A DNA stretch of 64,000 nt from Brachybacterium sp. Z12 (GTDB lineage Bacteria; Actinomycetota; Actinomycetes; Actinomycetales; Dermabacteraceae), in assembly GCF_014400405.1 (NCBI RefSeq), contig NZ_CP060496.1, positions 2,542,001 through 2,606,000 of the forward strand, written 5' to 3'. Below are positions 1-64,000 of this stretch, one piece after another. A program made the translations under genes and the position numbers. The stretch's first letter is position 1; each line of letters begins with the position of its first letter. Below the pieces are notes generated by a model, which was not told the DNA's origin, did no database searches, and was given only the letters and a program-made list of their open reading frames with translations.

Positions 1-487
1 CACCGAGATCCACACCGTCAGCACCGTCCGGCTGCGTCACGAGGATCGCCAAGTGCAATGAGTCAGAATAGATCCACGCCGCCTCTTCCAGTAGTTCCGA
101 AACAGTAGGCATGACACCAGCGGGGATTCCGCTCGTGGAGCCCGCAAAAGTGGTCAGGAGATTCACATCGGAAGATAACTGGGCTAGGTAAGAACGCATA
201 GCTACAGTGTCGACTTCGCCCGCCGGTGCCGAAATAAGCTCAGAAACTCGGGGATTTAGCATAGTCTCGATGGCGTTGGCAGCCGTCAGCACAGAGCGGC
301 ACTGTTCTCTGAACTCGGCCTTCCGTTCTGCGAAGTAGGCGCGATGCTCACGCAACGCCTGTTCAGCCGCGAGCGCCCCAGTCTGCTTGTTCGTTTGTCT
401 TGCAACCCAAATCGCGACAATGACGGCGACCGCCGAGAGCAAGGCCGCGATGACCCCCGCAGCGGCTGAGATCCAATTAGCATCCAC
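1..487 (-). CDS. Membrane-anchored hypothetical protein (partial)
   Basis: An open frame starts at GTG 487, overlaps the TAG of the HNH gene by one base, and stays open to the window edge (about 162 codons). The product starts V-D-A-N-W and has one hydrophobic segment at about residues 6-27. A charged, probably helical region follows (R-Q-T-N-K-Q ... A-E-R-K-A-E-F-R-E-Q-C). The remainder looks soluble and cytoplasmic. I do not recognise a family. Its position as the next gene after repeat 5 makes it cassette 5. If the pattern holds, it should end in the shared tail just outside the window. Confidence 0.6.
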   Translation of the reverse strand, partial: MDANWISAAAGVIAALLSAVAVIVAIWVARQTNKQTGALAAEQALREHRAYFAERKAEFREQCRSVLTAANAIETMLNPRVSELISAPAGEVDTVAMRSYLAQLSSDVNLLTTFAGSTSGIPAGVMPTVSELLEEAAWIYSDSLHLAILVTQPDGADGVDLG

Positions 488-527
488 TACTTCTTGCCCC
501 CAGAGGTTAATCCGCTACGGAACTCCA
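487..527 (-). repeat. Cassette repeat 5 (tail-coding)
   Basis: Read on the minus strand it runs from TGGAGTTCCG through the stop codon. It codes for E-F-R-S-G-L-T-S-G-G-K-K, using the rare TTA leucine codon. It differs from the other four in ending with TAG instead of TGA. The next start codon, GTG, overlaps the TAG by one base. Confidence 0.9.
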
Positions 528-1339
528 AGACGTCGCCGTCGGATTTCGGCATCATGTACTCAGGGATGTTTTCAAAATGGAAACCCTCTTCTTGCGCGAG
601 GGGCACACAAACCTCCAGAATTCTGCCCCGCAGGACACCAAGCTCCTTTGAGAATTTCTCGAACTCCGGATACCCGGATGTGACCCTAATCTCGTTCACG
701 CGGATGTCACTCAACGCGCTAACAAACTTCTTGACGGCATAATCCATAGTGGCGAGCGCCGCGCCGAACGAAGATTCGGAGTCTGTCACCCTGCCTCGGA
801 GACCGGAAATCTTCCAGCGCAGGTCTTGCACCGCAGTCCAAACTTGGTCGGGGAATTCTCTCGAATCCTCGACGTACATGAATCTGTGCCCGTCGAGCCA
901 CTGGAGGAGATCACGCGCAAGATCATGAGAGAAGCGCACCTCAGCAAGGCGCAGGAGGCTTTGCTCTAGGTCCAGGCCGACCAACCCAGACACGCGCTTC
1001 TCATGGTCGCGCTTCCAGGTCACTAGCGTCTGAGCGGGGAAAGCTTCTTCGTCCTGGTCAATCATAGAGTGACACGGCATGCACAGCCACACCGCATTAG
1101 CCTCATCGCCGCGAGAGACAACGGACCCGTCCGGCGTACGAACCAGGTCATTACCCCTCGGTCCGCCGTTCAGCCGAGGCGATATGTGCCGCCTGAGCGA
1201 TAGCGCGGGGCTTTCCCCTGCTCGTCACATACCCTGTCACGCGGAGACAGTCAGGGTTCGAGCAAACATACATAGCCTTGCGCGCGACAGCTTTGCGGAC
1301 TGCGTCCGTGAAATTTTCCCGTTGCAACTTAGCCATCAC
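487..1339 (-). CDS. HNH endonuclease, cassette 4 (frameshifted)
   Basis: The two parts join near 1165. The N-terminal frame has C-S-N-P-D-C and A-A-H-I-A-S-A. The C-terminal frame continues with G-P-R-G-N-D, then W-L-C-M-P-C-H and I-D-Q-D-E. Together they form a standard HNH nuclease with two zinc-binding C-x-x-C-type pairs and the A-A-H-I / C-H metal site. About 130 residues without a recognised domain follow, with helical character, ending in the shared tail E-F-R-S-G-L-T-S-G-G-K-K. The start is GTG 1339 overlapping the previous TGA, or ATG 1336. A defence or restriction role is inferred from neighbours and fold. The frame break may be a sequencing error, as elsewhere in this window. Confidence 0.75.
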
Positions 1340-1376
1340 TTCTTACCCCCAGAGGTTAGTCCGCTACGGAACTCCA
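1336..1376 (-). repeat. Cassette repeat 4 (tail-coding)
   Basis: The same 41-bp unit at the 3' end of the DUF262/DUF1524 gene. It codes for the shared tail and ends AAGTGATGG. The next gene can start at the overlapping GTG (1339) or at the ATG (1336). Confidence 0.9.
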
Positions 1377-3182
1377 CTACACCATCGTCAATACATTGTT
1401 TGAGAACGGCAAGCGGGAAGCGTTCTATCACCCTCGCCGCCAGTTCTTCGGTGCGGTTCTCGATGTCGTCAGGGGTCCAAGACTCCATCGTGGCCAGGTC
1501 AGAGTTCAGTGACAGTCCATTTCGATAACCGATGCGCCTGCCCTTTGAGTCCTGGCGGTCGCGCTTCTCAGGGAACGACTTGTTGCCGAGGTTGCTGTTA
1601 TACGCGGTAATGGTGAGGTTGCCGAGCCTATGCTTGTGCTCTTCCTGGACCTGGGCAGCGACCTCCTCGCCCCCGAGCATCTCCTGCCACTCAGCCGGAA
1701 GGTTCTCGCCCTGCGGGAGGATATGCTCAATCGTCCAGACAAAACGGTTCTTTTCCTGACGCCACAGGTCGACATGCGTCTCCTTGGTCATGGCGTCCTC
1801 GGCCAGCGTCGCGAGGACAAACCGAGCAACGTCGCTGTTCTCCTCGTAGATACGGCCCATGAGGCGGGTGCGAAACTCTTCGTCGGACACCGAGGCCGTG
1901 CTCAGCCTCTTTCCGACGACCTCCACCACATCGTGGCCTCGGGCATCACCCACAGTGTCGATGGTTGTCATAAACAACTTCGCCAGTGCGTACGTCTGCG
2001 GGTACCCCGTGAGGTTGCGTCGGACAAAGAAGCTCGTGAGGCGGTCTACGACAGTCTCGATGTGTGCATCTGTCAGAGCCAGATCGGACTGCTTCGATAT
2101 CAGCCACATCAGGAGTACGTAGGACGGCGCGCCCTGAGCGCGCATCAGGCGCTGGAACGACCGGTCAAGGGTAGTCGGCTGATCGAGCTCAACAACGCAG
2201 TTGATCCGACCGTAGATCTTGCTCGCCGCCACCAGCGAATCGACGACGCGTTTGAGACCCTGCTCCAGGATCTTCTCGTAGACCCTGATCAGGTTGGACT
2301 TCGTGGCGACCGAGGCGTTTGAGACTTCGGGCAACTCAGACTTGAACGCGTTGTAGTAGTGGCGGAGGAAGCGCTCCTGGGTGGAGTAGCTGTCACCGAG
2401 GCTGGTCAGCATGTCGTTCCAGTGCTTGAACGCCTCGTCGACGTCCATGATCTTGTTCTTCTCTGACTCGGCGAGAAGGTGATTCTTGATCAGGTCCACC
2501 GGCGAGAGCGGCATCCCTCGATTATTCAGGGACTCGAACAGCACGAACGCGTCGGCGTGGTTGGCCACCTCAATCTTCACGATCACCGCCTGCAGGGCTG
2601 CCTCGTGCACCCGCAGGGCCGCCTCCGGCTGTGTGATCTTTTCAGTCTCAGCAAGTTGCTGGATCGCGGAGGGAAGTAGCGGTAGCACTTGGCAATCCTG
2701 CGGCTAGGGAAGTACGGCTTCCGCTCTCCCTCCACCGGTAGGCCGGCTTCCTCGAGCACCTGGCGGAAGTCGGCGAGGTTGTGGCCCTGCTTCTGCGGCG
2801 TCACCCTTGGCTGCTGGTCTGCTTTCCGCACCAACTGCCGACCGAGGTTGATGACATCCGTCCGCGTGTCGTCGTCAAGATCGCCGAGGTGCTCCTTGAG
2901 CACCGAATGGACGGCGGCCAACAACAAGGTGAGTGTCGTCAGTCGCTGCTGCCCATCAATGACCTGCAGGATGTTGCCCTCGAGCGTGTCCGTAGTTTGG
3001 TCGAGCGTGATGATGGTGCCCAGGAAGTGCGCGCCGTCGGCCTCGATGAGATCTTCGAACAGGTCTTCCCAGTGGGACTTATACCAAGAGTACTCGCGCT
3101 GGTAGGGCGGGATCCTGTAGAGCACGTTACCTTCGTGACTGAACAGCGTGTGCACCGGATACTGGTTGGCAGATTTGATCAT
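1336..3182 (-). CDS. DUF262/DUF1524 GmrSD-like restriction protein, cassette 3 (frameshifted)
   Basis: The N-terminal half shows DUF262 (ParB-like NTPase/nicking) motifs: I-P-P-Y-Q-R-E-Y-S-W near residue 25, F-L-G-T-I-I-T, and I-D-G-Q-Q-R-L-T-T-L. The C-terminal half carries a DUF1524 HNH-type motif (E-H-I-L-P-Q ... H-R-L-G-N-L-T). This is the layout of type IV restriction enzymes of the GmrSD family, which cut modified phage DNA. The two halves are in different frames and join near 2685, at K-C-Y-R-Y-F versus V-L-P-L-L-P. The start is ATG 3182, overlapping the stop of a 31-residue upstream ORF. The protein ends in the shared tail. Function comes from family knowledge; substrate is unknown. 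Confidence 0.85.
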
Positions 3183-3274
3183 CGGGGACCTTCCAGCTCA
3201 CGTGCCCAAATGTGGCTAGACTCCCCATCGCTGAAGTCGCTGACCCTGCCGTACAGGTTGCGTGACTCTGTCAC
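3179..3274 (-). CDS. 31-residue hypothetical protein leading the DUF262 gene
   Basis: GTG 3274 overlaps the TGA of the upstream gene. The frame codes for 31 residues (starting V-T-E-S-R-N-L-Y-G-R) and stops at a TGA that overlaps ATG 3182 of the DUF262 gene. It may be a real small protein or a leader peptide whose job is to carry ribosomes from the repeat-supplied start to the DUF262 start. No known family. Confidence 0.45.
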   Translation of the reverse strand: MTESRNLYGRVSDFSDGESSHIWARELEGPR

Positions 3275-3311
3275 TTCCTACCCCCAGAGGTTAATCCGCT
3301 ACGGAACTCCA
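3271..3311 (-). repeat. Cassette repeat 3 (tail-coding)
   Basis: The 41-bp unit at the 3' end of the PD-(D/E)XK-like gene, coding for the tail with one K-to-R change (G-G-R-K) and a TTA leucine codon. It ends AAGTGA, and GTG of the next small gene overlaps the TGA. Confidence 0.9.
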
Positions 3312-3804
3312 CCTCGTGCTGATCAACGGTCCCCAGTCGCAGGTAGCGGAAGCGACCTTTGCTCGGGCGACACTTCCGCATGCTCCAGATCGGGCTCGAC
3401 TCCTCGCGTGCAACCTCTGCGGGCACCAGGAAGACCCGACCGTCAGCGACAATGTCGCCCCGCAGTACGACGTCACCCCCATCGAACAACCTCAGCGCAG
3501 TGAGCGACGAGTCGAGAACAACCAGCCCGAGATGAGTCGCTGACTCATGCAGAACTTCGGTGCGTCCGCCCGCGTCCCACTCGACCGCATCGACACTGCC
3601 GCCACCGTCGAGGTCGACTTGGAGGATCGAAGCCACCTTGGCATCCACCCGGACGTCCCCCTCAACGCTTGACACGTCGTAACCTCTGTGCCGCGGACTA
3701 TGGAGAATTGCGTCAGCGTGTCGTTGGTAGACGGCTTCCGCCACCAATGCCTCGCTGATCGCGCCCCTAACGTGGGCGGTTAGGTCCCAGTGCTCGCTGG
3801 TCAC
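3271..3804 (-). CDS. Predicted PD-(D/E)XK-type nuclease, cassette 2
   Basis: 177 residues, starting at the GTG (3804) that overlaps the previous stop. The N-terminal part has a helix with G-A-I-S-E-A-L-V-A-E-A, then H-R-G-Y-D-V-S-S, then V-R-V-D-A-K-V. The spacing of E, D and D-x-K fits the restriction-endonuclease-like (PD-(D/E)XK) core. The later part has no recognised domain. The protein ends Q-H-E-V-E-F-R-S-G-L-T-S-G-G-R-K, that is, in the shared tail. Nuclease assignment rests on motif reading only; an inactive relative is possible. Confidence 0.55.
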   Translation of the reverse strand: MTSEHWDLTAHVRGAISEALVAEAVYQRHADAILHSPRHRGYDVSSVEGDVRVDAKVASILQVDLDGGGSVDAVEWDAGGRTEVLHESATHLGLVVLDSSLTALRLFDGGDVVLRGDIVADGRVFLVPAEVAREESSPIWSMRKCRPSKGRFRYLRLGTVDQHEVEFRSGLTSGGRK

Positions 3805-3841
3805 TTCTTCCCGCCAGAGGTTAGTCCGCTATGGAACTCCA
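3801..3841 (-). repeat. Cassette repeat 2 (tail-coding)
   Basis: The 41-bp unit following the 214-residue membrane protein gene. One base change gives H instead of R (E-F-H-S-G). It ends AAGTGA with an overlapping GTG that starts the PD-(D/E)XK-like gene. Confidence 0.9.
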
Positions 3842-3849
3842 CCACATCT

Positions 3850-4494
3850 TCACCGCTCATTACCATCCTCAAGGTCAAGCCAAACGCCCCCTTCGAGCTC
3901 ACTGATCGCTGGCCCTTTCTGTCGACCGCTATACGCCAGGCGAAAGCTGCGATGCCCCTCTTTTCCACCGTCGAACGTCAAGACCCAAGGCACCCCAACG
4001 AAGTTTCCCGAAGCGTTGTATTGACGGTAGCCCCCGATCAGCCTAGATAGGGTCCACCGCCCCGTTGCCCCTTCGCTATCCCACCACTTCACAAGGTCCG
4101 ACACGACTTTCAATGGAATCGCAGGCGGTAGGTAATACGCCCCGTACTCGTCTCGAAGTACTTCCCCGTCTCGCTGCTCCTGTCCGCCGCGCGACTCATC
4201 GCCCTCACCTACCGAATTGGTTGAGATCGGTGCGGATTCTGCAGTCGAAGTCGCATTAACCGCGGGCTTCATCGCGCGAACCAATTCACGTGTATCGGAT
4301 GAACTTGTCGCAGCCTGCCTGGCCAGACCCTCAAGTCGCCGCAGCACCCTTGCTTGACCTTCAGCTTCGAGCTGCGCAGAGTCAGTTTGAACCTTATAGA
4401 TCAGCAGGGAAACTCCAACGGCTGCCAGCGCAACACCCCCGAACACCAAACTAAGCAGGTTCCAAACAAGATTATCAGAACCAGTGAAAATCAC
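3850..4494 (-). CDS. Membrane-anchored hypothetical protein, cassette 1
   Basis: From GTG 4494 there are 214 residues with a membrane segment at about 10-33, a coiled-coil-like stretch (Q-L-E-A-E-G-Q-A-R-V-L-R-R-L-E), a polar linker, then a soluble domain from about residue 120. The same frame is open for about 25 more codons upstream and codes for a second hydrophobic segment, so the real start may be a CTG or ATT overlapping the stop of the preceding gene. As written it stops at 3850, just short of repeat 2. Removing one G there would run it in frame into the shared tail. Alternatively a 19-codon ORF from ATG 3860 carries the tail. Family unknown. Confidence 0.55.
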   Translation of the reverse strand: MIFTGSDNLVWNLLSLVFGGVALAAVGVSLLIYKVQTDSAQLEAEGQARVLRRLEGLARQAATSSSDTRELVRAMKPAVNATSTAESAPISTNSVGEGDESRGGQEQRDGEVLRDEYGAYYLPPAIPLKVVSDLVKWWDSEGATGRWTLSRLIGGYRQYNASGNFVGVPWVLTFDGGKEGHRSFRLAYSGRQKGPAISELEGGVWLDLEDGNER

Positions 4495-4550
4495 GCCGTA
4501 TGCGACCGCGACAGCGACGGTGAAAAGACTGGATCCGAAAGCTCCACAAA

Positions 4551-4796
4551 TCAGCCAAGCAAGACCTGAAGACCCTTCGTGCTCCCCCTTGAGCTCTCAC
4601 TCACGACGAGTGCCGTACGCCCTCCACGCCCGGGTAGCTTGGTGACGACCCCATCGGTCACGAGGTCGTTGCGGACGCTCCAGTACTCGTCATCAGGCAC
4701 CTCGAGTAGTTTTCGCAACTCGGCGTTGGTCCTGGGTGTCCCGTCATTCGGAAGCAGCGCAAGGAGTCTCGCTGCAGTGTCACCGGAACCAGTCAC
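4551..4796 (-). CDS. Small winged-helix protein, cassette 1
   Basis: 81 residues from the GTG overlapping the ychF stop. The middle (N-A-E-L-R-K-L-L ... Y-W-S-V-R-N-D-L-V-T-D-G) followed by G-R-G-G-R resembles the small winged helix-turn-helix domain often found at the start of restriction and other defence proteins. It could be a regulator or a DNA-recognition subunit for the membrane protein that follows. It does not itself end in the shared tail; the second gene of this cassette lies next to the repeat. Confidence 0.6.
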   Translation of the reverse strand: MTGSGDTAARLLALLPNDGTPRTNAELRKLLEVPDDEYWSVRNDLVTDGVVTKLPGRGGRTALVVSESSRGSTKGLQVLLG

Positions 4797-4833
4797 TTTT
4801 TGCCGCCAGAGGTTAGTCCGCTACGGAACTCCA
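4793..4833 (-). repeat. Cassette repeat 1, forming the 3' end of ychF
   Basis: The first repeat is fused in frame to ychF, replacing the usual YchF ending with S-G-L-T-S-G-G-K-K. It ends AAAAAGTGA, and the GTG overlapping the stop begins the first cassette gene. The boundary with native ychF probably lies in or near GTGGAGTTCCG, which fits both normal ychF and the repeat. Confidence 0.9.
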
Positions 4834-5896
4834 CCACGTCGCCGTCCTTCATGACGTAGTCCTTGCCCTCGATGCGCACCCAGCCCTTGGCCTTGGCCTC
4901 GGCCATCGAGCCGGCCTCCATGAGCTGGTCGAAGGAGACGATCTCGGCCTTGATGAAGCCGCGCTCGAAGTCGGTGTGGATGACGCCGGCGGCCTGGGGT
5001 GCGGTGGCTCCCTTGGGAATGGTCCAGGCGCGGGATTCCTTGGGGCCGGCGGTCAGGTAGGACTGCAGGCCGAGGGTGTCGTAGCCGACGCGGGCGAGCT
5101 GGGCGAGGCCCGACTCCTCCTGGCCGGTGGACTCGAGCATCTCCGCGGCCTCGTCCTCGTCGAGCTCGATGAGCTCGGATTCGAACTTCGCGTCGAGGAA
5201 GATCGCCTCGGCGGGGGCGACGAGGTTTCGCAGCGCCTGCTGGGAGGCGGCATCGGCGAGCCCCTCCTCGTCGGTGTTGAAGACGTAGATGAAGGGCTTG
5301 GCCGTCATCAGCTGCAGGTCCCGGATCGCGGCGACGTCGATGCCGGCCTCCTCAGCGCCCTGGTAGAGGGTCTTGCCGGTCTCCAGCAATGCCTTCGCCT
5401 TGATGACGTTCTTGAGCACGGCGGCGTCGACGAGGCCGCGCTTGGTGTCCTTCTCCAGGCGCTGCATCGAGTTCTCGATGGTCTGGAGGTCGGCGAGGAT
5501 CAGCTCGGTGGTGATGACCTCCATGTCGTTGGAAGGGTCGGTGGAGCCCTCCACGCGGGTCACATCCGGGTCCGCGAAGGCGCGGGTGACCTGGCAGATC
5601 GCGTCGGCCTCGCGGATGTTGGCGAGGAACTTGTTGCCCAGGCCCTCACCCTCGCTGGCGCCCTTGACGATGCCGGCGATGTCCACGAAGGACACGGTCG
5701 CGGGCAGCAGCTTCTGGCTGCCGAACACGGTGGCGAGCTCCGCCAGTCGCGGATCGGGCAGCGGGACCATGCCGATGTTGGGGTCGATGGTCGCGAACGG
5801 ATAATTCGCGGCGAGGACCTCAGCGCGGGTCAGGGCGTTGAAGAGGGTGGACTTGCCGACATTGGGCAGACCGACGATTCCGATAGTAAGAGCCAC
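4793..5896 (-). CDS. ychF: Redox-regulated ATPase/GTPase YchF with a replaced C-terminus
   Basis: Obg-family YchF, a ribosome-associated P-loop ATPase. Visible are the P-loop G-L-P-N-V-G-K-S (residues 9-16), the switch region D-I-A-G-I-V-K-G-A, the altered G4 motif F-N-T-D-E, and the C-terminal TGS domain ending D-G-D-V-V-E-F-R. Known YchF proteins end F-R-F-N-V. Here the last residues are S-G-L-T-S-G-G-K-K, supplied by cassette repeat 1, so the length (367) is slightly above normal. The start is GTG 5896 with no clear Shine-Dalgarno and a TAGAAT box 8 bases upstream, so the message may be leaderless. It heads the whole cassette array. Confidence 0.95.
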   Translation of the reverse strand: MALTIGIVGLPNVGKSTLFNALTRAEVLAANYPFATIDPNIGMVPLPDPRLAELATVFGSQKLLPATVSFVDIAGIVKGASEGEGLGNKFLANIREADAICQVTRAFADPDVTRVEGSTDPSNDMEVITTELILADLQTIENSMQRLEKDTKRGLVDAAVLKNVIKAKALLETGKTLYQGAEEAGIDVAAIRDLQLMTAKPFIYVFNTDEEGLADAASQQALRNLVAPAEAIFLDAKFESELIELDEDEAAEMLESTGQEESGLAQLARVGYDTLGLQSYLTAGPKESRAWTIPKGATAPQAAGVIHTDFERGFIKAEIVSFDQLMEAGSMAEAKAKGWVRIEGKDYVMKDGDVVEFRSGLTSGGKK

Positions 5897-5904
5897 GGGA
5901 GGTG

Positions 5905-5910
5905 ATTCTA
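5905..5910 (-). promoter_or_regulatory. Candidate -10 box for a leaderless ychF transcript
   Basis: TAGAAT on the minus strand, 8 bases before the GTG start of ychF. No purine-rich ribosome-binding site is present, and this spacing would put the transcription start at the GTG. No good -35 is visible. If real, it is the only promoter seen for ychF and the co-directional cassettes. Confidence 0.35.
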
Positions 5911-5968
5911 CGGGACCGGGGTGGGATCCGCCTCGGGCCGAGGGGTGACTTCGCAGACCCTCGCAGGG

Positions 5969-6795
5969 TCAGGCTCCCGCGACCTCTGGGATCGCGGCGT
6001 CGATCAGTGCGATCAGACCCTCGGCGCTGACCGTGCGCACCTCGGTGCTCTCGCCCATTGTGTCCGGGGTGTCCATGGCGAGGACGGCCTCCGAGGTGGC
6101 CATCAGGCTGACCTGGACGCCTGCACCGCCACCGTCCGCTGCAGTCATCACCGTCAGTGCTCGGGTGTCGGCGAGCTGCTGCTGCGCGACCTGCTCCTCA
6201 GGGTCCTCGAGCGCTGCCGTCGGCCCTTCGTAGACCACCCGGTCCTCGGAGCCCGCGACCTGCGCCTGGTCGATGTAGCGCGCCAGACGCTCCGGCATCG
6301 CCGCACGGGTGGGCACGCTGAAATGGTGGTAGCCGTCGGCGGTGACGAGCTCCTCCAGCAGGCCGCCCTCGGGGAACACGTACACCGTGATCGCCGTGGA
6401 CTGCTCGGACACCCTCCGGGTGAGGTTCATCAGGGCGCGGGGGCGCCGCGCAGAGTCATCAGGCCCGCGAGCGTCCGATCGAGCTGGACGGCTCGGGGCG
6501 TCACGGGCGCGCCGGTCGCCAGCTGCTCACCCTCCGGCTCGGCCTGCGAATCATCGAGGGTGACCAGGCCGCGTGCGATCAGCGAGCGCAGTGCGATCGA
6601 GGCGGAGACCTCGTCGGCGATCTCGAGCTGGTCGAGGAACGGGGAGCCGGTCATCTGGACCGCGTGGTCGCCGCCGAGGGCGACCAGCTCCTCGTCGGTG
6701 AGCACCGCCAGGACCGACGGCGCGTCGGAGGCTGCGGCGAGGATCTCGTAGGCACCAGCGGCATCGCGTTCGGTGAACAGTGCGGGGTTGCTCAT
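5969..6795 (-). CDS. Hypothetical protein next to WXG100 gene (frameshifted)
   Basis: Two open frames meet at 6430. The first (121 residues, from ATG 6795) has a helical N-terminus and L-D-R-T-L-A-G-L-M-T-L-R. The second continues L-M-N-L-T-R-R-V and then T-A-I-T-V-Y-V-F-P-E-G-G and G-Y-H-H-F-S-V. Adding one C to the CCC run at the junction gives one protein of about 275 residues. As written they could also be two genes overlapping as TGATG. The content resembles helper proteins found beside type VII secretion substrates, but I cannot name the family. It lies next to the WXG100-type gene on the same strand. Confidence 0.55.
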
Positions 6796-6862
6796 GACCT
6801 CATCCTATGTGGGGATCTCGGGCCCGCCGCAGTCGGCGGGACGGGGACGGTGTGCTCGGGCC

Positions 6863-7913
6863 TCAGAACCCGAAGGCGTCCCCGAGCTTGCCCAGGCCGT
6901 CGCTCACGTTCGAGGCGACGTTACTGATCCCCTCGGAGACGGTTTCTGCCGCATTGCCGACAGCGTCGCTGACCGTCGAGGCGGTGTTCGAGGCGAAGTC
7001 CACGACGTTCGACGCGGCGTTGCTGACGGTCGAGGTGATGCCGTCCCAGTTCTCGTAGACCATCTTGCCGACGTCCATCCCGGCGGAGACGAGTCCGAGG
7101 CCGGCACCGACCGCAGCGACCACCGGTGCTGCGGGCCCGGTGAACGGTGCGGCGATCATCAGCGCGCCGGCTGTCGAGAGGATGCCGCTGGAGCGGTCGT
7201 ACCAGTTGTCAGAGGTGGCGATCTGATGGACGCCCAGACCCACGTCGAGGAAGGGCAGGGCCTTCCCGAGGCCGCTGCCCGCCGTCTTCAGCCACGGCGC
7301 GACCTCGTCGAGCTTGTTGAGGTGCTTCAGCGGCTCGAAATTCCCGATCGAGGTGGGCAGGCCAAGCTTCCCGAGCAGCTTCTCGGCGCCCGCCTGCCAC
7401 CCCTTACCGCCCTTGAAGAGCTCATCGAGGTAGGACTGCTTCCACAGGCCCTCGAGACCGCGCCGGGCAAGTGCCCCGAACTCGTCCGCAGCGGACGGGA
7501 TGCGAGAGAGGAAGTCAGCGAGCGACTTGGCCTTCTTGTAGATCCCCTGGCCGTCCTTGGCCAGGTCCTTGAGGAATCCTAGCGGGCTGAAAGGCGCATC
7601 CCCCTTCCCGATGAGGCCGACATCGGTGCTGCCCTCGCCGCCCACGTCCGAGGCGGTGTCCTGCTCCTCCCGCGTGCTGGCGCAGCTCGTCGGCGCGCCC
7701 GGTCAGCTCCTCGGAGCGCAGCTGGAACAGCGTCGAGGCGCCGCTGGACCAGGAATCGCGGAAGCTCTCCGCATCCGGGCCATGCCAGATCGCCGCGTTC
7801 ATGACCAGGGGTTCCAGGGTGTCTCGGAGCTCGAGGAGTGCTCGCGCGCGCTCCGCAACGCGGTCGGAGTGCTCGCGGAGGGCGGCTGTATCCGCACCCA
7901 TGAAGCCGTTCAT
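6863..7913 (-). CDS. WXG100-type protein with long C-terminal region (frameshifted)
   Basis: The N-terminal about 90 residues (from ATG 7913, after GAGGG) form a helical hairpin with W-H-G-P-D-A at the turn, typical of WXG100/type VII secretion substrates. A frame break near 7665, repaired by one C, leads to about 260 more residues. These include a glycine/alanine-rich hydrophobic stretch (G-A-L-M-I-A-A-P-F-T-G-P) and end in A/S/V-N repeats. No toxin active-site motif is recognisable, so it may be an exported structural or pore-like protein rather than a polymorphic toxin. No secretion machinery gene is in the window. Confidence 0.65.
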
Positions 7914-8066
7914 GTCCACCCTCGTGAATCGTTGATCAATACTGTTGAGCGAGTCCCTGCTCGCCCTGCGGCTCCACGATAGGACGCCCCATCGCGGAAG
8001 GCGATGGGGAGAACTGCCCATGCTCGGCCCCGGGCCGACTCGTCGGCCTGTCCCTAGACTCGGAGC

Positions 8067-8473
8067 ATGACCGTCTCCCGCGCCGCCATGACCTATGCGA
8101 CCGCCCTCAACCGCAACGAGCTGTTCGAGAGTCCGGGCCTGCGCCGTGACATCCCCTCCCTGCTCCACCCCGAGGAGGAGGTCCTGCTGGTGCTGCCCGG
8201 CGTGGCCGGGGACTTCCCCGACGTGATGATCGCGACCGCCTCCCGTTTCCTCCTGGCCTCCGTCGCCGGCCCCTCAAGAAGGCCAAGCTCAAGCGCGAGA
8301 TCCCCGCCGCCGAGGTGACGGGCGTCCGTTACCGGCCCGGGCTGTTCTCGCGGATGCGGATCTCTCCCGCTTCGGGGCGCGAGATCGCGATGGTTCCGAA
8401 CCGCAAGGTCGACGCCGAGCGCTTCGCGCACGATTTCTCCCACCTGATCCGGACCGGCTCCCTGCCCTCCTGA
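8067..8473 (+). CDS. Small PH-like domain protein (frameshifted)
   Basis: About 135 residues. The first frame has H-P-E-E-E-V-L-L-V-L-P-G and I-A-T-A-S-R-F-L-L-A. After a break near 8273 (one C missing) it continues K-K-A-K-L-K-R-E-I-P-A-A-E-V and finishes L-I-R-T-G-S-L-P-S. The beta-rich pattern followed by a final helix resembles the short bacterial PH-like (YokE-type) domain. Function unknown. Confidence 0.55.
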
Positions 8474-8606
8474 GAGCGTCGGCGCTCTCTCCCTAAAAGA
8501 AACAGAACGCTCAACCGCGACCACGGCAGCCACCCTCCCCGGCCCCGTCGGCCGGCTGGAGGCGTGGCTCCGCTCGACTGTCGCACCCCCATGGTCTGCT
8601 GGGCCC

Positions 8607-9820
8607 ATGAGCGGAACACAGATGCTCCTGCTGGGCCTGGCCCTGGGCGCGGTACTCGGCGCGGTCACGACCTGGCTGCTGATGCGCGAACGCGCTCGAG
8701 CGGTCGAGCTGCAGCAGCGCACGCAAGCGGACTCCAGCGGCCATCTGCTGCGCCTGGCCGATGAGAGGCATGAGCGCGATGTCGCCCGGCGTGATGCCGC
8801 TGAGGAGGAGCGGGAGGCGGAGCTCCAGCGCACCCTGGCGCCCATCACCGCCACGCTCGCGCATCTCGAGCGCTCCCTGGCCCGTTCCGAGGCGGCACGG
8901 GTCGATGCCGAGGGGGCGCTGCGCTCGCACCTCAGTCAGCTCTCGCAGCGCGCGCAGTCGCTCGAGTCGGGCACCAGCGCCCTCACCGCCGCGCTGCGCG
9001 CGCCGACTGCGCGGGGCCGCTGGGGCGAGGTGCAGCTGCGCCGGATCGTCGAGGCCGCGGGGATGCTCGAGCATGTCGACTTCACCGAGCAGCTTCCCGG
9101 CACCCGGGCCGACGGGAACGCCGGGCAGCGCCCGGACCTCGTCGTCCACCTCTCCGGCGACCGGCACATCGTGATCGACGCGAAAGCCCCGATGGACGCA
9201 TACCTGGACGCGACGGAGGAGACCGACCCGCAGCGCGCCGCGACCCGCAGGAAGGCTCACGCGAAGGCACTGCGACATCACGTCGGCGTGATCTCCTCGA
9301 AGGCGTACTGGAAGGCTCTCGGGGACACCCCGGAGTTCACAGTCCTGTTCGTCCCCAGCGACGGAGTGCTCGCCGCGGCGCTGGAGACCGACCCCGACCT
9401 GCTCGAGGACGCCTTCGCGCGGGACGTGGTGATCACCTCCCCGCCACGCTGATGGCGCTGCTGCGCACCGTCGCCCACACCTGGCGCACCGACGCCCTGA
9501 ACCGCGATGCGCGCGAGGTGCTCGACGCCGGGCGCGAGCTGCACCACCGCCTGGGGACCTTCACCGGGCACCTCGGCAAGGTGGGGCGCTCCCTGGACTC
9601 CTCGGTCGCAGCATTCAACGAAGCCGTCGGCTCGCTGCAGTCCCGGGTCATGGTCACCGCCCGCCGCTTCGAGGACCTGGGGCTGACCGGCACCGCAGTG
9701 GACGAGGTCGAGCAGCTCACGCGACGGGCCCGCACCCTCGAGGATGCGGAGATCGAGGATCTCGCCCATGGGGCCGGCCCGGCCGAGACCCGAGGACGCC
9801 GAGAGGATCGCGCCGGCTAG
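8607..9820 (+). CDS. rmuC: DNA recombination protein RmuC (frameshifted)
   Basis: RmuC family, thought to limit recombination at inverted repeats. Order: N-terminal membrane anchor (residues 5-24), long coiled coil (about 30-125), then the nuclease-like core with R-G-R-W-G-E-V-Q-L, D-A-K-A-P-M-D-A-Y and V-L-F-V-P-S-D. The frame breaks near 9447; adding one C (CCGCCACG to CCGCCCACG) rejoins it to T-L-M-A-L-L-R-T-V-A and the C-terminal coiled coil. Repaired length about 404, usual for the family. Confidence 0.9.
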
Positions 9821-9865
9821 CCCGGACCGCACTCACGGGCTTGCCGCACGAGGCGCGCTGATCGC

Positions 9866-11867
9866 TCAGCGCACCCTGCGCACCAGCACCACCGCACCGA
9901 TCGTGAGCGCTGCGAGCAGGATCCCGCCTCCGAGCCCTCCCAGCACGACCCACACCAGCGGCGGCACCGAGATCCCGGCGGCCTCCTCATCGGTCGGCGC
10001 GTCCTCGAGATCAGGCATGTCACTGCTGTCGGCGCCGCCGCCGTCGGAGGGTTCCGCTGCAGTTCCCGGATCTGCGGCATTGCGGTCCTCGACCGCACCC
10101 TGCCCGGTCAGCTCCGGTCCCTTCCCCGGCTCCCCCACCACATCGATGTCGAGCACGTACGGGATCTCGAACAGCTGCTGCCCGGAATAGCTCGAGGGCA
10201 CCACGGCCACTTGGAGGTAGTAGTCACCCGCCAAGAACGAGGTGCGGGACTCCGTGCCGCCGTCCTCCTGATTGCGGTACTGGATCGGGGCCGCCTGGTT
10301 CAACTGCATGGTCGCGCCCGACGTCGCGGCGTGCGAGAAACCGGAGGCGGACGCGTCGGTGGACGGCGGGACGACCGTGTACACGCCATCGCGCAAGGGT
10401 GAGAGCATCTTGGCCTGCAGCGTCAGCTCGATCCCGTCCGGGCTCTCGAACTCGCCGAGGGAGAGCGCCGCACGCACCTGTTGCCCGTACTGGGCAGGGA
10501 CACGGAAGAACTGGACCTCGCCGGGGATGATGGTTCCGCGCATCGGTCCGTCGGCGTCCTGGACAGCGGAGGCGAAGGAGAAGGCAGGCTGGATCTGCTC
10601 GCCGTCGGTCGGGACCGCGAGCGGATCCTGCGGGCGTATGTACTTCGCCGCGGGCGGCAGGCCGTCCAGGTCCACCTGCTCCTCGGCGAAGAACTGCACC
10701 TCGACCGGGACCGCTTCCTCGAGCGACGGGTCGCCGGTGCGCTCGACCTCGAGCAGCACCGTGCCGCCGGTGCCCTCACCGAAGCAGGTCAGGCTCTCGG
10801 TCTCGCCCATGCGCGGGGTCGCGACGGTCGCGGTGATCGGGCCCTGGCCGAGGTCGGCCTCGGCGCGGGCCTGGATCTCCCCGATCCTGCAGTCGGCCCC
10901 CGATTCCGAGAGGGTGCGCATGCGCAGCTGGGCGAGGCGGTTGGGCTCTCCATCGCCGCCGGGCAGCACCATGGTCGCTGAGAGGTGGGCGATCTCGCCG
11001 GGCGCGATCTGCACGCGGTAGAAGCGCGAGAAGCCCTCACCGTCGTCGATCGCCGGGCTGCCGTGCTCGAGCACATCGAGGTAGGAGCCGGGCGGCAGAT
11101 CGGTCGCGTCCTCGGCGCTGACGCCGCCGGTGATCGGCTGCCCCTGGGTCGCGTACCCCTGGGTGGCGCGGGTCATCTTCACCAGCAGCTCATCGCGCAG
11201 GGTCTCAGCATCGGAGGCGTCGGCGAAGGTGCCGCCGGTGACCTCGGCGATGCAGGCCAGCTCGCCACGGGCGGCCTGCTCCGCTTTGAAGCCGATGGTG
11301 TGGATGCGCATCCCGGGATGCTTGCCCGCAAGTTCGCCCGCCACCTCGCACGGGGGCGGCCCGCCGCATTCGTCGATGCCGTCGGAGACCAGCACGATCG
11401 AGCGCATCTCCGCCTCGGGGAGAGCGTCGGCCGCTTTCTGCAGCGACAGGCCGATGGGGGTGAATCCGGAGGGCTGGACACCCTCGATCGCACCGATCAG
11501 GCGCTCCCTGTCCAGGCCGTCGGGCTCGACCAGCGTCTTCACATCCTGGCAGCCCGCCTCCTGGTCGGCGGCGGTCGCGGCATCTGAATTGCCGTAGGTC
11601 ATCAGCCCCACGGCGGCATCCTCGGGGAGCATCGGCACCAGGGCCGTGACCGCTTCCTTGGCCACGTCCATGGGTGCGGCCGTCGACGTCGTCGGCCCGC
11701 ATCGAGCCGGAAGCGTCGAAGACCAGCATCGACGGTGCCGTGCGGCCGGTGTTGAATCCTTCGGCCTGTGCACGCGGGAGAACCGCCGGGGCCAGCACCG
11801 CCAGAGCGATCAGGAGGGTCGCGACGAGCGCCGCGGCCAGCGGGCGGGTGAGCGTGCGGGAGGTCAC
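9866..11867 (-). CDS. Membrane-anchored VWA domain protein (frameshifted)
   Basis: GTG 11867 gives a signal peptide (P-L-A-A-A-L-V-A-T-L-L-I-A-L-A-V-L), then a von Willebrand factor A domain with the MIDAS motif D-A-S-G-S-M. A frame break near 11680 sits where M-D-V-A-K-E-A begins. The rest of the VWA fold follows (G-L-M-T-Y-G, V-L-V-S-D-G-I-D-E-C), then a long beta-rich extracellular part, a D/E-rich linker and one C-terminal membrane helix ending V-R-R-V-R. It probably works outside the cytoplasmic membrane in adhesion or protein assembly. Specific role unknown. Confidence 0.8.
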
Positions 11868-11936
11868 CGGACCATCATGCCGAATCCCGGCATCCCCCGC
11901 GGCTCTGCCCCTCACTCGGACGGGGCCGGGCCCGCC

Positions 11937-12951
11937 TCAGGACTCGGCGGTGGCGGCCTCGCCCGTGGGCTTCTGGCGGGTATCGGCGGCGCCCCGGTTC
12001 TTCATCTCCTGGCGCAGTTCCCGCGGGAGCGAGAACATGAGGTCCTCGGTGGCGGTGCGGACCGGCTTCACATCGCCGTATCCGCGCTCCGCGAGCACGT
12101 TCAGCAGCTGCTGGACCAGCACGTCGGGCACCGAGGCGCCGGAGGTCACGCCGACGGTCTCGACGCCTCGAACCATTCCTCGCGCAGCTCATGGATCGAG
12201 TCGATGCGGTGGGAGGCCTTCGCTCCGGCATCCTTGGCGACCTCCATCAGGCGCACCGAGTTGGAGGAGTTCGGCGAGCCGACGACCAGCACCAGATCGG
12301 CGTCCGGGGCGATCTTCTTGATCGCGACCTGACGGTTCTGGGTGGCGTAGCAGATGTCATCGCTGGGCGGTGACTGCAGCGTCGGGAAGCGCTCGCGCAG
12401 CTTGTCGACCGTCTCCATCGTCTCGTCGACGCTGAGGGTGGTCTGCGACAGCCACACCACCTTCTCAGGATCCCGCACGGTGACCTTGTGGACGTCATCC
12501 GGCGAGTTCACGATCTGCACGTGATCGGGAGCCTCGCCTGCGGTGCCCTCGACCTCCTCGTGGCCCTCGTGGCCCACCAGCAGGATGTCGTAGTCCTGGC
12601 GGGCGAAGCGCACCGCCTCCTTGTGGACCTTGGTGACCAGGGGGCAGGTCGCGTCGATGGTGCGCAGGTTGCGCGCTCCTCGGCCATCTCGCGCACCTTC
12701 GGGGAGATGCCGTGGGCGGAGAAGATGACGAGCGAGCCCTCGGGGATCTCGTCGACCTCCTCCACGAACACGGCACCCTTCTCCTTCAGACGGTCCACGA
12801 CGAACTTGTTGTGGACGATCTCGTGGCGCACGTAGATCGTCTCGTCGTAATGCTCCAGGGCACGTTCGACGGCGACCACAGCGCGGTCGACTCCCGCGCA
12901 GTAGCCGCGCGGCTCGGCAAGAAGGACAGTTCCGGTGCTCACGCCTCCCAT
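11937..12951 (-). CDS. ispH: 4-hydroxy-3-methylbut-2-enyl diphosphate reductase (frameshifted twice)
   Basis: IspH, the last iron-sulfur enzyme of the MEP isoprenoid pathway. Visible: [12 protein letters not shown] (first cluster cysteine), D-A-T-C-P-L-V (second), T-L-S-V-D-E-T and [10 protein letters not shown], and after the last break V-T-S-G-A-S-V-P-D. Breaks near 12675 and 12165; one G restores the second (W-F-E-G-V-E-T-V). The start is ATG 12951, or GTG 12942. Essential in bacteria that lack the mevalonate route, so errors in the sequence are the likely cause of the breaks. Divergent from xseA. Confidence 0.93.
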
Positions 12952-13078
12952 GGTAGGAGGGGAAGCACGCTGGTGGGAGGGCGGTGGGGCAAGACTCACC
13001 ATCCCTCCACAGCCCGGGCACGTCCACAGCCTCGCGGCTCAGCGATCAGCTGTCCGGCGGTCGTGCCAGAGTGGACCC

Positions 13079-14416
13079 ATGACGCAGACCTCTCCCGAGC
13101 CGGGCGCGGACGGCGGCACGGCTCCCCGGCCGGCCCTGGCTCCCACCGCAGCGCAGACCACCCCGGAGAATCCGTGGCCGCTGCGGCAGCTGTCCGTGAA
13201 GGTCGGCGAGTACGTGGCGCGGATGTCACCGATCTGGGTCGAGGGCGAGATCGTGCAGCTCAACCGGCGCCCGGGCTCCGGTCTGAGCTTCATGACGCTG
13301 CGGGACATCGACGTGGACATGTCCTTCTCGGTCCCCGTGCGCGAGCATGTGCTGCGCGCTCTGCCCGTCGAGCCGGTGCCCGGGGCGCGCGTGGTGATCC
13401 ACGCCAAGCCCTCCTTCTGGACCAAGCGCGGCACCCTCCAGCTGGAGGCCGACGACATCCGCCCCGTGGGCCTCGGCGAGCTGCTGGCACGGCTCGAGCA
13501 GCTCAAAAGGGTGCTGGCTGCGGAAGGGCTGTTCGCCGCATCCCGGAAGCAGCCGCTGCCCTTCCTGCCCCGTGTGGTCGGGCTGATCTGCGGCCGGGAG
13601 TCCGCCGCGGAGCGTGATGTGGTGGTCAACGCCCGGCGCCGCTGGCCCGCCGTGCAGTTCGAGATCCGCGAGGTCGCCGTCCAGGGGTGAAGGCGGTGCG
13701 TGAGGTCTCCGCGGCCCTGCGCGAGCTCGACGAGCGCGAGGAGATCGACGTCATCATCATCTCCCGCGGCGGCGGCTCCTCGAGGACCTGCTGCCCTTCT
13801 CCGACGAGCAGCTGACCCGGCTGGTCGCCGGCGCACGGACACCGATCGTCTCGGCGATCGGCCACGAGGTGGATACGCCGCTGATCGACCTCGCCGCAGA
13901 CGTCCGCGCCTCCACCCCGACCGACGCCGCCAAGCGCGTGGTCCCCGATATCCAGGCCGAGATCGAACAGCTCGACCTGGGCCGCACCCGGCTGCGCTCC
14001 GCGATCCGCGCCCGCATCGAGCGCGAGCAGTCCGCGCTGGATGCGATGCGGTCCCGGCCCGTGCTGGAGAACCCCTCCACCATCCTCGCCGGGCGGGCCG
14101 ACGAGATCCGCTCGCGCATCTCCCTGGCCCGCACCCTGATCGGGTCCCGCCTGGACCGCGCGGCCGACGAGGTCGATCACCTGGGGCGCCAGGTGCGCTC
14201 CCTCAGCCCGCTCGCCACCCTCGAGCGCGGCTACGCCGTGGTGCAGGACGCCGATGGCACCATCATCCGCGCCCCCGAGCATTCCGCTGCGGGCCAGGCG
14301 CTCTCCGTCCGGGTGGCGGGGGCCGCTTCGGGGTGGAGCGCACCGAGACCGACCCCTACACCCCGCCTGCACAGCCCGTCCCGTCCAGCCCATCCGCCTC
14401 CGAGGAGACCCGATGA
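13079..14416 (+). CDS. xseA: Exodeoxyribonuclease VII large subunit (frameshifted three times)
   Basis: Large subunit of exonuclease VII, which degrades single-stranded DNA with XseB. The OB-fold N-terminus has W-V-E-G-E-I-V-Q-L-N and the middle has G-L-I-C-G-R-E-S-A-A. The core continues in other frames with I-I-I-S-R-G-G-G and S-A-I-G-H-E-V-D-T-P-L. It ends with L-E-R-G-Y-A-V-V. Breaks near 13687, 13781 and 14328; the first and last are each repaired by one G. Its stop overlaps the xseB start (ATGA). Confidence 0.93.
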
Positions 14417-14739
14417 CCCCGAGCACCAGCCCCGAGAACGATCTGACCGCCGCCGAAGGAGACCCGTCCGCAGGCGCCCCCGATGCCGTCACCCCCGTGG
14501 AGGGTGAGCAGCCGCTGCCCGCAGACATCGCCGAGCTCTCCTACGAGGCCGCTCGTGACCAGCTGGTCGAGGTGGTGCGCCGGCTCGAATCCGGGCAGGG
14601 CGGGCTCGAGGACTCGATCGGGCTGTGGGAGCGCGGCGAGATGCTCGCGCGCCGCTGCCAGCAGTGGCTGGACGGCGCCCGCGAACGACTGGACGACGCC
14701 GTGGCAGCCCGCCGCTCGGAGGGCTCCGCCGAGCGGTGA
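14413..14739 (+). CDS. xseB: Exodeoxyribonuclease VII small subunit
   Basis: 108 residues. The conserved small-subunit helix pair is clear: L-S-Y-E-A-A-R-D-Q-L near residue 44, R-R-L-E-S-G-Q-G-G-L-E-D-S-I and L-W-E-R-G-E. An acidic N-terminal extension of about 40 residues precedes it. It starts inside the xseA stop (ATGA), so the two are translationally coupled. Confidence 0.95.
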   Translation: MTPSTSPENDLTAAEGDPSAGAPDAVTPVEGEQPLPADIAELSYEAARDQLVEVVRRLESGQGGLEDSIGLWERGEMLARRCQQWLDGARERLDDAVAARRSEGSAER

Positions 14740-14763
14740 TCAGTACCGGTGGGGAAGACTCGC

Positions 14764-15402
14764 TCAGCCGATGGATGCGAGCGCTGAGCTCGCGAGCCCC
14801 TCGAGCTCTGCCTGCTCCGCATCGCCATGGACGAGGAAGCCCCAGCCCTCCCCCTCGCAGGAGATGCCGAGCTGCTCAGCGCCCTGCTGACCACCGCTGA
14901 GCAGCGTGCACTCGGTCCCGTCGATGCTCAGCTCGTCCTGGACTGTGCTGCCCGGCAGAGCGGCGGAGAGCATCGGAGAGCTCACCTCCGACTCCTGAGT
15001 GAGGGTGACCAGCTGTCCCTGCGGATCGCTGTACTGCACCACCCAGCGGGGGCTCTGCCCATCCGTGTAGCGCGCTGAGCGTTCGACCCACCCCTCCCCC
15101 ATCTCGGGCACGGCCACCGGGAACGGTGCATCCCGCTGGGCGCGCTCCGCACTCGCTGCGACATCCAGCTCAGAGTTCTCGAGCGGCTCGCGCTGCAGAT
15201 CGCTGCCCACCCCGAAGAACCCGATGCCGACCACGACCACCACGGCCATCGTCAGTCCCAGCGCCCACAGCATGTTGCGCAGGACGGTGTTCTTCTTCGA
15301 CGGCAGCTCGTAAGCGGACTTCGGCTGCGGCCTCGGCGCCGGGGGCGCGGTCCGCTCCGGCTCCGCAGGGGATTCATGGTGGGCATCGTGCATGTCGCCC
15401 AT
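14764..15402 (-). CDS. DUF4245 membrane protein
   Basis: 212 residues from ATG 15402, with AGGGA just upstream. A proline-rich cytoplasmic N-terminus is followed by one membrane helix (M-L-W-A-L-G-L-T-M-A-V-V-V-V-V) at about 45-65 and an external domain containing E-G-W-V-E-R-S-A-R-Y and a paired-cysteine region (G-T-E-C-T-L-L, G-I-S-C-E-G). This matches actinobacterial DUF4245 proteins, often found beside xseAB or fumarase genes. Function unknown. Confidence 0.8.
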   Translation of the reverse strand: MGDMHDAHHESPAEPERTAPPAPRPQPKSAYELPSKKNTVLRNMLWALGLTMAVVVVVGIGFFGVGSDLQREPLENSELDVAASAERAQRDAPFPVAVPEMGEGWVERSARYTDGQSPRWVVQYSDPQGQLVTLTQESEVSSPMLSAALPGSTVQDELSIDGTECTLLSGGQQGAEQLGISCEGEGWGFLVHGDAEQAELEGLASSALASIG

Positions 15403-15561
15403 TGTCCCTGTTCGCTCGCATCGGGCCTCCCAGGGTGAGGCGTGCCACCGCGTCGGCCGCCCCACAGCAGGCCGCCCCGCATCGAACGCGCACCGCGGAA
15501 GAGCATCCCACCCCCGACTCTCTCGTTCGCCCTGCCCCGCGAAACCTGCGATGATCGAGCG

Positions 15562-16472
15562 GTGACCGCGAGATTCCTCATCGTCGGAGAAGCACTCACC
15601 GATATCGTCGTCGAAGCCGACGGCGCACGTAGAGAGCACCCCGGCGGATCCCCCATGAACGTGGCCGTGGCGCTGAGCCGCCTGGGCCATCCCACCGACC
15701 TGCTCACGCGCATCGGCGACGACGCGCGCGGCGACGCCATCCGAGCCCATCTCGGTGAATCCGGGGTGCGGCTGACCCCGGGCAGCTCGGTCTCCGCGCC
15801 GACCTCCACCGCGCTGGCCCGATTGAATGCCGACGGCGCCGCGACCTACGAGTTCGACCTGCTCTGGGACCCAGACCCGTCGGGACTGCCCGCCCACGTG
15901 GAGGCGGTGCACACCTCCTCGATCGCCGCGGTGCTCGAACCCGGCGCGGAGACGGTGCTCGATGTGCTCCGCCGACGCCGCGAGAGCTCCACCATCAGCT
16001 ACGACCCCAACGCTCGGCCCTCCCTGATGGGCGAGGCGGCACAGGTGCGCGAACGTGTCGAGGCGAGCATCGCCCTCAGCGACCTGGTCAAGGCCTCGGA
16101 CGAGGACGTCGCCTGGCTGTACGGCACCGACGATGTCGAGGACGTCGTCGCCGGATGGCGCGATCTCGGCCGGCGCTGACCGTCCTGACACGTGGCGCCG
16201 AGGGCGCCGTGGGTTTCGTCCGCTCGGGCCGTGTGCAGGTCTCTCCCGTCGTGGTCGACGCGGTCGACACCGTCGGCGCCGGAGACACCTTCTCCGCCGG
16301 GATCCTCGACGCACTGGCGTCGAAGAACCTGCTCGGGGCCCCTCAGCGCCCAGCCCTCGCCGCGATGACGAGCGATGAGGCCGCCACCGTGATGCAGCAC
16401 GCCGCCGCCCTGGCCGCGATCACCGTCTCCCGCGCCGGCGCGAACCCGCCCTGGGGCCACGAACTCACCTGA
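15562..16472 (+). CDS. PfkB-family carbohydrate kinase (frameshifted)
   Basis: Starts at GTG 15562 ([10 protein letters not shown]). Ribokinase-family signatures: [15 protein letters not shown] near residue 35 and, after a break at about 16178 (one C missing), [12 protein letters not shown] with the catalytic aspartate. The most likely substrate is a sugar such as fructose; specificity cannot be read from the sequence. Lies between the divergent DUF4245 gene and fumC. Confidence 0.85.
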
Positions 16473-16580
16473 CTCGCCGCCGGGAAGCTGCTCCACCGGC
16501 CCGGCCGCCCCCACAGCCCGACCCGTTCACCGTCCCTTCTCACCGACCCACCGCACGACGACCCTCGAGGGAGGCCCTCC

Positions 16581-17995
16581 ATGAACCAGTCCACGCCCGC
16601 CGCGCAGCAGGACGGCTACCGCATCGAGCACGACACGATGGGCGAGGTGCGCGTCCCCGCGGCCGCCCTCTACCGGGCACAGACCCAGCGTGCGGTCGAG
16701 AACTTCCCCATCTCCGGCCAGGGGCTCGAGCCCGCACACATCCACGCCCTCGCCCAGGTGAAGAAGGCCGCCGCCCGCGCGAACAGCGCCCTGGGTGTGC
16801 TGGACGCGGACATCGCCGACGCGATCGTCGCCGCGGCCGATGCCGTCATCGCCGGCGAGCACGACGACCAGTTCCCGGTGGACACCTACCAGACCGGGTC
16901 CGGCACCAGCTCGAACATGAACATGAACGAGGTGCTGGCGACCCTCGCCACCAACGCCGGTGTGGAGACGCACCCGAACGACCACGTCAACTGCTCGCAG
17001 TCCTCCAACGACGTGTTCCCCACCTCGGTGCACGTAGCCGTCACGCAGGGCGTCGTCGAGAAGCTGCTGCCCGCGCTGGACCACCTCGCCGTGTCCCTCG
17101 AGACGAAGGCCAAGGCGTGGAAGAACGTGGTCAAGGCCGGTCGCACCCACCTGATGGACGCGACCCCCGTGACCCTCGGGCAAGAGTTCGGCGGATACGC
17201 GGCCTCGATCCGCTACGGCATCGAGCGCGTCGAGGCGGCGCTGCCCCGCACCGCGGAGGTCCCCCAGGGCGGAACCGCCGTGGGCACCGGGATCAACACC
17301 CCGATCGGCTTCCCGCAGAAGGTCATCGCGAACCTGGTCGAGCAGACCGAGCTGCCGCTGACCGAGGCCCGCGACCACTTCGAGGCGCAGTCCAACCGAG
17401 ACGGCCTGGTGGAGATGTCCGGCGCACTGCGCACCATCGCCGTGTCCGTCACCAAGATCTGCAACGACCTGCGCTGGATGGGCTCCGGCCCGAACACCGG
17501 CCTCGGCGAGATCGCGATCCCCGACCTCCAGCCGGGCTCCTCGATCATGCCGGGCAAGGTCAACCCCGTGATCCCCGAGGCCGTGCTCATGGTCTGCGCG
17601 AAGATCGTCGGCAACGACGCGGCCATCGCGTGGGGCGGCGCACAGGGCTCCTTCGAGCTGAACGTGCAGATCCCGCTGATGGGCACGAGCCTGCTGGAGT
17701 CGATCCGCCTGCTCGCCAACGCCTCCACCGTGCTGGCGGACAAGACGGTCGACGGCCTGGTCGCCAACGAGGAGAAGGCCCGCTTCTACGCCGAGGCCTC
17801 CCCTCGATCGTCACCCCGCTCAACAAGCTCATCGGCTACGAGAGCGCCGCGAAGATCGCCAAGCACGCGGTGGCCGAGCGCATCTCCGTGCGAGAGGCCG
17901 TGATCGCCCTCGGCTTCGTCGAGCGCGGCGAGCTCACCGAGGAGCAGCTGGACTCGGCCCTCGACGTGCTGTCGATGACCGCGCCGAAAGCCTGA
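16581..17995 (+). CDS. fumC: Class II fumarate hydratase (frameshifted near the end)
   Basis: Fumarase C, converting fumarate to malate in the TCA cycle. The family signature [12 protein letters not shown] is present, as are [12 protein letters not shown] and [10 protein letters not shown]. The frame breaks near 17803; one extra C gives S-P-S-I-V-T-P-L-N and the conserved C-terminal domain to 17995. Repaired length about 471, normal for the family. Confidence 0.95.
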
Positions 17996-18132
17996 TCCGC
18001 AGCTGCGGCGGAAGGTGCGGCTCGGCCCCTGCGGTCGTGACGGCGACTGAGCCGCTGCGGCGATTGCGCCGGCCGTCCTCGCGAGGAATGGGCGCTCCAC
18101 CTCCGGGTGGGGCGCCCTTCGCAATGCCACAT

Positions 18133-18186
18133 CGCACGCACGGGTGCCCCGCGTGCCGGTACCCCCATATACGGCCCCTCCAGCAC
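18133..18186 (+). repeat. Structured extragenic repeat, copy A
   Basis: 54 bases downstream of fumC, matched by a 54-base copy at 20126-20179 at about three quarters identity. Both contain a hairpin GCACG-9 bases-CGTGC followed by CCCC-n-TATACGG and end AGCAC. Both are non-coding and on the same strand. Confidence 0.6.
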
Positions 18187-18273
18187 GAATAACACCACCC
18201 CGCGCAGCTCAGCCCTGCCCTTGCCGTGCGGGACCGCACCCCTGCCGACTCTGCTCCGCCCACCCGCCGGTGC

Positions 18274-18304
18274 TTGACCTGGAGCGCACTCCAGGGAGTT
18301 GGCT
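18274..18304 (+). promoter_or_regulatory. MerR-type promoter and operator
   Basis: TTGACC (-35, 18274-18279) runs into the perfect dyad CCTGGAG-CGCA-CTCCAGG (18278-18295). The -10 would be TTGGCT at 18299, giving a 19-base spacer. Long spacers with a dyad between the boxes are the hallmark of promoters controlled by MerR regulators. Transcription would begin near 18311, the ATG of the next gene. Confidence 0.75.
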
Positions 18305-18310
18305 CAGGGC

Positions 18311-18688
18311 ATGTGGATCCTTCTGCTCGTGCCCTTCGCACTCCTCGCCCTGTCCCAGCTTCTCGCCCTGGTGGCCTTCACTCAGGCCGCACCCACCACC
18401 GGGCTCTCCTCGGCGGCGCTCGGAGTGCCGCTACTCGCCTATCTCGGGGCGGCCCTGCTGAGCGTGGGCGCCGTTGGCCTCGCGGCCGTGCCCGAGCGGA
18501 TCTCCGCCGCGGGACCGCGGGAGCCTCTGATCGCGGTAGCGACGCTCGCCGGTCTCCTGATCTGTGCGGCACCGCTGGTATGGGGGCGCTCCATCGGGGA
18601 TTTCCATCTCAGCCACCATCTGGTGCGAGCCGCCGGCGTGGCGCTCGCACTCGTGCTGTACTCCTGGTATGTCACTTCCCATAGGTGA
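18311..18688 (+). CDS. Four-helix membrane protein in MerR operon
   Basis: 125 residues, almost entirely hydrophobic, with about four membrane helices (starting M-W-I-L-L-L-V-P-F-A-L). ATG 18311 is chosen over the in-frame TTG at 18299 because it coincides with the transcription start predicted by the MerR promoter, giving a leaderless message. It overlaps the following MerR gene by 20 bases. Family not recognised. Likely the target the regulator controls. Confidence 0.65.
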   Translation: MWILLLVPFALLALSQLLALVAFTQAAPTTGLSSAALGVPLLAYLGAALLSVGAVGLAAVPERISAAGPREPLIAVATLAGLLICAAPLVWGRSIGDFHLSHHLVRAAGVALALVLYSWYVTSHR

Positions 18689-19058
18689 AGTCTCCCGACT
18701 CAGTGGAGTGAGCCCCGATGCGCTGCGCTTCTACGAGCGCGAGGGGCTGCTCCCAGCGGTACCTCGGAGCAGCGGCGGTGCCCGACGCTACGATCCAGCC
18801 GTCCTCGACCAGCTGAGGGTGATCACCGCGCTGCGCGGCATCGGCTTCGGACTTGCCGAGGTGCGTGACCTGCTCGGAGCGAAGACCTCCCCTACTGTGC
18901 GCGGTCGCGTCGCCGCGGCCCGTGCGAGCCTCGAACGGATGGACGAGCTCCTGGACGAGAAGGAGTGCCGCCTCGCCGACGCCCGTACGCAGCTCGCGTC
19001 ATGGCGCGCCGAGCTCGACGCGGGAGAACCCTGGCCCGATACCCCTCTCCCCTGGTGA
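18669..19058 (+). CDS. MerR-family transcriptional regulator
   Basis: 129 residues: MerR helix-turn-helix (I-G-E-V-S-R-L-S-G-V-S-P-D-A-L-R-F-Y-E-R) at the start, A-R-R-Y-D wing, then a dimerisation helix. It has few cysteines and no metal-binding motif, so it is unlikely to be a metal sensor. It probably binds the dyad at 18278-18295 and controls its own operon. Confidence 0.85.
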   Translation: MSLPIGEVSRLSGVSPDALRFYEREGLLPAVPRSSGGARRYDPAVLDQLRVITALRGIGFGLAEVRDLLGAKTSPTVRGRVAAARASLERMDELLDEKECRLADARTQLASWRAELDAGEPWPDTPLPW

Positions 19059-19094
19059 ACATCCGCGTTGACCACCCGCGACGCTCCTGCTCGC

Positions 19095-19983
19095 TCACGG
19101 ACGTGGCGCGTCGAGGTGATCGCCACGTCGGAGGATTCCCAGCAGCATCTTCTCGGTGCTCTCCCAGTCCAAGGACACCTGTTCCCATGACAGCCTGGTC
19201 ACACGGAAACCACGTGAGGTGAGGTACAGGTCGCGCGCACGATCCTTCGCATAGCTGAGCGGGTCGTCGTGGAACTCGCGGCTGTCACACTCGATCACCC
19301 AGCTCCTTCCCACCAGCAGGTCCATCCTGCGCAGACCATCCGGGAACCGGGCCTGCGGCGTCACCGGGAATCGCCGGGACTCGAGCCACCACCGCACGAG
19401 CGTCTCGGTCCCGGACTCCGCATCAGATCGGAGCCGTGCGAACCGCCGACGCAACCGCACCGGCAGCGACGCCACGATCTGCTCCACGGCTCTCGGAGTG
19501 AGCTTTCCTCGGTGCATCGCAGACTCGAAGAGCACCGCCGCCTTCTCGACCGGGAGGCAGCGGGCCGCGTGGGCGAGCACCATGTCCAGGTCAGGGACGG
19601 GATCGTGGTTCGGCCATGCAGTCAGGTGAGGGCCGTGCAGGATCAACTGCTCCTTCCTGCCCAAGGTGATGATCTCGGACTTCCGACGACGCACCGGATA
19701 GGCGGTCCGGCCCGTCAACGTCGGGTCGGTGAGCGGCCGACGGGGACGGAAGACGTGCGTACCCCCATGGACCGGAGTCCAGATTCCGTGGAGCGACGCG
19801 GCGTCGAGGCAGGTGGGCCGGAGACCGAGCTCGAGCAGCGCGACGATCCCGGGTGGTGCGCCCGCCCTGAGGTACCACGGAGCGACGGTCGACACCGCTC
19901 CGGTCCGCACCCAACGTCGAAGATCCTTCGACTGCGCCCCTCGCGCGAATGAGGCTCTGGTGCTCGATTCCGCTGATCTTCAC
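19095..19983 (-). CDS. DUF559/VSR-like endonuclease-fold protein (frameshifted at N-terminus)
   Basis: The C-terminal about 110 residues carry a VSR-like nuclease fold: R-R-M-D-L-L-V, then W-V-I-E-C-D-S-R-E-F-H-D-D and Y-L-T-S-R-G-F-R-V-T-R. The N-terminal part resembles the antitoxin-like region often joined to it in actinobacteria. GTG 19983 opens a frame (V-K-I-S-G-I-E-H) that must shift near 19935 (one G too many) to reach L-R-R-W-V-R-T-G-A. Widespread actinobacterial family of unknown role. Confidence 0.7.
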
Positions 19984-20047
19984 CTCATCGATCTGACCAC
20001 TTCGCGTGGCGAGCTTACAGAGGCCTCACCGGAATGTGCACGGCGTG

Positions 20048-20133
20048 GAGGTGGGGAGGGGCAGTGGGACTGACGGCCGCCGCGCACGCAGAGGTGGGGA
20101 GGAACCGTGGGACTGACGGCCGCCGCGCACGCA
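20048..20133 (+). repeat. 43-bp tandem duplication
   Basis: Units 20048-20090 and 20091-20133 start GAGGTGGGGAGG and end GCCGCGCACGCA, with only a few differences between them. Non-coding, upstream of the DUF559 gene and adjoining the structured repeat at 20126-20179. Confidence 0.8.
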
Positions 20134-20179
20134 CGGGTACTCAGCGTGCACACGACCCCGTATACGGTCCCCTCAGCAC
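20126..20179 (+). repeat. Structured extragenic repeat, copy B
   Basis: Counterpart of the element at 18133-18186: hairpin GCACG-9 bases-CGTGC, then ACCCCGTATACGG and AGCAC. The hairpin arms and the TATACGG core are kept while the loop and linker differ, as expected if structure matters. Confidence 0.6.
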
Positions 20180-20249
20180 ACTCAGCACCACTCCTCGCGA
20201 CCCAACTCCGCAGCCGGGCCCCGAGTACCTGCCTCCGCGCCGCTCCGCC

Positions 20250-21709
20250 TCACGGGATCGGCTCGTCCAGCACGTGGGTGACGAGCTCGGCGACCTTGGA
20301 CCGCTCGGAGCGCTGCAGCGTGATGTGCGCGAACAGCTCCTTCTCCTTGAGCGCCTCAACCACGGAAGCGATCCCGTCGTAGCGGCCGATGCGGAGGTTG
20401 TCGCGCTGGGCGATGTCGTGGGTGAGCACCACGCGGGAGTTCTGGCCGATGCGGGAGAGCATGGTCAGCAGCACGTTGCGCTCGAGGGACTGCGCCTCGT
20501 CGACGATCACGAAGGCGTCATGCAGGGAGCGGCCGCGGATGTGGGTCAGCGGGAGCACCTCGAGCATGCCGCGGGAGAGGACCTCTTCGATCACGTTCTG
20601 GGAGACCATCGAGCCGAGGGTGTCGAACACCGCCTGGCCCCAGGGGCCCATCTTCTCGCTCTGGTCGCCGGGGAGGTAGCCGAGCTCCTGGCCGCCCACG
20701 GCGAACAGGGGGCGGAACACCATGATCTTGCGCTGGGTGCGGCGCTCGAGGACCGCTTCGAGACCCGCGCACAGTGCCAGGGCGCTCTTGCCGGTGCCGG
20801 CGCGGCCGCCGAGGGACACGATGCCGATGGACTCGTCCTGCAGCAGGTCGATCGCGACTCGCTGCTCGGCGGAGCGGCCGGCCACGCCGAACACCGTCTG
20901 ATCGCCCTGGACCAGCGTCACCTGCTTGTCCCGGGTGATGCGACCCAGGGCGGAGCCGCGGGGGCTGGTGATGGTCAGGCCGGTGTGCATGGGGTGGTGG
21001 GCGACCTCGGGGATCTCCACGGTCTGCCCGGCGTAGAGGTCGGTCGTGGTCTGCTCGTCCACGGCGGCGGTGACCATGCCGGTGTAGCCGCGGTCGCGGG
21101 CGAGCTCGGCCCGGTACTCCTCGGCGTGGACCCCGGAGGCGGAAGCTTTGATGCGCATGGGCAGGTCCTGGAGACCAGCACCACGTTCTTCCCCTCGAGC
21201 TGCAGGTTCTTGGCGACGGCGAGGATCCGGGTGTCGTTGTCGCCGAGGCGGAACCCGTCGGGCAGGGAGGCGGCGCTCATGTGGTTGAGCTCGACGTGCA
21301 CGTGGCCGCCATCCTTGCCGATCGGCAGCGGCACGGAGAGGTTCCCATGCTGTTCTCGCAGGTCGTCGAGGATGCGCAGGGCCTGCCGGGCGAAGTAGCC
21401 GAGGTCGGGGTGGTGCCGCTTGGCCTCGAGCTCGGTGACCACCACGATCGGCAGCACGATGTCGTGCTCGGCGAAGCGGTGCAGGGACAGCGGGTCGGAG
21501 AGCAGCACGGAGGTGTCCAGGACGTAGGTGATCACGCCGGTCTCGATCTCCGCAAGCATCTGCTGTGCGGCGCCGGGTCGCAGGGAGGGCACCACCGGCG
21601 CACCGTCCGGGTTCGCAGCTCCGATCACCGCCGACCCGGTGCTGGAGCCGAACGATGCCATGCCGTCGGTGGCGGGCATCGTCTCGCGCGCAGTGGTGGT
21701 CTCATCCAT
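20250..21709 (-). CDS. PhoH2-type PIN-ATPase (frameshifted)
   Basis: N-terminal PIN ribonuclease domain ([19 protein letters not shown]) joined to a PhoH helicase-like ATPase (G-R-A-G-T-G-K-S Walker [11 protein letters not shown] Walker B). This is the PhoH2 layout, a helicase-nuclease acting on RNA. ATG 21709 has GGAGG upstream. The frame breaks near 21167, repaired by one G (S-R-D-L-P-M-R-I). Upstream residues 1-40 are a variable linker. Confidence 0.9.
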
Positions 21710-21890
21710 GGGAGCCTCCCGAGATCGAGCGGATGCCTGGACCATAGCCCCGCCGGCGCCCGCCATCGGGCGCGTCCCGCAGGGTGCGGGTACGACGTTC
21801 ACCCGATCGTCATCGGGCGTTCTGCCGAGCTCCCGATACCTCCAGTGTGCCACCGCTCACACCGCGGGCCGCGCAGGCGCTCGGGCGAGT

Positions 21891-22648
21891 TCAGGCACCG
21901 AAGCGGCGTTCCCGGCGGCAGAAGTCCCTCAGCGCACGCAGCAGGTCCACCCGGCGGAACCCGGGCCAGTAGGTCTCGCAGAACCAGTACTCCGAGTGCA
22001 CGGACTGCCACAGCAGGAAGCCCGAGAGACGCTGCTCCCCGGAGGTGCGGATGATGAGGTCGGGATCGGGCTGGCCGCGGGTGTAGAGATGCTCGGTGAT
22101 CGACTCGACGCTGATGGCCGAGGCGATCTGTTCGCCGTCCAGGCCCAATGCGGCCTGTTCGCGCACGAGCTCGCGCACGGCGTCGACGATCTCCTCGCGC
22201 CCGCCGTACCCGATGGCGACGTTCACGGTGAGGCGGGAGGCGGGAACGGTCTGCTCCTGGGCGCGGGCGATGCCTGCCCGGACCTCCTGGGGCAGCGCTT
22301 CGGCGTTGCCGGTCAGGCGTACGCAGTATCCGGCGTCGATGATCTGCTCGATGGTGTCGGCGATGATCTCGTAGAGGGCGACCAGCTCTTCGGGCGGGCG
22401 GCGGAGATTGTCGGTCGAGAGCATCCACACGGTGATCAGGGGGATCTCGAGGTCCTCGCACCAGGAGAGGAACTCGAGGATCTTCGCGGCGCCCACCCGA
22501 TGGCCGTGCTCGGTGGTCTCCCCGCCTCCTTGGCCCAGCGGCGGTTGCCGTCGACGATGACGCCCAGGTGCTGCGGGAGCGAGAAGGCTTCGAGCTCCTT
22601 GGTGAGCCTGCGCTCGTAGACGCGGTAGAGAAGACCGTCGTCGTCCAT
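21891..22648 (-). CDS. uppS: Isoprenyl transferase / undecaprenyl diphosphate synthase (frameshifted)
   Basis: Cis-prenyltransferase making the polyprenyl carrier lipid for cell-wall synthesis. V-I-V-D-G-N-R-R-W-A near residue 30 is the substrate-binding motif, and R-T-S-G-E-Q-R-L-S-G-F-L-L-W-Q the second conserved block. The frame breaks near 22520, one G missing after K-E-A-G. ATG 22648 has GGAGG upstream. Confidence 0.93.
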
Positions 22649-22866
22649 CGCAGCCTCCGTTCCGTCCTGCTGGTGATCGTGCCTGCGCGGCGCCGCTTAC
22701 CTGCGTCGCCCGCCGCTGTGGTGCTGTGCCGCCGACGCGGACTTCGGCGCGCACTCCTCCATTATCGATCACGCCGCCCGAGGTCCTGACGAACTCAGGA
22801 AATCGACACCGGATGCGCACAGCGAGCACACGACCAACCTACGGCCCCGTAAGTTACGGTGATCCC

Positions 22867-23742
22867 ATGAACTCCGGACGCCGCCGAGGGCACGACCCGC
22901 ACTCCGCCGGGAGCCTCCCCGACTCTCCCGATCACTCCGAGGACCACCCGTCGCTCGAGGATCCCGCCCCTCGTGAGATCGTCGACGCGGTCTCCGAGAG
23001 CGGCCGCACGGAGCTGCCCGGCGACGAGGATCTGCCCACCGCAGAGGCCTTCCCCTTCGCTCCGCGCACCCTCACCCGCGCGATGGCACGCCGTGCCACC
23101 CAGCTCGGGCTGCAGCTGCCCAAGCCCCGCCTGCGGGGGACGCTGCACCTGATCGCGTTCCCCACCTCGCTGGTGCTCGGGCTGCTGCTGGTGGCGGTCG
23201 GCGAGACGTTCCTGATCCGCCTGGCCTGCGCGGTGTTCGTGCTCACCGCAGGTCTGCTGTTCGGCATCAGCGCCGTCTATCACCGCGGCACCTGGACCCC
23301 GCAGAAGGCGATCATGCTGCGGCGCTTCGACCACGCGAACATCTTCCTGATCATCGCCGGCACCTACACGCCGCTGGCAGTGTCGATGCTCGAACCGCGC
23401 CCGGCGATCACCCTGCTCTCGATCGCCTGGGGAGGCGCGCTGATCGGGGTGTGCTTCCGTCTGTTCTGGACCGGGGCGCCGCGCTGGATCTACGTGCCCG
23501 CCTATATCGCGCTGGGCTGGGTCGCGGTCTTCTACATGCCGCAGCTGCAGGCCGGGGGCGGATGGGCCGTGGTCTGGCTGCTGGTGATCGGCGGGCTCGC
23601 CTACACCGCGGGCGCGGTCATGTATGCGCTGAAGCGTCCGAACCCCTCACCGGCGTGGTTCGGGTTCCATGAACTCTTCCATGCGGGCACCCTGATCGGC
23701 TTCGGCTGCCACTTCGCGGCGGTGGCGGTCGCCGTCAGCTGA
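22867..23742 (+). CDS. Hemolysin III (PAQR) family membrane protein
   Basis: About 291 residues: a long acidic N-terminal region (about 80), then seven membrane helices. Family features include H-L-I-A-F-P near the first helix, Y-H-R-G-T-W and a C-terminal H-E-L-F-H-A-G-T-L-I-G metal-binding-like motif. PAQR proteins of this type act on lipids; the bacterial substrate is uncertain. Confidence 0.9.
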   Translation: MNSGRRRGHDPHSAGSLPDSPDHSEDHPSLEDPAPREIVDAVSESGRTELPGDEDLPTAEAFPFAPRTLTRAMARRATQLGLQLPKPRLRGTLHLIAFPTSLVLGLLLVAVGETFLIRLACAVFVLTAGLLFGISAVYHRGTWTPQKAIMLRRFDHANIFLIIAGTYTPLAVSMLEPRPAITLLSIAWGGALIGVCFRLFWTGAPRWIYVPAYIALGWVAVFYMPQLQAGGGWAVVWLLVIGGLAYTAGAVMYALKRPNPSPAWFGFHELFHAGTLIGFGCHFAAVAVAVS

Positions 23743-23754
23743 GCGGGCGCGCGC

Positions 23755-24132
23755 TCAGCGGCGCTCGTCGCCCTCCGGGGCGCCATCCTCGCCGTCGGCC
23801 GACTCGATCGGCCCAGCGGCCGGGCCGTCCGCGCCGTCGGCCGACTCTGCGGCATCAGCCGCATCGTCGGCCGTGCTCTGCTCCGCGGCCGCCTCGGCCT
23901 CCGCGCGCTCCTCGGCCTCCATGCGCTCCTTGACCCTCGCCTGCGCCTGGATGCGACGGGTGTGGCGGGTCATGCTGACCCCCAGCAGCACCACCAGCAC
24001 CGCGAGCACGAAAGCGGCGAAGAAGCCGGGCAGGCCCGGGGAGACGGTGACGGAGTTGAGCTCTCCGCCGTCCGAGGGGTTGGGGGCTGCCAGCAGCACG
24101 CCGGCGCCCAGGAAGAGATCGGCGGCGCTCAT
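23755..24132 (-). CDS. Single-pass membrane protein downstream of mca
   Basis: 125 residues from an ATG overlapping the mca stop (ATGA). A hydrophobic segment (F-F-A-A-F-V-L-A-V-L-V-V-L-L-G-V) is followed by a basic stretch (M-T-R-H-T-R-R-I-Q) and an acidic, alanine-rich tail. Commonly linked to mca in actinobacteria; no known function. Confidence 0.75.
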   Translation of the reverse strand: MSAADLFLGAGVLLAAPNPSDGGELNSVTVSPGLPGFFAAFVLAVLVVLLGVSMTRHTRRIQAQARVKERMEAEERAEAEAAAEQSTADDAADAAESADGADGPAAGPIESADGEDGAPEGDERR

Positions 24133-25040
24133 GGGCGGGCCTCCACGTTCTCGTGGCGCAGGCCTGCGAACAGGTCGGTCTCGGGAAGTTTGACCCCGAT
24201 CCGAGAGATGTGGAGCTCGTAGTCCTCGGTGCCCCACGCCGCGGTCTCCGCGTCGTGCGAGATGCGGAAGAAGGGACCCTCGGGATCGACCTGGGTGGCG
24301 TGCGCCCGCAGTGCATCGTCCCGAACACCGAGGAAGTCGCGCACGTCGACGCGGGTGGTGAGCAGGCGGTCCTGGCTCTCGTCATAGTGCTGGAGCATCT
24401 GGTCGAGAGTCTCGTTGGGCGTGCCCTCGGTGCGCAGGTGGCGGGCGACCGCCGAGAAGCGCTGCCGGTGGAAGCCGTTGATGTAGTAGAGCTTCGCGAT
24501 CGACCAGGGCTCGCCGAGCTCGGGCGCGAAGTCAGGATCCGCGGCGAGGTCGAAGGCGGCCACGCTGATGCGGTTGACCTGGATGTGGTCGGGGTGCGGG
24601 TAGCCGCCGTTCTCGTCGTACGTGGTCATCACGTGGGGCCGCAGGCGGCGCACCGCCTCGACCAGCGGGCGCACGGCCTCCTCGATCGGGGTGGCCGCGA
24701 AGCTCCCGGCGGGCAGCGGGGGCAGCGGGTCGCCCTCGGGAAGGCCCGAGTCGACGAAGCCGAGCCATTCGTGGTCCACGCCCAGGATCTCCTTGGCCCG
24801 TTCCATCTCCTTGCGGCGGATCTCGGGAAGAGCCTCGATGGTGACGGTGGGGTCGTCGCGCAGGCGCGGGTTCAGCACGTCGCCGCGCTCACCACCGGTG
24901 CAGGTGATGACCGTGACCTGGACCCCTTCCCGCGCGTACCGCGCGGTCGAGCCCGCGCCCTTGGACGATTCGTCGTCCGGGTGCGCGTGGACGGCCACCA
25001 TCCGCAGGGGTTCATCGGGGGCGGGCAGCAGGACGGTCAC
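24129..25040 (-). CDS. mca: Mycothiol S-conjugate amidase
   Basis: Zinc amidase that cleaves mycothiol adducts of toxins. A-H-P-D-D-E-S-S-K-G and the later H-P-D-H-I-Q-V-N carry the zinc ligands, with C-T-G-G-E-R-G-D in between. Starts at GTG 25040 with GAGGAG upstream; the start V-T-V-L-L-P-A-P suits the family. Diverges from the DUF4307 gene, a usual actinobacterial arrangement. Confidence 0.93.
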   Translation of the reverse strand: MTVLLPAPDEPLRMVAVHAHPDDESSKGAGSTARYAREGVQVTVITCTGGERGDVLNPRLRDDPTVTIEALPEIRRKEMERAKEILGVDHEWLGFVDSGLPEGDPLPPLPAGSFAATPIEEAVRPLVEAVRRLRPHVMTTYDENGGYPHPDHIQVNRISVAAFDLAADPDFAPELGEPWSIAKLYYINGFHRQRFSAVARHLRTEGTPNETLDQMLQHYDESQDRLLTTRVDVRDFLGVRDDALRAHATQVDPEGPFFRISHDAETAAWGTEDYELHISRIGVKLPETDLFAGLRHENVEARP

Positions 25041-25274
25041 GGGACTCCTCGGAGACGGCAGGACAGGGACGGGATCCACAGGGGTGGTGCGGGCGCCTTG
25101 CGCGCGCGGCGGGAAAGGGTCGCACCGGCGTCCGATCCTACGCCACCACCTCTGGACGGAGCCGGTGCCCTTCAGTGCGGGCGGCCGACGGGCCCGGGCA
25201 CGACGTGACGGGTGCCTCGCGTCTCGCCGCCGGGCTCACGGGAACAGCACGGGCGGGTCTGGGAGACTGTGCCC

Positions 25275-25667
25275 ATGAACGATGTCAGGGATCGACAGGC
25301 GGACCGCTACGGCGGGCCCTTCGTCAGCCGCCGCACCGCACGCCTCCTCATCGGGCTGGTCGCCGCGGTGTTCATGGCTGTCGTCGTCTACGTCGGAATC
25401 CAGGCCTCGAGCAGCCCGGTGAAGTCGGAGATCCTCTCCTACGAGCATCTCGCCGATGACGTGATCGCCGTCGACTTCGTGGTGACGATGGATCCGGGCA
25501 CCGAGGCGAGCTGCCGGGTCCAGGCCCTGAACAAGGGCCGGGCACAGGTCGGTTTCGTCGAGGCGACGATCCCTGCTCAGGAGGACCGTCAGAGCGCGCA
25601 CCACGTCGAGATCTCCACCCAGGGCGACGCGGTCTCAGCGGAGGTCGTCAGCTGCTCTGCGCTCTGA
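25275..25667 (+). CDS. DUF4307 membrane protein
   Basis: 130 residues with a single N-terminal membrane helix (L-L-I-G-L-V-A-A-V-F-M-A-V-V-V-Y) and an external domain containing S-C-R-V-Q-A-L-N and V-G-F-V-E. Matches actinobacterial DUF4307, usually beside mca and greA as here. Function unknown. Confidence 0.85.
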   Translation: MNDVRDRQADRYGGPFVSRRTARLLIGLVAAVFMAVVVYVGIQASSSPVKSEILSYEHLADDVIAVDFVVTMDPGTEASCRVQALNKGRAQVGFVEATIPAQEDRQSAHHVEISTQGDAVSAEVVSCSAL

Positions 25668-25921
25668 ACCCGCCCGGCAGAGGGCTCCCAGACAGGCCGG
25701 CAGACAGCAGAGCCGGGTCCCCGCAGGTGATTACTCGGTGCGCGTAATCGTTCCGAAGGTCCCCGGGAAAGCGTTCTGCTGCGTGTAAAGTACTCGGGAA
25801 CCGGCACATCGCCGATTCATCATCACCCGCACACGGGGCGCATGAGGACATGTGCCCCGTGATTCGCGTATGGGGGGTCTTTCTCCCGATGCGCACTACT
25901 GAGGACGACAGGAGTGACCCC

Positions 25922-26413
25922 ATGAGCAGCCAGCCTGATGCCGCCTGGCTCACCCAGGACGCGTACGACCGTCTGGCCAAGGAGCTCGCTGAGCTCGAAG
26001 GTCCGGGTCGTGCCGAAATCACCGAGCGCATCGCCGCGGCTCGTGACGAAGGGGACCTCAAGGAGAACGGCGGATATCACGCCGCTCGTGAGGAGCAGGG
26101 CAAGATGGAGTCCCGCATCGCGGATCTCCAGCGTCTGCTGAAGAACGCCGTGGTCGGCGAGGCCCCGCGGGACGACGGCGTCGTCGAGCAGGGCATGGTC
26201 GTGGACATCTCCATGGCCGGCAAGCAGCGCACGTTCCTGCTGGGCAACCGGGAGATCGCCGACGGCGACGACGACCTCGAGGTGTACTCCTCGGAGTCGC
26301 CGCTAGGTAGTGCGCTGCACGGCGCGAAGGTCGGCGACACCGTCGACTACACCGCGCCGAACGGCAAGTCGTTCCCGATCGAGATCCTGAAGGCCACGCC
26401 CTACAAGGCGTGA
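25922..26413 (+). CDS. greA: Transcription elongation factor GreA
   Basis: 163 residues: N-terminal coiled coil with the tip acidic pair (D-E-G-D-L-K-E-N-G-G-Y) and a C-terminal FKBP-like domain. Rescues stalled RNA polymerase by stimulating transcript cleavage. AGGAG lies 8 bases before ATG 25922. A strong terminator hairpin follows. Confidence 0.97.
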   Translation: MSSQPDAAWLTQDAYDRLAKELAELEGPGRAEITERIAAARDEGDLKENGGYHAAREEQGKMESRIADLQRLLKNAVVGEAPRDDGVVEQGMVVDISMAGKQRTFLLGNREIADGDDDLEVYSSESPLGSALHGAKVGDTVDYTAPNGKSFPIEILKATPYKA

Positions 26414-26447
26414 GCCCGCGGCGCCGGCCCTCACGGGCTGAGCGCAT

Positions 26448-26509
26448 GCACGTACGACGAAGCCCCCGCCCCCGGCTGCTGCCGAGGATGGGGGCCTTCG
26501 TCGTCGTGC
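26448..26509. terminator. Bidirectional terminator after greA
   Basis: GCACG-T-ACGACGAAG pairs with CTTCGTCGT-CGTGC (14 pairs, one bulge), with a G/C-rich interior. Lies between the converging greA and exporter genes. Confidence 0.8.
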
Positions 26510-26530
26510 GAGCGGGAAACCCGCGCGGGC

Positions 26531-27942
26531 TCAGGCGTCATGCCCGCGATCCGGGCCCGGCGCGTCGTGCTCAGCTGCGCCGCCGTCATCCTCCCGCGAG
26601 GTCTCGGGGTCGCCGCCCGCGGCGTGGGCTCCGGGGCGGTGAGCGGCGCGGCAGCCGCGCCCGTGCCCGCGCCCGTGCCTGCGCTCGTGGTTGCAACGGC
26701 CTGACGCCGCGGGGAGAGGCGCAGCGAGGGGAGTACCGGAACGGCGAGCTTCATCCCTCCGGAGCCGCCCGAGGCTGGGGCCGGGGCCGGGTGTTTCCGG
26801 GTGAGCGCGGCGAAGTGCTCCCGGCCGGCCCGGTCCTGCCCGAGGTCGGGGCTCGGATCCCTGCCCACCACGTACAGCAGGGTGGCGTTGAGGAAGGCGA
26901 GCAGCGGGATCGCGAACAGCGCCCCGGGGATGCCTGCGACCATCGCACCGCCGGCCACTCCGAGGAACACCGCCAGCGGATGCAGTTCGACGGCCTTGCC
27001 CATCAGGAACGGCTGGAGCACGTTGCCCTCGACCTGCTGCACCACGAGCACGATCGCCAGCATGATCACCGCACCGACCCAGTTGTTCAGCACCAGCACC
27101 AGCAGCACCGCGATGGCGCCGGAGGCGATCGCACCGACCAGCGGGACGAAGGAGAACAGGAACACGAGCAGCCAGATCGGCACCGCATAGGAGCCGAGCC
27201 CCAGTGCCACCATGCCGATCGCGATGCCGAAGGCGTCCACGGCGGCCACTAGGATCTGGGTGCGCATGTACGCCGACAGCGCCTTCCAGCCGCGGCGGAA
27301 TGCCTCGTGGGTGGGGATGCGGGCCGCCGGCGGCAGCAGGCCCACCACCCAGCGCCAGATCCCTGCCCCGCCTGCGAGCAGGAAGAACAGGGTGAACAGG
27401 CAGATCACGATGCCGGTGACGACGTTGCCGAGCACCGCCGCGGTGCTGAGCGCGCCGCTGACCAGCTGACCGGAGTACTGCTGGAGCTGCTCGAGCCCCT
27501 CGTCGATCGCCGCGTTGATCATCGGCGTGTCGATCTGGAAGGTGGCGGTCGCCCAGTCCACCAGTCCCTGGAAGCCCGTGACCGCCTTCTCCTGGATGTC
27601 GGCGAACTGCGCGAACAGCTGCCGCCCTGCAAGGGTGAACATCCCCGAGATCACCAGCAGCAGCCCCAACAGAGCGACGCCGCTGGCCGCTCCGCGGCCC
27701 AGGAATGTGAAGCGGGTCAGCACCTTGACCACCGGTGTCAGCAGCGCGGCGAGCAGTATCGCGATCACCACCGGGATGACGATGGTGGTGATCTGCAGCA
27801 GGCCCCAGAGGATCAGGGCCGAGGCCGCGACGACCACGATCAGGCGCCAGGACCAGGCCGCTGCACGGCGGACGCCGAGCGGGATCTCTTCCACCTCCGG
27901 CGCGAGGCTCGTGGCCCGTGGGGTGGGGCGCAGCTTCGACAT
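26531..27942 (-). CDS. AI-2E family (PerM-like) membrane transporter (frameshifted near the C-terminus)
   Basis: About 470 residues with eight hydrophobic helices in the PerM/AI-2E pattern: L-I-L-W-G-L-L-Q-I-T early, F-S-F-V-P-L-V-G-A-I-A-S-G-A and V-E-G-N-V-L-Q-P-F-L-M-G in the core. ATG 27942 follows AAGGAG. As written the frame reads through the terminator hairpin to 26431. Adding one G near 26625 ends the protein at 26531, with an acidic tail and outside the hairpin; I prefer this. Confidence 0.85.
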
Positions 27943-28099
27943 GGGACTCCTTCCGCGAGCCACGGCGGCTCAGGGGGCATCCTAGTCGCGGGCACCGTGG
28001 CGTCAGCACGCGGGCACAGCCGGGAGGCCGACGAAGGTCGGCCCCCGTCTCGCCGAGCGACGGGCATGGGATCGGCACCCTGCGCATTACCGTGGACGC

Positions 28100-28983
28100 A
28101 TGCACAGCGACCATCCGTCACCCTCCCCGAGCTCCGTGCCCCCGATGCCCCTCCCGCAGCGCCCCTCAGCGCCCCGCGCCCGGTTGACGGCATCGCCGCA
28201 CCGATCGCCGCCGACGCCGCTGTCCCGGACCACACCGCCCTGTCGATCCGGGGGCTGCGCAAGTCCTTCGACAAGACCGAGGTCGTCCACGGGATCTCGC
28301 TGGATGTGCCTCAGGGGTCGTTCTACGGGATCGTGGGACCCAACGGCGCCGGCAAGACCACCACCCTGTCGATGGCCACCGGCCTGCTGCGCCCGGACGC
28401 CGGCGCCGCCCTCGTGCTCGGTCACGATATGTGGGTCGAGCCGCAGCGGGCGAAGGCCCGGCTCGGGGTCCTCGCGGACGGTCTGCGTACCTTCGACCGG
28501 CTCACCGGCCGCGAGCTGCTCACCTATGTGGGGCTGGTCCGCGGGATGAAGGCCGACGTGGTCGAGGAGCGTATGGAGTCGCTGCTGTCGGCCCTGGACC
28601 TCGCGGGTGAGGACGGCAAGCTCGTCGTCGACTACTCCGCCGGCATGACCAAGAAGATCCTGCTGGCCAGCGCCCTGCTGCACGCACCGCGGCTGCTGGT
28701 GCTGGACGAGCCGCTCGAGGCGGTCGACCCGGTCTCCGCCCAGGTGATCCGCACGATCCTCACCGCCTATGTCGCCGGCGGCGGCACCGTGGTGCTCTCC
28801 AGCCACGTGATGGAGCTGGTCGAGGGGCTGTGCAGCCACGTCGCGATCATCGCCGGCGGCGAACTGATGGCCGACGGCACCCTCGACGAGGTCCGGCAGG
28901 GCGGCAGCCTGGTGCAGACCTTCATCGATCTGGTCGGCGGCGGCGACGTCGCGGAGGGGAGCCTGTCGTGGTTGGAGTCCTGA
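28100..28983 (+). CDS. ABC transporter ATP-binding protein (frameshifted at N-terminus)
   Basis: Walker A G-P-N-G-A-G-K-T, Walker B L-L-V-L-D-E-P-L-E and a degenerate signature (Y-S-A-G-M-T-K-K). No start codon is available in the main frame; ATG 28100 opens another frame that must shift between 28130 and 28230 in a proline/alanine-rich, poorly conserved stretch. Overlaps the permease gene by 16 bases. Probably drives export; substrate unknown. Confidence 0.8.
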
Positions 28984-30679
28984 GCAGCGAGCATGTCGCC
29001 ACCGCCTCAGCGACGGGCGTCCACCACGGTGAGATCTCCCAGAAGTCCCTGCTCCGCCTGCAGCTGAAGCTCAAGTGGACGCTGTGGAAGCGGTCCTACC
29101 GCAAGAACATCGGCAAGCTCATCGGCACCATCTTCGGGGTGCTGTACGCCCTGGGCGGGCTCGTGGGCCTGGTGTTCCTGTTCCTGGGGACGACGCTGTG
29201 GGCCGGGGAGGGCTCCACCTTCCCCTGGTGGTGCGAGGGCTCGGGGCCCTCACCGTGCTGCTGTGGTTCTTGATCCCGGTGGTCGCCTTCGGGCTCGACG
29301 ACACCTTGGATCCACGGGCCTTCGCGCTCTTCCCCCGCAGCGCGAAGGACCTCCAGCCGGGTATGTTCGCCGCCGCGGCGCTGAGCCTGCCGAGCCTCTT
29401 CACGCTGCTCGCGATCGCGGCCGCGACCGGATTCGAGCTGCTGTGGCTGATCGTGTTCGGTCAGAGCGCAGCGTGGATCATCCTCGGCGCTCTGGCGCTG
29501 ATCCCGGCGAACCTCGCCGCCTTCGCGCTGTGCCTGCTGCTGCCCCGTGCCTGGTTCGCGCATTCGGCCAGCCGCTCCTCGTCCCGCAGCGGCCGCGAGG
29601 TGGGCGGGATGCTCGGCTTCCTGCTGATGTTCGTGGTGATCTACGGCTTCTCGCTGGGCATGCAGCGCATCGGCGACATGAACTTCGCCCTGCTGGAGCG
29701 CTGGCTGCCCGGGATCGTCGAAGCTCTGGCGTGGACGCCCATCGGCGCGCTCTTCTCGGTGCCGATGGATCTCGCCGGGGGGCGGGTGCTGACCGCACTG
29801 CTGCGCGCGGTGATCGGCGCGAGCACGATTGTGCTGGTGTGGCTGTGGTGGAGGCGATCGATCGATCTCTCCCTCACCTCCGCTCTCTCCGGGGACGCCT
29901 CCTCGGGCGACGCCAAGGTCTCGCCGCTGGTACCGCGGTTCGTCCCTGCCGGCGCCTTCGGTGCCGTGATGGGCAAGTCGCTGCGCTACTGGCGGCGCGA
30001 CACCCGCTATCTCGCGGCGCTCGGCCTCTACCCGGTGATGATCGTGTTCTTCGTGGCGATGGGGTTCATGCTCCCCGAGTCGCGCCCGATGATGCTCGGG
30101 ATGACGATCTTCATGTGCGGGATGAGCGGGATGAGCCTGGCCAACGAGATCGGCTTCGACGGCCCGGCCGGCTGGGTCAACATCGTCACCGGGCTCCCGT
30201 CGCGCGCGAACCTGCTGGGTCGCATCGCCGCGATGGCGCTGCTGATGGTGCCCGGCGTGGTGCTGGTGACGGTCACGATCCCGCTGCTGTACGGGATGCC
30301 GCAGCTGCTGCCGATGACGGTGCTGGGCTCGCTGGGGACGATGGTCTGCGGCTGGGGGATCTCGATGGTGGTGGGGGCGATGCTCCCCTACCCCAGCTCG
30401 GCCCCCGGCACCAACCCGATGAAGGACAAGTCCGCCTCGAGCTCGAACGCGATGATCGCGATGACGGTGGCGATGCTGGCCGTGTTCGTGCCGCTGCTGC
30501 CTGCGCTCGGCGTGGGCATCTGGGGCGCCGTGGTCGGCAGCATGGCGCTGACGGTCCTCGCCGGCGTGCTGGCGCTCGTCGCCGGGGCGGTCGTGTTCCT
30601 GGTGGGCCTGCGGATCGCAGTGGTGCGGATCGATGCGCGCTATCCGGACCTGTTCCAGAAGGTCCGCGCCCACGTCTAG
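28968..30679 (+). CDS. ABC transporter permease (frameshifted)
   Basis: About 570 residues with two blocks of membrane helices around a polar linker. GTG 28968 lies after GGAGGGG. The frame breaks near 29233, one C missing, at F-P-(L)-V-V-R-G-L-G. No binding protein is encoded nearby, consistent with an exporter. Its TAG stop shares the palindrome CTAG with the stop of the converging rimI gene. Confidence 0.8.
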
Positions 30680-31185
30680 GACAGTGCGCGCTCCATCACC
30701 AGCGCGTCGATCCGTCGGCCGCGGATGCGGTAGTACCCGCGCCGACGGTCGATCTCCCGGTAGCCCGCGGCGGCGTAGAACGCCCGGGCCCGGGAGTTGT
30801 CCTCCCGCACCTCGAGCAGCATCCGCCCGGCCCCTGCCGAACGGGCCTGCTCCTCGCACCAGCCCAGCAGCGCGCGGCCGATGCCGGCACCCTCACGGCG
30901 CGTGCCGATGGTGTGCAGGTCGGCGAGGTCGCCGGCGAGCATGATCCCGGCGTAGCCGAGCAGCGCACCGTCGGCCTGCGGCCCCTGCGCGGCCAGGACG
31001 TAGCGGCGGTCGGGGTGCTCGATCTCGGCGGCGAGCTGGAACACGTTCCAGGACTCGTCCGGGAACAGCTCGAGCTCTGCGAAGGCGATTTCCTCGACGT
31101 CCTCGATCGTGACGGGGCGCAGCGCCCAGTCCGTGTCCGTTCCGGGCGACTCCGCGGTGCCCGGCGTCTGAGCGTCGCCGACCAT
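30676..31185 (-). CDS. rimI: Ribosomal-protein-alanine N-acetyltransferase RimI
   Basis: 169 residues of GNAT fold with L-H-T-I-G-T-R-R-E-G-A-G-I-G (acetyl-CoA loop), L-E-V-R-E-D-N and A-F-Y-A-A-A-G-Y. Commonly sits next to tsaB, as here. About 20 variable residues precede the fold. ATG 31185 is chosen; it lies one base from the tsaB stop. Confidence 0.9.
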   Translation of the reverse strand: MVGDAQTPGTAESPGTDTDWALRPVTIEDVEEIAFAELELFPDESWNVFQLAAEIEHPDRRYVLAAQGPQADGALLGYAGIMLAGDLADLHTIGTRREGAGIGRALLGWCEEQARSAGAGRMLLEVREDNSRARAFYAAAGYREIDRRRGYYRIRGRRIDALVMERALS

Positions 31186-31186
31186 C

Positions 31187-31891
31187 TCAGCGGCCCAGGG
31201 CGCTCTTGCGCGCGGTGGGCTTGGCTGCGTCGGGCTCGCGCAGGTACATCGGCTCGGTGCTGCTGAGGTCCTCTCCGCGAGCGCTGAGCTCAGCGGCGGC
31301 GAGCAGCAGGTGCCCGGCGTCGACGTGCACCAGATCAGCGGTGGCGGGCAGCAGGTCCGGGTAGATCCCGGTCCCGGAGCCGACGAGGATGTCGCAGGCG
31401 GTGAGCTGCTCGCCGACCTCGGCGGGGGCGTCGACCGCGGGGTCGGCGGTCCGGGTGACCTCGCCGTCCGCCTCGCGGCGGTAGCGCGCGTGGTACACCT
31501 CGCGGCGTCGGGCATCGAGAGCGACCCCCACCGTCACCGGACCGTCCTGCGCGGGCCCGTGAGCGGCGAGCGCCTGATGGGCGAGGGCGTCGAGGGAGCT
31601 GAGCCCGTGCAGCGGCACGCCGAGCACCGCGGCGATGGAGCGGGCGGAGACCAGGCCCACCCGCAGGCCGGTGAACGGCCCGGGGCCGCGGCCGACGATG
31701 ACGCCGGTGAGCTCTGCCCGCTCCGCACCTGCGGCGCGCATGGCCTCGTCGATCAGGGCCAGCAGCACCTCGTCGTGGTGGCGGGACCGCTCGTCGGCGC
31801 GGACCTCGAGGATCTCGGGGGCGGGGCCGGTGAGCTCCCCGCGCGCGACGGCGACGCTCACCGCACCGGAGGTGTCGATTCCCAGCAGCAT
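31187..31891 (-). CDS. tsaB: tRNA threonylcarbamoyladenosine biosynthesis protein TsaB
   Basis: 234 residues: ASKHA-type start M-L-L-G-I-D-T-S-G, then G-R-G-P-G-P-F-T-G-L-R-V-G and D-A-R-R-R-E-V-Y. Works with TsaD/TsaE in making t6A on tRNAs that read ANN codons. Its ATG overlaps the stop of tsaE. Confidence 0.93.
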   Translation of the reverse strand: MLLGIDTSGAVSVAVARGELTGPAPEILEVRADERSRHHDEVLLALIDEAMRAAGAERAELTGVIVGRGPGPFTGLRVGLVSARSIAAVLGVPLHGLSSLDALAHQALAAHGPAQDGPVTVGVALDARRREVYHARYRREADGEVTRTADPAVDAPAEVGEQLTACDILVGSGTGIYPDLLPATADLVHVDAGHLLLAAAELSARGEDLSSTEPMYLREPDAAKPTARKSALGR

Positions 31892-32477
31892 CAGCGGTTC
31901 CCCTCGGTGGGCGCGGCGACCCGTTCGGTCGTGGTGGTCTCCCCGGCCCGGCGGTGCCGTCCGGGCCGGTGATGGTGGCCAGTGCCGCCTCGAGCCGGAG
32001 CACGGCCGGCTCGTCCCAGCGGGGCCCGCTCGGGGTCAGGCGCAGGGTGCGCGGCTCATCAGGGTCGTCCGGGTCATCGACGTGGTCGGGCCGTTCGAGC
32101 TCGATCAGGAGGTACGAGTCCACGAGGTGCTCGACCCGGTCGCGGCCCCACTCCACCACGGTGACGGCCCGGTCGAGGTCCGCCTCGAGGTCGAGGTCGT
32201 CGATCTCCCCGCCGCCGCCGAGACGGTAGGCGTCCACGTGGACCAGGTCGGGGCCCTCGCCGAGGCTGGGGTGGACGCGTTCGATGACGAAGGTGGGCGA
32301 GGCGACGGGGCCGCGCACGCCCAGCCCGGCGCCCAGGCCCTGGGTGAAGGTGGTCTTGCCGGCGCCGAGGGGGCCGTCGAGCACGAGCATGTCCCCGGGG
32401 CGCAGCACTGCGGCCAGTGCACGTGCCACCGCGCGGGTGCCCTCGGCGTCACGGGTCCGCACGGGCAGTGCGTTCAC
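31891..32477 (-). CDS. tsaE: tRNA threonylcarbamoyladenosine biosynthesis ATPase TsaE (frameshifted)
   Basis: Walker A G-P-L-G-A-G-K-T-T-F, then S-P-T-F-V-I and H-V-D-A-Y-R-L. GTG 32477 overlaps the alr stop as GTGA. The frame breaks near 31955 (one G missing); repaired it ends with T-E-R-V-A-A-P-T-E-G-N-R and a TGA overlapping the tsaB ATG. Confidence 0.9.
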
Positions 32478-33646
32478 GACCGGACCTCGCGGGAGACGCG
32501 GCCGGAGACGGAGGTGAGGATCTCGTAGGGGATCGTCCCGGCGGCCCGGGCCCAGTCTTCGGCGGTGGAGGCGGCGGGGGCGTTCGGGGCGCCACCGGCG
32601 TCACCGAAGAGGAACACCTCGTCGCCGGCGCGGGCCTCGGTGTCGGGGCCGAGGTCGATGACGATCTGGTCCATGCTGATGCGTCCCACCTGCGGTGCGC
32701 GGCGGTCACCGGACTCGGTGCGGACGATCACGCCGCACTGGTCGCTGCCGGTGCGGTGCAGGCCGTCGGCGTAACCGATCGGCACCAGTCCCAGGCAGGT
32801 GCGGCGGTCGGTGGAGCGGATGCGGCCGTAGCCGATGCTGTGCCCCTCGGGCACCTCTTTGATGAGGGCGAGGCGGCTGGTGAGGGTCATCGCCGGTCGC
32901 AGCGGCACGTCCGTGGGGACCGGCGGGTAGCCGTACAGCGCGATGCCGGGGCGCACGATGTCGCGGTGCAGATCGGGGCGGGTGAGCGTGGCGGCGGAGT
33001 TCGCGATGTGCTGCAGCGGGATCGGGCCGACCTCCTCGGCGAGCGCCTCGCAGGCCGAGTCGAACAGCTCCACCTGCTGATCGGTCGCTGGATCGTTCGG
33101 GTCGTCGGCATTGGTGAGGTGGGTCCAGGCGGCGGTGAGCTGGATGAACTCGTCCTCCCACATGGCGGCGCCGATCTCATGGATCTGCCAGGGCAGCACC
33201 CCGTTGCGGCCCATGCCGGTGTCGATCTTCAGGTGCACGCGGGCGCGGCGGTCGGCCTGCCGCGCCGCCTCGGAGACCAGGGTCAGCATCTCCGGGGAGC
33301 CGACGGCGACGTCCACGCCGGAGCCGAGGACCTCGGGCAGCACGGTCCTCGCGGTGTGCGGCTCGTACAGCCAGGTGAGGATCTGCGCGTCGAGCCCGGC
33401 GCGAGCGAGGGCGAGGGCGCTGGCGGGGTGGGCGACGCCGAGCCAGGTGGCGCCGCCTTCGATCGCGGCGCGGGCAGCGGTGAGCATTCCGTGGCCGTAG
33501 CCGTCGGCCTTCACCACCGCCATCAGGGCGGTCTGCTCCTCGAGCAGGGTGCCGAGCGCGCGGGTGTTCTGGGTGATCGCCGAGGGGTCGATCACGGCCC
33601 GGTTGGGCACGTGCCGAGGGTCCTCGGCAGGGATCGCGATGGTCAT
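32474..33646 (-). CDS. alr: Alanine racemase
   Basis: 390 residues. A-V-V-K-A-D-G-Y-G-H-G holds the PLP lysine, and the C-terminal barrel has G-I-A-L-Y-G-Y and G-R-I-S-M-D-Q. Makes D-alanine for peptidoglycan. ATG 33646 follows AAGGAG and overlaps the nnrD stop. No frame break. Confidence 0.95.
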   Translation of the reverse strand: MTIAIPAEDPRHVPNRAVIDPSAITQNTRALGTLLEEQTALMAVVKADGYGHGMLTAARAAIEGGATWLGVAHPASALALARAGLDAQILTWLYEPHTARTVLPEVLGSGVDVAVGSPEMLTLVSEAARQADRRARVHLKIDTGMGRNGVLPWQIHEIGAAMWEDEFIQLTAAWTHLTNADDPNDPATDQQVELFDSACEALAEEVGPIPLQHIANSAATLTRPDLHRDIVRPGIALYGYPPVPTDVPLRPAMTLTSRLALIKEVPEGHSIGYGRIRSTDRRTCLGLVPIGYADGLHRTGSDQCGVIVRTESGDRRAPQVGRISMDQIVIDLGPDTEARAGDEVFLFGDAGGAPNAPAASTAEDWARAAGTIPYEILTSVSGRVSREVRS

Positions 33647-35229
33647 CGGGCTCCTTGGATCACGTGGGCGTCCGCCAGGATAGTCCCGATCGTGGCGGGC
33701 AGGTGCGCGGCCACCTCGAGGGCGACCAGGGGCTGGAGGCCGTCGCGGGAGGCGAGGCGGCCTGCACGGCCGTGGAGGATCGCGGCGAGCGCGGCGGCGT
33801 CGGGGCCGGTCAGGCCCGCGGCGAGGAGGGTGCCGAGCACCCCGGCGAGCACGTCCCCGGTGCCGGCGGTCGCCAGCTGCGGCGTCGCGTCGTCCTGGGC
33901 GCGCAACGTCCCGCCGTCCCCGGGCGCGATGAGGGTGATCGCACCCTTGAGCAGCACTGTCGCGCCGGTGGCCTCGGCGGCGGGCCGGGGCGAGCAGCGC
34001 ACCGGGCAGCTCGGGGTCGAGGTCCAGGCGGCGGGCCAGGCGCTCCGCCTCGCCGCGGTGCGGGGTGAGGACCACGTCGGGCCCGAAACGGTGCTCGGCA
34101 GTCAGCACATCGAGGGCGCCGGCGTCGATCACGCCCCGCTCGATGCTCCCGCCCGCGGTGCCGCCCTTCCTGCGCAGGCGGTCCACGCCGGCGGCGGCGC
34201 GGGGATCGTCGGGTCCGAGCCCGGGCCCGACGACGAGCGCGTCGGTGCGGCCCACAGCATCGAGGTCCACGGCATCGGCGCCGCCGACGGCACGTTCGAT
34301 GCGGTGGCCGACGACTTCCGGCCGCTCCCGCAGCACCAGGTCGAGGACCTTCTGCGGGGCCAGGCAGCGGACCATACCGGCGCCGGCGCGGGCGGCACCG
34401 GAGGCGGCGAGCACAGCGGCACCCGGGTACTGGTCGCTGCCGGCAGCGAGCGCGACCACGCCGCGGGAGTACTTGCTCGCCTCACGGCCCGGTCGGGGCA
34501 GCAGGGCACGGGCATCGGAGTCCTCGAGCCGGAGCACGGAGGGCGCCGCAGGCAGGTGCGGTGCGATCCCGATGTCGACGAGGTGGAGGGCGCCGGCGCG
34601 CTCGGCGCCGCCGGGCAGCAGCAGGCCGGCTTTGACCGCCCCGAAGGTGACGGTCTCGCTCGCGTGCAGGGCCTCGGGAGCGGCCTGTCCCGTGGTGGCG
34701 TCGACGAAGCTGGGCAGGTCCACCGCGATCACGGGGACGCCGCGTGCACGCACCACAGCCAGCAACGGGGCGAGGGCCGCGGGGACGTCGGGGCGGCCGC
34801 CGAGGCCGAGGATCGCATCGAGGACCAGATCGGTCTCGGCGAGGTGCTCCTCGAGCATGCCCGGAGCGGTGTCGGCGAGCGCCATGAGCGTGCCGCCCGC
34901 AGTGCGCAGCGCGTCGGCGCCCTCGGCGTGGACTCGTTCTGCGGTGGTCAGCGCGTCGGCGGCGATCCCCGGCTGCGCAGCATCGCGGCGGCGTGGAGCC
35001 CGTCGCCACCGTTCGCACCGGCACCTGCCAGGACCAGGACCTGCGGCGGGGCAGTACCGGTGGCACTGCCGGTGCCGGTGGTGCTGCCGGTGCGGCCGTC
35101 GGATGTGTCCAGACGGGCGGAGACATGGTCTGCCAGTGCCCGGGCGGCGCGGAGCATGAGCGGCTCCCCCGCGGCGAGCAGGGGCGACTCGGCGTCCCGC
35201 ACCGTCTGGGCGTCGTAGGCGCGGATCAT
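33643..35229 (-). CDS. nnrD: Bifunctional NAD(P)H-hydrate epimerase/dehydratase (frameshifted twice)
   Basis: Repairs damaged NAD(P)H. N-terminal epimerase part with L-V-L-A-G-A-G-A-N-G-G-D-G; after a break near 34973 comes D-A-I-L-G-L-G-G, then the dehydratase half with K-Y-S-R-G-V-V-A-L-A-A-G-S, V-V-G-P-G-L-G and L-T-P-H-R-G-E-A. A second break near 33985 precedes T-A-G-T-G-D-V-L-A-G. Start ATG 35229 overlaps the acpS stop. Confidence 0.92.
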
Positions 35230-35714
35230 CGTGGCCGAACCTCGTCGGCGGCGGCTCCGGCTGCTCCCGGTGTGCCCGCCTCGCGCTCGGCGACGACGAT
35301 CGCGGTGGCGATCTCCCCGTCATGGGAGAGGGACAGGTGCAGGTGTGCGACGCCCTGTGCCTCGGCGGCGCGCAGGGTGGCACCGCGCAGGCGCAGGTAG
35401 GGGCGGCGCACTTCGGTGCGCTCGACGGTGACGTCCTGCCAGGAGAAGTCTCCCGGGGCGCCGAGGGCCTTGCCGACGGCCTCCTTCGCGGCCACGCGGG
35501 CGGCGCGGGAGGCGGCGGACAGGCCTCGTTCGGAGGGGGTCAGCAGCCGCTCGAGCAGGGCGGGGGTCCGCTCCAGCATCGCGCTGAGCCGCCCGATCTC
35601 GACCACGTCGATGCCGACACCCGCGATGGTGCCGTCGTCACGGGGTGCGAAGGCCCGGCCGCCGAAGCTGTCATCGGGGCCGGGCCTGTGCGTCGCGGTC
35701 GGGAAAGTGCTCAC
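35226..35714 (-). CDS. acpS: Holo-[acyl-carrier-protein] synthase
   Basis: Adds the phosphopantetheine arm to acyl carrier protein. V-G-I-D-V-V-E-I-G-R and A-K-E-A-V-G-K-A-L are the metal and CoA binding motifs. About 30 extra residues precede the conserved start, so a later start is possible; GTG 35714 is the longest option. Confidence 0.92.
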   Translation of the reverse strand: MSTFPTATHRPGPDDSFGGRAFAPRDDGTIAGVGIDVVEIGRLSAMLERTPALLERLLTPSERGLSAASRAARVAAKEAVGKALGAPGDFSWQDVTVERTEVRRPYLRLRGATLRAAEAQGVAHLHLSLSHDGEIATAIVVAEREAGTPGAAGAAADEVRPR

Positions 35715-35759
35715 CCCGGCAGTATCACACCCCGAGCTGGGCCTTGTGGAGGTGCCAGG

Positions 35760-37625
35760 TCACTCCACGGTGACGGACTTGGCGAGGTTGCGGGGCTGGT
35801 CCACGTCCAGTCCCTTCGCGGTCGCGAGCTCGCAGGAGAAGATCTGCAGGGGGATCACTGTCAGCAGCGCGGCGAACAGGGTGCGGGTGGCGGGCACCCG
35901 GATCACCTCATCGGCGTAGGGCAGCACCGCGTCGTCGCCCTCCTCGGCGATCACCAGGGTGCGGGCGCCGCGGGCGCGCACCTCCTGGATGTTCGAGACC
36001 ACCTTGGAGTGCAGGGAGTGGCGGCCGTTCGGGGAGGGGACGATGACGAACACCGGCTGCCCCTCCTCGACCAGGGCGATCGGGCCGTGCTTGAGCTCCC
36101 CGGCGGCGAAGCCCTCGGCATGGATGTAGGCGATCTCCTTGAGCTTGAGCGCGCCCTCCATCGCCGTGGGGTAGCCGACGTGGCGGCCCAGGAAGAGCAC
36201 GCTGGTGGTGTCCTTCATGTCGCGGGCGAGCTGCTCGACCTGTGCGGAGCTGTCCAGCACCTGCTGGATCTGGTCCGGGATCTGCTCGAGGTCGCCCATC
36301 AGCGCAGCGATCTCGTCGGGGTAGAGGTTGCCGCGCGTCTGGGCGAGGAACAGGCCCAGCAGGTAGCAGGCCGCGATCTGGCCCAGGTAGGCCTTGGTGG
36401 ACGCGACCGCGATCTCGGGGCCGACGTGCAGGTACAGCGCGGCGTCGGCTTCGCGGGGGATGGTCGAGCCGCGGGTGTTGCACAGCGCGATCACCTTCGC
36501 GCCCTGCTCGCGGGCGTGGCGCACGGCCATCAGGGTGTCCATGGTCTCGCCGGACTGGGAGATCGCGACGACGAGGGTCTTCTCGGTGACGACGGGGTCG
36601 CGGTAGCGGAACTCGTGGGCGAGCTCCACCTCGGTGGGGATTCGGCACCAGTGCTCGATGGCGTACTTCGCGACGGCGCCGGCGTTGGCGGCCGTGCCGC
36701 AGGCGACCACCACGATCTTGTCGATGCTGCGCAGCACGGAGGGGTCGATGTCCATCTCGTCCAGCTGGAGCGAACCGTTCTCGAGCCGCCCGCGCAGGGT
36801 GTCGGCCACGGCGCCGGCCTGTTCGTGGATCTCCTTGGCCATGAAGGAGTCGTAGCCGCCCTTCTGTGCGGCCGCGGCGTCCCATTCGATCGTGTAGCGC
36901 TTGGCGTCGGTGACCTCGACGCCGTCGAAGTCGATGATCGCCACGGAGTCGGCGCTGACGGTGACGACCTGGTCCTGACCGATCTCGAGGGCCTCCTTGG
37001 TGGAGTCCACGAAGGCGGCGACGTCGGAGCCGAGGAAGTTCTCCCTCCCCCAGCCCCACCACGAGCGGGGAGTTGCGGCGGGCGGCGACCACGGTGTCCG
37101 GGGCGTCGCGGTGCACGGCGAGCAGGGTGAAGGCGCCCTCGAGGGAGGCGGCGGCGCGGCGCATCGCCTCGGTGAGGTCCCCGGCCTGCTCCATCTCGCG
37201 GGCGATCAGGTGCGCGGCCGCTTCGGAGTCGGTCTCGGAGGTGAAGGAGTAGCCGTCGGCCTCGAGCTCGGCGCGGAGGGAGGCGAAGTTCTCGATGATG
37301 CCGTTGTGCACCACGGCGATCTCGCCCTCGCGGCCGCCCAGGTGGGGGTGGGCGTTGGTGTCGGTGGGGCCGCCGTGGGTGGCCCAGCGGGTGTGGGCGA
37401 TCGCGACACCCCGGTGGTCTCGGCGGAGTCGGCGAGGGCCTCGCGCAGGTTGGCGAGCTTCCCGGCGCGCTTGGTCACGTGCACGGTCCCGTCGTCGATC
37501 ACCGCGACGCCCGCGGAGTCGTATCCGCGGTATTCGAGGCGGGCGAGACCCTGGAGGGCGACGTCCACGGGACGAGAAGAGGGGGCTGAGGCGCTGGGGC
37601 CTGCGTATCCGACGATTCCACACAT
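35760..37625 (-). CDS. glmS: Glutamine-fructose-6-phosphate aminotransferase (frameshifted twice)
   Basis: First step of amino-sugar synthesis for the cell wall. M-C-G-I-V-G-Y-A-G gives the catalytic Cys of the glutaminase domain, with R-W-A-T-H-G-G next. Then two SIS domains ([15 protein letters not shown]) and the conserved end K-S-V-T-V-E. Breaks near 37403 and 37047. ATG 37625 is fixed by the N-terminal Cys. Confidence 0.95.
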
Positions 37626-37905
37626 GCCGATCACGCTAATGATCCCGTCTCCGGATCTCGCGGCCGGAGCCGTTTCGGTGCGAGTCCTTCCTCACCTCCG
37701 GAGGGGTCGCTGCATGCGCGTGGCCGAACCTGCGCATGACTGGTCAGATTCGCGCACGGGCACCCTCGGCCCCTCTCCGCGTGGTTCCACGGCGCGTGTT
37801 CCAGACCTCGTCGGGCATCGCCGGGGCGAGGTGCCGGGCCCGAACGGGTCTCATCTCACAGCGCCGTGGACGGGAAGTGCCCGCGGTACTGGAACAATCA
37901 ACTCC

Positions 37906-38861
37906 ATGAAGGCCGGTTCAGCGTCGAGCACCGTCACCCCGTTCGAGGAGATCTCACGGGAGGACTGGGCGAGGCTGTCCCGACAGACCCCCTGCCGCTC
38001 TCCGAGGACGACGTCACCCGCCTGCGCGGCCTGGGCGATCGTCTCGACCTGCAGGAGGTCGATGCCGTCTACCGGCCCATCTCGCGCCTGCTGAACATCC
38101 AGGTCGCCGCCGCCCAGGCGCTGCGCCGCGACCGGGAGGACTTCCTGGACCAGCATCAGCAGCGCACCCCGTACGTGATCGGTGTGGCCGGGTCGGTGGC
38201 GGTCGGCAAATCCACCACCGCGCGACTGCTCCGGGAGCTGATGGCGCGCTGGCCGAACACCCCTCAGGTCCAGCTGGTGACCACCGATGGCTTCCTCTAC
38301 CCCAACGCCGAGCTCGAGGCGCGCGGCATCATGCAGCGCAAGGGGTTCCCCGAGAGCTACGACCGGCGCCGCCTGCTGCGCTTCGTCGCCGATGTGAAGG
38401 CCGGGCACGAGCGCGTCGAGGCGCCCGTCTACTCGCACCTGACCTACGACATCCTCGAGGACGAGCGGGTGGTGGTCGAGAAGCCGGACGTGCTGATCGT
38501 CGAGGGGCTCAACGTGCTCCAGCCGGCCCGTCCCCGCCGTGACGGCCGCCTGGGGATGGCGGTCTCGGACTTCTTCGACTTCTCCGTCTACGTCGACGCC
38601 CGGATGGAGGACGTGCAGCGCTGGTACGTGGACCGGTTCCTGAAGCTCCGGCGCACCGCCTTCTCCGATCCGCGCTCGTACTTCCGCCGCTACGCGGAGC
38701 TCACCGACGAGGAGGCGAAGGAGACGGCGCTGGGGATCTGGCGCTCGATCAACGGCCCGAACCTGACCGAGAACGTGGTCCCCACGCGCGGCCGCGCCGA
38801 TCTGGTGCTGCGCAAGGACGGCCAGCACCGCGTGCACTCGGTGCTGCTGCGGAAGGTCTAG
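37906..38861 (+). CDS. coaA: Type I pantothenate kinase (frameshifted near start)
   Basis: First step of CoA synthesis. [10 protein letters not shown] is the P-loop; T-T-D-G-F-L-Y-P-N and R-K-G-F-P-E-S-Y follow. ATG 37906 gives M-K-A-G-S; one C is missing near 37988 (T-P-L-P-L-S-E-D). Repaired length about 319. Confidence 0.95.
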
Positions 38862-38873
38862 CCCTCACAAAAA

Positions 38874-38941
38874 GACACGCCCGCCGAGACCACCGATCCC
38901 TTCCAGTTCTGGCAGGAATCCGCGTTCTCGACGGGCGCGTC
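38874..38941. terminator. Candidate bidirectional terminator between coaA and glmM
   Basis: GACACGCCCGCCGAGA (38874-38889) pairs with TCTCGACGGGCGCGTC (38926-38941) at 14 of 16 positions around a 36-base loop. Position between converging genes supports the call; the long loop weakens it. Confidence 0.45.
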
Positions 38942-38977
38942 CCAGAGGCCATCGGCGGCGGGCCCGCCAGGATCGGG

Positions 38978-40321
38978 TCAGAGCCCGACGCGCTCCCGGA
39001 CGATGCCTGCGAGGCGCTCGGCGATCTCGGTCGCCTGCTCGTCGGTGGGGGCCTCGACCATCACGCGCACGACCGGCTCGGTGCCGGAGGGTCGCAGCAG
39101 CACACGGCCGTGCTCCCCAGCTCCGCCTCCGCCGCCGCGATGGCGTCGGAGACGCCGCGGTCGATGGTGGCCTTGGCCTTGTCGATGTTCTTAACGTTGA
39201 TGAGCGCCTGCGGGAGGCGGGTCATCACGTTCGCGAGCTCGCGGGCTGTGCGGCCGGTCTCGGCCATGCGCTGCAGCAGGTGCAGGGCGGTGAGCTCGCC
39301 GTCACCGGTGGTGGCGTGCTCGGCGATGATCACGTGCCCGGACTGCTCACCACCGATGGAGTAACCGCCCAGGTTCATCTCCTCGAGCACGTAGCGGTCC
39401 CCCACGCCCGTCTGGCCGAGCACGATCCCGTGCTCCTTCATCGCGATCTTGAGCCCGAGGTTGCTCATCACGGTCACCACCAGGGTGTCGTCGTGGAGCT
39501 TGCCGCGCTCCTTGAGATCCAACGCCAGGATCGCCATGATCTGGTCCCCGTCGATGATCTCGCCGTCGGCGGCGACCGCGAGGCAGCGATCGGCGTCGCC
39601 GTCGAAGGCGACACCGATGTCGGCGCCGTGCTCGAGCACCGCGGCCTTCAGCGGGCCGAGGTGGGGAGCCGCAGCCGTCGTTGATCAGGCCGCCGTCGCT
39701 GCGGTCACCGATCACGTGCACCGTCGCCCCGGCGCGGCGCAGGGCGTCGGGGCCGGAGAGGTACGCGGCACCGTTGGCGCAGTCCGCGACCACGGTCAGG
39801 CCGGTCAACGGACGGTCGACAGTCGAGACCAGGTGCTGGACATACGCCTCGACAGCACCCTCGTACCGAGAGATGGTGCCGACGTCGGTGCCCTGCGGGC
39901 GGTCCCACTCCTCCCCGAGACGGGCCTCGATCGCGTTCTCGACCTCGTCGGGCAGCTTGGTGCCGCCGCGCGCGAAGAACTTGATGCCGTTGTCAGGCGC
40001 CGGATTGTGCGAGGCGGAGATCATCACGCCCAGATCGGCGCCGGTGGACTGCACCAGGAAGGCCAGGCCAGGGGTGGGCAGCACCTCGGCGTCACACACA
40101 TCGACCCCGGCGGCGGCCAGACCCGCGCAAACCGCGGCGGAGAGGAAGTCGCCGGAGGGGCGGGTGTCGCGGGCGACGATCGCCTTGGGCCGCGTGCCAC
40201 CGAAGGCACCCAGGGTGCCCAGCACGTGGGCCGCGCCCACGGACAGCTCGACCGCGAGCTCCGCGGTGATGTCGCCATTCGCGCGTCCGCGCACTCCGTC
40301 GGTGCCGAAGAGTCGTGCCAC
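38978..40321 (-). CDS. glmM: Phosphoglucosamine mutase (frameshifted twice)
   Basis: Converts glucosamine-6-P to glucosamine-1-P for UDP-GlcNAc. [13 protein letters not shown] holds the phosphoserine; F-D-G-D-A-D-R the metal; G-G-E-Q-S-G-H and R-P-S-G-T-E-P the substrate loops. Breaks near 39667 and 39117. Ends G-I-V-R-E-R-V-G-L at 38978. Confidence 0.95.
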
Positions 40322-40492
40322 AGGGTTCTCCTCATGGGGATTCGGGGGTCAGCAGGCCCCCGCGAGCACGGCCGCGCGAGCAGGTCGCGCACAGGAACCG
40401 AGCCGGAGGTCCGCTGTGAGACTACCCGCTGGAGGGGGCCGTACTCCTCAGATTCCTCGTCACCGAAGCGTTGCGCCGGTTACTTTGGAGGG

Positions 40493-43805
<3,313 letters not shown>

Positions 43806-44009
43806 GCAGATGTTGGCTGAGCTGAGCAGATCAGCTGCTCAGCTGGGCTGAGCGCCGGCGCCCGCCCCGAGCCCAGCACCCGTAACCGACCCGCGCCCAG
43901 CGCCAGCGCCCCACCCCGAACGCGACGATGCCCCCGACCCGGAGGTCGAGGGCATCGTGCGTCCAGCGTGAGCGGTGCGGAGCATTGCCCCGCACAGATC
44001 AGCGCCCGA
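43806..44009. other. Intergenic region after SNF2 gene
   Basis: Contains two copies of TGAGCTGAGCAGAT near 43796-43830 and the small dyad GAGCAG-atcag-CTGCTC, followed by the terminator at 43925-43958. No coding potential seen. Confidence 0.6.
43925..43958. terminator. Bidirectional terminator between SNF2 gene and rpsI
   Basis: ACGATGCCC-c-CGACC-cgga-GGTCG-a-GGGCATCGT: 14 pairs with one internal mismatch and a 4-base loop, between converging genes. Confidence 0.85.
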
Positions 44010-44518
44010 TCAGCGCTTGGAGTACTGCGGAGCCTTGCGGGCCTTCTTCAGACCAGCCTTCTTGCGCTCGATGATGCGATCATCGCGGCGCAGGAAGCCG
44101 GCCTTCTTGAGGGTCGCGCGGTTGGACTCCTCGTCGATCTCGTTCAGCGCGCGGGCCACGCCCAGGCGCACGGCGCCGGCCTGACCGGACGGGCCGCCGC
44201 CGTGGAGGCGGACCATCACGTCGAAGCGACCCTTGAGGTCGAGCGCCGTGAACGGGTCGTTGACCTCCTGCTGGTGCAGCTTGTTCGGGAAGTACTCCTC
44301 GAGGCTGCGGCCGTTCAGGGTCCACTGGCCGGAGCCGGGGACCAGGCGCACGCGAGCGATCGCGCGCTTGCGACGACCGGTGCCGTAGCCCGGTTCGATC
44401 GCGGACTGGCCGGCGCCGACAGCGGCTTCGCCGGTCGACTCGGTGGTGAAGCTCGAGGGTGCGGACTCGTCGGTCACGGCCTCGAGGTTTTCGGTGGTAT
44501 CGGGGTGGTCTCAGTCAC
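44010..44518 (-). CDS. rpsI: 30S ribosomal protein S9 (possible frameshift at N-terminus)
   Basis: The S9 body is complete: [28 protein letters not shown] and the end A-P-Q-Y-S-K-R whose tail reaches the ribosomal P site. GTG 44518, with AGGAGA upstream, is the likely start; one C is missing near 44503 (repaired start V-T-E-T-T-P-D). Starting at the in-frame GTG 44477 needs no repair. Confidence 0.97.
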
Positions 44519-44568
44519 GGTTCTCCTTGGTTCGTCCGTGCGGCAGGGCGGAGTGGCGGGACACCCGC

Positions 44569-45012
44569 TTACTGCGCCACCTGATCGATGGTGAAGGTAA
44601 CGGGCTGCTGAGCGGCATGCGGGTGCTCGGAGCCCGAGTAGATCTTGAGCTTCTTGATCTGCTGATCAGCAAGCTTGTTCTTGGGGAGCATTCCGCGGAT
44701 GGCCTTCTCCACTGCACGCTCGGGGTTCTTCTCGAGCAGCTCGGAGTAGGGCATGCTGCGGAGGCCGCCGGGGTAGCCGGAGTGGCGGTAGGCGAGCTTC
44801 GCCTCCCGCTTGTTTCCGGTCAGCGCAACCTTGTCAGCGTTGATGATGATCACGAAGTCGCCTGCATCCACATGGGGTGCGAAGACCGGCTTGTGCTTTC
44901 CCCGCAGGAGCTGGGCAGCCTGGGAAGCGAGCCGGCCGAGGACGACATCCGTTGCATCGATGACGTGCCAGGAGCGCTCGACATCGCCGGGCTTCGGGGT
45001 GAACGTACGCAC
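44569..45012 (-). CDS. rplM: 50S ribosomal protein L13
   Basis: 147 residues with [15 protein letters not shown] and M-L-P-K-N-K-L-A; full length. GTG 45012 (V-R-T-F-T-P-K-P-G). Precedes rpsI in the usual rplM-rpsI operon. Confidence 0.97.
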
Positions 45013-45327
45013 TCGTGCCTTCTTCTCTCGTCGTGGTGCCCGGGCGGCGGGTTGCCGTCCAGACACGGTTCGATGGACCGTGGGCACGCTTCCTTCGGGT
45101 AAAAGCATGGCCCCTGTGGCTGCGCCCGGCCCGCTCCGCTCACGACGCGACGGCGGTCCTGGATGGGTGAGATTCCCTTTCGCGCCGGACTTGGGAGAAC
45201 GGCTGCGGAATTGGGCACACATCGAGGCACAACGACCGCCCATCCTACGGGTCTGCGGAGTGGAGCGTCAACGCGGACCGGGGCTCCGGAGCTGTGATCT
45301 GTGCCCGGTCCGCAGCCCTGGCTCCCG
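45013..45327 (-). other. rplM leader and intergenic region
   Basis: 315 bases upstream of rplM up to the truA stop. Holds the hairpin CACGGT-7 bases-ACCGTG at 45065-45083, about 55 bases before the rplM start, which could be part of a ribosomal-protein leader. No recognisable -35/-10 pair and no gene seen. Confidence 0.4.
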
Positions 45328-46338
45328 TCACGGCTCGAGGCGGTCCACCAGTGCCGGGGCGCTGCGGTCGGCGGGGGCGACATCCTCGTGCTCCTCGCGC
45401 TCCTCGGGGAGAGGCTGGCGCAGGGTGCGGGTGCGTGCGGCCCAGGCGGCGAGCTCCTCGTCGGGCGGGTAGGCGACATGGTCGAGGGTGAGCCCCTGCG
45501 GCGGGCACAGCGGTGCGGCGCCGACGCGGTCGCGGGTGGCGGACTCGCGGGTGCGGGCCGCGAGCACCTGGGCCGGCCAGTCCTCGCTCCGTCGCCCCTC
45601 CCCCACTCCGATCAGCGCGCCGACGAGGGAGCGCACCATGTGGTGGCAGAAGGCGTCGGCGACGACGGTGGCGACGATCAGGCCTTCATCAGCCCGACCC
45701 TCGCCCGGGCGCTCCCAGCGCAGCTCCCGCAGCTCGCGGATGGTGGTGGCTCCTTCCCGCGGCCGGCAGTAGGAGAGGAAGTCGTGCTCGCCGAGCAGTG
45801 CCGTGCTGGCGCGCGCCATCGCCGCGACATCGAGAGGGCGGCGGTGGCGCAGCACGTCTCGGCGCAGGGGGTCGTGGGCGGCGGGCCCGTCGGAGATGCG
45901 GTAGCGGTAGCGGCGCCACAGCGCACCGAAACGGGCGTCGAAGTCGGCGGGGACCTCGCGGGCGACGTGGACCACGACGTCCTGCGGCAGCACACCGGCG
46001 AGGCGACCCACGAGCGCCTGGGCCGGGCTGCGATCGGAACGTCCGGGCAGGGTGGCGAGCACGTCGCGCGGCAGGTCGAGGTGGCAGACCTGGCCGCGGG
46101 CATGGACTCCGGCATCCGTGCGCCCGGCGACCGTGACCCGGGTAGGGACACGGGCGATCCGGGCCAGGGCCTGCTCGAGCTCGCCCTGGACGGTGCGCTG
46201 GCCGGGCTGCGTTGCCCAGCCGTGGAAGTCGGTGCCGTCGTAGGAGAGGTCCAGCCGCAGCCTCACGTCGGAGCGGTCACGGGTGGCCACACGAAGCGCG
46301 GGCGCGGCGGGGCGTGGGTCCTGGAACTCGTCGGGCAT
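45328..46338 (-). CDS. truA: tRNA pseudouridine(38-40) synthase TruA
   Basis: 336 residues. L-S-Y-D-G-T-D-F-H-G-W and G-R-T-D-A-G-V-H-A with the catalytic Asp; F-C-H-H-M-V-R-S-L-V-G near the C-terminus. ATG 46338 starts about 25 variable residues ahead of the domain. No frame break. Confidence 0.94.
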   Translation of the reverse strand: MPDEFQDPRPAAPALRVATRDRSDVRLRLDLSYDGTDFHGWATQPGQRTVQGELEQALARIARVPTRVTVAGRTDAGVHARGQVCHLDLPRDVLATLPGRSDRSPAQALVGRLAGVLPQDVVVHVAREVPADFDARFGALWRRYRYRISDGPAAHDPLRRDVLRHRRPLDVAAMARASTALLGEHDFLSYCRPREGATTIRELRELRWERPGEGRADEGLIVATVVADAFCHHMVRSLVGALIGVGEGRRSEDWPAQVLAARTRESATRDRVGAAPLCPPQGLTLDHVAYPPDEELAAWAARTRTLRQPLPEEREEHEDVAPADRSAPALVDRLEP

Positions 46339-46461
46339 GCGCTCGATCGTAATGGCGCGGAGCCCGCCCGGGGCGCGACGGGAGGGCGGCGCCGAGAGCG
46401 GTCCGGGGCCGCACTGCGGGCACTTCTTCGACGCCCGTCCTCCTCTGGGTACTCTGCCCGC

Positions 46462-47808
46462 GTGAAGATCCTCATCATCGGCAGCGGCGGCCGCGAGCAC
46501 GCGATCATCCGTCGACTCGCCTCCGATACCCCCGCTCCCGAGCTGCACGCCGCGCCCGGCAACCCCGGCATCGCGCAGCTCGCCACCTGTCATGACGCCC
46601 CCGTCACCGACCTCGACGCCCAGGTGCGCCTGGCCCAGGAGCTGCAGCCCGACCTGGTGGTGATCGGCCCCGAGGCGCCGCTGGTCGCCGGGTCCGCGGA
46701 CCGTCTGCGCGAGGCCGGGTTCACGGTCTTCGGGCCGTCGGCCGCCGCCGCCCACCTCGAGGGCTCGAAGTCCTGGGCGAAGGAGATCATGGCCGCGGCC
46801 GGTGTGCCCACGGCCGCTTCCGTGACCGTCACCGCGCGGGAGCAGCTCGAGGCCGGGCTGGACCGCGTCAACCCCCTCTCGGACGTGCCCTACGTGGTGA
46901 AGGCCGATGGCCTCGCCGCCGGCAAGGGCGTGGTCGTCACCGAGGACCGCACGGCCGCGATCACCCACGCCGAGGCGGTGCTGACCGCCGGCGGCTCGGT
47001 GGTGCTCGAGGAGTTCCTCGACGGCCCCGAGGTGTCCCTGTTCTGCCTCAGCGACGGCAGTCGGGTGGTGCCGCTGGCGCCTGCCCAGGACTTCAAGCGC
47101 GCCCTGGACGGTGACGAGGGTCCCAACACCGGCGGGATGGGCGCCTACTCCCCGCTGCCGTGGGCGCCTAAGGATCTGGCTGACGAGGTGCTGCGCGTCG
47201 TCGCCCGCCCCACGATCGCCGAGATGGCGGCCCGGGACATCCCCTTCGTCGGGGTGCTGTACTGCGGGCTCGCACTGACCTCGCGCGGCCTGCGGGTGAT
47301 CGAGTTCAACGCCCGCTTCGGCGATCCGGAGACTCAGGTGGTGCTCGAGCGCCTCACCTCGCCGCTGGCCCCGCTGCTGCTCGCCGCCGCTCGTGGTGAG
47401 CTCGCTGAAGATGCGGAGCTGACCTGGAGCGAGGACAGCGCGGTGACCGTGGTGCTGGCCTGCGCCGGGTACCCCGCAGCGGTGCGCACCGGGGACCCGA
47501 TCACCGGGATCGATGCCGCCGAGCAGCTCGGCGCCCATGTCATCCACGCCGGCACCGCCACCGCGGAGGGAGCCCTGGTCAGCGCCGGCGGCCGCGTGCT
47601 GTCGGTGGTCGCCACCGGCACGGACCTCGAGGCCGCCCGCACGCTGGCCCTGAGCGCCACCGAGGCGATCCGTCTCGCGGGCAGCCATCACCGCACGGAC
47701 ATCGCCCGCCAGGGGCGCCGCCGACGACCAGGCCGCGCGAGAGGAGAACGCATGAGCACCGTTCGTCGACGAACTGCGAGGAACGAGCGGAAGGAGATGG
47801 ACGCATGA
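46462..47808 (+). CDS. purD: Phosphoribosylamine-glycine ligase
   Basis: Second step of purine synthesis. G-S-G-G-R-E-H-A-I at the start, ATP-grasp domain with V-V-K-A-D-G-L-A-A-G-K-G-V and N-A-R-F-G-D-P-E-T-Q. The last about 30 residues are arginine-rich and not conserved. As written the stop overlaps the purC start as ATGA, the normal operon arrangement. Confidence 0.95.
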   Translation: MKILIIGSGGREHAIIRRLASDTPAPELHAAPGNPGIAQLATCHDAPVTDLDAQVRLAQELQPDLVVIGPEAPLVAGSADRLREAGFTVFGPSAAAAHLEGSKSWAKEIMAAAGVPTAASVTVTAREQLEAGLDRVNPLSDVPYVVKADGLAAGKGVVVTEDRTAAITHAEAVLTAGGSVVLEEFLDGPEVSLFCLSDGSRVVPLAPAQDFKRALDGDEGPNTGGMGAYSPLPWAPKDLADEVLRVVARPTIAEMAARDIPFVGVLYCGLALTSRGLRVIEFNARFGDPETQVVLERLTSPLAPLLLAAARGELAEDAELTWSEDSAVTVVLACAGYPAAVRTGDPITGIDAAEQLGAHVIHAGTATAEGALVSAGGRVLSVVATGTDLEAARTLALSATEAIRLAGSHHRTDIARQGRRRRPGRARGERMSTVRRRTARNERKEMDA

Positions 47809-48718
47809 GCACGACCACCGCCCCGCTGACCGAGGCCCCGCAGCTGCCCGGCTGGGACCATGCCGTCTCCGGCAAGGTCCGGGAGCTGTACGTGCCCAGC
47901 GGCGTCGAGCCGTCGGCCGCGACCGAGGTGCTGGTGGTCGCGACAGACCGCATCAGCGCCTACGACCATTCCCTGCAGCCGGGGATCCCCGACAAGGGGC
48001 GCCTGCTGACCGGCATCAGCCTGTTCTGGTTCGAGCAGCTGGCGGACATCGTCCCCCATCACGTGCTCTCGGCGACCGACGTGCCGGAGGAGGTGGCGGG
48101 GCGGGCGCTGCGCTGCCGCGGCCTGGACATGGTGGCGTTGGAGTGCATCGCCCGTGGCCACCTCACCGGCTCGGGCCTGGCCGACTACCGTGCGGGCGGC
48201 TCGGTGGGCGGCCACGTGCTGCCCTCCGGGCTGGTCGAGGCGTCGCGGCTGGAGCCGGCGATCTTCACCCCGTCCACGAAGGCGGAGGCCGGGGAGCACG
48301 ACGAGAACATCACCGTCGCCCAGGCCCGGGAGCTGCTGGGCGAGGAGCTCACCGCCGAGTTGGAATCCCTGACCCTCGCGGTGTTCGAGCGGGCCCGTCG
48401 GATCGCCGGTGAGCAGGGCATCATCCTCGCGGACACCAAGCTCGAGTTCGGGCACTCGCGCATCGACGGCACGCTGATGCTCGGCGACGAGGTGCTCACC
48501 CCGGACTCCAGCCGGTTCTGGTCCGCCGACACCCACACCCCGGGCCGCACGCCCCCAGCCTGGACAAGCAGTTCGTGCGGGACTGGCTGACCTCCGCCGC
48601 CTCGGGCTGGCACCGGGGAGCGGTGGCGCCGCCGCCGCAGCTGCCCGCCGAGGTGGTCGAACAGACCAGGTCGCGGTACGTCGAGGCGTACGAGCGGCTC
48701 ACCGGCCGGACCTTCTGA
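47805..48718 (+). CDS. purC: Phosphoribosylaminoimidazole-succinocarboxamide synthase (frameshifted)
   Basis: SAICAR synthetase. S-G-K-V-R-E-L-Y, R-I-S-A-Y-D, E-C-I-A-R-G-H-L-T-G-S-G and D-T-K-L-E-F-G. Break near 48553; repaired it continues L-D-K-Q-F-V-R-D-W-L and ends at 48718. Coupled to purD. Confidence 0.95.
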
Positions 48719-48725
48719 CCTCCTC

Positions 48726-51116
48726 TCAGGTCACCACCAGCACCAGGGCGACCACGAGGCCGACGCCGACCACCAGCAGCAGATCCGAGCGGCCGAGGGT
48801 GGACGGCTTCCAGAAGGTCCGGTCCCCGTCGCCCAGCCCGCGCAGCTCGAGGGCCAGCGCGATCCTCTCCGCGCTGCGGAGCGCATCGACCAGCAGCGAG
48901 AAGGCGCAGCGTGCCAGGTGCCGGGGCCGCAGCCGTGCCACCTCACCCTGGGATGTGAGCGGCAGCCGCACCCGATGGGCGCGTGTGATCGTCTCCCAGC
49001 GCCGAGACAGGTCGTCCAGCAGCCGCCGCCCCGCGAGGAGCGCATAGGCGTACCGGGCGGGCAGACGGGCGTGCTGCTGCAGGATCACCATGGTGCGCCG
49101 GGGATCGGTGGCCCGTGCGACGGTGAGTGCCCCGAGCCCGATCACGAGCGCACGCAGCGCCAGGGCGGTGCCCAGGACGATCCCTTCCTGGGTGATCCGC
49201 ACCGGGAGGTCCGGCCAGGGCTCGTGGCCGGGGCGGCTGAGCATGTTGACCATGAGCACCCCGCTCGCGAACACCACGAACGGCAGCTGCGCCCGCAGCA
49301 GCGCGACCGGCCCGATCCGGCAGCCGATCATCGCCCCGCCGCTGAGCAGCAGGTACATCAGAAGCAGCGGCAGCGGCTCGGTCAGAGCGATGCACACGAT
49401 GCTCAGCGCGGTCAGCAGCCCCAGCAGCACGGTGGGGTCGCGGCGGGCCAGAGCTCCGCGCGGGCCGACGGACGCCACGGGGAGGGAGCTGTCCGGGGCG
49501 GGTGCGTCAGGGGCGGGTGGGGTCGGGGGCGTCTCCGCGTCCGGTGCCTGCCGGGCGAGCAGGCCCGCCTGGCGCTGCAGGTCGGGGTCCTCGAGCAGTG
49601 CCTGCGGCGGCATCGGGCCGTGCACACGGCCTTCGGCGATGACCACGGCGGCATCCGCAGCTTCGAGGGAGTGCAGGTCGTGGGTGGTCATGACCACGCC
49701 GCGTCCCGCTTCCGCCGCCTCCCGCAGCAGGTCCAGGACAGTGCGCTGGGCGGCACGGTCCAGGCCGTAGCCGGGTTCATCGGCGAGCAGCACCGGGCGG
49801 TCGCTCAGCAGCATCGCGCCGATCGAGAGCCTGCGCTGCTGGCCGCCGGAGAGACGGAACGGGCTCGCCCCGGCCTGTGCGGCGAGTCCTAGGCGGGCGA
49901 GCATCTGCGCGACCTCGGCGGGTGAGGCGCCGGACGCCTCGAGCTCGTCCTCCACCGTGCTGGCCAGGAACTGCGCTTCCGGGCGCTGGAAGACGAGGCC
50001 CGCCGCGGCGCCCTCGATCGTGCCTCGCAGCGGCGGATCCAGGCGGGACAGGGCGCCCAGCAGGGTGGACTTCCCGGTCCCGTTGCGACCCACCACGGCG
50101 AGCACCTCACCGGCCCGCGCCTCGAGCTCGACGGACTCGAGCACCGTGCGTCCGGCATGGCCGAGGTCGGCGTCGCGGGCCGTGAGCAGGACGGGGCCCG
50201 GGGCACCACCGGTCTGCGCGTCCCTCGAGCTGCGGGCATGGGCCGGGCGGTGCGCCTGCTCGAGCTCCCGGGGCAGCCAGCATCCGGCGTCCCGCAGGGC
50301 ATCCCCGTGCTCGGCGAGCACCTGGGGCGTCGGCCCGTCGGCGAGGATGCGGCCGTCGGCGGCGAGCGCGATGGTCCGTGCCGGCAGACCGGCCACACCC
50401 CGCTCCCCCGCCCAGTCATCGAGCCGGTGCTCGATGAGGAGGGTCGCGACGTCACCGGAGGCGGTAGCGGCGTCGACGGCGGCCCGCACGGCGCGCACCC
50501 CGTCGGCGTCCAGCATGGCGGTGGGCTCGTCGAGCAGCAGCAGCCGGGGCCGGGCGACGTGCGCCGCGGCGAGCCCGGCCCGTTGCAGCTCACCGCCCGA
50601 GAGCGTCCCGGCGGCGCGATCGGCGAGCGCGCCGATGCCGGCCTGCTCGAGAGCGCCCTGCACGCGGGCACCGATCTCCTCCGGCGGGGTGCAGCGGCTC
50701 TCGAGGGGCAGGGCGGTGTCGTCCTCGATCTGCGGCAGGCACACCCCGTCGGCCGGGTCCTGGCCGAGGTGTCCCACGACCTGTGCGGCCGCGAGGGCGC
50801 CGTCGGCCACCGGGTCGATCCCGCCCACTCGCACGGAGCCGGTGACCCGGGCGCGCTGGTGGGAGGGGATCGCTCCGGCGAGGGTGCGCAGCAGGGTGGA
50901 CTTGCCGGAGCCGCTGGGCCCCAGCAGCAGCACCTGCTCTCCGGCGCGGATGCTGCCGCTCCAGGGGCCCACGCCGTCCCCCGAGGGGAGGACCACCTCG
51001 AGGTCCACAGCCTCGACGATCGCGCCCGCATCGCTCGTGGTCGCGGAGCCGCCGAGCAGGCCGGGCTCAGCGGACACGTCGCTCCGGGATGCCGCCATCG
51101 CTGGAGCTCGTGGCAC
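48726..51116 (-). CDS. Fused energising module of a thiamine-precursor ECF transporter (two ATPases and EcfT)
   Basis: 796 residues with three parts: ATPase 1 (L-G-P-S-G-S-G-K-S; L-L-L-L-D-E-P-T), ATPase 2 from about residue 305 (V-G-R-N-G-T-G-K-S; L-S-G-G-Q-Q-R-R-L; L-L-A-D-E-P-G), then a transmembrane EcfT-like part from about 560 with five helices. Equivalent to YkoD plus YkoC in one chain. Reads without a break. Overlaps ykoE; controlled by the TPP riboswitch upstream. Confidence 0.92.
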   Translation of the reverse strand: MPRAPAMAASRSDVSAEPGLLGGSATTSDAGAIVEAVDLEVVLPSGDGVGPWSGSIRAGEQVLLLGPSGSGKSTLLRTLAGAIPSHQRARVTGSVRVGGIDPVADGALAAAQVVGHLGQDPADGVCLPQIEDDTALPLESRCTPPEEIGARVQGALEQAGIGALADRAAGTLSGGELQRAGLAAAHVARPRLLLLDEPTAMLDADGVRAVRAAVDAATASGDVATLLIEHRLDDWAGERGVAGLPARTIALAADGRILADGPTPQVLAEHGDALRDAGCWLPRELEQAHRPAHARSSRDAQTGGAPGPVLLTARDADLGHAGRTVLESVELEARAGEVLAVVGRNGTGKSTLLGALSRLDPPLRGTIEGAAAGLVFQRPEAQFLASTVEDELEASGASPAEVAQMLARLGLAAQAGASPFRLSGGQQRRLSIGAMLLSDRPVLLADEPGYGLDRAAQRTVLDLLREAAEAGRGVVMTTHDLHSLEAADAAVVIAEGRVHGPMPPQALLEDPDLQRQAGLLARQAPDAETPPTPPAPDAPAPDSSLPVASVGPRGALARRDPTVLLGLLTALSIVCIALTEPLPLLLMYLLLSGGAMIGCRIGPVALLRAQLPFVVFASGVLMVNMLSRPGHEPWPDLPVRITQEGIVLGTALALRALVIGLGALTVARATDPRRTMVILQQHARLPARYAYALLAGRRLLDDLSRRWETITRAHRVRLPLTSQGEVARLRPRHLARCAFSLLVDALRSAERIALALELRGLGDGDRTFWKPSTLGRSDLLLVVGVGLVVALVLVVT

Positions 51117-51704
51117 CGATCGCGAAGTTCGCGAGCACGCCGGTGCGGTCGAGGGCGCGGACGATCACCTTCGCCAGCAGCCCGCCCAGCACGATCCCGG
51201 AGAGCACCTGGACGATCAGGCGCAGCGTGAACAGATCCTGCCCGTACCAGCCGAAGCGGTAGGCGGTCCAGAAGAACACCAGCCCTGCGCCCAGCGCCCC
51301 CGAGGCCGCGAACACGCCCCAGCCGAAGCGGCGGTAGCGGGTCAGGGCGAAGGGCAGCTCGCTGCCGATGCCCTGCAGCGCTCCGGACAGCACCAGCAGC
51401 GGGCCGACGGGGCTGCCGAGGAAGACGACCTCGATGATCGCGGCGAGCATCTCGGCGATGACGCCCACGCCGGGGCGGCGCAGGATCGCCACGGCCACCG
51501 GGCCCACCAGCAGCCAGGACCCGAACAGCACGTGCTGGGCGAGGTCCCCGGCAGGGCCCATCGCGATCGCGAGCAGGTTCCAGGCCTGCACGAACACCCA
51601 GTACAGGAAGCCGAACACCACTCCGAGCACGACGACCATCACGATCTCGCGCAGGCTCAGCCGGCACGGCGGCGTGCCGTGGCGGCGGTCTCCACCGCGG
51701 TCAT
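51067..51704 (-). CDS. ykoE: ECF transporter S component YkoE (frameshifted at N-terminus)
   Basis: About 212 residues with five or six membrane helices (V-V-L-G-V-V-F-G-F-L-Y-W; P-V-G-P-L-L-V-L-S-G-A-L-Q). Substrate-binding subunit for hydroxymethylpyrimidine/thiamine. ATG 51704 follows GGGGAGG; one C is missing near 51661 (A-R-L-S-L-R-E-I-V-M). Confidence 0.9.
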
Positions 51705-52390
51705 CGTGCCTCCCCTTCCAGCTCGCGCACCTCGTGAGAGGGGCTGTTCAGAGAGACCGTGAGGTGGCTGGTGACGTGCTGGACGCTGCGTCCCACCAGC
51801 AGCCAGCCGGCGACGGCGGTGGAGATGACATCACCGATATCGCCCTCGAGGCGGGTGACGAAGTGCTCGGAGCCGCGGAAGGTGCCCAGTTCACGGGCAT
51901 GGTCGATCGCGGCATAGATGTCCCGCATGTGGTCGGGGGCGGTGCCGTCCGCGGTGACCTGATCGGCCAGGGGGTACAGCGACCATTCAGCGGCGGCGTA
52001 GCGGCCGGTGCGCCGGGGCTCGGGGACCGCCGTCCCCCGCGGGCCGGCGCCCTCGGGAAGCTCGCAGACCACCTCGCCGGGGCAGCCGCGGGAGAGGACC
52101 AGGGAGAGGGTCGCGTGGTGCTCGGTGCGGGCGAGCTCCTCCGCGAGGTCGATGAGGACGCGCTGAAGATGGGACTCGTGCCCGCCGAGGTAGGTGGAGA
52201 CGTCCCCGGTCTCGCGCACCAGGCCGGTGAGGTCGAGGCGGGAGAGGATCCCGACCAGCACGCGGGCGTAGTCCTCGGTCATGACGGAGGCGGTCAGGCG
52301 GGCGCCGACGCCGAAGCCGAGCGGGGTCGCGGTGGGATCCGGGGCAGGGCCCGCGGTGGGGGTGGCGATGCCGGTGGGAGCGGTGATCAT
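51701..52390 (-). CDS. ykoF: YkoF-type thiamine/HMP-binding protein
   Basis: 229 residues with two repeats of the Ykof ferredoxin-like fold. First half: G-V-G-A-R-L-T-A-S-V-M-T-E-D-Y. Second half: A-E-W-S-L-Y-P-L-A-D-Q and G-D-I-G-D-V-I-S-T-A. Binds the pyrimidine of thiamine. First gene after the TPP riboswitch. Confidence 0.88.
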   Translation of the reverse strand: MITAPTGIATPTAGPAPDPTATPLGFGVGARLTASVMTEDYARVLVGILSRLDLTGLVRETGDVSTYLGGHESHLQRVLIDLAEELARTEHHATLSLVLSRGCPGEVVCELPEGAGPRGTAVPEPRRTGRYAAAEWSLYPLADQVTADGTAPDHMRDIYAAIDHARELGTFRGSEHFVTRLEGDIGDVISTAVAGWLLVGRSVQHVTSHLTVSLNSPSHEVRELEGEAR

Positions 52391-52395
52391 GAGCC

Positions 52396-52415
52396 GTGCC
52401 TTTCACGAAGGGCAC
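52396..52415 (-). promoter_or_regulatory. Shine-Dalgarno-sequestering hairpin of ykoF
   Basis: GTGCC-10 bases-GGCAC. The 3' arm includes AAAGG, 8 bases before the ykoF ATG. Closing this stem would hide the ribosome-binding site, the expected output of the riboswitch just upstream. Confidence 0.6.
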
Positions 52416-52442
52416 GGGCGCGCAGCGACTTTCACCTGGCGG

Positions 52443-52532
52443 AGCTCCCTGCGCCGGCATTATCCGGATCAGGTTCTACGGTCGGAGTTCGAGAACTCCC
52501 TCTCAGCCCGGCTCACCGGACTCCCGTGCACG
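52443..52532 (-). promoter_or_regulatory. TPP riboswitch (THI element)
   Basis: On the minus strand: ACGGGAG, GGGCTGAGAGGG, GACCGTAGAACCTGATCC, GGATAATGCC and GCGCAGGGAG, in the standard order of the thiamine-pyrophosphate aptamer. Represses ykoF-ykoE-ykoDC when thiamine is plentiful. Confidence 0.97.
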
Positions 52533-52598
52533 GGCTCAGCCTAGCCGGGGCACGAGCCGGTGTGCACATCAGTGCCCGCTGCGCGGACGGCGCACGCC

Positions 52599-53198
52599 TC
52601 AGGAAGGGTCCTCGATCAGCGGGACGAAGCGGTAGGCGCCGTTGACGGTCTGCTCGATCTCCTCGCCGCGACGGACCACGCGCAGCATCTGCTGCTCGAC
52701 GGGGATCACCATCACCCCGTCCTCGCTGAGCTGCTCGACCAGCTCGGGTGGGCAGCGCCGCGCACCGGCGGAGACGAGGATGCGGTCGAAGGGCGCCTCC
52801 TCGGGTGCTCCGAGCCCACCCGGTCTCGCGGCCCGGATACCGGCGCGAGCGTCGGGCACGGTCTCGGCGAGCGCGGCGCGCGCAGGGCCGAGCAGTGACT
52901 CCTGCCGTTCGACACCGATCACCTCGCCGACGGGGCCGACGAGGTGGGCGAGCAGCGCGGTGGTCCAGCCGGAGCCTGCTCCGAGGTCGAGCACCCGGTG
53001 GCCCTCGTGCACCTCGAGCAGGGTGAGCATGTTCCGCACGGTGGTGGGCTGCGAGTTGGTCTGGCCGTCGCCGATCGGCAGCGGGGCGTCCTCCCCGGTG
53101 CGGTGGCGGAGCTCCGCGGGCAGGAAGCGATCGCGGGGCACCGCGCGGAAGGCACGCTCGACGGCGTCCTGGATCTGTTGCGGGGCGTCATGCTCCAT
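52599..53198 (-). CDS. pcm: Protein-L-isoaspartate O-methyltransferase
   Basis: 199 residues: V-P-R-D-R-F-L-P near the start, T-N-S-Q-P-T-T and the SAM motif L-D-L-G-A-G-S-G-W-T-T-A. Repairs damaged aspartyl residues. No break. Confidence 0.9.
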   Translation of the reverse strand: MEHDAPQQIQDAVERAFRAVPRDRFLPAELRHRTGEDAPLPIGDGQTNSQPTTVRNMLTLLEVHEGHRVLDLGAGSGWTTALLAHLVGPVGEVIGVERQESLLGPARAALAETVPDARAGIRAARPGGLGAPEEAPFDRILVSAGARRCPPELVEQLSEDGVMVIPVEQQMLRVVRRGEEIEQTVNGAYRFVPLIEDPS

Positions 53199-53205
53199 GG
53201 CGTGC

Positions 53206-53931
53206 TCAGCTCCCGGCGATCTCGATCGTCCCGTCGGCCGGCCAGTCGCGCACCTCGGTGCCCTCGGGGGCGAGGTGCGTGGACTGGCGCAGGAAGATCG
53301 GGCGGCCGACGTCGCTCGCGATCGCGTCGTGGACGGGCAGGGCGAGCACCGGCTTCACCTCCCGCAGGAAGTCGATCGTCTCGGCCATCTTCGACCAGGG
53401 GGCCACGACGGCGAAGGCGAGCACGTCGATGCCGTGGAACTCCGCGAGGGGCTCGAGCGAGTCCCCGGTGATGCCGAGCCTCGGCTCGGTCCCTGCGCTG
53501 ATCACGAGCCCTGAGTTGCCCACTCGGGGGATGTCCGGGTGGATCACGGCGTGCTGCCCGCCCACGGCATCGATCCGTACCGCGGCGATGCCGTCGAGGG
53601 CGGGCAGCTCATGGCTCTGTCCCGCGGCGAAGGCATGCAGCCGCTCCGCCGGCACGGGGGCGTGGCCGTCGGCGGGCTCTTCTAGCAGCGCAGCGGTCTC
53701 GGGCTCGGCGAGCACCTGGGCGTCGGGGGCGAGCGCGAGCACCTCCGCGAGCAGTCCGCGCTCGAGATGGTCGGGATGCTGATGGGTCACCAGTACCGCA
53801 TCGATGCCGGCGAGCAGCTCCTCGCCCAGGGCCCGCACCGCCTCGGCGCTGAAGGCTCCGGGGTCGATCAGCAGGCGACGGCCGGCGACCTCCACGAGCA
53901 GGCACGAGTGGACGAGGTGGCGGATCTTCAT
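53206..53931 (-). CDS. MBL-fold metal-dependent hydrolase (UlaG-like)
   Basis: 241 residues. M-K-I-R-H-L-V-H-S-C at the start and T-H-Q-H-P-D-H-L-E carrying the metal ligands, with D near P-V-H-D-A later. ATG 53931 has GGGAGGA upstream. UlaG-like or YycJ-like; substrate unknown. Confidence 0.85.
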   Translation of the reverse strand: MKIRHLVHSCLLVEVAGRRLLIDPGAFSAEAVRALGEELLAGIDAVLVTHQHPDHLERGLLAEVLALAPDAQVLAEPETAALLEEPADGHAPVPAERLHAFAAGQSHELPALDGIAAVRIDAVGGQHAVIHPDIPRVGNSGLVISAGTEPRLGITGDSLEPLAEFHGIDVLAFAVVAPWSKMAETIDFLREVKPVLALPVHDAIASDVGRPIFLRQSTHLAPEGTEVRDWPADGTIEIAGS

Positions 53932-54014
53932 CGGTTCCTCCCGGAAGCGCACGGAACGGGGCTGCTCCGAACCTATCCCCGTCGGTCGCTCCTGCCCAGG
54001 GGCCCGACCGCCCC

Positions 54015-54102
54015 CGCCCGGCGGCTGGACCGCTCGCGCCCGGACGCTGGGCCACTCCCGCCCGCCGGCTGGACCACTCCCACCCGCCGGCTGGACCGCC
54101 CC
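54015..54102 (+). repeat. 22-bp tandem repeats
   Basis: Four units (54015, 54037, 54059, 54081) of a sequence like CGCCCGCCGGCTGGACCACT, with decayed half-units either side. Non-coding, upstream of the ABC exporter operon. Confidence 0.85.
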
Positions 54103-54123
54103 CGCCCGGTGGGCGGGGTGTCC

Positions 54124-54143
54124 CCTCCACCGATCGGTGGAGG
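54124..54143. promoter_or_regulatory. 20-bp perfect palindrome upstream of ABC exporter operon
   Basis: CCTCCACCGATCGGTGGAGG, about 57 bases before the start of the ABC ATPase gene; GCACCGGTGGTGC at 54154-54166 is a second dyad. A dimeric regulator could bind here, possibly the NarL-type response regulator in the same operon. Confidence 0.6.
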
Positions 54144-54199
54144 CGGGTGTGGCGCACCGGTGGTGCCGCGCACGCCCCTGCCGGCACGAGAATGGACGC

Positions 54200-55087
54200 A
54201 TGACCAGCACCAGCCCGCAGACCACCCCTCTGCCCACCGAGATGCCGCCCCCGGCGCTCACCGTCTCCCGCCTCACGAAGTCCTACGCGGGACGCCGGGT
54301 GGTCGACGACATCTCCCTCACCGTCCCGCGCGGCTGGATCTTCGGACTGCTCGGCCCCAACGGCGCGGGGAAGACCACCACCATCGAGATGTGCGAAGGG
54401 CTGCGCCGTCCCGACGCGGGCACGATCGACGTGCTCGGCATGGATCCGCAGCGCCTGTGCGAGAAGGACCGCAACCGCCTGGGGATCGTGGCCCAGAGCG
54501 GCTCCGAGCGCGCCTCCCTCACGGTGCGCGAGATGGTCGCCCAGTACGCCGCCTACTGCGAGGACCCCTGGGACGTGACCGAGCTGCTCGCAGCCACGGG
54601 CCTCGCGGAGAAGGCCGCCTCGCGCATCGCGACGCTCTCCGGCGGGCAGCGTCGCCGGCTCGACGTGGCGCTCGGGATCGTCGCGCAGCCCGAGCTGGTG
54701 TTCCTCGACGAGCCCACCACCGGCTTCGATCCCGCCGCGCGCCGTGAGTTCTGGGAGCTGGTCCGCTCGCTGCGCGATCTGGGCACCACGATCGTGCTGA
54801 CCAGCCATTACCTCGACGAGATCGAGTATCTCGCGGACAGCGTCGCGGTGATCCGCGCCGGGCGGATCGTGGCCGAGGGCACCCTTTCGCAGATCCACCG
54901 CACCCACGGCGACTCCGCCACGGTGAGCTGGACCGGCCCCGACGGACCGCAGCGGCGCACCGTCCCCGATCCCGATCCGCTGCTGCGCGAGCTCCTGGCC
55001 GCGCACCCCCATCTGCCCGACCTCGAGGTGCGCCGGCCGTCCCTCGAGGAGATCTACCTCGACCTCGTCTCGGAGGAGTCCCGATGA
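54200..55087 (+). CDS. ABC exporter ATP-binding protein
   Basis: 295 residues: L-G-P-N-G-A-G-K-T, L-S-G-G-Q-R-R-R-L and F-L-D-E-P-T-T-G; typical daunorubicin/bacitracin-type export ATPase. Stop overlaps the permease start as ATGA. Operon: ATPase, permease, histidine kinase, response regulator, suggesting a stress- or antibiotic-sensing exporter. Confidence 0.9.
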   Translation: MTSTSPQTTPLPTEMPPPALTVSRLTKSYAGRRVVDDISLTVPRGWIFGLLGPNGAGKTTTIEMCEGLRRPDAGTIDVLGMDPQRLCEKDRNRLGIVAQSGSERASLTVREMVAQYAAYCEDPWDVTELLAATGLAEKAASRIATLSGGQRRRLDVALGIVAQPELVFLDEPTTGFDPAARREFWELVRSLRDLGTTIVLTSHYLDEIEYLADSVAVIRAGRIVAEGTLSQIHRTHGDSATVSWTGPDGPQRRTVPDPDPLLRELLAAHPHLPDLEVRRPSLEEIYLDLVSEESR

Positions 55088-55949
55088 CCGCCGCCCCGTC
55101 CCTGCGCCCCGCAGCGCCCGCCCACGCCCGCCGCTCCCCGGCCTCGTCTCCGCGGTGGCGATGCGCACCCGCGTGGAGATGCTGCAGTTCTACCGCGAGC
55201 CGCTGCAGGTGTTCTTCGGCTTCGCCTTCCCGATCGTGCTGTTCGCGATCTTCGCGACCATCTTCGACCAGTCCTGGACCATGCCGGACGGCACCGAGGT
55301 GAAGACCTCCACCTACTACCTGGCGGGGATGATCGCCGCTGCCGTGATGACCTCCGGGTTCCAGTCTACTGCGGAGATCATCGCCACCGAGCGCGACGAC
55401 CGCACGCTGCGCCGCCTCGCGGTGAGCCCGATGCCCCGCAGCGCCTACCTGCTGGGCAAGGTGGTGCTGGTGCTGATCAACACCACGCTGCAGACCGCCC
55501 TGCTGCTGGTGGTGGCGCGGATGCTGTTCGATGTGCCGATGCCGCACCAGGTGCTCACCTTCGCGTGGGTGCTCCTGCTGGGCACGGCCGCGGCCACCGC
55601 CGCCGGGGTCGCCTTCGCCTCCGCTCTCCCCTCGGGGCGCGCCGCGATCGCCGCGGCCACCCCGATCACCGTGGTGCTGAGCTTCTTCTCGGGCAGCTAC
55701 ATCCCGATGTCGGAGCTGCCCACCTGGCTGCAGCACCTGGGATATGTGTTCCCCCAGGCCTGGATCGCGCGCGGCCTGCGGGTCTCGCTGCTGCCGGAGC
55801 AGTTCGGGCAGGAGATCGAGATCGCGCCCTTCGGCCTGAGCGACATGCCCGTGCTGCCGCTGGCCGCACTAGTGTTGACCGCATGGCTGGTCGTGATGCT
55901 GGTGCTGGCGAGGACCACGTTCCGGTGGAGCCCTCGTGACGCCGGCTGA
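55084..55949 (+). CDS. ABC-2 type permease (frameshifted near start)
   Basis: About 289 residues, six membrane helices, with R-T-R-V-E-M-L-Q-F-Y-R-E-P early and F-S-G-S-Y-I-P-M in the ABC-2 signature region. One base is missing near 55143. Overlaps the kinase gene. Confidence 0.88.
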
Positions 55950-57330
55950 CGTGCGCACCATGGTCGCCGGCGGCCACCTCGAGGAGGATTCGGCCGAGCA
56001 GCGCGGCTGGATGACGAACTGGCCGCTGCACCTGCTGGTGCTCGTCACCGCGGTGCTCGGGCCGGTGCTGAGCTCGCAGCCCGGGAACCCGCTGGTGATG
56101 GGGCTGTGGGTGGCCGCCTACGCCGCCGCGCACTGGGCGGTGGTGCTGCGGCGCCTTCCCGGAGCGGGCCCGATGAGCGTCGCGGTGCTGATCGCCCTGT
56201 CCCTGCTCGCGCTGGTGGTCACGGATCAGGGCCTGCACCTGTTCGCCTCGTTCATGCTGATGTGGGTGCTGCTGCCGAGCTACCGCTCCGGCGCGATCGC
56301 CACGCTCGTGCTGGGCACCGGGCTGGTGCTGGTGCTGCTGCCGGAGACGCTCTCCACGGGGCCGACGGGCCCGGCGCTCGCCATCGCGATCGCCACCGGC
56401 GCCGGCCGCACGGCCTTCTCTCTCGTGATCGCCTCCTGGATCTGGCGCTCGGAGGCAATCTCCGCGCAGCGGCACGCCCTGGCCGAGGAGCTCGCCGACA
56501 CCGTCACCACGCTCGAGCGGACCCGCGCTGAGCTGGGCGCCCTCGAGCACCGACGCGGAGCCCACGAGGAGTCGGTGCGCCTGTCGGCCGAGATCCACGA
56601 CACCCTCGCCCAGTCCTTCACCTCCATCACGATGCTCACCCAGGCCGCCCGGCAGCCGGGCGTCGAGCCCGCACCGCTGCTCGCCCAGATCAAGGAGCTC
56701 TCCCGTGAGGGACTGGCCGAGTCACGGGCGCTGATCTCCCGCTCCCAGCAGCCGCTGGACCTCGCCGCGAGCCTCGACCGCCTCGCCGACGACCTCGCCC
56801 AGCGCACCGCCGTGGACTGCTCGGTGGACACCTCCGCCTGGTCGCCGCTGTCCACGCGCGCCGAGGTAGTGCTGCTACGCACCCTCCAAGAGGCGCTGCG
56901 GAACATCGAGCATCATGCCGCGGCGGCGACGGTGCGGCTCCGCCTCGCCCGCGAGGACGGTCAGGCGGTGCTCGAGGTGGAGGACGACGGGATCGGCTTC
57001 GACCCCGCCCTGCCCACCGCCGGATTCGGCCTGACCGGGATGCGGTCCCGGCTCGAGGCCGAGGGCGGCGGCCTGGAGATCGAGACGGCCCGGGGCCGCG
57101 GCACCTCGCTGCGCGCCGTGCTGCCCGGAGCGCCCGTCGATGCTGCCGTCGGCTCCCCGGCGGAGCGCCTCGCCGACTCATCCACCGGCTCTGCCGTCGG
57201 CTCCCCGGCGGAGCCTCCCGCCGGCTCGTCCACCGGCTCTGCCGCCGGTTCTCTCGCTGGCTCTGCTGCTGATTCTGCTGCCGGCCCAGCCATCGTTTCC
57301 CCTGCCCCGGAGGTGCCCCGTGACCGCTGA
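55936..57330 (+). CDS. NarL-type sensor histidine kinase
   Basis: 464 residues. Four or five membrane helices (to about residue 170), a coiled linker, the HisKA_3 phosphoacceptor block (E-I-H-D-T-L-A-Q-S-F), then HATPase (R-N-I-E-H-H, D-D-G-I-G-F). The last about 60 residues are a low-complexity tail made of 16-residue repeats (V-G-S-P-A-E ... S-S-T-G-S-A), with 48-bp DNA units at about 57151-57246. Confidence 0.92.
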   Translation: MTPADVRTMVAGGHLEEDSAEQRGWMTNWPLHLLVLVTAVLGPVLSSQPGNPLVMGLWVAAYAAAHWAVVLRRLPGAGPMSVAVLIALSLLALVVTDQGLHLFASFMLMWVLLPSYRSGAIATLVLGTGLVLVLLPETLSTGPTGPALAIAIATGAGRTAFSLVIASWIWRSEAISAQRHALAEELADTVTTLERTRAELGALEHRRGAHEESVRLSAEIHDTLAQSFTSITMLTQAARQPGVEPAPLLAQIKELSREGLAESRALISRSQQPLDLAASLDRLADDLAQRTAVDCSVDTSAWSPLSTRAEVVLLRTLQEALRNIEHHAAAATVRLRLAREDGQAVLEVEDDGIGFDPALPTAGFGLTGMRSRLEAEGGGLEIETARGRGTSLRAVLPGAPVDAAVGSPAERLADSSTGSAVGSPAEPPAGSSTGSAAGSLAGSAADSAAGPAIVSPAPEVPRDR

Positions 57331-57961
57331 GCCGCTGCGGATCGTGCTCGCCGACGACCACCCTATCTTCCGCTCCGGACTGCGGGCGGTGCTCGAGGGC
57401 GCCGGACACCGGGTGGTCGCCGAGGCCGGCTCCGGGGACGAAGCAGTGAGTCGCGTCGAGCGCCTGGTGAGCGAAGGTCAGCGGCCCGACCTGGTGCTGA
57501 TGGACCTGCGGATGCCCGGAACCGACGGAGTCTCCGCCACCCGGATCCTCGCCGCGGCGGACCAGCCGGTCCCGGTGCTGGTGCTGACCACCTACGACAC
57601 CGACTCCGCGATCCTGCGGGCGATCGAGGCGGGCGCCACCGGCTACCTGCTCAAGGACACCCCTGCCCCGCAGCTCCTCGAGGCGATCGCGAGCGCCGCG
57701 AGCGGACGCACCACCCTCGCCCCCGCCGCCGCTTCCGTGCTGGCCTCCTCGCTGCGGGGGCCTCGCCCCGAAGAGCTGACCGGGCGGGAGCTGGAGGTGC
57801 TGCGCCTGGTCGCGGAGGGACTGTCGAACTCGCAGATCGGCACGCGCCTCTCGATCGCCGAGTCGACGGTGAAGTCCCACCTGCTGCGGGTCTTCGCGAA
57901 GCTCGGCGTGGACGACCGCACCCGGGCGGTCACCCTCGCCCTCGAGCGCGGGCTGCTCTGA
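57320..57961 (+). CDS. NarL/FixJ response regulator
   Basis: 213 residues: receiver domain with L-A-D-D-H and phosphoacceptor D in L-M-D-L-R-M-P-G, then a LuxR-type helix-turn-helix (E-V-L-R-L-V-A-E-G-L, V-K-S-H-L). GTG 57320 overlaps the kinase stop. Likely controls the exporter operon. Confidence 0.93.
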   Translation: MTAEPLRIVLADDHPIFRSGLRAVLEGAGHRVVAEAGSGDEAVSRVERLVSEGQRPDLVLMDLRMPGTDGVSATRILAAADQPVPVLVLTTYDTDSAILRAIEAGATGYLLKDTPAPQLLEAIASAASGRTTLAPAAASVLASSLRGPRPEELTGRELEVLRLVAEGLSNSQIGTRLSIAESTVKSHLLRVFAKLGVDDRTRAVTLALERGLL

Positions 57962-58141
57962 GACCCTCGCCCGGCGACGCGTCCCCCACCGTGGGCGGAC
58001 TGCCGCGCAGGGCTCCACGCTCGCTACGATGAAGGGGTCGGGCACGGACCCGTCGGCCGCACCGCGTCGATCCCGAGCCCGCCCCTGATGCCCCACCCGT
58101 CCGGCCCGCCCATCGAGGCCGTCGTCCCCAGGAGAGCACCC

Positions 58142-58405
58142 ATGCCACGTGTCGTGGTCCACGTCATGCCGAAGCCCGAGATCCTCGACCCGCAGGGCAA
58201 GGCAGTCGCCGCCGCGCTGCCGCGACTCGGCTTCGAGGGCATCGCCTCGGTGCGCCAGGGCAAGCGGTTCGAGCTCGAGGTCGAGGGTGAGGTCACCGAC
58301 GAGGTGCTCGCCTCCCTGCGCGAAGCGGCCGAGACGCTGCTGTCGAACCCCGTGATCGAGGACGTCGTGGCCATCGAGGTCGACTCCGCGGAGGGTGCAG
58401 CCTGA
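58142..58405 (+). CDS. purS: Phosphoribosylformylglycinamidine synthase subunit PurS
   Basis: 87 residues starting [11 protein letters not shown], with V-R-Q-G-K-R-F; PurS bridges PurQ and PurL. AGGAGAG precedes ATG 58142. The longer in-frame start at 58088 is not favoured. Confidence 0.93.
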
Positions 58406-59130
58406 TGCGCATCGGTGTGGTGACCTTCCCGGGCACGCTGGATGACCGGGACGCGCTGCGCGCCGTGCGGCTCGCCGGCGCTGACCCTGTCGCGCTGTGG
58501 CACGGCGAGGACGATCTGCAGGATGTCGAGGCGATCGTGCTGCCGGGCGGCTTCTCCTACGGCGATTACCTGCGCGCCGGCGCGATCAGCCGCTTCGCCC
58601 CGGTGATGGACAAGGTCGTGGACGCCGCGAAGGGCGGGATGCCGGTGCTCGGCATCTGCAACGGCTTCCAGATCCTGTGCGAGACGCATCTGCTGCCCGG
58701 CGCGATGATCAAAAACGCGCACCGTGCGTTCCTCTGCCGCGATCAACCGCTCACGGTCGAGAACAACCGCACTGCCTGGACCACCGGGTACGAGACCGGC
58801 CAGGTCATCCGGATCCCGCTGAAGAACCAGGACGGCCAGTACGTCGCCGACGAGCGCACGCTCGCCGAGCTCGAGGCGGAGGGCCGGATCGTGTTCCGCT
58901 ACGCCGCCGGTGCCACCCACGGCCCTGCAGGCTTCGAGTCCAACCCCAACGGGTCGCGCCACGACATCGCCGGCATCACCAATGCCGAGGGCAACGTGGT
59001 GGGCCTGATGCCGCACCCCGAGCATGCGGTCGAGGCCGGCTTCGGCCCGGACCAGCCGGGTGAGGGCACCCGCTCCGGGACCGACGGTCTGGCCATGTTC
59101 ACCTCGGTGCTGCGCAGCATGGTGGGCTGA
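58405..59130 (+). CDS. purQ: Phosphoribosylformylglycinamidine synthase subunit PurQ
   Basis: 241 residues. Class I glutaminase with G-I-C-N-G-F-Q (catalytic Cys) and the H/E pair in M-P-H-P-E-H. ATG overlaps the purS stop by one base. purL is not adjacent; a terminator follows. Confidence 0.95.
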
Positions 59131-59147
59131 CCACTCGTCGCACCGCA

Positions 59148-59181
59148 GAGCGCCGCTCCACGATCTCGTGGGGCGGCGCTC
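59148..59181. terminator. Terminator after purQ
   Basis: GAGCGCCGC-t-CCACGA-tc-TCGTGG-g-GCGGCGCTC: 15 pairs, 2-base loop, between converging genes. Confidence 0.85.
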
Positions 59182-59214
59182 CTGCGTTCCGGGTGGACGG
59201 ACCGGCCTTCGGGC

Positions 59215-60468
59215 TCAGGCGCGGGTCGCGCTCAGCACCGTGAAGCGGCGGTCGCGGGCACGCTGCTGCACGGGCCCGATGCGGCGCTCGACCTCGGTGC
59301 GGTAGCGCAGGTGGGAGTTGTGCACGAACCACAGCTGCCCACCCGGACGCAGCACCCGCGCGGCCGCGTCGAGCAGCCCCTGCACGAGCGTCGCGTCCAC
59401 CACGGTGCCGTCGTGGAAGGGCGGGTTCAGCAGCACCAGGTCCACGCTCCGATCTGCCACCCGGGACAGTGCATCATCCCAGGACACCTCCACGCCCTCG
59501 CGCTCGAGGTCGTTGGCGGCGAGGGTCGCGCGGGTGGACTGGACGCCATCGGCATCCGCATCGCTGCCCAGAACCGCCGTCTCGGGCAGAGCCGCGGCGA
59601 GGTACGCGGTCATCAGCCCGTTCCCGCAGCCCAGATCCAGTGCGGTGGCCACCGGGGCGTCAGGGTGCCGAGCTCCCCTGCGGCCGCGGCCGGGTCCAGT
59701 GCGCTGAGCAGCAGCTGGCTGCCCGCGTCCGCCCCGGCGCCGCCGAACACGGCGCCGATGCCGCGCAGGGCGAGGTCCCGCTGCTGACCGCGCACCGTGA
59801 GCCGGGCAGTGCTCTCGGCAGCGGCCGGAGCGGGCGCCTCCTCCCGCAGCTCGGTCGCGACCAGGGCCCGGGACTTCCCGATCCCGCGGCTCGCCCGGAC
59901 CTCGCCGAAGACGGTCGCGAGCACGTCGTTCTGCGCCCGGGTCATGTGCTTGACCCGTCCGCCCGCGACGATCTCGAGCCCGCTCTGGCCGCTGACGCGC
60001 ACCGCCTCGGCGAGGCGACGGGCCCGGTCCTCGAGCGCGTGCACCGCCTTGGGCAGCCGCATCAGCACCAGCATGTGCCCGTCGGCCTCGGCCGCGGCCT
60101 GCTCGGGGGATCGCCTCCGGACCGGTCGGGACTCGCAGGCGGCCCGCCTCGATCTGCGCGGCGAAGCGCTCCTGCAGCATCGTGGCGAGGGTGAGGGAGG
60201 AGGCCCAGCTGAGCACCACGGCGTCCTCGTGCCCGGCGACGGACTCGAGCGCGAAGGCGGTCAGCTCGCCGGTCGCATCGTCCACCACGACCATGTCGCA
60301 GGGGCAGCCGGTCCCGAGCTCCTCCGCCGCGGCGATGATCACGCGGTCGGTCTGGTCCGGGCCCTGCGACACCGGGGTGACCGGCCCCGCGTCGATGGGA
60401 TCGCCCGTGAAGAGATCGTCTGCGAAGGGGTCTGCGTCGAAGGGGTCTGCGGCGGGGTTCTGGGGCAC
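59215..60468 (-). CDS. RNA methyltransferase, RsmC/RlmG-like (frameshifted twice)
   Basis: About 418 residues. Decayed N-terminal methyltransferase half, then the active half with L-D-L-G-C-G-N-G-L-M-T and catalytic L-L-N-P-P-F-H. N-P-P-F is the mark of N2-guanine/N6-adenine methyltransferases; duplicated halves point to the RsmC/RlmG group. Breaks near 60112 and 59650. GTG 60468 lies just after the pirin stop. Confidence 0.85.
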   Translation of the reverse strand: MPQNPAADPFDADPFADDLFTGDPIDAGPVTPVSQGPDQTDRVIIAAAEELGTGCPCDMVVVDDATGELTAFALESVAGHEDAVVLSWASSLTLATMLQERFAAQIEAGRLRVPTGPEAIPRAGRGRGRRAHAGADAAAQGGARARGPGPSPRRGGARQRPERARDRRGRTGQAHDPGAERRARDRLRRGPGEPRDREVPGPGRDRAAGGGARSGRCREHCPAHGARSAAGPRPARHRRRVRRRRGGRGQPAAAQRTGPGRGRRGARHPDAPVATALDLGCGNGLMTAYLAAALPETAVLGSDADADGVQSTRATLAANDLEREGVEVSWDDALSRVADRSVDLVLLNPPFHDGTVVDATLVQGLLDAAARVLRPGGQLWFVHNSHLRYRTEVERRIGPVQQRARDRRFTVLSATRA

Positions 60469-60472
60469 GGGT

Positions 60473-61519
60473 TCAGTCCTTCGGGATGCCGACGCGGCCG
60501 CGTGTGCGCAGCCGGCCGTGGGGAAGCGTGGGGGCGGGCAGAGCCGCGGGGGTGTGCGGGGCGAAGGGGCCGAACTGCTCAGCGTCGGCCTCCAGGCCGC
60601 CCCGGGAGCGGACCTCCGGAGAGATCGGGGCCTCGGCGAGCGTACCCTCCGCACCGATCTCCGCCTGGTAGCGGGCCCGGAACTGCTCGATCTCCTCATG
60701 GTTGCGGCCCACGAAGTTCCACCACATCAGGATCTCCTCGCCGAGCGGCTCACCACCGAGCAGCATCACGCGCAGATCCTCCCCCTCCTCGGCGCGGAGC
60801 TCGAGCTCGGCGGTACCGTCCGGCACCAGCATCAGCTCCCGCTCCGCCACCAGTGTGCTCCTGGCGCCGCTGCTGAGCTGCGCGGCGCCGCGATCCACGA
60901 GCAGGCCATGCTCATGCCCGACGTCCAGTGCGATGCGCAGGCCGGATCCGGCGCTCAGCTCGATCTGGACCATGCCGAGCGCGGTGTCGGTGTGCACGGG
61001 ACTGGTGTGCTCCAGCACCGCGTCGTCGTCATCGCGTGCCCGGAAGCTGCCCAGCCCCACCCGGGCGCGGGCCGTGGCGGTGCGGATCTCGGGCGGGCTG
61101 TGCACCTCGAAGTGCTGGTCACGGAACCGGGTGCGGTCGGGCAGGGCGTACCAGAGCTGGACGCCGTGCAGGATCGTGGTGTCGTTGGTGGAGAACTCCG
61201 AGTGGGTGATACCGGAGCCGGCCACCATGATGTCCACGTCCCCCGGCCGGACTAGGGCGTGGCTGCCGATCGAGTCGCGATGGGTGATCGCGCCGTCGAA
61301 CAGCCAGGACACGGTCGCCAGGCCCGTGTGCGGATGGCGAGCCACCTGCATGCCGTCACCGGCGGAGACGTCGTCGGGACCGAAATGGTCCACGAAGCAC
61401 CAGGCGCCGATGAGCGAGGTGCGCTTCGCCGGCAGGGTGCGATGCACGGTCATCCCGCGGGGGCCACCGAGCGGCACAGCCCGAGGCTCCAACAGCACGA
61501 AATCCTCAAAGGTGCTCAT
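60473..61519 (-). CDS. Pirin family protein
   Basis: 348 residues. Cupin domain with R-H-P-H-T-G-L-A-T-V and G-S-G-I-T-H-S-E carrying the metal histidines and the usual C-terminal pirin domain. Possible quercetinase-like or redox role. No break. Confidence 0.93.
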   Translation of the reverse strand: MSTFEDFVLLEPRAVPLGGPRGMTVHRTLPAKRTSLIGAWCFVDHFGPDDVSAGDGMQVARHPHTGLATVSWLFDGAITHRDSIGSHALVRPGDVDIMVAGSGITHSEFSTNDTTILHGVQLWYALPDRTRFRDQHFEVHSPPEIRTATARARVGLGSFRARDDDDAVLEHTSPVHTDTALGMVQIELSAGSGLRIALDVGHEHGLLVDRGAAQLSSGARSTLVAERELMLVPDGTAELELRAEEGEDLRVMLLGGEPLGEEILMWWNFVGRNHEEIEQFRARYQAEIGAEGTLAEAPISPEVRSRGGLEADAEQFGPFAPHTPAALPAPTLPHGRLRTRGRVGIPKD

Positions 61520-61631
61520 GGAGCGAGTGTAGAGAAGGAACCTCTGCCGGGCCTCGCGGGCGGGTCCTGCTCCCCGCACATCCCCCGTCTCGGCCCTGTC
61601 GCCGTTGGCGCCGCGCTCGTACGCTGTGCGC

Positions 61632-62747
61632 ATGTCATCGCAGACCTCGCCGCCCGCATTCCTGCTCCGCGCCGTCGAGGACGGCACCGTGCCCGGAGCC
61701 GTGCTCGCGTTGGGCCACGAGCCGGAGCCGGTAGCGATCGGATCCATGGCCGTGGACGGCCCACCGATGCGGGCCGACGCGATCGTCCGCATCCAGTCGA
61801 TGACGAAGCTGGTCACGACCGTGGCGGCGCTGCGCCTCGTCGAACAGGGCGCGCTCGCACTCGACGACCCGGTGGCGACCTGGCTCCCCGAGCTCAGCGC
61901 GCCGCGCGTGCTCACCACCCCCGACGCCCCGCTCTCCGACACCGTCCCCGCCGAGCGGCCGATCACACTGCGCCACCTGCTGACGAACATGTCCGGGTAC
62001 GGGATGATCCTCGCCGACTCGCCGCTGCAGCACGCCATGGCGGCGAACGGGACCGAGGCCGGGCTGCTGCCGCCGAGCCTCGGGGCCGACGACTGGCTCG
62101 CGGCGCTCAGCTCCCTGCCGCTGGTGGGACAGCCCGGCACGGTGTGGCGCTATCACCATTCCTTCGGGCTGCTGGGGATCCTGCTGTCCCGTCTCACCGG
62201 GATGAGCGCCGGTGAGCACCTCGAGCGCTCCCTGCTCGGCCCGCTGGGCATGGCCGACACCGGATACTTCGTGCCCGTGGCGAAGCGTGACCGCCTGCCC
62301 GCCCTGTACACGGAGTCCGACGGGCAGCTGGTCGAGCTCGAGGGCATCGGCGGCGGCCCCCATATCGGCCCGCCTCCGCAGGACATGAGCCACGGCGAGC
62401 TGCTCTCGACGGCGCCTGACTATCTGCGCTTCCTGCGTGCGCTGCGTGACGGCGAGCTGCTGGGGGCCGAGCACCTGGCGATGCTGCGCAGCGATCAGGT
62501 GCCCGCGAGTGCGAAGCAACCGGGCTCGTTCTTCTCCGGCTTCTGGGAGCAGACCGGCTGGGGCTTCGGGGTGAGCGTGGTCGCCGACGGCCCGCACCGC
62601 GGCCGCTGGAGCTGGTCCGGCGGCGCGGGCACGGACTTCTTCGTCGACCCCGACGGGACGCTGGGCCTGCTGCTCACCCAGGTGGAGCTGGGGCCGCGAG
62701 TCATGCCCCTGCTGGAGGCCTTCGGCGAGCTCTCCCCGCCGGCGTAG
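61632..62747 (+). CDS. Serine hydrolase, beta-lactamase/esterase family
   Basis: 371 residues. S-M-T-K at about 59-62 is the S-x-x-K nucleophile motif, and Y-H-H-S-F-G occupies the Y-x-N-like position. No signal peptide, so probably a cytoplasmic EstB-type esterase rather than a resistance enzyme. Confidence 0.88.
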   Translation: MSSQTSPPAFLLRAVEDGTVPGAVLALGHEPEPVAIGSMAVDGPPMRADAIVRIQSMTKLVTTVAALRLVEQGALALDDPVATWLPELSAPRVLTTPDAPLSDTVPAERPITLRHLLTNMSGYGMILADSPLQHAMAANGTEAGLLPPSLGADDWLAALSSLPLVGQPGTVWRYHHSFGLLGILLSRLTGMSAGEHLERSLLGPLGMADTGYFVPVAKRDRLPALYTESDGQLVELEGIGGGPHIGPPPQDMSHGELLSTAPDYLRFLRALRDGELLGAEHLAMLRSDQVPASAKQPGSFFSGFWEQTGWGFGVSVVADGPHRGRWSWSGGAGTDFFVDPDGTLGLLLTQVELGPRVMPLLEAFGELSPPA

Positions 62748-62791
62748 TGCGTGCTCGCCGCGCACCAGGGCTGTAGTGCGTGGTCGCCGCG
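62744..62791 (+). repeat. Short direct repeat after serine hydrolase gene
   Basis: GTAGTGCGTG-c/g-TCGCCGCGC occurs twice, 29 or so bases apart, straddling the stop codon. Non-coding beyond the stop. Confidence 0.7.
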
Positions 62792-62809
62792 CGCCCGGCC
62801 CACCATGGC

Positions 62810-62841
62810 GAGAAAGGTGCCAGTTCTGCGACACCTTTCTC
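62810..62841. terminator. Bidirectional terminator with perfect 10-bp stem
   Basis: GAGAAAGGTG-12 bases-CACCTTTCTC between the converging serine hydrolase and TipA-like genes. The A/T-rich stem is unusual for this G+C-rich genome and may belong to a repeat family. Confidence 0.7.
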
Positions 62842-62858
62842 TTCATAGGAGGGAAGCC

Positions 62859-63674
62859 TCACTCCCAGGTCGCGGTCTCCGGGTCGACGCCGTGGGTGCG
62901 GGCGTTCTCCTCGATCACGCGTCGCAACCACGCGGCGAGCCCTGCGGCGCGCTGGTCGTAGTGCGCGGCGAAGCGCGGGTCTTCGGTGTACATCCGTGCC
63001 AGCACCACCTGCATGGAGTGCGTGCAGTCGTAGTGCCGGGCGATGGTGGCACGGTGACGCTCGGCCAGGGCGTTCGCCTCCTCGCCGCCGGGCGCCACTC
63101 CCCGGCCCATCGCCTCGGCGAGCGCGGTCTCGAGCTCATCGAGCTCGTCCTTGACCTCCTGCCACTGCTCCGTGCCCCAGGATCGGGTGCGGGCGGCGGA
63201 CTGCTGCCAGGCGTCGGTCCCTCCCCAGCGTTCGTGGGCCTCGTCCTGGTAGGCGGGATCCCAGTCGGTGCCGAAGATGCGGGCCTGCTCCTCGGGGCTC
63301 AAGCTGATGTTCGTCTCGTGCGTCATGGTGGTCCTCTCGATCATCTCGTCGACGGCGCGTGCCGTCCTCTCGAGCCGCCGGATCCGCTCGGCGAGCAGAC
63401 CCTTCTGGCGGCGGAGGTGCTCGCCGGGGTCGACGGAGGGATCATCGAGGATCCGTCCGATCTCGGCGAGCGCCAGACCGAGTTCGCGGTAGACGAGCAC
63501 CCGGTGGACCCGGGCCACGTCTTCGGCGTCGTACAGCCGATAGCCCGACCAGCTGCGTCCGCCGGGACGCACCAGGCCGATGCCGTCCCAGTGGTGCAGA
63601 GTGCGGACGCTGACGCCGACCAGGTCGGCGACGCGCCCCACGGTGAGGTCCTCGTGCTGTGTCGTCTCGGTCAT
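62859..63674 (-). CDS. TipA-like MerR-family regulator
   Basis: 271 residues: N-terminal MerR helix-turn-helix (V-G-V-S-V-R-T-L-H-H-W, G-Y-R-L-Y), dimerisation helix, then a TipAS drug-binding domain (I-F-G-T-D-W-D-P-A-Y, M-Y-T-E-D-P-R-F). Binds thiopeptide-like or other multidrug ligands and activates its own promoter. Confidence 0.92.
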   Translation of the reverse strand: MTETTQHEDLTVGRVADLVGVSVRTLHHWDGIGLVRPGGRSWSGYRLYDAEDVARVHRVLVYRELGLALAEIGRILDDPSVDPGEHLRRQKGLLAERIRRLERTARAVDEMIERTTMTHETNISLSPEEQARIFGTDWDPAYQDEAHERWGGTDAWQQSAARTRSWGTEQWQEVKDELDELETALAEAMGRGVAPGGEEANALAERHRATIARHYDCTHSMQVVLARMYTEDPRFAAHYDQRAAGLAAWLRRVIEENARTHGVDPETATWE

Positions 63675-63688
63675 GGGACCACCGTCCT

Positions 63689-63711
63689 CCCTGACGTCGC
63701 GTGAGGGTCAA
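63689..63711 (-). promoter_or_regulatory. MerR-type operator of the TipA-like gene
   Basis: On the minus strand, TTGACC at 63706-63711 then the near-perfect dyad CCCTCACG-CGA-CGTCAGGG in the spacer. Very like the known tipA promoter layout. Confidence 0.7.
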
Positions 63712-63861
63712 GCGGATCGTCCTCGAACATCTGCGGATGTGCCATACCGCCATCCTCCCGCGGGGCACGCCCTCCGACCAGGGCTCAGCGCCCGGCCTCT
63801 GCTCGAGTCCACGACCTCACCAGCGAGGCTGCTGCGATCCGCAGCCCCGTACCCTGGGAGG

Positions 63862-64000
63862 ATGAACCTGCCGCTGCTGGTCGATTGCGACACCGGGATC
63901 GACGATGCGATCGCCCTGACCTATCTCGCCACGCATCCGGGCACCGAGATCGTCGGCATCGTCTCCACCGGTGGGAACGTCCCGGCCTCTGCGGTGCATC
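63862..64000 (+). CDS. Nucleoside hydrolase (partial)
   Basis: Open from ATG 63862 to the window edge (46 residues). D-C-D-T-G-I-D-D-A-I-A-L is the calcium-binding motif of inosine-uridine nucleoside hydrolases, which release ribose from nucleosides. GGGAGG precedes the start. Confidence 0.9.
   Translation, partial: MNLPLLVDCDTGIDDAIALTYLATHPGTEIVGIVSTGGNVPASAVH

Follow-up and report, generated by a model that had tools for sequence, protein, structure and literature searches.

Why does one short, protein-coding repeat recur, always in the same direction, behind ychF in Brachybacterium sp. Z12? In the window (the whole 64,000-nucleotide stretch that was analysed; the genome carrying it is here called G000), a repeat finder placed five copies of a site of ~41 bp between positions 487 and 4834, all in one orientation, consistently with what a previous reading of the sequence alone (the sequence-only reading) had reported. 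A pattern search allowing up to 3 mismatches recovered exactly these five copies in the entire genome (3,511,914 bases) and 0 in the reversed control, which excludes a chance occurrence of the site. The best reading of the data below is a gene-cassette array driven by a large serine recombinase (LSR), the sites of which double as C-terminal codons; we infer the movement, its enzyme and translational coupling from sequence.

The repeat and the row of genes behind ychF

The five copies (R0 to R4, with coordinates combining arm placements and stop codons) lie on the minus strand, where they translate as (V/L)EF(R/H)SGLTSGG(K/R)K-stop, each coding for VEFRSGLTSGGKK-stop or a near variant. R0 (4793..4834) is the 3' end of ychF, made of a ychF half (B) and an arm (P'), with a stop codon overlapping the next GTG; R1 occupies 3801..3842, R2 (3271..3312) ends a 177-aa gene, R3 (1336..1377) has a 39-base arm identical (39/39) to that of an LSR-linked site in genome G759, and R4 (487..528) ends an HNH-related gene. 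The claim that every repeat is protein-coding and sits at a gene's 3' end holds for four of the five copies, which are the in-frame ends of the ychF, 177-aa, GmrSD-like and 201-aa HNH-related genes; it fails for R1, which is in another frame than the 214-aa ORF whose stop just precedes it. A GTG overlaps the site's stop codon at 4793-4796, 3801-3804, 3271-3274 and 1336-1339, and a one-base overlap is found at 487.

The target gene, ychF (4793..5896, minus strand, 367 aa; Pfam YchF-GTPase_C, E 4.5e-37), has an unusual tail. VEFRFNV, or nearly so, is the usual end (58 of 75 related ychF genes); the window's ychF ends in FRSGLTSGGKK instead, and a VEFRFNV end is carried by the row's last gene, slightly to the left of where the window begins. 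The GC3 of the ten tail codons is 0.50, versus 0.935 for the ychF body.

The sites delimit units of about 0.5-1.9 kb, mostly single-gene and all on the minus strand. Cassette 1 (3850..4796) holds an 81-aa ORF (4551-4796), with its GTG over the ychF stop, and the 214-aa ORF (3850-4494), which has a hydrophobic N-terminal stretch by eye; neither matched Pfam or NCBIfam. Cassette 2 (3271..3804) is the 177-aa gene, starting at a GTG that overlaps the R1 stop, ending in R2 and matching nothing in Pfam, PADLOC or NCBIfam. Cassette 3 (1336..3274) opens with a GTG-started leader frame of 31 codons, followed by the GmrSD-like gene (DUF262+DUF1524, with Pfam GmrSD_N and GmrSD_C matches), which ends in R3. 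Cassette 4 (487..1339), ending in R4, encodes an HNH-type nuclease (PADLOC Effector/SAVED_HNH models, E about 1e-8). Both of these genes are frame-broken in this assembly, estimated as 85.7% complete (ORFs 2583-3182 and 1336-2688 for the GmrSD-like gene, 1151-1339 and 487-1092 for the HNH-type gene). Cassette 5 (1..487, continuing to -319; L006:11682-12488) encodes a 268-aa protein with a hydrophobic N-terminal stretch, again by eye, and a normal ychF-type end, its last codons being GDAVEFRFNV.

The cargo had been described as nucleases and membrane proteins. Two genes are indeed nuclease-like (the GmrSD-like restriction gene and the HNH/effector-like gene) and, as far as resemblance goes, look like anti-phage genes; for membrane proteins there are the hydrophobic N-termini of two others, seen by eye, and the libraries searched gave no family match for these two or for two further cargo genes. 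Among the window's cassette proteins, none matched a recombinase or relaxase.

Recurrence and probable exchange of the cassettes

A search of further actinobacterial genomes for the repeat behind ychF, as previously suggested, was positive. The repeat is present in 14/396 genomes of the order (G000 included) and in 12/57 genomes of a second, Brevibacterium-like genus, with 0 in the reversed control of each, and in other genomes it lies nearly always at the ychF end; two places bearing R lie away from ychF as far as the sequence was read, in G764 (3 kb read upstream) and in G769 (about 14 kb read upstream). A class-wide sweep retrieved it in 2/394 genomes, G000 and one other; within that sample the arm is thus seldom found beyond the order, Gordonia L082 being one such case.

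The 1.9-kb GmrSD-like cassette was also found in three genomes of another family. Between G000 and these genomes its GmrSD gene shows 92.8-96.5% identity, versus 73.9-75.2% for ychF, and identity falls to ~40% beyond the sites flanking the cassette. Neighbours and position differ across genomes, and so does the arm, which is R (SGLTSGGK-type) if another cassette follows (G000, G117, G319) and FRFNV-type if the cassette is last (G041, where the GmrSD frame stops ahead of that end). The presence of one unit at 93-97% identity in a second family, where its position differs and, once, its ending too, makes it likely that these units are mobile cassettes. A change of position between genomes bears on the reordering that the sequence-only reading proposed to look for. 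Moreover, among the best 120 of 3783 GmrSD homologues, 83 had a native end and 17 a DGDxVEFR-type tail followed by varied arms (SGLTSGGKK, AGLTSGGKK, FNV, FNN, FSN and HQATSG, some degenerate).

Segments shared between genomes also tend to stop at the sites: 193/575 segment ends lay no more than 45 bp from a junction, against an expectation of 15.9, while 44/150 segments had no end at a junction, in a count covering segments of at least 250 bp and at least 80% identity, shared by different genomes and lying elsewhere than upstream of ychF. One module of 1.2 kb, shared by two families at 99% identity, ends at a junction on either side. Finally, a relative without any R copy (G022) has an ordinary ychF end at the syntenic place, in line with the empty site that the same reading had named as a test.

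A large serine recombinase at the ychF site

In three Brevibacterium-like genomes (G759, G768 and G772), an LSR-linked ychF end carries an arm matching the window copies at 33-39 of 39 bases. The related LSR lies 8-19 kb beyond the ychF-end site, or, in G759, on another contig adjoining a matching right-hand site; no right-hand site was present within the stretch read of G768. In L139 the distance from the right-hand site to the start of the LSR frame is 42 bp, and in L137 frame and site overlap. Pfam Resolvase and Recombinase domains were detected in three of four LSRs, and Resolvase alone in the fourth; the scanned part of the G772 element contains, besides its LSR, a MobA-type relaxase and a NikA-like gene. 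For the two elements that could be tested, the arms proved to be inverted repeats (18/21 in G759, 16/21 in G772), and together the outer arms make a near-palindrome of the kind that an attP should have. Joining the outer flanks gave VVE(F/L)RFNV, i.e. a normal ychF end, in 7/7 cases tried (five arrays, two LSR elements), and similarity between genomes breaks in the shared core GTGGTGGAG (codons V-V-E) within V-V-E-F-R. At the sequence level the traits of an LSR attachment system are present: an attP whose inverted-repeat arms surround a short core, an attB in the target gene, and hybrid attL/attR sites, with flanks that restore the ychF end.

The sequence-only reading had also suggested looking left of position 1 for more repeats and a tyrosine or serine recombinase. 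An LSR family was found at the same site in G759, G768 and G772; G000 has no further repeats and gave no match to the LSR query. With that query at E 1e-30, the LSR was matched in 6/21 repeat-bearing genomes and in none of the other 15, G000 included. A phage origin of the enzyme is unsupported: among 765 phage records, those listed as best share 29-31% identity with the G772 LSR, a relative of the enzyme was not confirmed in any viral contig, and searches for the site were negative in viral contigs (exact pattern), plasmids and phages.

The cargo genes themselves end in something close to the ychF half-site. Eleven cargo 3' ends picked by rule, a set free of ychF ends and of ends with a P-like half, matched it at a mean of 9.2/12 positions, versus 5.5 at 3284 other V-E codon pairs, and 0/100000 resamples were as high; 16 hand-picked ends likewise gave 9.2 versus 5.5 and 0/100000. 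One cassette end matched poorly (L020, 4/12). Start/stop overlaps were counted at 37 sites, a set in which each repeated context appears once and from which the G000 copy that begins TTGGAG is absent. At sites ending in TGA, the overlapping start opens a frame of at least 60 aa in 19/24, while the same overlap opens such a frame at 259/536 other gene ends (~48%; binomial about 0.002, the sites not being independent). In these GC-rich genomes a long frame lies behind about half of comparable overlaps in any case, which makes the argument for coupling only moderate. The remaining 13/37 sites end in TAG or TAA, and among them only L125 has a start near the stop, opening 11 codons.

We consider it fairly probable that the row consists of mostly single-gene, horizontally exchanged cassettes stacked at the ychF 3' end and inserted by an LSR whose attachment site is the last codons of ychF. 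The LSR would treat these codons as its chromosomal attachment site, the arm SGLTSGGKK would be the right half (P') of its attP, and the FRFNV tail at the far end of the row would be ychF's own, displaced. The last codons of a cargo gene would imitate the left half of the ychF site, so that the last-standing cassette would offer a complete site for the next arrival. Autonomous carrier elements would bring the LSR and mobilization genes, and a departing carrier, recombining its own end with any upstream site, could take 0 to n cassettes along. Since a cassette's 3' end lacks a P half, its circle site would be no canonical attP, and such passenger transport must be assumed. Because the site supplies a stop that overlaps a start, the cassettes are predicted to be translationally coupled to ychF, with no promoter of their own.

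A competing explanation, which we regard as rather unlikely, is that LSR islands simply accreted in tandem at the 3' end of a gene, as SCC and ssrA islands do, in which case in-frame ends and overlaps would be incidental deletion remnants without any cassette design. In both genera, rows made of VEFRFNV-type junctions (P-like left arms being present in many) outnumber R-type rows, as this explanation would have it, and it also draws on the ~48% of comparable overlaps elsewhere that open long frames and on the tandem LSR islands of Dehalococcoides, 15 of them without integration modules in the accessible part of that report (PMC3146451). However, a half-site-like coding 3' end is common to unrelated cargo genes at a level that no resample reached, and GmrSD homologues retain the half-site in front of a variety of arms, although 83 of the best 120 have none. 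It is less plausible still, in our judgement improbable, that after a few old LSR insertions most of the shuffling was due to homologous recombination involving the ~41-bp repeats and the conserved ychF next to them, with the LSR now idle. The scarcity of LSR matches among array genomes (6/21) is in keeping with that scenario, as is the comparison of G117 with G319, in which the GmrSD genes are less alike than ychF (94.4% vs 95.9%), as repeated exchange would produce; but the repeats are short and divergent, the 1.2-kb module shared at 99% by two families stops at junctions on both sides, and various arms (AGLTSGGKK, FNN, FSN and others) follow one kind of gene end.

The two other explanations have hardly any probability left. 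SGLTSGGKK might be a functional C-terminal peptide tag on several proteins, given how well the peptide is conserved among this genome's copies; this was rejected in view of the low GC3 of the ychF tail relative to its body, of the arm being half of a DNA near-palindrome and of the other peptides that follow the same core. A vertically inherited, ancient tandem duplication taking in the ychF 3' end and local genes would account for copies that all point one way beside ychF, and is refuted by a cassette identity far above that of ychF, by changed neighbours and by the syntenic G022 end without an R copy. The choice made by the sequence-only reading, of mobile cassettes over old duplications, is supported by the recurrence, the changed position and ending, G022 and the recombinase at the site.

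Relation to known mobile elements

Literature searches turned up no LSR cassette array at ychF, and in-frame single-gene cassettes of this kind were not found in print. A S. pneumoniae prophage lies between dnaN and ychF, i.e. upstream of ychF and in another sequence, according to the portions available of PMC6375853 and PMC8637289. LSR islands stacked in tandem at the 3' end of a gene do have precedents, namely SCC/ECC and the ssrA islands. The staphylococcal and enterococcal cassette chromosomes (SCC/ECC) use CcrAB LSRs at the 3' region of rlmH, with att sites of dyad symmetry and, in some elements, several right-hand sites (PMC6222049, in the part accessible). They are alike in having an LSR at the 3' region of a conserved gene, as linked to the ychF site, although no LSR was found in G000; they differ in their target, rlmH instead of ychF, in size (ECC of 21-78 kb in that text, versus the window's mostly single-gene units of about 0.5-1.9 kb) and in that the present sites lie inside cargo reading frames. 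Moreover, 4/4 LSRs scored far below the curated CcrA/B/C cut-offs (58-79 bits with the CcrB model, cut-off 900). The ssrA islands of Dehalococcoides, with the serine recombinase DsiB, are tandem, direct-repeat-bounded islands behind one gene, with and without integration modules; their target is an RNA gene, and a translated site at cargo ends is not described in the accessible part of the paper (PMC3146451).

The G772 element, with its LSR, relaxase and NikA-like genes, is a candidate IME, and the nearest model for the window's cassettes is the CIMEs, which have no integration genes and are movable with a neighbour, as far as the available text of PMC5704250 goes. The window's cassettes differ from both in consisting, for the most part, of one gene, the 3' end of which makes up half the site; none had a matched integrase or relaxase of its own, and the query for this LSR family found none in G000.

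Integron cassettes are mostly single, often promoterless genes, each with a recombination site, gathered at a fixed entry point. The layout had been said to recall integron arrays, and in logic it does, gene-plus-site units being arrayed at one entry point in the window too. Membership is rejected, with no IntI-type integrase over the cut-off and no foldable sites: TIGR02249 exceeded it in 0/14 genomes, tyrosine recombinases below threshold were present in 14/14 tested genomes and likewise in 13/14 controls, and attC-like folding of 5/5 copies was no better than shuffles (z -0.57 to 0.79). The linked enzyme is an LSR instead of a tyrosine integrase, and the site is coding. We propose tentatively, as a possibility somewhat short of even, a serine-recombinase counterpart of the integron in Actinomycetota, in which the site would combine half an LSR site, C-terminal codons and the overlapping next start, and any gene gaining a short site-bearing tail would become movable, be co-translated with ychF and regenerate the entry site. 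If true, this would explain the defence-like genes behind ychF in several actinobacterial families, and the signature V-V-E-F-R plus arm would lead to new cassettes, and to new LSRs whose attachment sites come ready-made. Promoterless cassettes would then have a second way of being stacked and expressed, built independently of the first and relying on serine recombinases and translational coupling in place of the tyrosine integrase and folded attC.

Gene-end repeats and the ychF tail

Five copies of the ~41-bp repeat lie in one direction at window positions 487–4834, as the sequence-only reading had proposed, and the rest of the genome of the window (G000, a single 3.51-Mb contig, Brachybacterium-like judging from its ychF relatives) contained no further copy. 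Translated on the minus strand, the five sites read (V/L)EF(R/H)SGLTSGG(K/R)K-stop; ychF itself ends in the first, and the others stand behind a 214-aa ORF, a 177-aa gene, the GmrSD-like gene and an HNH-type gene. That each repeat forms the coding end of a gene held for ychF and for the 177-aa, GmrSD-like and HNH-type genes, and failed for the 214-aa ORF, which is out of frame with its site. GTG starts overlap the site stops of this array. The usual actinobacterial ychF ending (VEFRFNV type) was found in 58 of the 75 ychF tails read among 80 loci, and an arm of the type of P', the putative right attP half, in eight; the usual ending is absent from the G000 ychF and present on the fifth unit, which extends beyond the window to -319 and terminates in GDAVEFRFNV-stop. 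The cassettes have a GC content of 58–64%, versus 70% for the window. Two cassette genes (window 1336–3182 and 487–1339) are frame-broken, which, in an assembly estimated to be 85.7% complete, may reflect either sequencing error or true decay. The C-terminal half of a 260-aa ORF at window 6863–7645 is repetitive and rich in S, N and V.

When the ychF side was joined at the core to the far-end tail, an ordinary ending resulted in all seven cases (arrays of G000, G041, G117, G376 and G025; large serine recombinase (LSR) elements of G772 and G765), the joined ending in G025 being VVELRFNV. The distance from ychF to a conserved downstream neighbour, which we take to be SCO1664-like, is 2.2 kb in G022, 7.8 kb in G000 and 11.6 kb in G016, and thus the place is syntenic while its content varies. 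The 2.2-kb stretch of G022 contains no R copy (the site type of the window array); G022 retains one VEFRFNV-type unit, and no completely empty site was found in the genus of G000.

Recombinase elements and shared segments

Autonomous elements are among the occupants of the site. The 8.0-kb element of G772 begins with an R arm at ychF and closes at a second site, which overlaps a 557-aa ORF carrying Resolvase and Recombinase domains. It also encodes a NikA-like protein, a relaxase of the MobA type and a small protein whose HTH match is slightly below cut-off. Related LSRs were found in G759, where the frame begins 42 bp from the right-hand site on a contig other than that of ychF, and in G768, where one contig holds both the ychF site and, ~19 kb away, the LSR, the stretch read there showing no right-hand site. 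We infer that in G759 the right-hand site with its LSR and the ychF site belong together. The G759 arm is identical to the window copy R3 (39/39), and arm identity across the three elements and the five window copies was 33–39 of 39. Left and right arms are inverted repeats (18/21 in G759, 16/21 in G772). Between them lies a core of 8 bases, GTGGTGGA, suggesting a central GT. Schaalia (L056), G765 and G094 (N-terminal part only) have related LSRs whose arms differ; the LSR query matched six of the 21 repeat-bearing genomes, G292 among them only weakly, and had no match in G000.

When the regions downstream of ychF were compared between different genomes (47 loci; at least 250 bp and at least 80% identity), 106 of the 150 shared segments came within 45 bp of a junction at one end or more, 13 of them at both ends, and 44 at neither; counted singly, 193 of 575 segment ends fell within this distance, versus 15.9 expected. 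Among the units bounded on both sides are one of 1.19 kb that G319 and G012, from the two families, share at 99% identity and one of 3.7 kb that G023 and G173, members of a single genus, share at 99.4%.

In G000 the 1.9-kb GmrSD cassette occupies the third position; in G117, G319 and G041 it heads the row. These three genomes are from a different family and genus, probably Brevibacterium-like judging, for example, from a Brevibacterium LSR at 83% identity. The cassette gene is 94.6, 96.5 and 92.8% identical between G000 and these three genomes, respectively, versus 74.5, 75.2 and 73.9% for ychF; outside the cassette identity falls to ~40%, with the left break relative to G000 at the core. The cassette ends in DGD- (or similar) VEFR followed by SGLTSGGK if another cassette comes next, and by FNV where it is last in the row (G041), the gene frame itself stopping earlier there. 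Among the best 120 of 3783 homologues above threshold, 83 had native ends after RFPL and 17 had half-site-like tails with varying arms, and in four of the latter, three different endings follow the stem ANTRSPSAPSDGDGV(E/D)F. Independent of genomic context, this protein search gives the same picture as the genome comparison.

Half-sites and translational overlap

Insertion of a classical LSR element produces B|P' and P|B', where B and B' are the left and right halves of the ychF 3'-end site and P is the putative left attP half. A P half is missing from the 3' ends of the window cassettes, where the coding stretch matches the ychF half-site GAYGGYGAYGTS. The match averaged 9.2 of 12 (range 4–12) at 11 ends chosen by rule (P'-type sites, excluding ychF ends and ends with a P-like half), and likewise 9.2 at 16 hand-picked ends from 10 genomes or loci, versus 5.5 at 3284 V-E codon pairs from these loci; none of 100000 resamplings reached the observed means. 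The last-standing cassette therefore makes x|B' (x, the cargo-gene half), close to the B|B' of ychF. New elements would enter at this x|B', and a departing element would recombine its own P|B' with any upstream x|P'. The row of G319 provides an example, with three B/x|P' sites and one P|B' ~16.5 kb beyond the third; no LSR was found in that ~16.5-kb stretch, and several of its ORFs look transposase-like by eye.

Other junction types were also seen. At L136:10118 (G769) a P|P' junction lies between tandem units, the first with a putative type I restriction operon (by eye). Junctions at 360, 4393 and 18730 of the reversed locus L221 (G169), and at 2061 and 5830 of L222, duplicate more of the ychF 3' end, as though some units brought with them a larger part of ychF in restored form.

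The loci contain 37 distinct arm sites. TGA is the stop of 24 of them and by itself creates a GTGA or ATGA overlap. The overlapping start opens a frame of at least 60 aa at 19 of these 24 (two of these frames extend past the pieces scanned and measure 608 and 655 aa in full), a 30–31-codon GmrSD leader at four, its stop overlapping the start of GmrSD in the cassette sequence compared, and six codons at one; such long frames also opened at 259 of 536 gene ends elsewhere that have this overlap. The excess is real and moderate, the binomial value being ~0.002 on the assumption of independent sites, which does not hold. The 13 TAG/TAA sites show no such stop/start coupling. Translational coupling of the cassettes is predicted from these overlaps.

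Distribution, cargo and relation to known systems

The repeat recurs in other actinobacteria, a check that the sequence-only reading had asked for: in overlapping samples, the R-type arm occurs in 4 of 58 close relatives (strict pattern), 14 of 396 genomes of the order and 2 of 394 in a class sample, all three counts including G000, and in 12 of 57 genomes of the Brevibacterium-like genus. Counting intact ychF ends as well, the VEFRFNV-type pattern, which had no match in a reversed control, occurs in 29 of 38 genomes from the genus of G000 (at least two copies in 19) and in 53 of 57 of the Brevibacterium-like genus (at least two in 35). P-like left arms occur at many junctions. The R-type array is therefore one form of a wider hotspot. 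In G777 (contigs C3 and C34), a single contig holds VEFRFNV-type copies of either orientation.

The R-bearing places in G764 and G769 do not adjoin ychF as far as read. In G764 (L133, core at 2921 of the reversed locus) the R site is followed by a type III restriction pair and has as neighbours, by eye, a multicopper-oxidase-like gene and a small resolvase, and the 3 kb upstream contain no ychF; in G769 there is no ychF in the ~14 kb upstream of the first site.

The first genes and cassette genes gave matches to GmrSD/HEC-06/Orf5-like proteins, an spbK-like TIR protein, an OLD/AriA/NsnB-like ATPase, an HNH effector-like protein, type II methyltransferases, an HSDR_N protein, HEPN proteins and the type III restriction pair of G764, together with a Pfam Beta-lactamase (serine hydrolase) family protein. 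Several cassette proteins had no family match in profile searches. A putative HigBA toxin-antitoxin-like unit of ~634 bp (by eye) was seen at L006:9199-9663 and at more than 30 other loci, some in the same genome; its left boundary is mostly at a VEFRFNV tail, and it stands directly behind ychF in L225, L220 and L217. A similar gene near ychF in three genera (by eye; L091 11814-13759, reversed, L132 8373-10399 and L082 11820-12662), followed by a second related gene in G034 and G759, is a candidate for another shuffled module.

In the literature searched, outside which most subscription journals lie, in-frame single-gene cassettes with a ychF site were not described. LSR islands at a gene 3' end are already known, as described for SCC/ECC at rlmH (PMC6222049) and tandem ssrA islands (PMC3146451), and IME/CIME accretion has been reviewed (PMC5704250). 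We file the array at ychF as a variant of LSR tandem islands, which works like an integron but falls outside the integrons.
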